This document shows positions 1 to 37,274 of a stretch of 37,274 bases of DNA, in pieces (position 1 is the stretch's first letter; every line of letters begins with the position of its first letter). The DNA lies in NCBI GenBank assembly GCA_023300235.1, contig JALZWN010000198.1, positions 1 through 37,274 of the forward strand, written 5' to 3'. The stretch is from Mariniblastus sp. GTDB taxonomy: Bacteria; Planctomycetota; Planctomycetia; Pirellulales; Pirellulaceae. A model generated the notes under the pieces. It worked only from the letters and a program-made list of their open reading frames with translations. It did not search any database and was not told the DNA's origin. The translations under genes and the position numbers were made by a program.

Positions 1-770
1 AATCCGACTCCTGCTCGTCCATCCGCCCAGTGCGAACCGCGATCAATCAGCTTTGCCCCTGATGGATAGGTGTTGTTTTTTGCGACGTTGAATGCTTGTT
101 TTGGTTGGTCTAGCCAAACGGCCTTGCCATTGGCAAGGCAACCACCCTGAACGGTCTCAACTGGATCGCCGCCGATTTCGATCATTCCAATGGTATTGCT
201 CGTGCCGTCGGTGATTGCACCGATCCGAGTCGCTTTGAAGTACCCGTATGCTCCTCGAAGCGTTTCTTGTTCGCTTAGATTTCTCGCAACATCGCCGACA
301 GAAAATGCGTAGGAAGTTCGGCCGAATTTACTTGCTGTTGATCCAGCAGACGCCGGGCAAAGCAAGTAATCATTCTCCAACGCCCACGGTGTGTAGCCTG
401 CATCCGACAAAGGAGCTTCAAATGCGGGGTACTCGATTCCGTTAATCACCGTTGGGTTTGCAATTTCATCGTACAAGTTATTTGCTTCCATAAACGGCAA
501 CAGCGAAACAATACCGCTCACCGGATTGGTTTGTAAAACTCCAGCTTGATTCTTAATCCCGACTCCCATCGGAAACTCCATGTGAGCCGATTCGTAATTA
601 AGTGCCGCTAATCCCAATTGTTTTAGATTGTTCAAGCACATCGTCCGCCTCGCCGCCCCTCTACTGCTACGTACCGCCGGCAGAAACATCCCAATCAAGA
701 CCGCAATGATCACCAGTACAATGAGTAGCTCTACCAGGGTTAATCCCGCTCGCTTCGTTTGCTTTGCCAT
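1..770 (-). CDS. DUF1559 prepilin-like secreted protein, C-terminus cut by window edge
   Basis: The frame is open from an ATG at 770 to the window edge, about 256 residues, so the C-terminus is missing. The N-terminus is a type IV pilin-like signal: MAKQTKRAG, then LTLVELL, with cleavage expected after Gly9 and Glu at position 5 of the mature chain, followed by a hydrophobic helix. The motif CLNNLKQLGLAALNYES follows, and later ITDGTSNTIGMIE and RGSHWADGR; these are hallmarks of the DUF1559 family, which is hugely expanded in planctomycetes. The function is not established; members are thought to be exported, pseudopilin-like surface proteins. GGAG lies about 5 bases before the ATG and supports this start. 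The gene begins inside the 3' end of the upstream membrane-protein gene (31-base overlap), so the two are probably co-transcribed. The family call is secure; the role is unknown. Confidence 0.93.
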   Translation of the reverse strand, partial: MAKQTKRAGLTLVELLIVLVIIAVLIGMFLPAVRSSRGAARRTMCLNNLKQLGLAALNYESAHMEFPMGVGIKNQAGVLQTNPVSGIVSLLPFMEANNLYDEIANPTVINGIEYPAFEAPLSDAGYTPWALENDYLLCPASAGSTASKFGRTSYAFSVGDVARNLSEQETLRGAYGYFKATRIGAITDGTSNTIGMIEIGGDPVETVQGGCLANGKAVWLDQPKQAFNVAKNNTYPSGAKLIDRGSHWADGRAGVG

Positions 771-1414
771 CGTTTCTCCGGTGGTTTTGAAAAGTGTTGC
801 ACGCCTTCGAAGACCAGCAGCGGCAACAGCCAGCTGCCCCAAGCCAAAAAGCGGTACGTGTTGAGTGACTCGATGCCAGTGACATAGAAAACGCCAGCCC
901 CCAATCGTAGCAAGATTGGCGAGCACAGCAAAATTCCAGATCGCCAGGCCCAGCGAGAATGCGACTTAAACTGTTTTTTAAACGCGAAAACCGCGGTCAA
1001 GCCAACCGAACCCATCGTGCACACCGCCAACGTGGCAAATCCCCATCCCGCGATCGGCCCGGCTTGAGATCGAGCCGCCATGATGATTCCTCCCGGGCAC
1101 ACCGCCAAGATCGTCAGTAACGCCAGTAAACGACCGCTCCACCGATGCAATGCTTTGAATCGTTTGGATCTCCCGGTGGCTAATAAAATAACCACCAACA
1201 CGATCGCAAACGGGCCGGAGATGATGTGTGTGTAAAAGCCAATCGCGTACCAACCAGCAAACGTCGGTCGACGACCAGCCAAGAAAAACGATTGATCAAA
1301 ATCCGGCGGAAAGTAAAACCGATACTCCATCACAATCAACGCCAGCACGCGCAAGATCAGCACGATCGCCAGTGCGATTAGTATTTGGTTCAGTCGTGAT
1401 TCTCGTTTGTTCAA
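740..1414 (-). CDS. DUF2306 family membrane protein
   Basis: A 224-residue protein with about six predicted transmembrane helices: residues near 10-30, 53-80, 92-112, 122-145, 158-178 and 188-208. The segments GWYAIGFYTHIISGP and ALHRWSGRLLALLT, with conserved His and Arg at membrane edges, fit the DUF2306 family of uncharacterised bacterial membrane proteins. No enzymatic motif is visible. It sits between a PqiB-like gene (85-base gap upstream) and the DUF1559 gene, whose start it overlaps, so the three form a likely minus-strand transcription unit. Family assignment is from remembered sequence character, not a search. Function is unknown. Confidence 0.72.
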   Translation of the reverse strand: MNKRESRLNQILIALAIVLILRVLALIVMEYRFYFPPDFDQSFFLAGRRPTFAGWYAIGFYTHIISGPFAIVLVVILLATGRSKRFKALHRWSGRLLALLTILAVCPGGIIMAARSQAGPIAGWGFATLAVCTMGSVGLTAVFAFKKQFKSHSRWAWRSGILLCSPILLRLGAGVFYVTGIESLNTYRFLAWGSWLLPLLVFEGVQHFSKPPEKRWQSKRSERD

Positions 1415-1499
1415 AAAGCAGCGCCTCGTTTGAGAAACGTTTTCTGGCTGCCGCTAGACGAGCCTGGACGCCGACGTCTTCCGATTGATCGTAAAACGA

Positions 1500-2936
1500 T
1501 CAATCAACCAACTCAATTTTCGCCGAGCGTTCTTCAACGATCAGAAATCCGATCAAGCTCCCATCGGCCTTCGCCACCACTGGAGCACCATGCCACACGT
1601 CGCGGTCGCCATCAAAATCCCGCAACTGCCAGTTTTCGTCGATCTGATTGGCAGTGAGTGGCAAATGCAAAAACGTGCCGGCGGCGCCATCGCCTTCATA
1701 CCGAACCGCCAAGCATTCTTCGGCTTGATCGGGGCGTCGGATTTCTTGCTTGGTGAACGGAGCCTTCGTTGGCGATCGCCCCGCAGGTAGCGGCAACGTT
1801 CCGATTCGTTTGCCTTCGGTTGTCACTAACTTTGACAAGTCCAGTTCCGTTCCATCGGCGACCAATGAAACTTTAAAGCTGCCGTCGATCGCCTGTTCTG
1901 GTTTTGTCACGGCATCGTTTGGCAATCGCAATGCATGTCCGTTGCTGCCGGTAACGTGCGTCGCGACACACGCAGCTGACTTTTCTGCCGTGCCAAAGAA
2001 CCGACCTTTTTGTTTCCATTGAACTTGCACCGCCACAGCCGCTCGCAACAAACCAGCTTTCGCGACGTCCACTTTTTTGGCTTGTTCAAACCACTCGGAT
2101 TCCGGAGTGCTCACGATCGAAAACAATTGCCCCGGCCGAACCGGCTGGCCACCGTTTTCGATCGTTAGCATGGCTACGCCGCCCGACGCCACGGTCTCGA
2201 AAGACTCGATGTCAAATTGCAATCCGCTGCCCCAACGTAAATCAAAATCGATTCCGCTGTTGGACCAGAATTTTGATTTGGAAGTCACCAAGTGCGTGTA
2301 CGGATCAAAGATCCTCAGCCGGCTATCAACCGTTTGTCCGTTCTCGGCCAGTTCGACCGCCAGCACTCGGCCGATGATTACTCCGCGATGGCTAACTGGC
2401 GAACCGGAGTTCAAACCCAATCGGTGTTCGCCTTGCAGAATGATTTCAATCCCCGGCGAGTTCGTTGCATCGGGCGGCATTCGGGCCATTCCGGCAAAGC
2501 GAACTTTACCGGGAGCGTCAACGTTGCCCGGTAGCACGCCGATGTATTTGTGACCGACGGCCGTTTCCAATCCCGAGATTCCGCCGAGGTTAAGTTCGGG
2601 GCGGACGATCCAAAATTGGCTGCCGTCGCGGGCCAGCGGTTCAGCAAACGGCTTCAACGCAACCGTCACGTCGACACTCTCTAAATCGTCTTTCAGTTCA
2701 ACCGTCTCGACCGTGCCGACGTCGATCCCGCGATATCGCAGGGTGTCTTCGACTCGCAGTCCATGGCCATCGGGGAAGTGAATCTCAATGTGGACGCCTT
2801 CTTCGGGCATCGACCACCACACCAGCCCGACTGCGGCGATCAGGCAGACTAGCGTTAGCAACCACATGTAAGACCCGGCTAGAGTTCCTAGGAAACCAGG
2901 TTTGATCGTTTGGACTTTGGCGGTGGGCGCGGTCAT
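1500..2936 (-). CDS. PqiB/YebT-like MCE-domain membrane protein with extra C-terminal region
   Basis: A 478-residue protein with a short cytoplasmic start, one transmembrane helix (about residues 22-43) and two MCE domains, roughly 48-140 and 155-270. Characteristic stretches are DTLRYRGIDVGTVETVEL and GSPVSHRGVIIGRVLAVEL, the repeated MCE signature with G(x)VxxV. PqiB and YebT proteins carry tandem MCE domains and build periplasm-spanning tubes or barriers for phospholipid transport between membranes. No PqiA-like integral membrane partner is adjacent: thyA lies upstream and DUF2306 downstream. The last 190 residues do not look like an MCE domain or the PqiB coiled-coil and end in GAPVVAKADGSLIGF, a phrase resembling the end of a trypsin-like fold, without a visible catalytic triad. 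There is no clear ribosome binding site. The MCE call is firm, substrate and partner unknown. Confidence 0.85.
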   Translation of the reverse strand: MTAPTAKVQTIKPGFLGTLAGSYMWLLTLVCLIAAVGLVWWSMPEEGVHIEIHFPDGHGLRVEDTLRYRGIDVGTVETVELKDDLESVDVTVALKPFAEPLARDGSQFWIVRPELNLGGISGLETAVGHKYIGVLPGNVDAPGKVRFAGMARMPPDATNSPGIEIILQGEHRLGLNSGSPVSHRGVIIGRVLAVELAENGQTVDSRLRIFDPYTHLVTSKSKFWSNSGIDFDLRWGSGLQFDIESFETVASGGVAMLTIENGGQPVRPGQLFSIVSTPESEWFEQAKKVDVAKAGLLRAAVAVQVQWKQKGRFFGTAEKSAACVATHVTGSNGHALRLPNDAVTKPEQAIDGSFKVSLVADGTELDLSKLVTTEGKRIGTLPLPAGRSPTKAPFTKQEIRRPDQAEECLAVRYEGDGAAGTFLHLPLTANQIDENWQLRDFDGDRDVWHGAPVVAKADGSLIGFLIVEERSAKIELVD

Positions 2937-3026
2937 GGCGTCGAATCTCAGTTGCTAGAAATCTAGTTTTCAGAATCAGAGCATTGGCTACTCCAGCCAA
3001 AGCGGCTCAATATATCAACACTCGTT

Positions 3027-3287
3027 CAGGGCGAATCAGTTTTTGAATTTTGGTTTTATGGTAGCCCGCCGCGTTGGCGAGGAATTGTGGTGATGGGCTT
3101 CTAGCCTGTCATTTGCATGGGAGCAGCGCGTAAGACAGGCTGGAAGCCCATCTCCACAATTTCTTAGGCTTCGCCAAAACATGCTAAATCAACAAACCCG
3201 TCAGTGAGGAACCTGTGTAAACCCTCGCTGACGCGTCGGGTTACCATTTGGTCGGGGCTCTCTAATTTGCAAAATTGATTCGCCCTG
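3027..3287. mobile_element. Palindromic MITE-like element, intact copy A
   Basis: A 261-base non-coding element between thyA and the MCE gene. Its ends are perfect 12-base inverted repeats, CAGGGCGAATCA at 3027-3038 and its complement at 3276-3287. Inside lies ATGGTAGCCCGCCGCGTTGG (from 3058), inverted near the right end around 3222-3250 as CTCGCTGACGCGTCGGGTTA. The core is a large hairpin with arms 3084-3110 and 3134-3160 containing GTGGTGATGGGCTT. It contains no ORF of its own. Related copies lie at 14311-14460, 21151-21257 and 31591-31826. The layout is that of a miniature inverted-repeat transposable element moved by a transposase elsewhere. I see no clear target-site duplication. The ATGGTAGCCCG motif is common in Rhodopirellula-type genomes. 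Confidence 0.8.
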
Positions 3288-3296
3288 CACAAACGC

Positions 3297-4091
3297 TTAC
3301 ACCGCGACCTTGCCTTTGATGTGCGGATGAGCCTGATAGTCTTGCAGTTCAAAGTCTTCGAACTTGAAATCAAAAATCGATTTGGTTTCTGGATTTAGTT
3401 TAAGCTTCGGCAGCGGGTAAGGTTCTCGCGACAGTTGCAGTTTGGCTTGTTCGACGTGATTGGAATACAAATGAGCATCGCCGAGTGTGTGTACGAAGTC
3501 GCCGGGCTTCAGACCGGTCACTTGAGCCATCATCATCGTCAGCGCCGCGTAGGAACCAATGTTAAATGGCACGCCTAAAAACACATCTGCGCTGCGTTGG
3601 TACAACTGGCACGACAGTTCACCGTTGGCCACGTAAAACTGAAAGAATGCATGGCAGGGTGGCAGCTTCATTTTTGGGATCTCGGCCACGTTCCAAGCAC
3701 TCACGATCAACCGTCTCGAGTCCGGGTTCGTTTTGATCTGATCGACGACCTGTTGAATCTGATCCACGGTCTCGCCGTCGGCGCCTTGCCATGACCGCCA
3801 CTGCGAACCGTAGACGGGGCCAAGTTCGCCGTTTTCGTCGGCCCACTCATTCCAGATCCGCACGCCATTGTCTTGCAAGTATCCCACGTTGGTGCTGCCG
3901 CTCAAAAACCAAATCAGTTCGTGAATGATGCTTTTGAAATGCAGCTTTTTGGTGGTGACCATCGGAAATGAATCTCGCAGGTCAAACCGCATTTGATAAC
4001 CAAAGACACTGGAGGTGCCGGTTCCGGTGCGATCGGATTTGACGGTGCCGTGGTCGAGAATGTGCTGGAGTAATTTTAGGTAAGCTTGCAT
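3297..4091 (-). CDS. thyA: Thymidylate synthase
   Basis: A 264-residue protein, the same length as E. coli ThyA, and the active-site numbering matches. It converts dUMP to dTMP using 5,10-methylenetetrahydrofolate, in the cytoplasm. The catalytic Cys146 is in [12 protein letters not shown]. Phosphate-binding Arg21, Arg126/Arg127 and Arg166, Asp169 and Asn177 (VPFNIGSYA) are present, as are the C-terminal [10 protein letters not shown] residues that close over the substrate. The ATG at 4091 is favoured by the family length; no strong Shine-Dalgarno is seen. No dihydrofolate reductase gene is adjacent. It is transcribed divergently from the kinase-like gene, and the palindromic element A lies 10 bases beyond its stop. 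Confidence 0.99.
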
Positions 4092-4212
4092 GTCATTTTT
4101 TTACACCGCCAGCCACGTTTAACCAAGTAGACGCGAGCGATTGCAAGCCAATTTTGAAAAGGTTGTCGGGCTGGCGTAAAGAATTCCAGCAGACTTGCCA
4201 CAAACAAGCTCA

Positions 4213-5097
4213 ATGAATGCCGGCAACTCAATTAAGATGTCCGCTATGGTTCCTGTCTCGCTCATTCGGATATTGCAATTACCTCTTCGAGGGTTTGCCA
4301 ATTGCATTCGGCGAGTGCACGTAAATCGGATCTCGTTCGAGCAATCCGATGCTGGCAAAGCACTCGTGCGAAAGCGACGCAGTTGGTTTGCTGGGGCGTT
4401 GATATTTCTTGGCAACGTCGCCTTTCGATTTCGCCAAGTGCCCTTAAGAGTGCTTTGGCGCGGCGAGTGGCTTGCCTGGGAGAGCGCGGTCAAACTGGCT
4501 TTGCGAAACGAATCGATTCCAGCTGGGACGGATTTGCTTTGTGAAGTTATTCCAGGGCAGCCGCTGAGTCAGCGTCTTAGCGATCGTGAAATGGCATCAG
4601 CTGATCGACTCGAGCTGCTAGGAACGGCAGTTCGGGCTTTAAGAGATTTGCACCAAGCAACCATTCCGCTGCCGGGCTTTGAGCAACCGATTGCATTAAG
4701 TCACGGGGACGCAGCGGTTTCGAATGTGCTGTATTGTGATCAAACGAAACGAGCCGAGTGGTTCGACTTTGATCTTCGGCATGATTTGCGAGCGGATGCA
4801 GACCAGAGGCATGCGGATGACTTGCGATCGTTGATCTTTTCGGCGAGTCTTTTTTGTCCTGAAAGCGAGCTGGAATCGCTCGTGTTGATGATTAAACGCG
4901 AATATGGGAGCGAGCATGTTTGGGTGGTGTTGCAACAGCAGGTCGGCAGTCGTTGGTTTTGGTTTGATTTATTCCATCTGTCGCAGACTCGCCGCTTACG
5001 GGCAGAGTCTCCGGTCGCCAGGCACAGGCTATCCGCCACGGACAAGGCAATAGTTCGTTTGATTGAAAATTCGTTTGCTTGGAATTCGTTAGATTAA
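4213..5097 (+). CDS. Protein-kinase-fold phosphotransferase (APH/KdkA-like)
   Basis: About 294 residues from the ATG at 4213; a TTG at 4195 would add six, and ATGs at 4237 and 4246 are also possible. The catalytic loop is LSHGDAAVSNVLY (HGD at residues 164-166, Asn171) and the metal-binding loop is WFDFDLRHD (Asp at 185 and 187), the small-molecule kinase pattern HGDxxxxN..DFD. A Glu in LAWESAVKL (about residue 90) fits the helix-C glutamate and a Lys near 50-55 the ATP lysine. Asp-Asp at 202-203 also fits. These features point to the aminoglycoside phosphotransferase/lipopolysaccharide kinase superfamily. The substrate cannot be told; sugar or lipid A/Kdo phosphorylation is possible. It diverges from thyA, and a small membrane protein follows 261 bases downstream. 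Fold fairly secure, substrate unknown. Confidence 0.7.
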   Translation: MNAGNSIKMSAMVPVSLIRILQLPLRGFANCIRRVHVNRISFEQSDAGKALVRKRRSWFAGALIFLGNVAFRFRQVPLRVLWRGEWLAWESAVKLALRNESIPAGTDLLCEVIPGQPLSQRLSDREMASADRLELLGTAVRALRDLHQATIPLPGFEQPIALSHGDAAVSNVLYCDQTKRAEWFDFDLRHDLRADADQRHADDLRSLIFSASLFCPESELESLVLMIKREYGSEHVWVVLQQQVGSRWFWFDLFHLSQTRRLRAESPVARHRLSATDKAIVRLIENSFAWNSLD

Positions 5098-5358
5098 AAA
5101 ACGAACTGACCGCCGAAGCGGCTCAACGATTCGCAGCCGTGTTGCCCCCGAGCGACGTCCAGCTTGCGACACCTTGCCCGGCATCTTCATCGCCCGCCCC
5201 TACAACCGGAACAATCCATGGCCGATGCAGGCACCAAATTGCTTTCTGTTGGCGAGAGTCTCAAGTCTGCCATCGCGTTGGTTCGATACCAGAATCAGCA
5301 AAAGTTATTGGCGAGCTATTCAGTTTGCCATAAACGCCTCCTTCCAATGGCATAATCA

Positions 5359-5709
5359 ATGCGACGTACTTCTACGATGACCTTGGGTTTCGTGCTGATT
5401 TTTCTCGGCATCCAATTCGCGTTGGTCGATTCGTATCAACTCACGCCGCGAATTGCGAACTTTTTGTCAGAGCAAGGGCGAGTGTCTCAAGTCGCTCCAC
5501 CGCAACTGGTTCAAAATCCGAATCAGCGTCCTTATTCGCCTTATAGCCAAGCTGGCTATCAGGTTCCGCAGCAGGCTCCCGTCGTGATCGCGAGCGTTCC
5601 TCCGGGGCAACGCACCATTACCCCACCTCGTTGGATCTGCTGGCCGTTGCTGTTCTGTGGCACGGTTGTGCTGTTACACGGTTTGGGCAAACCTCGGCAC
5701 CACGGCTAA
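5359..5709 (+). CDS. Small membrane protein of unknown function
   Basis: A 116-residue protein with a hydrophobic N-terminal segment (about residues 7-24, LGFVLIFLGIQFALV), a Pro/Gln-rich middle (about 45-85, PNQRPYSPYSQAGYQVPQ) and a second hydrophobic segment (92-109, WICWPLLFCGTVVLLHGL). This suggests two membrane helices joined by a flexible loop. I do not recognise a family. A six-base dyad, TGCCAT at 5326-5331 and ATGGCA at 5347-5352, sits directly upstream of the ATG. The strong hairpin terminator at 5847-5922 is the first plausible end of its transcript. No Shine-Dalgarno is clear. Real coding is supported by its length and the consistent membrane-loop-membrane layout. Confidence 0.6.
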   Translation: MRRTSTMTLGFVLIFLGIQFALVDSYQLTPRIANFLSEQGRVSQVAPPQLVQNPNQRPYSPYSQAGYQVPQQAPVVIASVPPGQRTITPPRWICWPLLFCGTVVLLHGLGKPRHHG

Positions 5710-5846
5710 AGTTTTTGTCTTTAGTCGGCAAAACGTTATTGATTTCGAAATTTAGACGAATCACTTTAAGCTAAAACACATGAATCGCCGATTGGCGATA
5801 TTAACCATATACCGTGTGCTCTTTTCGGAAGTCAGAGCATGCGATT

Positions 5847-5922
5847 AAAACACTAGTAGAAGCGTTTGAGAACGGGAGCCTGGTCGCTCTTTCAATGACG
5901 CTTTCGGCTAGTGTTTTTTTTT
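5847..5922 (+). terminator. Long hairpin with nine-T tail (terminator, possibly end of a small RNA)
   Basis: The arms AAAACACTAG (5847-5856) and CTAGTGTTTT (5908-5917) pair perfectly. Inside, AAGCGT (5860-5865) pairs with ACGCTT (5898-5903), TTGA (5866-5869) with TCAA (5892-5895), and GAGC with GCTC near the apex. A run of nine Ts (5914-5922) follows the stem on the plus strand. It ends transcription of the upstream small membrane gene, or of an independent short RNA. A second perfect hairpin, ATCGCC-GATT-GGCGAT, lies just upstream at 5784-5799. The 5710-6146 gap holds no convincing gene. Confidence 0.78.
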
Positions 5923-6061
5923 GGAAAAAACAAGAAGGTTCGGCCGCCGGGATGGAAACTAGGCCACCAGCCAGCGATTGGAAGGCGACCTTGCGTCCCA
6001 GACCGGCAAAAATCCCTCCCCCTGCCCTTTGTAACCGCGGTCAACTAGTCGAACAAAGCGG

Positions 6062-6090
6062 TTGGAAGTAGCTCAGGGTCTGTTTAGAAT
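6062..6090 (+). promoter_or_regulatory. Sigma-70-type promoter of the STAS/anti-sigma pair
   Basis: TTGGAA at 6062-6067 and TAGAAT at 6085-6090 are separated by exactly 17 bases, matching four and five of six consensus positions. Transcription would start near 6097, about 50 bases before the STAS start codon. The -35 box follows a nested pair of inverted repeats: CAGACC (5999-6004) with GGTCTG (6077-6082), and AACCGC (6033-6038) with GCGGTT (6058-6063). The inner right arm overlaps the -35 box and the outer right arm lies in the spacer. Confidence 0.6.
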
Positions 6091-6146
6091 AGAGTCAGAC
6101 AATCGTCGCATCACCATTTCGGGTTTCCTGCTGAGCCAACCGTATT

Positions 6147-6530
6147 ATGCCTGACCTTCAATGCATCGAGATCGACTCAATCGACGACGTGTCGGTGGTT
6201 AAGCTCAAGGACGCGAAAGTCATGGCGCCGGCGCAAGTGGAAACTTTGGGCGATGAATTGCTGTCACTGGTTGAAAGCAACTCAGGCGGAGACGGACCGC
6301 AAGCCAGTGCCAACGTGTTGATTAACTTTGAGAACGTTCGCTTCTTTTCCAGTGGAGCGATCAACAAACTGATTGTTTTGGAAAAACGAGTTCGAGCCAA
6401 CGGTGGCCAGATTAGGCTCAGCAACATGCAGCCAGAAGTTCGCGACTTGTTTAGCTACACTAATCTCGATCAAATGTTTGACATCCTTAGTACCCAAGCC
6501 GAAGCGATTGAATCTTTCGAAAACAATTGA
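6147..6530 (+). CDS. STAS-domain anti-anti-sigma factor (RsbV/SpoIIAA-like)
   Basis: A 127-residue single-domain protein. The segment VLINFENVRFFSSGAINKLI (about residues 57-76) is the STAS signature around the regulatory serine; Ser69 is in the position of the serine phosphorylated in SpoIIAA/RsbV. In the known partner-switching scheme the unphosphorylated STAS protein binds the anti-sigma kinase and frees a sigma factor. The next gene, 103 bases downstream on the same strand, encodes that kinase, which supports a functional pair. No sigma factor or PP2C phosphatase gene is adjacent, so the target is encoded elsewhere or the module controls something other than sigma. The ATG at 6147 gives the normal family length. 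Confidence 0.9.
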   Translation: MPDLQCIEIDSIDDVSVVKLKDAKVMAPAQVETLGDELLSLVESNSGGDGPQASANVLINFENVRFFSSGAINKLIVLEKRVRANGGQIRLSNMQPEVRDLFSYTNLDQMFDILSTQAEAIESFENN

Positions 6531-6633
6531 TCTGAAGGAAGTCGCCAAACCAAAGCAAAACGTTTTGGATTGGCTTGCTTTCTTTGAATTGAGTTCCCCA
6601 GCCGAGTAACCAGACTGCACCAGCGAATATTGC

Positions 6634-7050
6634 ATGCCTTCGAAGTGGAAATACGACCAACAAATCGCCTCGGATCCGGACCTCTGCGCACCCATTATCG
6701 CTCAGCTGCTGGATCAACTGGCGATCTTTGGCTGGTCGACCAAGGACTCGTTCGCCATCCACATGGCGATGGAAGAAGTGATCTTGAACGCGATTCGTCA
6801 CGGCAACGAATGTCGTAAGGGCACGTTCGTCCATGTTACGATGGAGCTAGATGACTTACAATTTAGCAGCACGGTCAGCGACGAAGGAACGGGCTTCGAT
6901 CCGGCCGAGGTTCCGGACCCGACCGACAACGCAAATCTAGACAAGTGTAGCGGTCGCGGTGTCATGCTGATCAAACACTTTGTCGATGAAGTCACGTACA
7001 ACGCCTGCGGCAATTCGGTTACATTAAGCAAAACGAAACAGACCTCGTGA
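6634..7050 (+). CDS. RsbW/SpoIIAB-type anti-sigma serine kinase
   Basis: A 138-residue protein of the GHKL ATPase fold (HATPase_c_2). The N box is EEVILNAIRHGN (residues 47-58), the G1 box SDEGTGFDP (82-90) and the G2 box CSGRGVMLIKHF (105-116). These bind ATP-Mg; the family sequesters a sigma factor and phosphorylates its STAS antagonist. The STAS gene lies immediately upstream and probably shares its promoter at 6062-6090. No sigma gene is adjacent. The ATG at 6634 fits the domain start. The family is secure; whether the target is a sigma factor is inferred. Confidence 0.9.
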   Translation: MPSKWKYDQQIASDPDLCAPIIAQLLDQLAIFGWSTKDSFAIHMAMEEVILNAIRHGNECRKGTFVHVTMELDDLQFSSTVSDEGTGFDPAEVPDPTDNANLDKCSGRGVMLIKHFVDEVTYNACGNSVTLSKTKQTS

Positions 7051-7124
7051 CAACCGGTTTCGGTGCCCCATAATCGCAACACTCTCTAACCCTCGCCGCA
7101 ACACGGCCAATAGCAGCCTATCCT

Positions 7125-10100
7125 ATGAGCGATTCGATTGAAGCCGACGACAATGGTTTGGAGAAACTTCGCGAAGGCGGGCTTAGGTCGGCCAGCTTTC
7201 AAGGCTTGTTGTGGACGCAGTGGCTGACCAGCATCAACGACAATGTGTTTCGCTGGTTCGTCGTCGGGGTGGGGAAAGCTCAGCTGTTGCCCGAGTATTC
7301 GAGTGCGATCCTGGCGGTGGGTGCGATTTTGTTTACGCTGCCATACATTTTGTTTGCACCGATCGCTGGCTGGCTGGCTGATCGCTACTGCAAACGTCAC
7401 GTAATCATTGGCTGCAAGATCGCTGAAATCGTGATCATGGCTCTGGGCGTGCTGGCGATCGCCTGCTTGGGCAAACCCAACCCCTCGCAAGGTGGCTCGT
7501 TGATGGATGTGCTACACAGCGTCGATCCGACATTGTATTTGCTGGCGTTTGCGGTGTTTTTAATGGGAGCCCAAAGCGCACTCTTTGCGCCAGCGAAAGT
7601 CGGCTCGCTACCGGAGTTGTTGTCCGAAAAAAACATCACTTCCGGTAACGCGATTTTTAACGTCGCAACATTAACGGCCACCATCATCGGCATGCTACTC
7701 GGTGGCTCGCTGGCGGATTGGACCGACCGCGGGCAATCGAATCTTGGTTGGGCAGCCGGTGTATTACTCGGACTCGCGGTCATTGGCACCTTGCTGAGTT
7801 TTTTAGTGCGGACCTTGCCCGCCGCAAACGCCGCGGCAAGGTTCCCAATCAACTTGCCCCGGATGCTATTCAAAGACATCTTTCAACTGTTCCAATTTCG
7901 ATTCCTATTTCGTGTCGCGTTAGGTGTGTCATTTTTTTGGGCCATCGCGGCGCTGATCCAATCGAACATCGATATTTTCAGCACCGAAAACGGTGGACTG
8001 GGCGAAGCTGACCGAAACCCGTACCTGCTGGCCGTCGTCGTGGGCATCGCGTTGGGAAGCGTTTTGGCGGGGCTGATCTCTCGTGGCCGAATCGAACTGG
8101 GCCTAGTGCCCTTTGGGGCGATCGGCATCGCGTTGTTCAGCTTGCTGCTGGCTTTTTCACCCAGTGACTTCATCGGTGATACGATCTGGAGTGGGCCATC
8201 TTTGTACGTTTGTTTTTTGCTAACCGGACTGGGGATGTCTGCCGGCCTGTTCGACACGCCGTTGACTTCGTACCTGCAATTCAATAGCCCAATCGACAAA
8301 CGTGGCACCTTGCTGTCTGCCACCAACTGCATGGCTTTCACAGGAATCCTTGTGACGATGGGACTGCTGTTGTTGTTTACCAAACCAACGTTTGTCGGAT
8401 CGGTCAGCAACCTCTCGAATGCTGTCACGACGGCAAGTTTGAGTGAACCGCAAACCGCGTCGCTGGCGACCGTAACGTCTGAGTTTCTAAAAACCCCAAT
8501 CGATTCAGAAACCATCGGCATCGCCCCAATCGTTGAAAAACTCGATAAAGAGCTTCAACCAGCGGCGATCACTGAACTTGTGACCGCCGACTTGCGGCGG
8601 CGAAAAGGTGCGGGAGATTTTTACGATTACTGGGATGAGTTCAAGCTTCCAGCGGAGCAACGAGAAACGCTCTCCGACGCGGCAGCCGTACAGCAGAATT
8701 CTATAGAACGAACGATCGGGCGACAGCTTCGCAAAGTCATCGCGCAGGCTGGCAACCTACCGCTGATGACCGCCCGCCAGATCTTTTTGTTCATCGGTCT
8801 GCTGGCCATTCCCGTCGTGTTCTACGCAGCCTACATGCTCGGCCGAAAATGCCTTCGATTAATGGTCTGGGCACTGTTAGCGACACTTTACAAAATCAAA
8901 GTCAACGGCGCAGAAAAAATCCCCTCCGAAGGCAGCGCCGTCGTCGTCGCCAACCACTCATCGTGGATCGACGGAGCGATCCTGTTGGTGCTTGTTCCTC
9001 GCATTCCGCGCACGATCGCTTGGGCAGGGAATTTCAGCGGAAAATTTCTCGAGCGATTCGCAAGCTTTTGTGGCGTGATCCTGATGGGCTCCGGCCCCAA
9101 ATCAATCCGGCGCAGCCTTAACGAAGCGCGAGGCGTTTTGAATAACGGCGAAGTGCTGGGTATCTTTCCCGAAGGCGGGATCTCACGGGATTGCCAAGTG
9201 CGAACGTTCAAGCCGGGTTTGAAAATGATCCTCAAAAAGGTCGAACCGACCTCGATCTATCCCGTTTACTTTGATGAAATTTGGGGCAGCAACTTTAGCT
9301 ACGTCGGCGGCAAAGCGTTTCGTCGTTGGCCATTCCCACTGCGTCGCCCGCTTTCGGTTCATATCGGTGACCCGATCCCCAGCGACAGTAGCATGTTTGA
9401 AGTCCGACAAGCAGTTCAAGAACTAGGAGCAAAGACCATGGAAAATCCGGCTGGAAAATTCGTTGCCCCCGTAGCAGCGTTCGTATCGTCATGTAAAGCA
9501 GCTAAGTTTCGCTCCAAAATCGGCGACTCAACGCAACAAGAAGAAACCGGCGGCAAGTTGCTCACCCGCGCACTGGTGCTGCAGCGCTTGCTCCGCCGCG
9601 AAGTTTTAGACGCTAGTGAAAGCCACGTTGGCGTGCTGATTCCGCCAACGGTCGGCGGGGCGATCGTTAACCTTGGCCTTTCTTTAGATAAACGAATCGC
9701 TGTCAACCTGAACTACTCGTTGTCCAATGAGCTGATCAACCATTGTGTCAAAGACTCTGGCATCAAAACAATTTTGACAACGCGAAAGGTCGCCGACAAA
9801 TTGAACTTTGAATTCGAATGCAAAGTTTTTTACTTGGACGACTTAAAAGAAAAAGTCACCGGCATGGACAAGGCGGTCTCGGCAATGCATGCCTTTGCCA
9901 CACCAGCGTTCCTGCTCAAGCGCTTGCTGGGCCTCAACCGCATCAAAGCCGACGACGTACTAACGGTCGTTTTCACCTCGGGCTCAACCGGCGTCCCCAA
10001 AGGCGTGATGCTGACCCAACAAAACGTGATGACCAACGTTCAAGGCATTTGCAAGGTCGCGTCCCTGCACGCGAAAGACACGATCATCGGCATCCTGCCA

Positions 10101-11060
10101 TTCTTCCATTCGATGGGTTACACCGTCACGCTTTGGGTGCCAATGGTATCTGCGATTCGCGGCGTTTATCACTTTAATCCGTTAGACGCAAAAGTGGTCG
10201 GCAAGCTGGCGGAAAAATTCTCAGCCACGACACTGGTCGCAACGCCTACATTCTTACGGTCGTACATGCGGCGCTGCACCCCAGAACAGTTTGCGGCGTT
10301 GGAGATGGTCATCGCCGGTGCAGAGCGTTTACCGACCGAGTTGTGCGAAGAGTTCGAAAAGAAATTCGGTGTCCGGCCGGTTGAAGGCTACGGCACCACC
10401 GAACTTGCTCCTGTCGCCGCGGTCAACATTCCCTACGCCCGACAGGCGAAAAAGGATTTCCAGATCGAAACCAAAGAAGGCACCGTCGGACGTCCTATGC
10501 CGAACTGTTCCGCTCGGGTTACCGACCTAGACACCGGCGAGCAACTCGGCCCCAACCAATCCGGCATGCTCTGGATTTCAGGGCCTAACGTGATGAAGGG
10601 GTATTTGAATCGCCCGGACGCAACCGCAGAAGTCTTGGTGGATGGCTGGTACAAAACCGGCGATGTGGCGATCATCGACGATGATGGTTTCATTCAAATC
10701 ACCGGCCGCATGAGTCGCTTTTCCAAGATCGGCGGCGAGATGGTGCCACACTTGAAAATCGAAGAAGTCCTCTGTCGTGCACTCGACTGCACCCCAGATG
10801 ACGATTCAGATGATCACTTGCTGGTCGCAGTCACCGCGGTGCCTCATCCTAAAAAAGGCGAACGCTTGGTCGTGTTGTACACCGTCAAAAATGCGACTGC
10901 CGAAGGCATGATTGCCACGCTCAAAGAAGGCGGTTTGCCGAACATCTTCATCCCGTCTGCCGACAGTTTCTTCTTGGTCGACAAGCTGCCAATGTTAGGG
11001 ACCGGCAAACTGGACCTTCGCGGGATCAAAGACAAAGCCTTGGAGTTGTGCGGCGAATAA
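7125..11060 (+). CDS. aas: LplT-PlsC-Aas trifunctional lysophospholipid transporter/acyltransferase/acyl-ACP synthetase
   Basis: A 1311-residue fusion. Residues 25-580 form a major-facilitator transporter like LplT, which flips lysophospholipids inward (WTQWLTSINDNVFRWFVVGV, then ADRYCKRHVIIG). Residues 590-770 form a PlsC-like 1-acyltransferase with the HX4D motif NHSSWID (His611, Asp616) and FPEGGISR. Residues 790-1311 form an AMP-forming acyl-ACP synthetase: FTSGSTGVPKG at about 950-960, GYGTTE, WYKTGD, and the C-terminal catalytic lysine in GTGKLDL (Lys1295). In E. coli LplT and Aas are separate proteins that together repair lysophosphatidylethanolamine at the inner membrane; their fusion is a known arrangement. 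A soluble insert of about 120 residues (about 425-545) interrupts the transporter's last helices. The next gene starts 13 bases downstream. Confidence 0.92.
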   Translation: MSDSIEADDNGLEKLREGGLRSASFQGLLWTQWLTSINDNVFRWFVVGVGKAQLLPEYSSAILAVGAILFTLPYILFAPIAGWLADRYCKRHVIIGCKIAEIVIMALGVLAIACLGKPNPSQGGSLMDVLHSVDPTLYLLAFAVFLMGAQSALFAPAKVGSLPELLSEKNITSGNAIFNVATLTATIIGMLLGGSLADWTDRGQSNLGWAAGVLLGLAVIGTLLSFLVRTLPAANAAARFPINLPRMLFKDIFQLFQFRFLFRVALGVSFFWAIAALIQSNIDIFSTENGGLGEADRNPYLLAVVVGIALGSVLAGLISRGRIELGLVPFGAIGIALFSLLLAFSPSDFIGDTIWSGPSLYVCFLLTGLGMSAGLFDTPLTSYLQFNSPIDKRGTLLSATNCMAFTGILVTMGLLLLFTKPTFVGSVSNLSNAVTTASLSEPQTASLATVTSEFLKTPIDSETIGIAPIVEKLDKELQPAAITELVTADLRRRKGAGDFYDYWDEFKLPAEQRETLSDAAAVQQNSIERTIGRQLRKVIAQAGNLPLMTARQIFLFIGLLAIPVVFYAAYMLGRKCLRLMVWALLATLYKIKVNGAEKIPSEGSAVVVANHSSWIDGAILLVLVPRIPRTIAWAGNFSGKFLERFASFCGVILMGSGPKSIRRSLNEARGVLNNGEVLGIFPEGGISRDCQVRTFKPGLKMILKKVEPTSIYPVYFDEIWGSNFSYVGGKAFRRWPFPLRRPLSVHIGDPIPSDSSMFEVRQAVQELGAKTMENPAGKFVAPVAAFVSSCKAAKFRSKIGDSTQQEETGGKLLTRALVLQRLLRREVLDASESHVGVLIPPTVGGAIVNLGLSLDKRIAVNLNYSLSNELINHCVKDSGIKTILTTRKVADKLNFEFECKVFYLDDLKEKVTGMDKAVSAMHAFATPAFLLKRLLGLNRIKADDVLTVVFTSGSTGVPKGVMLTQQNVMTNVQGICKVASLHAKDTIIGILPFFHSMGYTVTLWVPMVSAIRGVYHFNPLDAKVVGKLAEKFSATTLVATPTFLRSYMRRCTPEQFAALEMVIAGAERLPTELCEEFEKKFGVRPVEGYGTTELAPVAAVNIPYARQAKKDFQIETKEGTVGRPMPNCSARVTDLDTGEQLGPNQSGMLWISGPNVMKGYLNRPDATAEVLVDGWYKTGDVAIIDDDGFIQITGRMSRFSKIGGEMVPHLKIEEVLCRALDCTPDDDSDDHLLVAVTAVPHPKKGERLVVLYTVKNATAEGMIATLKEGGLPNIFIPSADSFFLVDKLPMLGTGKLDLRGIKDKALELCGE

Positions 11061-11073
11061 CCGTATAAGAGTC

Positions 11074-11856
11074 ATGCTGCCAATCACGAGTCTACAAAAC
11101 CCGCGTCTCAAAAAAGCCATGCGTCTGCATGCTTCTCGCGGGCGCAAACAGCAATCGCGGATCATCATCTTCGGTCAACGAGAAATTGGCCGAGCGGTCG
11201 ATGCGGGCGTTAACGTGGTCGAGATCTTCGTGGAAGAATCGGTGGCCGAGCTCGCGGAGCCGCTCGTTGGTCAGTTGCCGGCTTGTGAATTTTTCTCGAT
11301 TTCCGAAGCGCTCATGCAGCGGTTGCAGTTTGGCGACCGTAGTGAAGGCTTGGTCGCAATCGCTCAACGCCCGGAAACGAACTTGGCGGATTTCCCAACG
11401 GATCGAAAAGCGATTGTGGTGCTCGAGCAAGTTGAAAAGCCTGGCAATCTTGGGGCGATCGTGAGATCGATCGATGCTTGTGGATCGGGCGGGTTGATCC
11501 TCGCCGATCCAAAATGCGATGCCTTTCACCCCAACGCCATTCGCTCCAGCACCGGTGCGACATTTGATTTGCCGATTGCAACCGGCAGCAGCGAAGATGT
11601 ACAAAGCTGGTTGGCCGCGCAAGGCTACCGCGTGCTGACGGCTTTTTTAGAAGACGCTCAAGACTTCTTTGGTCAAGCACTCGACGGTAAAGTCGCGATC
11701 GTGCTGGGCAACGAAGCCAACGGGCTGACCGATGCTTGGCGAGGCAACGGCTTTCAACCGGTCAAGCTTCCCATGAACGGCATCGCTGATAGCTTGAACG
11801 TATCGGTCACGGCATCGGTGATGTTGTACGAAGCGATGCGCCAGCGCCAGGCGTAG
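11074..11856 (+). CDS. TrmH/SpoU-family RNA 2'-O-methyltransferase
   Basis: A 260-residue SPOUT methyltransferase. The N-terminal substrate-binding part is followed by the three family motifs: EKPGNLGAIVRS (121-132, Asn125 and Arg131), IVLGNEANGL (209-218) and LPMNGIADSLNVSVTASVML (232-251). These form the trefoil-knot SAM site and the catalytic arginine region. Members methylate ribose 2'-OH in rRNA or tRNA; the exact target here cannot be told. It begins 13 bases after the Aas fusion and is likely co-transcribed with it, an association with no evident functional link. The protein is full length, with no missing motif. Confidence 0.9.
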   Translation: MLPITSLQNPRLKKAMRLHASRGRKQQSRIIIFGQREIGRAVDAGVNVVEIFVEESVAELAEPLVGQLPACEFFSISEALMQRLQFGDRSEGLVAIAQRPETNLADFPTDRKAIVVLEQVEKPGNLGAIVRSIDACGSGGLILADPKCDAFHPNAIRSSTGATFDLPIATGSSEDVQSWLAAQGYRVLTAFLEDAQDFFGQALDGKVAIVLGNEANGLTDAWRGNGFQPVKLPMNGIADSLNVSVTASVMLYEAMRQRQA

Positions 11857-11934
11857 GACTTCGTAGGCTCGGGCGCTGTGAGGTTATGGATGTTGGGGCC
11901 GTTTGATCGAAGCGTCTGCCTCGCAGTTGATTGC

Positions 11935-12834
11935 CTACCTCACCGTTTTCCAAAACCGCCAGCCTTGATGTCGGAAAACCACAAGCAATAAGAACGTTGT
12001 CACTAATGGAATACTAGTGAAGATATACCAGGCTAACTGGTCCGGAGAACCTAGATTGCAAAACCATGCCCAGACCATGATGGAAGCAAACGCGACCAGG
12101 ATCGCAATGCAAGCGCGTAAGAATGCACTACGGCCCATCAACGCCCAAACAAAAATTAGCGTATTGAATGAAAACAACACGACCAGGGCGGTTAAGAAAA
12201 AAAACTGACTGGGGTGAGACATTTGCAAAGCGGCCCACAGTCCAACGGCCTTACCGATCGCCAGTAGCACGGCCAGCACCGTCGTCACGATAAACAAGTG
12301 TGACAGATTAAATCGCAATCCTTCTAGGAAATGCTCGGCTTGCGTTTCCAATGGAGCGAATCGCCCAAAAAAACGTTTGATCAAAAACAGTGTTAAAAGC
12401 GTCGGCAACGCGGACGCCAACGGCAGCAAAGTCACTAGAGAATCCGCTCCAGAGTTCGTACTCCAAGCCAAGATGCAACCGTCAAGCAGTGATACGACGA
12501 CGGTCAGCACGTAACGCCAAACCCCCGACCGAACCGAGCTCCAGCCGGCTAACATCGACGGCAAGCCTAAGCAAAGCCCGATTGATATGCCGCCCACTAT
12601 TGTGGGCCTCCGCTCAACTGCGGGGGTCATCAACAACCCGACCACGAATGCCGCCGTCATCAGCCACTCAGGAGGACCGAACAGCTTCGGCATGGCAACT
12701 GGCTTTGACGAATCGACCTGCACCGCATCAAGTGGTTCTTGCGGTGGCGACACTTCGCTTTCGTATCTTGATTCTTCGATGGCTACACCCTTGTAGGCTT
12801 GGGGCGGCTTCTGTTTCTTTCGCCGTAAATGCAA
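11935..12834 (-). CDS. Eight-helix membrane protein of unknown function
   Basis: A 299-residue protein with a polar, charged N-terminus (about 50 residues, starting HLRRKKQKPPQAYKG) followed by about eight predicted transmembrane helices, the last ending near residue 289. I do not recognise a family and see no enzymatic motif. The start is uncertain: TTG at 12834 is the most upstream standard start, yet the same frame stays open for about 80 more bases towards aspC, reading as plausible protein (YQNLVNLNEWFVESKRFGKA) with no ATG, GTG or TTG. A rare start codon such as CTG or ATT is therefore possible. It follows aspC on the same strand and is convergent with the methyltransferase gene. Confidence 0.68.
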   Translation of the reverse strand: MHLRRKKQKPPQAYKGVAIEESRYESEVSPPQEPLDAVQVDSSKPVAMPKLFGPPEWLMTAAFVVGLLMTPAVERRPTIVGGISIGLCLGLPSMLAGWSSVRSGVWRYVLTVVVSLLDGCILAWSTNSGADSLVTLLPLASALPTLLTLFLIKRFFGRFAPLETQAEHFLEGLRFNLSHLFIVTTVLAVLLAIGKAVGLWAALQMSHPSQFFFLTALVVLFSFNTLIFVWALMGRSAFLRACIAILVAFASIMVWAWFCNLGSPDQLAWYIFTSIPLVTTFLLLVVFRHQGWRFWKTVR

Positions 12835-12913
12835 AACGAGCGCCTTGCCAAACCGTTTCGATTCGACAAACCACTCGTTTAAGTTTACCAGATTTTGGTA
12901 GCGAAGACGCCGC

Positions 12914-14104
12914 CTAATAGGTCGAAGCGATCGCGTCGCATAGCTGCTTCATGTTGCTCGAATTGATTCCAGCAATATTGATTCGGCCGCTACCCAACGC
13001 GTAGATCGAATGTTCGGCTTGCAACGCATCGACTTGAGCCTTGCTCAAACCCGAGTAACTAAACATTCCGCGTTGCAAGTTGATGTAGTTAAAGTCTTGA
13101 CCAGGCAGTCGCTCGGTCAATTGGCTGACGAATTCCCCTCGCAACTGAATGATTCGCTCACGCACTTCCGAAAGTTCGGCAAGCCAGTTCGCTCGTAAAT
13201 CGGCGTCATTCAAAACCGTGTTCACGATCAAAGCGCCGTGCAATGGCGGATTCGAGTACATCGTTCGGATCATCAGCTTGATCTGGCTATGCATTGCAGC
13301 CGAAGCTTCCGCTGTTTTTGAAACCGCAGTGATCCCGCCAACACGCTCGCCGTACAAACCGAAGTTCTTTGAAAATGAATTGCAAATGATCGCTTCGTGG
13401 CCAGCCGCCACGAAATTCCGGATCGGCGCCGCGTCGGCATCGACCGACTCGCCGAAGCCTTGATAAGCAAAATCGAAAACGGGGATCAAACCCTTTTCCA
13501 CGATCAAATCGCACAGTTGTTTCCACTGATCCGGAGTTGGGTCAACGCCGGTCGGATTATGACAAACCGCGTGCAGCAAAATCGCTTCGCCGGCCGTGGC
13601 GGCTTGCAAGCTGGCCAGAACCTTGTCGAATCCGATCCCGGTACCGGAGTCATCCAGGTAGTCGTACTTCTTTACCTCCAAACCGGCGGTCGCAAAAATC
13701 TTGGTGTGGTTGGCCCAAGTTGGATTGCTCATCCAGATCGCCGAGACGTTGAACACGCGTTTGAGGATCTCGCCGGACAGACGCAACGAAACGGTTCCGC
13801 CGGGAGTCTGAGCGGTACAAGAATGCACGCCATCGTTGTCGAACAGATCGTCGCCCAAAATCAATCGCCCAATCGCGTCGCGGTAACCGGGAGAGCCATC
13901 GATCGGCAGGTAGCTTTTGGTGCCGCGACTGGCCAGCAGTTTCTTTTCCGCTTCGTAGACCGCGTTCATCACGGGAGTCTTGCCGGATTCGTCTTGGTAA
14001 ACACCAACCGACAAATTGATTTTGTTTGGGTTGCTATCTTTTTTGAACTTTTCGATCAAACCAAAGATTGCGTCGGGAGGATTTAGCGGGGCGTTTTCAA
14101 ACAT
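12914..14104 (-). CDS. aspC: Aspartate/aromatic aminotransferase (class I)
   Basis: From the ATG at 14104 the protein is 396 residues, the length of E. coli AspC, and starts MFENAPLNPPDAIFGL, close to the AspC N-terminus. An ATG at 14170 would add 22 residues without family support. It transfers the amino group between aspartate (or aromatic amino acids) and 2-oxoglutarate using PLP in the cytoplasm. The PLP lysine is in ICNSFSKNFGLYGERVG at residue 246, matching AspC numbering. HNPTGVDPT and VFDFAYQGFG carry the other cofactor contacts, and the substrate carboxylate arginine is expected near SGRINIAGI. Whether it prefers aspartate or tyrosine (TyrB) cannot be settled by eye. It lies upstream of the eight-helix membrane gene. 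Confidence 0.95.
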   Translation of the reverse strand: MFENAPLNPPDAIFGLIEKFKKDSNPNKINLSVGVYQDESGKTPVMNAVYEAEKKLLASRGTKSYLPIDGSPGYRDAIGRLILGDDLFDNDGVHSCTAQTPGGTVSLRLSGEILKRVFNVSAIWMSNPTWANHTKIFATAGLEVKKYDYLDDSGTGIGFDKVLASLQAATAGEAILLHAVCHNPTGVDPTPDQWKQLCDLIVEKGLIPVFDFAYQGFGESVDADAAPIRNFVAAGHEAIICNSFSKNFGLYGERVGGITAVSKTAEASAAMHSQIKLMIRTMYSNPPLHGALIVNTVLNDADLRANWLAELSEVRERIIQLRGEFVSQLTERLPGQDFNYINLQRGMFSYSGLSKAQVDALQAEHSIYALGSGRINIAGINSSNMKQLCDAIASTY

Positions 14105-14310
14105 CTTGTCTTTCGTCGGCTCGGATGAGAGCGGGTTGATAAATTCGAATGTGATAACTGCTGATGGCAAACACGGCTCGCTTCCAAGTTAAGCGAAGGC
14201 AGAATTTGAGCCAACATGTTAGCATTGATCTTAAGCCATCAAAAGCGGTAAAGGCGAGCTGTTTTGGTCGGCTGCCCCCTTGGGTTATCTTAAGGGGGCA
14301 AGCAACGATT

Positions 14311-14460
14311 AGTTTTGGCGAAGCCTAAAAAAATGTGGAGATGGGCTTCCGGCCTGTCTGCGCGCATGACAGTCTGGAGGCCCATCACCACAGTTCCTCG
14401 TTAACGCGTCGGGCTGCCCTTTAATAAGGCCTTCCAGGTTTGTAAAACGGATTCACCCTG
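14311..14460. mobile_element. Palindromic MITE-like element, truncated copy B
   Basis: This copy is in the opposite orientation to the one at 3027-3287. It has the TTTTGGCGAAGCCTAA segment (from 14313), hairpin arms TGTGGAGATGGGCTTCCGGC (from 14334) and the matching arm ending at 14392, then CCTCGTTAACGCGTCGGGCT (from 14396), and an end GGATTCACCCTG at 14449-14460 that differs from the intact terminus at two positions. The opposite terminus is not found, so it looks left-truncated. It fills most of the gap between the divergent aspC and mobA genes; I see nothing else in that gap. Confidence 0.72.
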
Positions 14461-14566
14461 CTTGGAACAGACTTTGGAGTGCCCAAGTTGTTCTTGGACG
14501 TTTATAGTACTTCCTTGGCTCAACCAGATCCAAGATATTCCAGTTGCCGACACCTCTCGAACCAGC

Positions 14567-15244
14567 ATGAATTCACTCAACGATTCTTCCAGTCCAGCAT
14601 CCGTCTCGCCCCATTTGGGCGCGGTCGTGCTGTGCGGCGGGCAGAGTTCGCGTTTGGGTATTGATAAGCAAGAATTGGTGTTCGGTGGGAAAACATTCTT
14701 AGAAACAATTGTCACGGCACTCGAGCCGGTTACCAAACGGATTCTTTTGGTCGGCAACGTTGACGCTGGCCGGCATCAACTTCCCGAATCGGTCTCCATC
14801 ACCCAAGACCAACTTGTCAATAAAGGTCCGCTGGAAGGAATCCGAGTTGGTTTAGAAGCGTTGTCCAGCGATTGCGAGTACGCGTTTGTCAGCAGTTGTG
14901 ATGTGCCGCTGCTGACCGGGGCGCTGGTCGAGTTTTTGTTGTGTCGTATTGGCGATAGCGATGCGATCGTTCCAGCGAGGGGGGCGAGGAAGTATGGCAT
15001 GACCGCGATCTATCGGACCCGGTTGCACAAAGCCGCCAAACAGCGGATCGAGCAAAACAAGTTGCGAGTCTGTGACTTGGCAGAAGGTTTTGACGTAACC
15101 AATATCGACGCCGAAGAACTTCGCGTCGTTGACCCGGAGCTGGACACGCTGACTAACATCAATTCAGCGGACGACTATTTTCGTTTGTTGAAGCGGTTCG
15201 ATCAGCAGTGCCCGGAAAAGCTTTTGCAACGGCTGCTGGATTAA
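14567..15244 (+). CDS. mobA: Molybdenum cofactor guanylyltransferase (MobA-like)
   Basis: A 225-residue nucleotidyltransferase. The N-terminal motif LCGGQSSRLGIDKQEL (from residue 22, Lys34) binds GTP, and SSCDVPLL (Cys-Asp at 111-112) carries the metal-binding aspartate; the C-terminal TNINSADDY matches the NxNTPEDL motif of the family. MobA attaches GMP to molybdopterin to make the guanine dinucleotide cofactor. The ATG at 14567 was chosen because the frame upstream (open to 14462) looks non-coding and would lie across the end of the palindromic element. No other molybdopterin genes are adjacent, so a related sugar-phosphate nucleotidyltransferase role cannot be wholly excluded. A hairpin follows the stop. 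Confidence 0.88.
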   Translation: MNSLNDSSSPASVSPHLGAVVLCGGQSSRLGIDKQELVFGGKTFLETIVTALEPVTKRILLVGNVDAGRHQLPESVSITQDQLVNKGPLEGIRVGLEALSSDCEYAFVSSCDVPLLTGALVEFLLCRIGDSDAIVPARGARKYGMTAIYRTRLHKAAKQRIEQNKLRVCDLAEGFDVTNIDAEELRVVDPELDTLTNINSADDYFRLLKRFDQQCPEKLLQRLLD

Positions 15245-15249
15245 GAGGT

Positions 15250-15285
15250 TGCCTCGTAAGCGTTTGGGGCGAGGCATCGTTTGTT
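15250..15285. terminator. Hairpin between convergent mobA and pseudo-receiver genes
   Basis: TGCCTCG (15250-15256) pairs with CGAGGCA (15270-15276) over a 13-base loop, followed by TCGTTTGTTT on the plus strand. It begins 6 bases after the mobA stop, between convergent genes, so a terminator is the likely role. Similar hairpins with GTTTGGGG-type loops and an interrupted T tract follow the MazG-like gene and, more loosely, the zinc-ribbon gene. Confidence 0.5.
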
Positions 15286-15316
15286 TAGTCGTGAAGTGTT
15301 GGCAACAGCGCTATGT

Positions 15317-15817
15317 TTATTCGCCACGCCCGGTTGGGCTTGGAATCCCCACTGCCAATCGCTTGGAAGGCTCGCGTTGGTTGAATTGTAAGTAGGGAAT
15401 CTTTGTTTGGGTGCACGGTTGCTGGGGTCGCGGGGCTTCCATGGCCAACGTTTGCTTGACGATACAATGGATCGCGTCGATTGAAGCCGGTTTGCCAACG
15501 CAATAAACGGGCTCGCCGTAGATCACCTTCAGGCAAATTCCAGCGGCTTGGCAAGGCTGTTTGATCACCAGACGTAGCCGTCGCAAACGTTTATTGCGAC
15601 GCAGGAACCGCCAGAGAGTTTGAGAATCGGCCACATCCAACGGTTCGCAGCATAACAGTAAGTCGAACGCTTCGTGCCGCCCAATCGTGATCGCTTGATC
15701 AACGCTGTTGGCGACCAGAACACGATAGCCAAACACGGCCAGTTCGTTGGCCGTTTCGAAGATGGCTTCTGCGTTGGTGTTGACCAGCAGAAGCGAAGGT
15801 TGGTTGGGCTGTGTCAT
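15317..15817 (-). CDS. Degenerate response-regulator receiver-like protein
   Basis: From the ATG at 15817 the protein is 166 residues; AGGG about 9 bases upstream supports this start over longer alternatives. Residues 7-110 follow the receiver (CheY-like) layout: PSLLLVNTNAEAIFETANEL, YRVLVANSVDQAI, then FDLLLCCEPLDVADS. The acidic pair of beta-1 is replaced (LLLVNTN) and the phospho-acceptor aspartate after DLLL is replaced (CC or E), so phosphorylation by the normal route is unlikely. The tail after residue 115 is not recognised and contains several cysteines. No output domain is present. It is convergent with mobA. Best read as a pseudo-receiver; the assignment is moderate because the similarity is structural rather than motif-rich. 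Confidence 0.6.
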   Translation of the reverse strand: MTQPNQPSLLLVNTNAEAIFETANELAVFGYRVLVANSVDQAITIGRHEAFDLLLCCEPLDVADSQTLWRFLRRNKRLRRLRLVIKQPCQAAGICLKVIYGEPVYCVGKPASIDAIHCIVKQTLAMEAPRPQQPCTQTKIPYLQFNQREPSKRLAVGIPSPTGRGE

Positions 15818-16182
15818 GTCATTGCCCTGAAAGCAAACGAACTTTGGCAGACGTACTATAACTGTCTTCGGTTGGCGGCGCGTTAAAGTACACCAATCGA
15901 GCAGAATCTGGTTTTGCCAGTACAACCGGTACCGCTGGCCGACTTTATCAATGGTCCTGGCTGCAATGTGCCGTGCTATCAAGGCATTGCATTCAGGAAA
16001 ACTACCCCGAACGGATTATTGGTCCTGATGAGTATTAGCCAAAAACCGAACCAGACTAGAGCAGGTCGCAGAACAGCCAAGACCATTTCATTGGTCAACA
16101 AGCGATCGACTGATAGTAACCGACCCGTAAAGTAGTAAATACGAATTCGACCCGCAAAATGATTGTGGTTCGGCCAATCAGA
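15818..16182. other. Non-coding stretch upstream of the pseudo-receiver and Gly/Cys-rich genes
   Basis: This 365-base stretch lies between divergent genes. The few short open frames do not look like protein. I see no convincing promoter, repeat or RNA gene; TTGGTC near 16091 has no good -10 partner. It presumably carries the promoters of both flanking genes. Confidence 0.5.
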
Positions 16183-16255
16183 GCGACGAAACCAGACGGC
16201 AAGCGGATTGCTTCGTCGCATCTGCAGCTATAGCCGCAAATTAATTACGTTGCGG
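16183..16255 (+). promoter_or_regulatory. Two dyads in the leader of the Gly/Cys-rich gene
   Basis: GCGACGAA (16183-16190) and TTCGTCGC (16212-16219) form a perfect 8-base inverted repeat with a 21-base loop. CCGCAA (16234-16239) and TTGCGG (16250-16255) form a second, with loop ATTAATTACG. The second ends 26 bases before the ATG at 16282. They could fold in the mRNA leader (stability or translational control) or act as operators. The role is inferred. Confidence 0.5.
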
Positions 16256-16281
16256 AACGACCAACCCACTTGGAGACTCAA

Positions 16282-16947
16282 ATGTACACACAAATTCTAC
16301 GCCTAGCGATCATTGCTGCGGCACTCATCTTTGCAACTCCTGCGTTTGCTCAAGACTGCGGTTGCAGTGGCGGTGGCGGGTACGGCGGCGGGCAACTTAG
16401 CTCTGACGTCGGGCAACCTTTCTTCGGATTCTTCACACCAGATAATTGTGGTCGCGGTATCAATAATGATCAAGCCGAAGGCCTGTGGGCTGGGTATTGC
16501 AACGAATCATGTGGCTACTACGGTGGCGGAAGTTCTGTCAGCGGCGGCGGAATGCTAAGTGGTGGTTGTGGCGGAGGCCGTGGTGGTTTCGGATGCAATA
16601 GCGGTTCATTTGGCTACCCGGCTGGCTGCGGTGGCGGTTGCGGTGGCGGTGGTGGTTGCAAGCTAAAGAGTCGTCATGGCGGTGGTGGCTGTAAGCTTAA
16701 GGGTCGTCATGGCGGTGGCGGTTGCGGTGGTGGCGGCGGTTGCAAGCTATTCGGCGGTTGCAAAAAGTTTGGCAACAGTGCTGAGCAGTGTGGAACCAGT
16801 GGTGCTTACTTTGAAGAAGCAGTCGGCTACGAGTACGGCACTGCCGGAATGGAAAGCTGCGTTTCTTGTAACTCTTGTGGATCATTCGATTCAATGGTTG
16901 GCCAGCCGATGACTGTTATTGATGGCGGCATGGGAGCTGGCTACTAA
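16282..16947 (+). CDS. Secreted glycine/cysteine-rich repeat protein
   Basis: A 221-residue protein starting at the ATG at 16282, fixed by GGAG at 16272-16275 six bases upstream. A classical signal peptide (about residues 1-23, ending ATPAFAQ) predicts export. The mature chain is roughly one-third glycine with about 18 cysteines in CxC, GGC and GGGGC settings. A central region repeats the unit GGGGCKLKxRH (from about residue 121) and varies to GGGGCKLFGG. The C-terminal part is less repetitive (EEAVGYEYGTAGMESCVSC). I do not recognise a family. Possibilities are a disulfide-linked structural or cell-envelope protein, or a metal-binding protein; the KLK/RH basic units could contact acidic polymers. 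It has its own leader and terminator (17042-17073), so it is a single-gene unit. Confidence 0.82.
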   Translation: MYTQILRLAIIAAALIFATPAFAQDCGCSGGGGYGGGQLSSDVGQPFFGFFTPDNCGRGINNDQAEGLWAGYCNESCGYYGGGSSVSGGGMLSGGCGGGRGGFGCNSGSFGYPAGCGGGCGGGGGCKLKSRHGGGGCKLKGRHGGGGCGGGGGCKLFGGCKKFGNSAEQCGTSGAYFEEAVGYEYGTAGMESCVSCNSCGSFDSMVGQPMTVIDGGMGAGY

Positions 16948-17041
16948 ACCAGTAAGCTTTAGCTTTCGTCGATCCAAGATGACCGCGTAGCCACGAATGA
17001 TCATGTTCGTACGCGAGTTCGAAAAATCGATTCTGATAATT

Positions 17042-17073
17042 AAGACGCCAAGAGAAATCTCGGCGTCTTTTTT
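17042..17073 (+). terminator. Rho-independent terminator of the Gly/Cys-rich gene
   Basis: AAGACGCC pairs with GGCGTCTT, extended inside by GAG with CTC, and six Ts follow (17068-17073). It lies about 95 bases after the stop at 16947. No other feature is seen between 16948 and the convergent permease gene. Confidence 0.85.
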
Positions 17074-17185
17074 CGTGCCGTCACATCAGCAACGGTCATG
17101 CAGACGAAATAGCAGGCGCTCGGCATACGTTTAAAAATCAGCACGGCGGCTATCTTAAGAAGCAGGGTGTACGCCGCAGTTTTGA

Positions 17186-18187
17186 CTACAGTGCCGCTGG
17201 CAAATCGCGTCGCTCAAAATGTCGCAAGCCAATCCAGTACAGCACCGCCCCAAGCAACAGCGGCAACAAACAATTCGGCAGTAAGCCCAACGATGCAATC
17301 GTGCCATCCTCGCGGTAGCGGAACAGCCAAAACACCGTCTCCGGCATCGCTTGACATCGCTCGATCAATCCCGCCGGATGATACAGCCCGAAGATGCATA
17401 AGTTTTCCACCCAGCGAAGTGTATCGCTGCTTGCCGCAAAAACTTTCATCCCAACATTGATGAAAAAGAACGCCGCCAGTATTCCCAGCGAACGCCAACG
17501 ATAGCGATCAAACGCCGAACACAACGCGGCAACTGCGGCAAAGAAAACCGATACGCAAAACACGTTCAACACACCCGGAAGAAACATCAACGGATTGACG
17601 TACTTCGACAACCGATTCACCTCAACCCTCGCCTCTAGAAACTGCAAGGGAACCGGGAACGTGTTTTCGAAATCGACCGACTGAGTCTCGAAGTCAACCG
17701 TCGGAAGGTGGATCGCTGGATAAGTCGATTCTTTGACCGACTCGGTCCAAATGCCGACCGCCATTCCCGCCCACAACATCAGCGACAACAGCATCAGCCC
17801 CAAGATGGTGTACTTCGCATGCCGCAGGTAAACGTCTCGTCGACAGACCGGTTGCGCCAGTAGCATCTCCATCGTTCCGCGGCTCAGTTCGCCGCTGACA
17901 ACGTCCGACCCACGGACAAGCGCCCAAGCACCAAGCAACGAGATCATCATCGGGTCTTCAAACCCCGTTGCAGTCCGTCCCAGGTATGACACCAGCCAAT
18001 CCAGGTCAACGGGCGAAAGATTGCGCCAATCCGACGGCAACAGATCGATGATCTGACGAAACTTGCCCGTATCAAGTTTGGAAACCGCGTGCACTCGCAA
18101 CCAGCTAAACGCGAACAAGCCGATCCCGAGCGCCCAAAATAGCAGCTTGCTCTCGTTCAAGTATTTTTGCAGCAGAGGATTCTTCAT
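17186..18187 (-). CDS. ABC-2 type transporter permease
   Basis: A 333-residue membrane protein with about six predicted helices: the first near residues 15-33, then 80-95, 128-150, 205-228, 235-255 and 305-325. The motif GSDVVSGELSRGTMEMLLAQ (from about 93) is the cytoplasmic coupling segment typical of ABC-2 permeases (usually E..GTLE.LL..P). The hydrophilic stretch of about residues 155-200 between helices 3 and 4 is probably extracytoplasmic. Its ATG overlaps the stop of the upstream ATPase gene by four bases, so the two are translationally coupled and form one transporter. Substrate unknown. Confidence 0.85.
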   Translation of the reverse strand: MKNPLLQKYLNESKLLFWALGIGLFAFSWLRVHAVSKLDTGKFRQIIDLLPSDWRNLSPVDLDWLVSYLGRTATGFEDPMMISLLGAWALVRGSDVVSGELSRGTMEMLLAQPVCRRDVYLRHAKYTILGLMLLSLMLWAGMAVGIWTESVKESTYPAIHLPTVDFETQSVDFENTFPVPLQFLEARVEVNRLSKYVNPLMFLPGVLNVFCVSVFFAAVAALCSAFDRYRWRSLGILAAFFFINVGMKVFAASSDTLRWVENLCIFGLYHPAGLIERCQAMPETVFWLFRYREDGTIASLGLLPNCLLPLLLGAVLYWIGLRHFERRDLPAAL

Positions 18188-19155
18188 GCGTTGGCCTCTG
18201 TTTGATTCGCGTTTTGATCTTTGGCATTTCCACCGGGTGTTTCCGCAAAATGAAAGCGATCGTAAATGCTTTGTAGGCCTAGCGGTTTGACCGAGACATC
18301 CTTGAGGGGGAGCTTCGCCAGCCAGTCCAGGCCCTCAACAAGTTCGCCGGAGATCACGACTTGCAACTGCCGACCATTCAAATCAATTTCAAGTCGGTCG
18401 CTTAACGACTCAGGAGTTTTCGGCAGCTCTCCGCCAAAGCCCTCCTGCAGTGTGCCTTGGATTCGGTGTCGACGATTGAATTCCGCCATCGACTGCACGT
18501 GGACCAGTTGGCCTTTCCGCATGACCGCCACGCGATCACAAATCGATTCAATCTCGGTCAGCACATGCGACGAAAAGATCACCGTTTTTCCGGCGGCCTT
18601 GGCTTCGTTGACCATCGCGAGTACTTCGGCTTGCACGGTCGGGTCGAGGTTCGCTGTCGGTTCGTCCAGGATCAGCATCGGCACATCGGCGCCAAAGGCC
18701 ACCGCCAACGCAAGCTTTTGTCGCATGCCGGTGGACATCAAACCGACCCAACGATTCAAATCCAAATCCAACCGCTTGGCTACTTTTAAACCGCGTTCAA
18801 AACCTGCTTGTTCGGTCGCTGGGTCTCGATGCCGAAAACTCAGCTGCTGCCTCAACGCTTTTTCGGCTCGCATGAAACCGTACATCCGCGCGTCGCCGGG
18901 CAAGTACGACACCAATCGATGCACTTCCACCCGGTCCACTAAACAATCCAAACCTGCGATGCTCGCCTGGCCAGAGGTTGGCTGCATGAAGCCCATCAAC
19001 GTCCGCACGAACGTGGACTTGCCAGCGCCGTTGGGACCGATCAGGCCCATCACTTCACCTTCGTTGATTTCCAGCGTCACCGAATCGAGCGCTAGGAAGT
19101 CACCAAATCGTTTGGTTAGTTCATGGGTTTTAACAAACTTTGTTTTCGCAATCAT
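18184..19155 (-). CDS. ABC transporter ATP-binding protein (ABC-2 exporter type)
   Basis: A 323-residue ATPase; the ATG at 19155 is preferred to the TTG at 19158. Walker A is GPNGAGKST (residues 40-48), the signature is LMSTGMRQKLALA (from 139), and Walker B is LILDEPTANLD (161-171), followed by the switch histidine in FSSHVL. The STGM form of the signature is usual for NatA/DrrA-like exporters. A C-terminal extension of about 100 residues follows the nucleotide-binding domain, as in many ABC-2 ATPases. It lies 7 bases after the DinB-family gene and overlaps the permease gene, so DinB, ATPase and permease form a minus-strand operon. Substrate unknown. Confidence 0.93.
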   Translation of the reverse strand: MIAKTKFVKTHELTKRFGDFLALDSVTLEINEGEVMGLIGPNGAGKSTFVRTLMGFMQPTSGQASIAGLDCLVDRVEVHRLVSYLPGDARMYGFMRAEKALRQQLSFRHRDPATEQAGFERGLKVAKRLDLDLNRWVGLMSTGMRQKLALAVAFGADVPMLILDEPTANLDPTVQAEVLAMVNEAKAAGKTVIFSSHVLTEIESICDRVAVMRKGQLVHVQSMAEFNRRHRIQGTLQEGFGGELPKTPESLSDRLEIDLNGRQLQVVISGELVEGLDWLAKLPLKDVSVKPLGLQSIYDRFHFAETPGGNAKDQNANQTEANA

Positions 19156-19162
19156 CAAAGAG

Positions 19163-19726
19163 TTACCGCAACGGAGCCTTTCCCATCAACCGACGAAGCA
19201 TTCCGATTTGTCCGGCATGCAACATCTCGTGATCGCCGGCAAACAATAACGCTCCGTATCGAGTCGCATAGGAAGATGTCGGCGGGCCCAGTTCTTGGTC
19301 AAGAGCATCGCCGTCGTAGGTGACGATTTCGATTCTCATTTGTTGATGCACTTTGTCCAGCACCGACAGGATCTCGTCGGGCTGTGGGTGGTTGGGGATG
19401 TCGGATGATGGAGTGGTACCCCGCATGAATAGTTTGCGGAACTTGCTGGACATCAATTCGGCGTCGACCTCACGGTTGCGACCACGTTGTTGAAATAGCG
19501 TCAGCCCGTATTCGGACATCGCGATATGGCCGACTTGCCAAGCGATGTGCGTGGTGAAACCTTCGGGTATCCAAAACCAATCTTCCGGTTGCAAATCGTC
19601 TAGCAACGTCATCGTGTATTTGCGAACAAACTCAATCCGCCGAATGGCAGTTTCCAGACGCTCAGAAACTGGCGAGGCGATTGAGTATTCGTGATTGAAT
19701 ATTTCCAATGTTTTGATTCCTGTCAA
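19163..19726 (-). CDS. DinB-family four-helix metalloprotein
   Basis: A 187-residue protein with the DinB/YfiT-like pattern of three widely spaced histidines: His67 in WQVGHIAMSEY and His166 and His170 in DHEMLHAGQIGML. In the family these bind a divalent metal in a four-helix bundle, and several members are thiol-dependent transferases (bacillithiol or mycothiol S-transferases); planctomycete members are mostly uncharacterised. The start is uncertain: TTG at 19726 or TTG at 19708, the latter preceded by AGGA at a suitable distance. It is the first gene of the operon with the ABC ATPase and permease, suggesting a shared stress or detoxification role, which is inference only. Confidence 0.82.
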   Translation of the reverse strand: MTGIKTLEIFNHEYSIASPVSERLETAIRRIEFVRKYTMTLLDDLQPEDWFWIPEGFTTHIAWQVGHIAMSEYGLTLFQQRGRNREVDAELMSSKFRKLFMRGTTPSSDIPNHPQPDEILSVLDKVHQQMRIEIVTYDGDALDQELGPPTSSYATRYGALLFAGDHEMLHAGQIGMLRRLMGKAPLR

Positions 19727-19773
19727 AATTTATCGCGACCGATTTTCAACGGTTGAAGGGATGGTCTACTGGC

Positions 19774-20075
19774 ATCGGTGCATCGCGTTAACATTTTTGC
19801 TGCGCGGCAGATGTTTTCTGCAATTGACAATCGTAAATTATCCCTTGATTGCTCGACAGCCACGATCGTAGCTGAACCGATTTTTCGGTCCCGCTTAAAC
19901 TCAGAAACACACGTTTCGTTGGCAATCGTCGGATTTCGCTTCATCGATCGGCGGACAACAGTTAAAATAAACCAATCGGATCATTCTGGCCGAAGGCTTT
20001 TATCTTGCGAACAATCTTGATCGGACGCTTTGGTTTTTTAAAAAAGTCTCTTTGGCAGCGACGCGATGCACCGAT
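19774..20075. repeat. 302-base non-coding segment bounded by 15-base perfect inverted repeats
   Basis: ATCGGTGCATCGCGT at 19774-19788 recurs as its exact reverse complement at 20061-20075. The segment between, between the divergent DinB and zinc-ribbon genes, holds no convincing gene. It contains a small hairpin (ACCGA/TCGGT near 19880) and the palindrome TTTTTTAAAAAA (20034-20045). It may be a second small element type or a paired operator. I see no target-site duplication. Confidence 0.55.
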
Positions 20076-20158
20076 CGATTGGCGAGCATCATCGCTTAAG
20101 CTAGTTGCCAATGCCGACGTGTGAAATCACTGTCTCCCAACCTGTAGAACCACTGACA

Positions 20159-21127
20159 ATGCCCATCAAAGTTCAATGTAATCGAGCCGTCGTTGATCCG
20201 GAAACTCAGCAACGACGAGCTTGCGGTCATGCATTTAAGGTGGCTGACACCTTGGCCGGGAAAGTGATCCGCTGTCCCAAATGCAAGCAAGGCATTCAGG
20301 TGGTTGACCCGGCGAAGGCGCCTGCCAAAAAAACAAATCGCCCGTCGGCGACGGTTGAATCCATGGACCCATTGGCCGCCAAGTCAAGCATTATGGAACA
20401 AGCTGCCGTGACGGGGGCTCGCCAATATCAAAAAGTTAAAGTCTGCCCAGAATGCGGCAAACCGCTCGCCGGCGACGCGTGTCGGGCTTGTGGTCACAAA
20501 ATCAATCGTCGTGACAACCAATCGATCGAAAAGATAAAACCAAAACTCTGCGGCATGCAACTGTGGCTCTGCCAAACGATCGGGCAAGCGTTGCCGGTCA
20601 AGGCGTTGGTGTTGGTGTTGCACGTCGCGGTGGTGCTGATCGGGTTGCTGATTGGCGGTTCGGCGATTGCCGGGATGGTGGCGCAAGAAGTTTCCGTGAT
20701 CACGGGGTTGGTGTTGCTGTTAATGGTGACGGCAGCGGCAGTGGTTTATCTTGCGTTTGCGTTCAAAAGCTATCAGTTTTTGATCCAGCCTGGAGCTCAG
20801 TTGGCTTGGTTTCAAAAGCCGTTGTGGAATTTAGTGTTGGGCATGGCCCGAAGTAAAAACTGGCGCGACTATGATCCGCGGCTTAGTAATCGAGTCGTGG
20901 TCACCGCTGATGACCCGCGGACTCAGGACGAAGATGTTTTTGATTTGCCGAACGTCCGCAACGCTCAGGTGGTCGACTTTGGGAACACGCAGATCACCGA
21001 CGCGGGTTTAAGATCGCTGTATCAACTGAAGAATTTGGAGTGTTTGGTTTTACGAAACACGCAGGTCACGCCGGAAGAGGTGTATCGTTTTCAGCAAGCG
21101 TTCCCGAGCGTTTGGATTTGGTCGTAG
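20159..21127 (+). CDS. Zinc-ribbon membrane protein with C-terminal LRR-like segment
   Basis: A 322-residue protein from the ATG at 20159; this start (MPIKVQC) matches planctomycete zinc-ribbon openings, whereas the upstream TTG/ATG would add an unrelated leader. The first ribbon uses Cys7, Cys at QRRACGHAF and CPKC in VIRCPKCKQGIQV; the second reads KVCPECGKPLAGDACRACGH. Two adjacent hydrophobic helices follow (about residues 150-173 and 180-202). The C-terminal 60 residues carry two LRR-like units, VVDFGNTQITDAGLRSLYQL and ECLVLRNTQVTPEEV. The function is unknown. The ribbons are probably cytoplasmic. A hairpin and palindromic element C follow the stop, and pyrE is convergent. Confidence 0.75.
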   Translation: MPIKVQCNRAVVDPETQQRRACGHAFKVADTLAGKVIRCPKCKQGIQVVDPAKAPAKKTNRPSATVESMDPLAAKSSIMEQAAVTGARQYQKVKVCPECGKPLAGDACRACGHKINRRDNQSIEKIKPKLCGMQLWLCQTIGQALPVKALVLVLHVAVVLIGLLIGGSAIAGMVAQEVSVITGLVLLLMVTAAAVVYLAFAFKSYQFLIQPGAQLAWFQKPLWNLVLGMARSKNWRDYDPRLSNRVVVTADDPRTQDEDVFDLPNVRNAQVVDFGNTQITDAGLRSLYQLKNLECLVLRNTQVTPEEVYRFQQAFPSVWIWS

Positions 21128-21153
21128 GCGGGTGCTGGGGCGCCGTGTTTTTG
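21127..21153 (+). terminator. Weak hairpin after the zinc-ribbon gene
   Basis: GGCG (21127-21130) pairs with CGCC (21141-21144) over a 10-base loop, followed by GTGTTTTTG. It overlaps the stop codon and could end transcription. The stem is short, so the call is weak; the adjacent palindromic element could serve instead. Confidence 0.3.
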
Positions 21154-21257
21154 CGAAGCCCCAAAAAGTGGTGATGGTATTTCCAGCCTGTCTGCGCGAA
21201 TGGAAGGATGGAAACGCCAGCACCACAAGTTGCTTGATATTACCGCGGGTTATCATT
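21151..21257. mobile_element. Palindromic MITE-like element, decayed copy C
   Basis: It contains TTGCGAAGCCCCAAAAA (from 21151), a degraded hairpin with arms starting GTGGTGATGG (21168) and ending CCAGCACCAC (21226) around CCAGCCTGTCTGCGCG, and a worn ACCGCGGGTTATCATT tail (21242-21257) corresponding to the GCGTCGGGCTACCATT motif of other copies. The terminal repeats are not recognisable. It lies between the convergent zinc-ribbon gene and pyrE. Confidence 0.6.
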
Positions 21258-21262
21258 GACCG

Positions 21263-21814
21263 CTAAACGCCGAGTTCGGACACGTGTACCAAGGCAATGA
21301 ACTCAACGCCAACGGCTTCGAAGATCGCGGCCGAGTTTTCGCCACGGTCGACGATTGTGATCAAACGGTCGACGGTCAGGCCGGCGGCACGAGCATGTTC
21401 GATGGCTTTTAGGGAACTGCCACCGGTGGTGATTACGTCTTCGACCATGAGGGCTCGTTGTCCCGATTCGACGGGGCCTTCGACTTGTTGGCCGGTGCCG
21501 TGGGCTTTGGCTTCTTTGCGGACGATGAAACCTTTGAGCGGTTTGTTCTGTTGCCAAGCACAAGTGATTACGGCCGCAGTGATCGGGTCGGCACCGATTG
21601 CCATGCCGCCGACGGCGTCAGGTAGGTCGTCGCCGATGGCGTCCAAAATTCCCGCCGCGATCACGTTGGCGCCTTCGCTATCGAGCGTTAGTTTGCGGCA
21701 GTCGAGGTAGTAAGTGGCTTTCTTGCCGGACGCGAGGGTGAAGTCGCCAAATTTCAAAGCGTGTTCGCGGATCAAATCCATTAATCGTGGACGGTCGAAG
21801 GTGGATGAACTCAT
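21263..21814 (-). CDS. pyrE: Orotate phosphoribosyltransferase
   Basis: A 183-residue enzyme that joins orotate to PRPP to make orotidine 5'-monophosphate in pyrimidine synthesis. The PRPP-binding motif is ALMVEDVITTGGSS (121-134) and the flexible catalytic loop VRKEAKAHGTGQQVEG (98-113) carries the key lysines and histidine. FGDFTLASGKKATYYLDCRK (22-41) is the family's N-terminal substrate region. Length and motifs are complete. The ATG at 21814 is the natural start. It is transcribed away from a block of AT-rich 16-base repeats (21826-21906) that may lie in its promoter region. Confidence 0.96.
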   Translation of the reverse strand: MSSSTFDRPRLMDLIREHALKFGDFTLASGKKATYYLDCRKLTLDSEGANVIAAGILDAIGDDLPDAVGGMAIGADPITAAVITCAWQQNKPLKGFIVRKEAKAHGTGQQVEGPVESGQRALMVEDVITTGGSSLKAIEHARAAGLTVDRLITIVDRGENSAAIFEAVGVEFIALVHVSELGV

Positions 21815-21825
21815 TTGATTGGTCT

Positions 21826-21906
21826 GCCTAGAAATTAGCGGGCTAGAAATTTAGCGGTCAAAAAAATTAACGGTCTAAAAAATTAGCTGCTTTAAAACTT
21901 AGTTGC
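21826..21906. repeat. Five degenerate 16-base tandem units upstream of pyrE
   Basis: Consecutive units of 16-17 bases: GCCTAGAAATTAGCGG (21826), GCTAGAAATTTAGCGGT (21842), CAAAAAAATTAACGGT (21859), CTAAAAAATTAGCTGC (21875) and TTTAAAACTTAGTTGC (21891). They share an AAATTAGCGG-like core. The block lies 12 bases before the pyrE start codon, in the gap to the divergent sulfatase-like gene. It may hold a promoter or operator sites, or be a decaying microsatellite. Confidence 0.55.
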
Positions 21907-21988
21907 GCCAGAGAATACGGCTTCTACATGGTCGAGGTCAGGTAATATGATGGTTAAACGTTTCTTTCGTCAATAAGTCTGCCCGCCG

Positions 21989-23227
21989 ATGTCCACTAAC
22001 CCGTCCCGAAAAGTCATCGTCCTGGCCGTGGATCGCCTGAACCCGAGCCAGATTGGGGCTTACGGAAATACTTGCCACAGCACCGATGCCGTCAACCGAA
22101 TCGCCAGTCGCGGCATTTTGTTCGATCAAGCGGTCGTGCCGGCGGCCAATTTGGAGTCCAGCTACCGAGAAATGTTTGGTGCCGCGTCGGTGAATGCGGC
22201 CGAAGAAAGCTGGTTGGCGTCGGTGAATCGGGCGGGCGTCGAGTCGATGTTTATCTGCGACCGAGAGTGGTTGGCCGAAAGCGATGCATTGAACGGCTTC
22301 GATTCGGTGGTCCAGTTGAGCGTGAAGCCGCTGGACCGGTTGGCCAGTCGAGTATCTCAAACGGGGCTGGCGAGATTTTTTGCTCAGCTGATTGACCGCT
22401 TGGAATCGATGCCCTCGCAAAGCATGGCGTGGGTCGATTGCAGCGGGATGGCCGGACAGTGGGATGCTCCGTACGAATTGCGGGAGAGTTTGGCAGATCC
22501 TGATGATCCAGAACCGCCCAAGTTTCATGAGCCGCCGGGGTTCGTTTTCGATACCAAGGATGGCGATCCCGATGCGTTGTTGGGTGTCCAGCAGGCGATG
22601 GATGCGCAGGTTCGGATGTTGGATGATTTTGTCGGTGTGTTGTTAGACGTGCTGGATCAACCTGAATTTGCGGACACGATGTTTTGTTTGACGTCGCTAC
22701 GCGGATATCCGCTGGGGCAACATGGTTTGGTGGGTTCGCCCGATGCTGACTCTGCTCAGGCGCTTTCGCTGAAGTACGGATACAACGAATGTGTGCACTC
22801 GCCGCTGATGGTTTGTTTGCCGGAAAAGTTTGCCGGCCAGTCGATCCGTTCGGGGAAGCTCGTGACGCCGATGGTGCTGCCGGCGTTGATCCAGTCGTTT
22901 CTTTGTCGGGCGGATGATCAAGTGGAGTCCTGGTTGAAGGAGAATTCGACGTTGCCGCAGGCCGATCGAGCGATGATCGTGTTTGAAAATCGGCCGGAAC
23001 TGGTTTTGCAGACGCACGCGTGGAAGTTCATGTTGAATGTTGAAACGGACGAATGTGAACTTTATGCCAAGCCGGACGATGTGTGGGAGGTCAACGATGT
23101 CAGCCAGCGTTGTCCAAACGAAGTGCGGTTGTTTCGCGAATTGGTTGATCGGGTTTTGAAAAATCCAGATTTGGCAAATCGAGTCGGGTTTCAATTGCCC
23201 GAGGACTTGGTTACTCGGCACGTCTAG
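21989..23227 (+). CDS. Sulfatase-fold protein lacking the catalytic signature
   Basis: A 412-residue protein whose start, VIVLAVDRLNPSQIGAYGN (residues 9-27), followed by DAVNRIASRGILFDQAVV, matches the N-terminal sulfatase/alkaline phosphatase pattern (VDxLRxDxLGCYG, LAxxGxxF). The formylglycine motif C/S-x-P-S-R expected next is absent; the region reads PAANLESSYREMFG. The usual DHG metal-site motif near the middle is replaced by CLTSLRGYPLGQHG. There is no signal peptide, unlike most planctomycete sulfatases. It therefore probably does not hydrolyse sulfate esters and may be a binding or regulatory relative. Family similarity is moderate to good; function unknown. It diverges from pyrE. 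Confidence 0.75.
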   Translation: MSTNPSRKVIVLAVDRLNPSQIGAYGNTCHSTDAVNRIASRGILFDQAVVPAANLESSYREMFGAASVNAAEESWLASVNRAGVESMFICDREWLAESDALNGFDSVVQLSVKPLDRLASRVSQTGLARFFAQLIDRLESMPSQSMAWVDCSGMAGQWDAPYELRESLADPDDPEPPKFHEPPGFVFDTKDGDPDALLGVQQAMDAQVRMLDDFVGVLLDVLDQPEFADTMFCLTSLRGYPLGQHGLVGSPDADSAQALSLKYGYNECVHSPLMVCLPEKFAGQSIRSGKLVTPMVLPALIQSFLCRADDQVESWLKENSTLPQADRAMIVFENRPELVLQTHAWKFMLNVETDECELYAKPDDVWEVNDVSQRCPNEVRLFRELVDRVLKNPDLANRVGFQLPEDLVTRHV

Positions 23228-23599
23228 CTGGCATCACTTGAGGGAAGGGTTCGGGTTCGCACGCTTAGCGAGTCCTTATCGAAAATTCGAGTTACTGGGT
23301 AAAAACGTCGATGGGCGGTTATTCTGCCTCTCGTGGTCCAGCATGGGGTGGGAATGGGGGGAAGTTCGAGGCTGAAGGCCATTGGCTTGCTCGTATGGTG
23401 CGAATTGCCGCCTCAGCGTTGGCTGGAACGAGGGGGAAATTCGCTTTCATGTGATTCGTGTGCTATGATAGATTGGCCAACAGGTGGTTTGCTGAGGAAT
23501 ACCTTGGCGCCTCCCCCGAGCGTTAAGCTTGGAAATGTTAGCTTTTCCGGACCAAGGGTTAGCTCGGCACTAATTGGGTGACGAGGTTGAGATTTGGAT
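23228..23599. other. Non-coding stretch between sulfatase-like gene and hpf
   Basis: About 370 bases without a convincing gene; short frames on both strands lack protein character. TATGAT at 23464-23469 could be a -10 box but has no good -35 partner. No tRNA or strong hairpin was seen. Confidence 0.5.
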
Positions 23600-23628
23600 T
23601 TGTCCATGTGGGGTCGCAGTATTACAAT
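23600..23628 (+). promoter_or_regulatory. Sigma-70-type promoter upstream of hpf
   Basis: TTGTCC (23600-23605) and TACAAT (23623-23628) are separated by exactly 17 bases; they match four and five of six consensus positions. The transcript would begin near 23635, leaving a leader of about 75 bases before the GTG of hpf. Confidence 0.5.
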
Positions 23629-23708
23629 GCGGATCCGAGAAGGGCTAGAATCGAACTCAACGGACCTTTGAACCATTCACTAATCTCCCGTTTTTATGGA
23701 GTACAGCA

Positions 23709-24041
23709 GTGGAAATCAAAGTTACCGCACGACATGGCAGTTTGAGTGAATCGACTCAAGAATCGATGAAGGCGAAAGTCGCCAAACTTCCTCGATTTTT
23801 CGATCGCACGACAGGCATTCAAATTCTGGTCGACCTCGAACATACTGATACACCCAAAGTTGAAATCATTGTCTCGGCCGAAGAGACGAATGATTTCTTC
23901 GCATCCGATACCGGATCCAATGTGATCGTCGCTCTAGACAGCACGATTGCAAAAATAGAACAACAACTCAAGAAACATAAAGAAAAATTAATCGGCAATC
24001 GAAATCGCGATCACAAACTGGTGGACGCTGTTACTGACTAA
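23709..24041 (+). CDS. hpf: Short ribosome hibernation promoting factor
   Basis: A 110-residue protein of the HPF/RaiA (YfiA) family: MEIKVTARHGSLSESTQESM, FDRTTGIQILVDLEH, and the basic tail KIEQQLKKHKEKLIG that binds 16S rRNA at the decoding centre. The short form promotes 100S ribosome dimers or inactivates ribosomes during slow growth. The start is GTG at 23709, supported by GGAG at 23698-23701 seven bases upstream; the nearby ATG at 23696 is out of frame. In enterobacteria hpf sits with ptsN and npr, and the same order is seen here, but a strong terminator at 24117-24150 separates hpf from ptsN. Confidence 0.93.
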   Translation: MEIKVTARHGSLSESTQESMKAKVAKLPRFFDRTTGIQILVDLEHTDTPKVEIIVSAEETNDFFASDTGSNVIVALDSTIAKIEQQLKKHKEKLIGNRNRDHKLVDAVTD

Positions 24042-24116
24042 GTCGAGGCACTAGCTTTAAAATTCCAAAGTCGAGCGATCGTTTTTTAAACCGTCGTTTG
24101 GCACAACAAGATTGAT

Positions 24117-24150
24117 ACTTACCCGGTTCCATCAACCGGGTAAGTTTTTT
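24117..24150 (+). terminator. Strong rho-independent terminator between hpf and ptsN
   Basis: A perfect 12-base stem, ACTTACCCGGTT (24117-24128) with AACCGGGTAAGT (24134-24145), closes a five-base loop, CCATC. A T run extends to 24150. It lies 75 bases after the hpf stop and 106 bases before ptsN, so ptsN and ptsH need their own promoter or read-through. Confidence 0.92.
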
Positions 24151-24256
24151 GTATTTGGTAAAGTTAATCCTGTGGAACTTTGTAGGTAACGAACATCGAA
24201 TCATCAGACGATTCAGGTTCGCGAATTTCGATCGCAGAACAAACAAAGGAATTTTC

Positions 24257-24739
24257 ATGAAATTTGCTGATTTTGTTACCACCAAGGCAATCAAGTCTGA
24301 ATTGGAATCTTCGGACAAAGAAGGCGTTATTCGCGAGCTGGTTCTCAGCTTAGTTTCATCGGGGCAACTCGCTGCCGACGAGCAAGAGTCCATCGTTGAA
24401 GCGATTCTAAAACGAGAAGAGTTAGGCAGTACGGGTATTGGTCGCGGCATCGCCGTTCCTCATACCAAGCACGCCAGCGTTTCTAAGCCAGTCGGAACCG
24501 TTGGGGTAAGTTCTCAAGGTGTCGATTTTCAAAGTCTTGATGGCGATCCGGTTCAGCTGTTTTTTATGCTGATCTCTCCTCCGGACCAGCCTAATGAGCA
24601 CTTGCGAGCTTTGGAAAACATTTCCAAGCAGTTGCAAGACGAAACTTTCTGTCGCTTCATGAAGCAGTCAAAAACGTCTGCTGAGATTCAACAGATTCTT
24701 GAAGAAGCGGACGACGATCAGTTTGTCCAGCAAGCTTAA
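24257..24739 (+). CDS. ptsN: PTS IIA-like nitrogen-regulatory protein
   Basis: A 160-residue EIIA(Fru/Ntr) domain. The phosphorylated histidine is His69 in GRGIAVPHTKHASV, with GSTGIGRG just before it and the usual VGVSSQGVDF strand and FMLISPPDQPNEHLRAL segment after. EIIA-Ntr accepts phosphate from HPr/NPr and regulates potassium transport, nitrogen and envelope stress responses in proteobacteria; targets in planctomycetes are not established. The ATG at 24257 has AAAGGA six bases upstream, which decides it over longer frames. ptsH follows 47 bases downstream. No sugar-transport PTS gene and no rpoN is adjacent. Confidence 0.94.
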   Translation: MKFADFVTTKAIKSELESSDKEGVIRELVLSLVSSGQLAADEQESIVEAILKREELGSTGIGRGIAVPHTKHASVSKPVGTVGVSSQGVDFQSLDGDPVQLFFMLISPPDQPNEHLRALENISKQLQDETFCRFMKQSKTSAEIQQILEEADDDQFVQQA

Positions 24740-24786
24740 TTGCACCGGATTTAAGTCACCCACTAGTTGATAACTTCAGATTGCAA

Positions 24787-25080
24787 ATGTCAGAACAGTT
24801 TCGTTCAACTTCGATCACCGTTACCAATCCGCAAGGATTGCATTTACGCCCTGCCCATGCGTTTGCCGGAGCGGCAGCGAAATATAAGTGCAGTGTTGAA
24901 TTGGTGAAGGATGATATTCGAGCTGACGGCAAAAGCGTGTTATCGCTGCTAACATTGGGTGCCAGTCAAGGCGTCGAGATTACGCTGGAAGTGAATGGCG
25001 AAGATGCCGATGCCGCTTTGGAAACATTGGCGGCATTGATTACGTCCGGTTTTCCCACGACAGTCGAACCCATCGAGTGA
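24787..25080 (+). CDS. ptsH: HPr/NPr phosphocarrier protein
   Basis: A 97-residue HPr-fold protein from the ATG at 24787 (a TTG lies six bases earlier). The active-site histidine is His19 in NPQGLHLRPAHAFAG, with the conserved Arg21. The regulatory-serine region reads ADGKSVLSLLTLGASQG (Ser50). It carries phosphate from enzyme I to EIIA proteins, here probably PtsN, encoded 47 bases upstream. Enzyme I (ptsI) is not in the window: the next gene is an RNase E/G. Whether the serine is phosphorylated by an HPr kinase cannot be told. The family assignment is secure. Confidence 0.94.
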   Translation: MSEQFRSTSITVTNPQGLHLRPAHAFAGAAAKYKCSVELVKDDIRADGKSVLSLLTLGASQGVEITLEVNGEDADAALETLAALITSGFPTTVEPIE

Positions 25081-25701
25081 ACTCCAGCGACGAGTCATGC
25101 TCGGCGATGGCAGGGATTTCGAAGAGGCTTGTTGGGATACGTTTGACGTCGGTCCAAGGTGAAAGCTTGGGCGGCATTCGGGTTCAGAACATTTTTTAAG
25201 GACAGGCAGATTTTGTTTGGTTCAAGCAAAGCGATTGCCTGTTCCGTCAAGCCTCGCAAGCGTTGGTCGTAGAGTAAAAGGTTCGTTCTAAAACACGAAT
25301 CTCCGACCGTTAGATACGCTTGAAATGTTTGGCGAACGAGTGATTTTTTATTTGGTGGAAACCTTTTCGGGCTATCGCAGCATTTGTGATCGCCACTCGA
25401 GGCGGATTTAAGCTTCACGCAGGTTTCCACTACAGGCAGTTTTGAAGGTCTGACATGGTTTGGTTTAAACGTATCAATCAGTTACTTGGTGACAACGCAG
25501 TTGCGTTTGCCAAGGCTAACACTAGTCAGGCGTCGGTTGGTTTTTGGGCACTGTGCCCAACAGCTTCGCGACTCGTAGCCCCATATGGCCCGCGGTTTTC
25601 AAACGACTACACTCCAACAATTCAATCTGTCCACAATCAGCAACATCAATGGGCCTTGCGTCCGATGGTTGACCGGTTGTGGCAAAGCAAACAAAGACAA
25701 C
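25081..25701 (+). promoter_or_regulatory. Long non-coding stretch and probable leader of the RNase E/G gene
   Basis: About 620 bases separate ptsH from the RNase start. No frame in it is convincing: a 111-codon minus-strand frame (25095-25430) and a plus-strand frame from 25455 overlapping the RNase start look random. The dyad TTGGGCAC-T-GTGCCCAA (25544-25560) can fold as a hairpin. In E. coli the rne leader is long and is the site of autoregulation by RNase E cleavage; a similar role is plausible here but is inference. No clear promoter boxes were found. Confidence 0.45.
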
Positions 25702-27294
25702 ATGAAAAAAACAATGCTAATCAATGCATCGCAATCCGAAGAAAACCGGATCGCGATCATTGAAGACGGACGACTAGAAGAACTCTACGTCGAACGCGCC
25801 AGTCAAGAAAATTTCGTTGGTAACGTTTACAAAGGAAAAATTGTCAATCTCGAGCCCAGCATTCAGGCTGCGTTCGTTGACTTCGGCGTCGGCCGAAACG
25901 GTTTTTTACACATCAGCGACGTCGAGCCTCGTTACTTCAAGCAAGGCGGATACGATCCCGATGAAATGATGCGTCGTGAACGCGAAGAAGCGGCCAACAG
26001 TAATCGTCGCCATCGCGGTCCATCGCATGGTGGTTTCCGCCCACGCATCAAACCGCCGATCCAAGAGATCTTCAAGCGTGGTGACGAAGTCCTCGTTCAG
26101 GTGATCAAAGAAGGCATCGGCAACAAAGGCCCAACGCTTTCGACTTACATCAGCATCCCCGGTCGCTACTTGGTTTTGATGCCAGCTCTGGGGCGTATCG
26201 GTGTCTCGCGAAAAATCGAAGACGAAGACGAACGAAGGCGTTTGAAGGGGTTCCTTAAAGACCTCCAGCCGCCGAAAGGTATCGGCTTCATCGTGCGTAC
26301 CGCCGGAGCTAACCGTACCAAGAACGAACTCTCCCGCGACTTGTCGTACTTGCTGCGACTGTGGCGAGCGATTTCTAAACGCGTGCAAACTGAACCCGGT
26401 CCTGTCGATATCTACGAAGAGAATGACATGATCATCAAGACGATTCGCGATATTTTGGACGCGGATGTTGAACAGATTATCGTGGACTCCGACGAAGCGT
26501 ATCAGCGAACGCACGACTTCCTGAAGTTGGTGATGCCTAAGCACGCTTCGTTGTTGGAGCAATACAAAGGCAAGGATCCGCTGTTTCATCATTACAAAGT
26601 CGAATCCGAAATCGCCAAAATCAGCTCGCGAGAAGTCCCTCTTCCCGACGGCGGTTCGATCGTGATCGATCAAACCGAAGCCCTGGTGGCGATCGACGTC
26701 AATAGTGGAAGTTTCCGAACCGATGACTCTGCCGAAGAATCGGCTTACCGTTTGAACTTGGCCGCGGCCAAAGAAATCTCGCGTCAGTTACGCTTGCGTG
26801 ACCTCGGCGGCGTGATCGTGAATGACTTCATCGATATGCGGCGAGATAAGCATCGCCGTGGCGTTGAACGAACATTACGCGACGCGATGAAACGCGATCG
26901 TGCTCGTACTAAGATCCTGCGAATCAGTCCGTTTGGATTGGTCGAGATGACGCGTCAGCGGATTAAGCCCGGTTTAAAGCGTTCTTTGTACAAGGAATGC
27001 CCTTGCTGCAATGGTCGCGGAAGCGTGAAAACGGAAGAGAGCATGGCGTTGGACGTGCTTCGAACCGTGATGTTGGCGACCGAGAAAAAGAACATCATGA
27101 CCGTGACCGTTCGTGTTCATCAGTCCGTTGCCGCTTACTTGAATAATCAAAAGCGGAAGGATTTGGCTGAGCTAGAAGTCCGAGGGACTTTGGAGATTCA
27201 GATTCACGGTAGTGAAAACGTGTTCCCGGAATACTTTGATCTCGATTGCCGCGATAGCGACAACACGCGGATCAATCTGCCGATCGCCAAGTAG
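25702..27294 (+). CDS. rng: Ribonuclease E/G family endoribonuclease
   Basis: About 530 residues from the ATG at 25702 (MKKTMLINASQSEENRIAII); a frame open upstream to 25585 adds an implausible leader. It cleaves single-stranded A/U-rich RNA in rRNA maturation and mRNA decay. Order: RNase-H-like/S1 part (35-165), 5'-sensor region, DNase-I-like catalytic domain. Metal-binding aspartates are Asp332 (LVAIDVNSG) and Asp375 (VIVNDFIDM). The zinc-link cysteines are in ECPCCNGRG (Cys433, 435, 436). An Arg/Gly-rich insertion of about 40 residues (78-118, MMRREREEAANSNRRHRG) interrupts the S1 domain. There is no long RNase E C-terminal scaffold, so it is closer in size to RNase G. A MazG-like gene follows after 33 bases. 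Confidence 0.95.
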   Translation: MKKTMLINASQSEENRIAIIEDGRLEELYVERASQENFVGNVYKGKIVNLEPSIQAAFVDFGVGRNGFLHISDVEPRYFKQGGYDPDEMMRREREEAANSNRRHRGPSHGGFRPRIKPPIQEIFKRGDEVLVQVIKEGIGNKGPTLSTYISIPGRYLVLMPALGRIGVSRKIEDEDERRRLKGFLKDLQPPKGIGFIVRTAGANRTKNELSRDLSYLLRLWRAISKRVQTEPGPVDIYEENDMIIKTIRDILDADVEQIIVDSDEAYQRTHDFLKLVMPKHASLLEQYKGKDPLFHHYKVESEIAKISSREVPLPDGGSIVIDQTEALVAIDVNSGSFRTDDSAEESAYRLNLAAAKEISRQLRLRDLGGVIVNDFIDMRRDKHRRGVERTLRDAMKRDRARTKILRISPFGLVEMTRQRIKPGLKRSLYKECPCCNGRGSVKTEESMALDVLRTVMLATEKKNIMTVTVRVHQSVAAYLNNQKRKDLAELEVRGTLEIQIHGSENVFPEYFDLDCRDSDNTRINLPIAK

Positions 27295-27327
27295 TCATGT
27301 TTAGGCCGAAGGGCTCTTGCTGTATCG

Positions 27328-27708
27328 ATGGAAAATCGCACCGACAAGCAAACGACCGTAAGCGAACTGCGCCAGTTAATGGCGCAGTTCGTGGACGAGC
27401 GTGATTGGGATAAGTTTCATTCGCCTAAAAATCTGGCGATGGCGCTGACGATCGAAGCCGGCGAACTGATGGAACACTTTCAGTGGCTTACAACCAAGCA
27501 GTCGAAGGAGATCGATGACTCGGTTAAACACGAGGTCGGTGAAGAGCTATCTGACGTGATTTGCTATGCGATGTCGCTCGCCAATTCTTTGGACATTGAC
27601 GTGTCTTCGGCGGTTTTTCAAAAGATGGAAAAGAACCGCTTGAAGTATCCTGCCGACAAATTTCGTGGACGCTACGGCGAAAACGATACGTCCGGGGCTG
27701 ACGATTAA
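27328..27708 (+). CDS. MazG-like nucleotide pyrophosphohydrolase
   Basis: A 126-residue all-alpha NTP pyrophosphohydrolase. The metal-binding signature is E43xxE46 in TIEAGELMEHFQW and E73xxD76 in EVGEELSDVICYAMSLAN. This short form resembles the dCTPase/RS21-C6 subgroup, which hydrolyses non-canonical or dCTP nucleotides to the monophosphate and pyrophosphate. The C-terminal KYPADKFRGRY is typical of the subgroup. It starts 33 bases after the RNase E/G stop and is probably co-transcribed. Exact substrate unknown. Confidence 0.9.
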   Translation: MENRTDKQTTVSELRQLMAQFVDERDWDKFHSPKNLAMALTIEAGELMEHFQWLTTKQSKEIDDSVKHEVGEELSDVICYAMSLANSLDIDVSSAVFQKMEKNRLKYPADKFRGRYGENDTSGADD

Positions 27709-27711
27709 GTT

Positions 27712-27730
27712 GCCGCGTGTTTGGGGCGGC
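27712..27730 (+). terminator. Hairpin after the MazG-like gene
   Basis: GCCGC (27712-27716) pairs with GCGGC (27726-27730) around GTGTTTGGG, followed by GTGCGTTTGG without a proper T run. It resembles the hairpin after mobA (15250-15276), including the GTTTGGG loop. A terminator role is tentative. Confidence 0.35.
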
Positions 27731-27770
27731 GTGCGTTTGGAAGACGTTTGGCTGTTTCCCCGCGGAGTTC

Positions 27771-27814
27771 GCCCGTTTGGGTAGAACGCCCGTTTGGGTA
27801 GAACGCCCGTTTGG
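27771..27814. repeat. 17-base tandem repeat, two full units and one partial
   Basis: GCCCGTTTGGGTAGAAC occurs at 27771-27787 and 27788-27804, followed by GCCCGTTTGG at 27805-27814. The array abuts the stop codon of the polysaccharide co-polymerase gene on the minus strand. Copy number may vary between strains. Confidence 0.9.
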
Positions 27815-29935
27815 CTACTTTTTGTCTTTGCCAAATTTCATGATCGATTCGCTAAGCTTGCGAATTTGATCGGGAATTGCGTCGTTGAGGTTTTCGCTTG
27901 GCGGGTTAACGGGGGCCAGCGATGGGTCACCCATAGGTGTTGCTGCGAACGGTTCGGAAGACGAAGGTAATCTAACGCCTGCGTCTATCATCGCTTTGGC
28001 TTTCTCGTTATCGCTCATCATGATGGTTGATCCTGAAGCCCGTGGAGCACTGGCGGTAGGTTGGCTAGAGACAGAGTCAGCTTTTGCTTGCTGAGGCGTT
28101 TGAGATACCGGCGTTGACGGTGGTGTGACCGCTGCGTCGTTTGGGACTCGAACAAACTCATTCTTTTCAGCTGCCGATTTTGCTAGGTCGACGGGGCGAA
28201 CGTTGGCCACAGGTGCGACGGGGACGGCTTTCGTCTTCGGCAGTTGTGGAGCACTGGCTGGTTTGGCTTCGACAGGGCGTTGCTGAGGCTGACTTGCCGC
28301 AGGTCGCTTAGACGGTTCAGCGGTTGTTCGCGATTGTGGTTGTGCAGGAGCCGCCGGTCGTGGAGTAACTGGTTGAGGTGGGGCTACAGGGTCGCTATTT
28401 GCCGCTAGTTGCATTGCGGCGGCAGCCGAGTGCATTGCCGAGGCCGCATGTTGAAACGATGCGGTGGTCACTGAGTTGCCAGCGGCCGTGAAATTGGGCG
28501 CCGGAGTTGTGATTTGTTGCTGAGGCATGCGTGGCGATGCGGTGTTGCCAGTTCGTGCCGGTTGCGGAGTCGATGGGGGCTGCTGGCTAATCGGTTCAGT
28601 GGTCATTGGTGGAGCGATCGTGAAGATCAAACCAATACCAATCAACAGGCCACCGAAAGCCCCGGCCATTGCGATAAATCGCTTGCCAATTCCGTCTGGG
28701 CGTGAGCTGACTTGAGCCACGTCGGTTGGCGTTAGCAGGCCAACCGTTCGAGCCGTTTTGGCACGTGACTTGATCTCGGTCCAAGTCGTCTTGGCGAGGT
28801 TCGCAGTTGATCCTAGTTGATCGACCTGGGTCTTCAGTGCCATGTGTTCCGAACGGGCTTTACTAAGGCGGATAAGTCGAGCTTTCTGTTTTTCAAGGCG
28901 GTCCTGAAGCCCTGCGATCTGTCGCTTCTTCAGTTGAATGTCTGCCTGAACGCCGCCCATTTCGCCGGTTAGTGAGTTATAAAGCTGTTGTCGCAAAAAC
29001 GAGATCGATTTTTGGATCGACCGTACCCGAGCATGCTTGTTCGAGTACAAACCTTTAGCCAGGTGCAGTTGCTCTTGGAAGTTGAGCAGCCGTGTCATTG
29101 CGTTTTCAAGATTAGGTTGAGCAACCAAAACCTTACTTGGTAGTTGCGAGGCAGTTGCTGGATTGTTAAACGCTTTCATCAAAGCCTTAAAAACTGCTTG
29201 GGCTTCGTCCAGCTCGCCCTGTTTGCGAAGGATCTCTGTTTTGATCGTTTCGACGCCACTGGGTTGGGTGTTAAAGTTGGGTTGCCCGCTTTGCAAGGTT
29301 AGAAAGCCGAAATCAGATCCAAGTCGTTTGTCCAACTCAGTAAGACGGTCGATCGCTTCGTCACGAGCTTGAACGGCGGCTTGGTAAGCTTGGCCAGATT
29401 CAGACTCCATCGACTCAAAACGCAACGAGCGAACTCGGTTGGTTTGCATGATGATTTCTTCTGAAAGTAGCTCGATGAATTTTCGAGTTCGTTCACGTGC
29501 GGATGCTTTAGCGGTCAACACGATCGCGTCCGTCTTGCCAAACTCGGCACCGTTTGGAGCACTGATGTCGATCATCTTTTGAGTGTCCTCGATCACTTCG
29601 TCGGTGATCCATTTGCCACTCGCCATGACAGATTCGGGGCCCAGTTTTTTCAAAACGCTTCTGACCACCAGTGGTCGACGAGCGACTTCGAGGATCGTTT
29701 CTTGGGCTGATTTCCGAGATTCTTCCGAATCAAATCGGCCAGGCTTGAACGCTGTTCCCGACAGGTCGTCGCGAATCAAAAATGATTGTCGCGCTGTCCA
29801 CATTTCGGGCATCAACAAAAACGCATACAATGTCGCCAAAACAAGTCCGACGATGGCGGGCACAATCAAAAGCGAGGAATAGCTTCGCAGCGTGGAGACC
29901 AGGTAGTTGATTCGTTGTCGAGGTTCTGAATTCAT
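27815..29935 (-). CDS. Wzz/GumC-like polysaccharide co-polymerase with long proline-rich tail
   Basis: About 706 residues from the ATG at 29935; a GTG at 29950 would add five. An N-terminal membrane helix (about 22-42, with the Wzz-type end LMPEMWTARQSFLI) leads to a periplasmic region with coiled coil (about 175-370) and a second membrane helix (about 420-441). This is the layout of polysaccharide chain-length determinants, which control O-antigen or exopolysaccharide length. After the second helix, instead of a BY-kinase domain, comes a cytoplasmic tail of about 260 residues rich in Pro, Gln, Ala, Thr and Ser (for example QQPPSTPQPARTG) without a known domain. No polymerase or glycosyltransferase gene is adjacent. 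TTCGTAACG repeats lie upstream. Confidence 0.82.
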   Translation of the reverse strand: MNSEPRQRINYLVSTLRSYSSLLIVPAIVGLVLATLYAFLLMPEMWTARQSFLIRDDLSGTAFKPGRFDSEESRKSAQETILEVARRPLVVRSVLKKLGPESVMASGKWITDEVIEDTQKMIDISAPNGAEFGKTDAIVLTAKASARERTRKFIELLSEEIIMQTNRVRSLRFESMESESGQAYQAAVQARDEAIDRLTELDKRLGSDFGFLTLQSGQPNFNTQPSGVETIKTEILRKQGELDEAQAVFKALMKAFNNPATASQLPSKVLVAQPNLENAMTRLLNFQEQLHLAKGLYSNKHARVRSIQKSISFLRQQLYNSLTGEMGGVQADIQLKKRQIAGLQDRLEKQKARLIRLSKARSEHMALKTQVDQLGSTANLAKTTWTEIKSRAKTARTVGLLTPTDVAQVSSRPDGIGKRFIAMAGAFGGLLIGIGLIFTIAPPMTTEPISQQPPSTPQPARTGNTASPRMPQQQITTPAPNFTAAGNSVTTASFQHAASAMHSAAAAMQLAANSDPVAPPQPVTPRPAAPAQPQSRTTAEPSKRPAASQPQQRPVEAKPASAPQLPKTKAVPVAPVANVRPVDLAKSAAEKNEFVRVPNDAAVTPPSTPVSQTPQQAKADSVSSQPTASAPRASGSTIMMSDNEKAKAMIDAGVRLPSSSEPFAATPMGDPSLAPVNPPSENLNDAIPDQIRKLSESIMKFGKDKK

Positions 29936-29973
29936 GGTTATCAAAGACACGGATAGCTGTTGGAGGCACTACG

Positions 29974-30017
29974 GTTCGTAACGATTATTCGTAACGTTCC
30001 TAATATTCGTAACGTTC
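29974..30017. repeat. Three TTCGTAACG direct repeats upstream of the co-polymerase gene
   Basis: TTCGTAACG occurs at 29975-29983, 29988-29996 and 30006-30014; the last two are part of a perfect 13-base repeat ATTCGTAACGTTC (29987-29999, 30005-30017). Spacings are 13 and 18 bases. They lie 40-80 bases before the co-polymerase start and between it and the divergent protoporphyrinogen oxidase gene, so they are candidate regulator binding sites. Confidence 0.6.
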
Positions 30018-30177
30018 AGTTTTATCGAACGCTCGGCCGTGAAAAACGACTAGAATCACCCACAACGACGAAGCATTTTAATAACTACGATCAACCCAAC
30101 TAGGAAAATCGTGAAGGCTTTGCTAACCCGCAAACTCGACCGGTCCGCTGGGGATGTCAAGAATACTTAAGTTAGTA

Positions 30178-31590
30178 ATGTCCAATACAAAACAGAGAAT
30201 TGTCGTCGTTGGAGGCGGAGTTGCCGGGCTCGCGACCGTTTTGGAGCTCGAAAGGCTCGTCCCCCAAGCTCAAGTAACGCTACTCGAATCTAGCATTTGT
30301 TTGGGTGGGGTGCTGGCAAGTGAGCAATACGCCGGATTTACGATCGAAACCAGCGCGGACATGTTTACCGTGGACCCTTCTGCAGCGCTGGATCTGGTGC
30401 GACGCTTGGGCCGCGAAGATCAGTTGTTGACCACTACGCCGACGAGAGATCGGGCCTACGTGGCAACCGCCGAAGGTATTCAGCCGCTGCCACGAGGGTT
30501 CTCGTTGATGTTGCCAGCTGATGTCGATTCAGTGCTAGCGTCACCGATTCTTTCTGAAGCTGGCAAGCAGCGATTTTTGCAAGAGCAACAGGTCCCGCCA
30601 GGGGATTGCTCGGTGGATGAGAGCTTGGAGAGCTTTGCCGTCCGTCGGTTTGGGCGCGAGGTGTTTGAGCGTTTGGTTCAACCGCTGGCTGGCGGGATCT
30701 ACACTGCCGATCCCAAAACGCTCAGCATGCAAGCAACGATGCAGCGGTTCATTGATATGGAGCAAGAGTTTGGCAGCTTGATCGCAGCCGGGAAAGCCAA
30801 AGCCCAAAAAGAATCGGCCTCCGCCCAAGCTAGTGGTGCTCGTTACGGTCTATTCCGCGCCCCCAAAGATGGTATGGGCTGTTTGATCGATTGGATGGTC
30901 GAAGCGGTCGATCGAGCGGATCTTCGAACCAACCAAACGGTGACTGCCGTCGAAAAAAACGGAGCCAGTTGGCGAGTGACGACGGCGGAAGAAATAATCG
31001 ATGCCGATGCGGTAGTGGTGGCAACGGGGGCAGCAGTGGCTGGGCGGATGTTAAGCGGCGTTGATTCGCAGCTGGCAGAGAGCTTGGAATCGATCACGGC
31101 TGCCAGCTCGGCAATCGTGGTGTTGGCTTTGGATCAAAAGCAGTTTCGGTCGCCGCTGGGAGAAGGCTTTGTCGGATATGGAATCATTTGCCCCCATGTA
31201 TTGGGTCGACAAGCGATCGCATGTAGTTTTTCCAGCAATAAGTTTTCCAATCGTGCTCCTGATGGAAAAGTAATCGTGCGTTGTTTTATCGGTGGCGCGT
31301 TGCAAGCCGACTTGGTCGACCGGTCGGATACGAATTTGTTGGCGATCGCGATGTCGGAGTTGCGGCAGTGGTTAGGGGTGGAGGGCGAAGCCGAGTGGTC
31401 GAAGTTTTACCGCTGGCGGAACTGCATGCCGCAGTACACGTTGGGGCATTTGGATCGCGTTGCGAAGATTGAGCAGCGAGTCCAGCAGCTGGCTGGGGTG
31501 GAGTTAGCCGGCAACAGTTATCGCGGCGTCGGCGTTCCGGCATGCGTCGAAAGTGGCACGGCAGCGGCGCGGCGCCTGTTCGCAATCTAA
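30178..31590 (+). CDS. hemY: Oxygen-dependent proto-/coproporphyrinogen oxidase
   Basis: About 470 residues from the ATG at 30178 (MSNTKQRIVVVGGG); an ATG at 30154 would add eight. The FAD-binding Rossmann motif GGGVAG is at 12-17, then LLESS, and the family signatures GFTIETSADMF, FAVRRFGREVFERLVQPLAG and the C-terminal GNSYRGVGVPACVESG follow. The enzyme oxidises protoporphyrinogen IX (or coproporphyrinogen III in the CgoX route) in haem synthesis. By eye the two activities cannot be separated. No other haem gene is adjacent. Palindromic element D begins right after the stop codon, and the gene diverges from the co-polymerase gene. Confidence 0.92.
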   Translation: MSNTKQRIVVVGGGVAGLATVLELERLVPQAQVTLLESSICLGGVLASEQYAGFTIETSADMFTVDPSAALDLVRRLGREDQLLTTTPTRDRAYVATAEGIQPLPRGFSLMLPADVDSVLASPILSEAGKQRFLQEQQVPPGDCSVDESLESFAVRRFGREVFERLVQPLAGGIYTADPKTLSMQATMQRFIDMEQEFGSLIAAGKAKAQKESASAQASGARYGLFRAPKDGMGCLIDWMVEAVDRADLRTNQTVTAVEKNGASWRVTTAEEIIDADAVVVATGAAVAGRMLSGVDSQLAESLESITAASSAIVVLALDQKQFRSPLGEGFVGYGIICPHVLGRQAIACSFSSNKFSNRAPDGKVIVRCFIGGALQADLVDRSDTNLLAIAMSELRQWLGVEGEAEWSKFYRWRNCMPQYTLGHLDRVAKIEQRVQQLAGVELAGNSYRGVGVPACVESGTAAARRLFAI

Positions 31591-31826
31591 CGTCGCGAGG
31601 GACTGTGGTGATGGGCTTCCAGCCTGTCTTACGCGCTGCCCCTATGCAGATGACAGGCTAAAAGCCCATCACCACAGTCCCTCGCTGACGCGTCGGGCTA
31701 CCATTTGCTCTCGCTGACGCTCGGCTACTGGGCCGAGTCATTAAGCCCCAGAGGAACCACAAATGGTAGCCCGTTGCGTGAGCGAGGATTCCCAGGATAC
31801 CCAGACTCAAAAACTGATCTGCCCTG
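31591..31826. mobile_element. Palindromic MITE-like element, copy D with two stacked palindromes
   Basis: The first palindrome has 34-base arms, 31595-31628 and 31652-31685, with only two mismatches, around TTACGCGCTGCCCCTATGCA. Its right arm runs into a second, with arms CTCGCTGACGCGTCGGGCTA (from 31681) and 31760-31786 (three mismatches over 27 bases). The right end CAAAAACTGATCTGCCCTG (31808-31826) resembles the terminal repeat of copy A with two changes. The left terminus is missing, cut at the hemY stop. It lies between convergent hemY and the VanZ-like gene and may also act as a terminator. Confidence 0.78.
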
Positions 31827-31861
31827 CTCCGTGAAGAATCTCTATTTGATAAATCCTCAAG

Positions 31862-32248
31862 CTAAACTTTTGTTCGCTTGCCAAATAGCAACGGCAAGTG
31901 GCCGATGATCAAGATCCCTGCGTAGTTGCAGGCTAAGTCACCCAAGTCGAATGTTCGATTGCTAAGCCATTGTTGGGAGAGCTCTTCTACCGTCGCAAGC
32001 GACAGCATCAAAAGCGTCCCCCACAAGATCCAGCGAGTTCGCTGGGAAACCGCTGCTAGGTCAAACGACAGATTCAGCAGCATAGCCAGTGTGCCAACCA
32101 GCACGAAATGCAGCCACTTATCGTTGGCGTAGGATTGGACCCAAACGAAGATCGGCCGGTACCAACCGGCCGAAGCGCACCAGACGATAAAAGCGATCGC
32201 CACTGTGTAGATTGCAGTGAGTAGTCGAACGAAGAATTTTAAATTCAT
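31862..32248 (-). CDS. VanZ-like membrane protein
   Basis: A 128-residue protein with about four predicted membrane helices (8-26, 45-62, 71-86, 104-122). The VanZ-family pattern is present: DKWLHFVLVGTLAMLL (from residue 43), VEELSQQWLSNRTFDLGDLA (87-106) with Glu88-Glu89, Gln92, Arg98, Asp101 and Asp104, and Asn108-x-x-Gly111. VanZ itself confers low-level teicoplanin resistance in enterococci by an unclear mechanism; most members in other bacteria have no known role in resistance. The ATG at 32248 is natural. Its 3' end faces hemY across element D. Confidence 0.85.
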   Translation of the reverse strand: MNLKFFVRLLTAIYTVAIAFIVWCASAGWYRPIFVWVQSYANDKWLHFVLVGTLAMLLNLSFDLAAVSQRTRWILWGTLLMLSLATVEELSQQWLSNRTFDLGDLACNYAGILIIGHLPLLFGKRTKV

Positions 32249-32332
32249 GATAGGCTGTCTGCTTGGACCGTCCGTTGCTCGCCAGCATGTGCTGGTTAAA
32301 TAAAAGTTGCGATTTGTTGCTATCAGCCTCGG

Positions 32333-32515
32333 CTATGCGTTGCTTAGGATTCCGATGAATACCGAGATGTCCAGAAAGTCTACCGTTCCACTTCCATCAC
32401 AATCCGCTTCGTCTTGGAACTCGCCACCGGACAACACTCCGATGAATGGGGCGATATCTAAAAAGTTAACGGTGCCGTCCAGGTTAACATGGCCAAGTAG
32501 TGTCGTTGTCGTCAC
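32333..32515 (-). pseudogene. Orphan planctomycete dockerin-like (calcium-repeat) fragment
   Basis: Sixty codons from a GTG at 32515 to a TAG. The sequence holds two matching units, HVNLDGTVNFLDIAPFIGVL and DCDGSGTVDFLDISVFIGIL, the EF-hand-like loop pair that normally forms the C-terminal module of large secreted planctomycete proteins. Here no signal peptide or upstream domain exists: the frame hits a stop 18 codons before the GTG, and there is no ATG. It is therefore most likely the surviving tail of a deleted or rearranged extracellular protein gene. A translated mini-protein is possible but less likely. Confidence 0.72.
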
Positions 32516-32589
32516 TTTGTCAAACTGAGCCCCCCAATGGCAATTAGCGTTTCTTGTCGACGCCTGTTATTAACGGGGTAATTAACGGA

Positions 32590-34002
32590 TTAAGAATCTC
32601 CAGTTTCGACGGGGTAGCCATTGTCTTTCCAAGCAACGATACCGCCATCAACGTTGACGACGTCCTTGATTCCAGCTGCTTGAGCGATGCTGCACGCGAC
32701 GGCTGATCGAGCGCCCGTGCGACACAGGAAAACGATCGGCTTGTCGTTGGGCAGGCTGCCGATATCTTGCATCATGCTGCCCAAAAAGGAGTAGGCTGCC
32801 TGAGCGACGTGTCCTTCGTTCCATTCCGCACGCCTGCGGACATCAACCAAGTAGACATCGCCGGTTTTGATTTGGCGGCGCAGTTCCGAGGAGGTTTTGT
32901 ATTGATAGGATTCTGTCGCTAGGCCGGCAGCTGCAATTTCGTCTGCGTCAAAGTAGCCCGCGATGTTGTCCGCTCCAATTTCACGAAACACGCGAATTGA
33001 TTCTGTCAGCGTTGTAGAATCGGCAATCAGGTAAAATGACCGTTCGTAATCGACAATCCAACCGCCGTCGCGGGCGATGTATTTGGTGGGAATGTTGATT
33101 GTGCCGGCTGCATGTTGTTGAGCATATTTCGGTGCCGGGCTCACGTCCCAGACCATGTCGCTTTCAATCGCTTTCAGTAGATCAGCAACATCCATTTTTT
33201 TGAGTTCGTCATCTGCGCCTAAGACTTTTGGCCCATGCTTATTGACGTGTTTCATCGTCGCGAAGTATTCGGGGGCTTCGGGCTGGTCTGCCAAGATGTA
33301 CTGGACGAATTCGTCTTCCGTCTTGAACTGAAGTGCCTCGTTGAACATTTTTTCATAGCCGACGGTACTGGATGGGATCGCCCCCAAACCTTTTCCGCAA
33401 GCACTGCCGGCGCCGTGTGATGGCCAAACTTGAAGGTAATCAGGAAGCTCGCGGAACTTTTGAATTGAACGATATAGATCTCGTGCCCCCGGTTCAGTGG
33501 TTCCGGTTTGTCCCGCAACCTCTTCCAACAAGTCGGGGCGTCCGGTGGAGCCAACGAAGATGAAATCGCCGGTGAACAATCCCATTGGCCTGTCCGCTCC
33601 TCCGCCAACATCCGTTAAAAGAAACGAAAGGCTTTCGGGCGTGTGGCCTGGCGTGTGCAACGTCTCTATTTTGATATTGCCGACATGGAACTCGTCACCA
33701 TCTTTAAGCAGTTGATGGTTGTATTCCTTTACGAACGTGTACTTCCAGTCGGCCGGCCCTTCGTCTGAGACGTACAGTTTTGATCCAATTCTTTCGGCCA
33801 GTTCACGTCCACCAGAAACGTAATCTGCATGGATGTGCGTCTCGACCGAGCCGACGATTTTCATTTTCTCTTGTTTGGCAACGTCCAGGTACGATTGGAT
33901 GTTGCGACTGGGGTCCACGACAATCGCCTCCCCCATTTTTTGGCAGCCAACTATGTACGAGGCGTGGGCGAGTTCTTGGTCGTAAAAATATTTCAGTAAC
34001 AT
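32590..34002 (-). CDS. CstB-like persulfide dioxygenase with tandem rhodanese domains
   Basis: A 470-residue protein. Residues 1-235 form a metallo-beta-lactamase domain with the single-iron persulfide dioxygenase ligands: His56 and His58 (THIHADYVSG), His120 (TPGHTPES) and Asp146 (FTGDFIFV), plus GRPDL and His196. A first rhodanese-like domain (about 265-350) lacks the catalytic cysteine; a second (about 370-468) has it, Cys427 in FLCRTGARSA. The order, and cysteines at 20 and 202, match Staphylococcus aureus CstB, which oxidises low-molecular-weight persulfides to sulfite and forms thiosulfate. It lies 77 bases after the cysteine desulfurase fusion on the same strand. A cytoplasmic sulfide/persulfide detoxification role is well supported. 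Confidence 0.9.
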   Translation of the reverse strand: MLLKYFYDQELAHASYIVGCQKMGEAIVVDPSRNIQSYLDVAKQEKMKIVGSVETHIHADYVSGGRELAERIGSKLYVSDEGPADWKYTFVKEYNHQLLKDGDEFHVGNIKIETLHTPGHTPESLSFLLTDVGGGADRPMGLFTGDFIFVGSTGRPDLLEEVAGQTGTTEPGARDLYRSIQKFRELPDYLQVWPSHGAGSACGKGLGAIPSSTVGYEKMFNEALQFKTEDEFVQYILADQPEAPEYFATMKHVNKHGPKVLGADDELKKMDVADLLKAIESDMVWDVSPAPKYAQQHAAGTINIPTKYIARDGGWIVDYERSFYLIADSTTLTESIRVFREIGADNIAGYFDADEIAAAGLATESYQYKTSSELRRQIKTGDVYLVDVRRRAEWNEGHVAQAAYSFLGSMMQDIGSLPNDKPIVFLCRTGARSAVACSIAQAAGIKDVVNVDGGIVAWKDNGYPVETGDS

Positions 34003-34053
34003 TATTTCTTATCCAGTTGCCCCATGCGATACGCGAGGGCTAAGCGGCAGTTG

Positions 34054-34071
34054 TCAATTCAAGGCAATTGA
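34054..34071 (-). other. Dyad between the two sulfur fusion genes
   Basis: TCAATT-CAAGGC-AATTGA, a perfect six-base dyad, lies eight bases after the stop of the 797-residue fusion. It is too weak and lacks a T run on the minus strand to be a convincing terminator, so co-transcription with the CstB-like gene remains likely. It could be an RNA-processing hairpin or an operator. Confidence 0.35.
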
Positions 34072-34079
34072 GTCTGTGG

Positions 34080-36473
34080 CTAGATCATGTATTCTACTTC
34101 TGGCTGGGGCAGTTCGGTTGAAGACGAAGTATTTAACGCCAGTCCGCCTGCCAAATGCTGCACTTGATCGAGTCCTAATCGGCGAGCGATTTCGGCGGCT
34201 CGCCGGCTACGCCGTCCGCTGCGACAAACAAAAACAATTCGCTGATCCTTTAAGGAGCCGCTAAGCAACTCAGGCAAAAAGCTACTTAGCTGGGTCAATG
34301 GGACATTGCGAGGCAGTGAATTAAAGCCAAGTTCAGCCCATTGCTGTTCAAAAGCGAATTCGTGTGGTTCGCGAACGTCGACTACCAGCGAATTGGGGTC
34401 GGCAACCAGCATGTCGATATCGACCGACTCTTTGTGTTGACTTCCGGGAGTTTCTTTTTTGATTAAACCGCACACTAATTCGCAGTCCGAGCCCGCCACG
34501 ATCTGAGCGTCCAGTTGCGGCTTGGCTGCCTCAAATTCAGAATACGGCATGGGGTTTTTTGGGTCCACGATGCTTCGGAAAAACGAGTTCCCAGCCAGTT
34601 CGGTTTCCAGCGTCGTCGCGAACTCGATGTTGTAGTCGTGAGTCGGGCAAATGACCGTCTTGGGGCCGATTAGCAGAGGGATTTTTCGAAGCGAGTCAAA
34701 CATCTTCTCGATCGAACTGCAAGGGAAGTCCGTGCGTCCAACGCCGTCCATTAAAACCGTGTCGCCGGTGAATGCGAAACGGACATTCTCAGGCAACAGT
34801 CGACCGTCATTCAGACTGCCAACCAAGTACGCCACGCTGATGAGTGTGTGGCCGGGTAGCTCGGTTTTCGCCAAAATCAAATCGTCTGAGAAACGGATCC
34901 ACGGGGCCTTCGACCCGTCGCCCAATTCGCAAACTCCTGCTTCGGAGTTGGGCCAACCTAGCAGGTCGTCCGTGCCGGCCGACTTGTCTTGGAATTCACT
35001 CAAGGCGCCAAGTAGCTCTCGACGGCAAGAGTCATGGTCGACGTGCGCGTGAGTATCCAGAACCGCCACTATTTTGCTGCGTTGACAGCGGACGAGCGTT
35101 TCGACTCGTTCGGCCAATTCCTCGAATGGGTCGATGACCACGCACCGGCGAGATTTTGAATCCATCAGCAACCAAGTGCAGTTGGGACCGCTTTTGAGTT
35201 GAATCAATCCATCTAAATTTCGCCCGGAGATACTTTCGGCGTTGTTGGCAACCACTAAACACGAATCATGCGTCACCTCGCCAACGCGATTGATGCGCTC
35301 GCACGCAGCATCGATTTCCTCTTGAGTCGCAATCGGCGAGAAAGACATTCGAATCACGCCCATCGATCGCCAAGGCTCTAGGCCCATTGCATCCAGCACG
35401 TAAGAAGATGTCGCTCCTGCACCACATGCAGAACCCGAACTGACGCGGATTCCGGCCGCGTCGAACAGGTCAGTCAGTTCACGACTGGGAAAACCTTTGA
35501 TGGCGAAACTGATTGTAGTGGGGACGGTCTTGGCAAGCGGAGCATTGAGCTCGAGCGATGGAAAAGCTTGTCGTAAGGCCGTAAGTATTTGGTCACGGTA
35601 TTGATTGAGCTTTTCAGTCGAAGCGAAAGACCGAGTAGGAGAATCTGCCAAGATTTCCAGAACCGCTGCGATCGCCGCAACGCCCGGTAGGTTTTCTGTG
35701 CCCGCACGAGCACCGGCTTCCTGGCCACCGCCAGCCATCAGCGGCACCAGTGGAGTGGATTCGCGAACGTACAGCAAGCCGATTCCCTTAGGGGCAAAAA
35801 TCTTATGGCCGCTGAAGGACGCGAAGTCGATGGTGGTGCTGGCTAGGTTAAGTTCGAACTTGCCAAGCGCTTGCACGCAATCGACCAACCAAACACACTC
35901 GGGGTTCGCCGCGCGAATCACCTTTTCAATGCGAGCCAAATCGGTAATGACTCCGGTTTCATTGTTAACCGCCATCGTGCAAATTAAGCCTGCGCGTTTC
36001 GCATGCTGTTCTAGATACGCAATGTCTAGTGCTCCTTCGCGATCGACGGGGATTGCCAGTACTTCGGCATTGAGCCCCAGCATTTCATTCCAATGTTTGA
36101 TCGCTTGGGGCACCGCCTTGTGTTCAGTCGCCCCATACATCAGCACAGGTGTTTCTGTGCTCGACAGCTGTTCAGCGTTGAGGGATTTTCGTTTCTTGCG
36201 CAGCTCACACAAAGCAGAAAACACACCCATCTGAATTGCTTCGGTTGCCCCGCTAGTAAAAACCATTTGCCCAGTGGAAGAGCCAAGCACGCAACGGGCT
36301 AGTTCACGGGCGGATTCAAGAATATGCCGCGCACGCAATCCAGAAATGTGCGAACTACTTGGGTTGCCATAGAGATCGTTCATGGCATCACTGGCAGCCG
36401 TGGCAGCTTCAGGTAGCACCCGCGTGGTGGCGTTGGAGTCGAGGTAAATTTCAGCAGGGTAGTTTTTTTGCAT
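34080..36473 (-). CDS. Cysteine desulfurase - persulfide dioxygenase-like - rhodanese triple fusion
   Basis: A 797-residue protein with three complete-looking enzymes. Residues 8-400: class V PLP cysteine desulfurase (NifS/IscS), PLP lysine Lys224 in FSGHKIFAPKG, catalytic Cys350 in SSGSACGAGATSSYVL, His118 in GATEHKA. Residues 420-670: metallo-beta-lactamase domain with His475, His477, Asp479, His480 (THAHVDHD), His542 (LPGHT), Asp571 (FTGDTVLMDGVGRTDF) and His612 (CPTHDY); GRTDF and HDY are typical of ETHE1-type persulfide dioxygenases. Residues 685-785: rhodanese, Cys750 in VFVCRSGRRSRRAA. Inferred flow: cysteine sulfur becomes Cys350 persulfide, passes to a thiol carrier, is oxidised to sulfite, and the rhodanese exchanges sulfur with sulfite or thiosulfate. 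It lies between an Lrp-type regulator and the CstB-like gene. Confidence 0.93.
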   Translation of the reverse strand: MQKNYPAEIYLDSNATTRVLPEAATAASDAMNDLYGNPSSSHISGLRARHILESARELARCVLGSSTGQMVFTSGATEAIQMGVFSALCELRKKRKSLNAEQLSSTETPVLMYGATEHKAVPQAIKHWNEMLGLNAEVLAIPVDREGALDIAYLEQHAKRAGLICTMAVNNETGVITDLARIEKVIRAANPECVWLVDCVQALGKFELNLASTTIDFASFSGHKIFAPKGIGLLYVRESTPLVPLMAGGGQEAGARAGTENLPGVAAIAAVLEILADSPTRSFASTEKLNQYRDQILTALRQAFPSLELNAPLAKTVPTTISFAIKGFPSRELTDLFDAAGIRVSSGSACGAGATSSYVLDAMGLEPWRSMGVIRMSFSPIATQEEIDAACERINRVGEVTHDSCLVVANNAESISGRNLDGLIQLKSGPNCTWLLMDSKSRRCVVIDPFEELAERVETLVRCQRSKIVAVLDTHAHVDHDSCRRELLGALSEFQDKSAGTDDLLGWPNSEAGVCELGDGSKAPWIRFSDDLILAKTELPGHTLISVAYLVGSLNDGRLLPENVRFAFTGDTVLMDGVGRTDFPCSSIEKMFDSLRKIPLLIGPKTVICPTHDYNIEFATTLETELAGNSFFRSIVDPKNPMPYSEFEAAKPQLDAQIVAGSDCELVCGLIKKETPGSQHKESVDIDMLVADPNSLVVDVREPHEFAFEQQWAELGFNSLPRNVPLTQLSSFLPELLSGSLKDQRIVFVCRSGRRSRRAAEIARRLGLDQVQHLAGGLALNTSSSTELPQPEVEYMI

Positions 36474-36496
36474 AAGAATGATTCTTTAATGATTAA
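36474..36496 (-). promoter_or_regulatory. Paired dyads at the start of the triple-fusion gene, candidate operator
   Basis: AAGAAT-G-ATTCTT (36474-36486) and TTAAT-G-ATTAA (36486-36496) are two abutting perfect dyads immediately before the ATG at 36473. They share AATGATT at 36477 and 36488, eleven bases (one helical turn) apart. The AT-rich, symmetric form resembles Lrp/AsnC sites, and such a regulator gene lies just upstream. No ribosome binding site is evident. Operator function is inferred. Confidence 0.5.
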
Positions 36497-36607
36497 GTCC
36501 GGGCACCAGTGCATCGACCAAGACGATCGTTGCCTGAAGTGCGGGGTCGGGGTATCGCCATCATAACGCCACTATTAACGGGGTTGTGGGGCACGCAGGC
36601 TTGTGGG

Positions 36608-37072
36608 TCACTCTAAGGGGATTTGTGTTGTATCGATAATGTTCTCCATGACAAAGCTTGACGAGATGTCGGTGAAAGGCACTTGGCGATACAGTCGCTG
36701 GTAGAATTGATCATAACTTTTAATATCCTTCACCATGACTTTGAGCATGTAATCTACATCGCCAGTCATGCGGTGTGCGCCGACGATCTCCGGCGCGGAC
36801 TCGACTGCAACTTTGAACTTTTCCAGCCACTTCGGGCCGTGTTGGTTGGTTTTGACCAACACAATGACTGACAAGCCAATTCCGACTGCCTCTGGGTCGA
36901 TCAGGGCAACCTTGCCTCTAATGACACCGGATTCTTCCATTTGCTTGACTCTTCGCCAACAAGCGTTGCGAGAAAGATTGACTCGCTCTGAAAGTACATC
37001 CATGCTGAGGGTTGCGTCCTTTTGCAGTTCTACAAGGATGCTTCGATCGATATTGTCCAGGTTTGTGCTCAT
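36608..37072 (-). CDS. Lrp/AsnC family transcriptional regulator
   Basis: A 154-residue protein with an N-terminal helix-turn-helix (residues 5-55, NIDRSILVELQKDATLSMDV then LSERVNLSRNACWRRVKQME) and a C-terminal RAM ligand-binding domain (about 70-145, with GAHRMTGDVDYMLKVMVKD). The family senses amino acids, forms octamers and often regulates itself and its neighbours. The CWRRVKQMEESGVIRGKVAL segment resembles the Lrp/DecR subgroup; DecR of E. coli responds to cysteine and controls a cysteine desulfidase. The adjacent cysteine desulfurase fusion, 134 bases downstream on the same strand, makes cysteine a reasonable guess as ligand. A -10 box lies so close to the ATG that the mRNA may be leaderless. 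Confidence 0.93.
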   Translation of the reverse strand: MSTNLDNIDRSILVELQKDATLSMDVLSERVNLSRNACWRRVKQMEESGVIRGKVALIDPEAVGIGLSVIVLVKTNQHGPKWLEKFKVAVESAPEIVGAHRMTGDVDYMLKVMVKDIKSYDQFYQRLYRQVPFTDISSSFVMENIIDTTQIPLE

Positions 37073-37078
37073 GTTGGG

Positions 37079-37108
37079 ATTATATCCCGGGTTCGGTTCG
37101 TTTGGCAG
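37079..37108 (-). promoter_or_regulatory. Promoter of the Lrp-type gene with a dyad over the -10 box
   Basis: On the minus strand TATAAT occupies 37084-37079, six bases before the ATG at 37072, and CTGCCA (37108-37103) lies 18 bases upstream as a moderate -35. The -10 box sits inside the dyad GGGAT-TAT-ATCCC (37076-37088), a possible autoregulatory site. The expected start of transcription is at or next to the A of the ATG, implying a leaderless mRNA. Confidence 0.55.
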
Positions 37109-37274
37109 TTTAAATTGTCTGCTTTTCGGGTAAAAGGCAAGTGGTTGTCTTTGGCCGCTGCGTTGTCGAATCGATGGGGAGACGGCTTTTCTACAATTTA
37201 TCCGGATTGGAGGCGTGTTCTGCCGTCGTAATCTAGGGTTTTAATATCACTTCAAAACTAGGGGGGGCAGTTCA

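Follow-up and report, generated by a model that had tools for sequence, protein, structure and literature searches.

Cysteine desulfurases (CDs) yield alanine and a cysteine persulfide, persulfide dioxygenases (PDOs) use O2 to convert thiol-bound sulfane sulfur into sulfite, and rhodaneses move sulfane sulfur. In human mitochondria, NFS1, ETHE1, and TST represent the three enzyme types united in the protein analyzed here, but as separate proteins, and NFS1 serves Fe–S assembly rather than sulfide oxidation. Excess cysteine is toxic, and the well-known bacterial routes for its removal release sulfide. Among the closest described systems is BpPRF from Burkholderia/Paraburkholderia phytofirmans (PDB 5VE3–5VE5), in which an MBL PDO is followed by one rhodanese. 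BpPRF is collinear with residues 431–778 of the present fusion protein, which keeps both the iron-site motif and the rhodanese CRxGxRS motif. However, BpPRF has no cysteine desulfurase, whereas the fusion carries a 400-residue CD in front and adds conserved cysteines at positions 405, 463, and 609. A cysteine desulfurase joined to a rhodanese is found in CD-Rhd of Pseudorhodoferax sp. Leaf274, which is bifunctional in vitro and passes sulfur from cysteine to thiols (PMC8931425). Unlike the fusion, CD-Rhd is described as CD plus rhodanese only and, lacking a PDO, offers no path to sulfite. CstB of Staphylococcus aureus, a type III PDO, shares the PDO and rhodanese chemistry, and a CstB-like protein is encoded downstream of the fusion. 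In contrast to the fusion, CstB has a pseudorhodanese between its two domains and no desulfurase, and type III enzymes replace the third His of the type I/II iron-site motif (PMC6060420), which the fusion keeps. The CyuR–CyuPA system of Escherichia coli links a cysteine-sensing regulator to a cysteine-degrading enzyme, a link that is also predicted for the fusion; CyuA, however, is an oxygen-sensitive desulfidase releasing sulfide (PMC9040844), whereas the fusion is predicted to be an O2-using, sulfite-forming alternative.

Both halves of the fusion are therefore already known, as PRF (PDO–rhodanese) and as CD–rhodanese (PMC8931425), and the three-part chain is apparently undescribed in the literature searched. 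The initial annotation had known of no characterized CD–dioxygenase–rhodanese protein. This holds for the mostly open-access literature covered, in which a CD–rhodanese lacking a PDO is the characterized case, and a paper elsewhere is possible. No NCBIfam model is specific to the CD–PDO–rhodanese protein.

The fusion gene lies near one end of a 37,274-nucleotide stretch of DNA from Mariniblastus sp., referred to as the window (Table 1). Its open reading frame (ORF) is intact and starts with an ATG at 36473; the annotated interval was thus borne out, on the minus strand, and the plus strand of the same interval is full of stops and non-coding. Aminotran_5 (residues 9–389, 194 bits), Lactamase_B (432–599, 32 bits), and Rhodanese (690–778, 35 bits) all exceed their Pfam gathering scores, in agreement with the three-domain identity proposed from the letters. 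These three domains also rule out a chance ORF. The active-site residues named initially (Lys224/Cys350, His475/His477/His542/Asp571/His612, and Cys750) occupy the positions given, and these eight, together with Asp479 and His480, are identical in all 80 full-length homologs. Since the CD–MBL–rhodanese order is read in a single frame across 80 independent genomes, an assembly or frameshift artefact was rejected; the same order in a single-contig relative of the same genus also argues against it. Judged from its sequence, the protein is a fusion of a group I CD, a PDO-type MBL domain, and a rhodanese.

Table 1. Positions of the fusion gene, its predicted functional sites, and neighboring features (window coordinates unless a locus is named).
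Feature	Position	Strand	Basis
CD–PDO–rhodanese fusion gene, 797 aa	34080..36473	-	ORF, Pfam, homologs, conserved residues
CD domain, Aminotran_5, residues 9–389, group I / IscS–NifS type	35307..36449	-	194 bits; structure matches
Lys224 codon, PLP lysine, SGHK motif	35802..35804	-	Invariant in 80 homologs and in IscS
Cys350 codon, catalytic Cys, SSGSAC of long mobile loop	35424..35426	-	Invariant
Cys405 codon, invariant Cys in CD–PDO linker	35259..35261	-	Candidate sulfur relay, inferred
MBL domain, persulfide dioxygenase type, residues ~422–670	34464..35210	-	Pfam; sequence and structure matches
His475 to Asp479 codons, predicted iron-site motif THAHVDHDS	35037..35051	-	Conserved; alignment
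His542 codon, predicted iron ligand	34848..34850	-	Conserved; alignment
Asp571 codon, predicted iron ligand	34761..34763	-	Conserved; alignment
Rhodanese domain, residues 690–778	34140..34406	-	Pfam; sequence and structure matches
Cys750 codon, rhodanese catalytic Cys, CRSGRRS	34224..34226	-	Invariant in 80 homologs
Lrp/AsnC regulator, CyuR/DecR type, 134 bp upstream of fusion	36608..37072	-	Identity comparisons
CstB-like MBL–pseudorhodanese–rhodanese protein, 470 aa, 77 bp downstream of fusion	32590..34002	-	Structure–sequence matches
Possible control region upstream of regulator, sigma-70-like site 37108–37079	37079..37207	-	Weak
CyuR-type regulators beside fusion in relatives	L026 5332–5790; L065 2583–3062; L078 924–1403	divergent	

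The CD domain belongs to group I (IscS/NifS-like), as indicated by the lysine of SGHK and the cysteine of SSGSAC, which sits on a long loop about as long as that of IscS. In the structural model, residues 350–352 of this loop have pLDDT values below 50, as expected for a mobile loop, and the CD model matches the Nfs1, IscS, and NifS structures with Z-scores of about 41. The fusion nevertheless stays far under the NCBIfam equivalog cut-offs for NifS (263 versus 530.75 bits), IscS (187 versus 643.2), and SufS (115 versus 475.1). When placed in a tree alongside the IscS and SufS encoded in their genomes, the CDs of the fusions group as a single clade (support 100/99) with a long stem, separate from both families, and IscS is the nearest among the desulfurases tested. 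The fusion is further marked by extra cysteines, of which Cys165, Cys405, Cys609, and Cys668 occur in 81/81 copies and Cys391, Cys432, and Cys463 in 80/81. The IscS proteins compared lack equivalents of Cys165, Cys391, and Cys405, and the positions of Cys463 and Cys609 are not cysteine in the aligned BpPRF, MxPDO, and ETHE1. Because the conserved extra cysteines range from the linker to a position beside His612, a sulfur relay along the chain is possible.

For the C-terminal half, BpPRF is the best PDB match by sequence, followed by ETHE1-type proteins from Arabidopsis, Myxococcus, and human. A structural model of the C-terminal half (pLDDT 82) gave 12 leading matches with Z-scores of 19.7–21.4, all of them known PDOs or similar MBL proteins (4EFZ and 3TP9 are without assignment); glyoxalase II comes next (Z ≤18.4), and then others. 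The persulfide dioxygenase-like identity suggested for the MBL domain is thus upheld both by its best sequence match and by the ranking of PDO-type structures ahead of any glyoxalase II. His475, His542, and Asp571 are invariant and align with the motifs of ETHE1, BpPRF, and MxPDO as a 2-His-1-Asp site of predicted Fe ligands. The criteria for the type I motif and for the glutathione (GSH) pocket Tyr and Lys were taken from PMC6060420. THAHVDHDS follows the type I motif T-H-x-H-A-D-H-x-S/T with Val in place of Ala, and the window protein contains the second-shell histidines, Arg580 and Asp582 (GRTDF), Tyr614 (HDY), and Lys651, the type I Lys of the GSH pocket. Arg580, Tyr614, and Lys651 are invariant in the homolog alignment, and an equivalent of Arg190 is apparently absent from the fusion. 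The invariant Cys668–Gly669 pair resembles the Cys–Gly of BpPRF, although HMMER places the BpPRF cysteine four residues earlier, at Cys664. ETHE1 Cys247 corresponds to AcPDO Cys224, for which Cys664 or Cys668 is the candidate equivalent in the fusion, depending on the alignment. As in a PRF, the predicted MBL PDO is followed by one rhodanese with an active-site cysteine, Cys750 in an invariant CRSGxRS motif. A PRF, however, consists of these two domains without a further enzymatic domain, whereas a complete CD domain precedes them in 81/81 copies.

In another reading, the MBL domain would be no dioxygenase but, for example, a zinc thioesterase or a glyoxalase, and the protein would act solely as a cysteine-driven sulfurtransferase. 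The low Lactamase_B score (32 bits) fits this reading, as does GloB as the best NCBIfam MBL match, at 62 bits far under the cut-off of 200.8. Furthermore, most gammaproteobacterial copies replace the second-shell Asp of GRTDF (Asp582 in the window protein) with Asn, giving GRTNF, and mutation of this Asp harmed AcPDO (PMC6060420). Nevertheless, PDO-type chains head the structural matches, GRTDF, the equivalents of the GSH-binding Tyr and Lys, and the predicted iron ligands are kept, and the neighboring genes described below point to sulfite. We regard a non-dioxygenase function as very improbable.

The homolog scan, based on one genome per species, yielded at least 80 loci, and each of the 80 listed is a single ORF spanning CD, MBL, and rhodanese. 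The initial annotation had proposed a search of planctomycete proteomes for the same Aminotran_5–Lactamase_B–Rhodanese order; at least 80 further species carry it, beyond the planctomycetes too. Among the matches listed, the carriers belong to four phyla, including Planctomycetota, Verrucomicrobiota, and Pseudomonadota, plus one Oligoflexia genome, which rules out a planctomycete-only arrangement. The Pseudomonadota carriers listed are Shewanella, Colwellia, Pseudoalteromonas, Paraglaciecola, Psychrobium-like bacteria, and one betaproteobacterium, with the first three genera supplying most copies among the matches listed. In even samples of classes and phyla, the fusion was detected in 1/392, 1/369, and 1/388 genomes, each time in the center genome itself. 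Within the family of the window's organism, it is present in 13 of 241 genomes, and 12 of these 13 belong to the organism's own genus. Hence, the fusion is rare and patchy, and it is kept whole where present. The distances of the CD, MBL, and rhodanese domains correlate with r values of 0.91–0.95, indicating that the three travel as one unit.

In the window, a regulator gene, the fusion, and a CstB-like gene follow one another on the same strand. Over its full length, the regulator shares 48% identity with E. coli DecR/CyuR, 37% with Lrp, and 28% with AsnC, and it is the sole DecR match of the genome. In E. coli, CyuR senses cysteine and activates its degradation (PMC9040844, PMC11408624). The gap between the regulator and the fusion contains no good match to the CyuR motif. 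Two AAATTGT half-sites, which resemble the E. coli motif (PMC11408624), lie in opposite orientation at 37112 and 37193, no more than 130 bp upstream of the regulator; the window as a whole contains six AAATTGT/ACAATTT words, including these two. The window stops 202 bp upstream of the regulator gene, and this stretch also contains one promoter-like site, but sites of this kind are no commoner than in shuffles. The half-sites and the promoter-like site are a weak lead, suggestive only, to control of the regulator. The CstB-like protein matches 3TP9 and S. aureus 3R2U at full length. Its first rhodanese lacks the catalytic Cys and its second has one (CRTGARS), making it a second persulfide-oxidizing candidate. 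Farther away in the window, an ORF at 7125–11060 (1311 aa) appears by eye to combine an MFS transporter, an acyltransferase, and an AMP-ligase in one chain (Aas/LplT-like), and a 225 aa Cys/Gly-rich repetitive protein, predicted to be secreted, is encoded at 16270–16947.

In relatives, a TauE/SafE sulfite-exporter gene adjoins the fusion in 15/80 loci listed, in four different arrangements. Specifically, it lies downstream and convergent in Verrucomicrobia, upstream in a planctomycete, downstream on the same strand in Colwellia/Paraglaciecola, and divergent in Pseudoalteromonas. Such variety between groups argues for more than one origin of the association. In Streptomyces, a PDO is known to be co-transcribed with TauE (PMC7533328). 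CyuR-type regulators stand divergent from the fusion, at 125–151 bp, in two Psychrobium-type gammaproteobacteria and one betaproteobacterium. In Shewanella and Pseudoalteromonas, TauE and CyuR neighbors are both absent from most loci; the other neighbors of the fusion are diverse, and no further shared family was found among them. Sulfite, one of the two products initially suggested, gains support from the TauE/SafE neighbors. The other product, thiosulfate, would arise if cysteine sulfur were oxidized to sulfite and the rhodanese then added a second persulfide sulfur, a CstB-like output. According to PMC9774590, which cites Shen 2015 on this point, CstB turns two persulfides into thiosulfate; moreover, a CstB-like gene adjoins the fusion, and the rhodanese Cys is invariant. 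However, the nearest relative of known structure of the PDO–rhodanese half is BpPRF rather than CstB, and BpPRF is placed in sulfur assimilation by the title of Motl 2017, as cited in PMC9774590. The adjoining TauE/SafE genes also point to sulfite, though the substrates of the TauE family vary, and we consider a thiosulfate producer quite unlikely.

A different genomic context was observed in nine Mariniblastus-type loci (L004–L012, among the matches listed), where the fusion lies between sufD and the Rieske gene of a suf operon. The order is sufC–sufB–sufD–fusion–Rieske–(SufT-like), as in L005 at 1154–8843. This context, together with the closeness of the fusion CD to IscS among the desulfurases tested, raises the alternative that the CD supplies the SUF machinery (or tRNA/Moco thiolation) with persulfide and that the PDO–rhodanese half is a safety valve burning surplus persulfide. 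In the window's genome, however, sufC–sufB occupy one contig and sufD–Rieske–SufT-like another, with no fusion after sufD; among the loci listed, linkage to isc/suf scaffold genes was found solely in the nine, and carriers outside the Mariniblastus-type group place the fusion elsewhere. A separate SufS above the curated cut-off is encoded in the window's genome and in the two Mariniblastus-type genomes tested, and gammaproteobacterial carriers retain their own IscS. A housekeeping role would also sit poorly with sulfite exporters and cysteine-sensing regulators. Fe–S supply therefore appears unlikely as the main function. The initial view that the protein is no Fe–S supplier stands for the window's organism, given its separate SufS and its suf genes without the fusion, but may fail elsewhere, at the nine suf-operon loci.

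Taking the window and its relatives together, we consider it fairly probable that the fusion is a cysteine-catabolizing sulfur-oxidation enzyme that converts cysteine into alanine and sulfite. This model draws on the CyuR/DecR-type regulator and the CstB-like PDO that flank the fusion and on the TauE/SafE genes in relatives. In the window's organism, the cysteine-catabolism or detoxification role put forward initially is likewise supported by the CyuR-type regulator, the separate SufS, and the suf genes without the fusion. In the first step, the CD, with PLP on Lys224, would take the sulfur of L-cysteine, yielding alanine and a persulfide on Cys350. The persulfide sulfur would then pass to the C-terminal half, onto the rhodanese Cys750 and/or a low-molecular-weight thiol (for example, glutathione); Cys405 and other invariant extra cysteines may assist in this transfer. 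At the predicted non-heme iron site (His475, His542, and Asp571), O2 would oxidize the carried sulfane sulfur to sulfite, which may be exported (TauE/SafE in many carriers), oxidized, or assimilated. The upstream CyuR-type regulator probably induces the fusion and the CstB-like PDO on cysteine, and the CstB-like neighbor would clear persulfide escaping from the fusion. We infer every reaction in this scheme, as well as series action in one chain, the carrier, the sulfite product, channeling, and induction by cysteine. The suf-operon loci, the GRTNF copies, and the Shewanella/Pseudoalteromonas loci without TauE or CyuR count against the cysteine-to-sulfite model. The glutathione synthetase family matches in the window's genome are moderate only, which counts against a clear thiol carrier. 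As a more tentative possibility, the protein could be a self-contained cysteine oxidase, in which Cys405, Cys463, Cys609, and Cys750 relay the Cys350 persulfide directly to the iron site; L-cysteine and O2 would then yield alanine and sulfite within one chain, and neither free glutathione persulfide nor sulfide would be formed. Alongside cysteine dioxygenase and desulfhydration, such an oxidase would offer another aerobic pathway for breaking down cysteine.

If the cysteine-to-sulfite model is correct, the fusion would provide an aerobic alternative to E. coli CyuA, turning cysteine into alanine and exportable sulfite. One planctomycete group carries it within the suf operon, which prompts the question of whether persulfide supply and disposal are coupled there. 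The fusion occurs in the culturable marine genera Shewanella, Colwellia, and Pseudoalteromonas, and it offers a physically linked system for how a protein-bound persulfide reaches the iron site of a dioxygenase.
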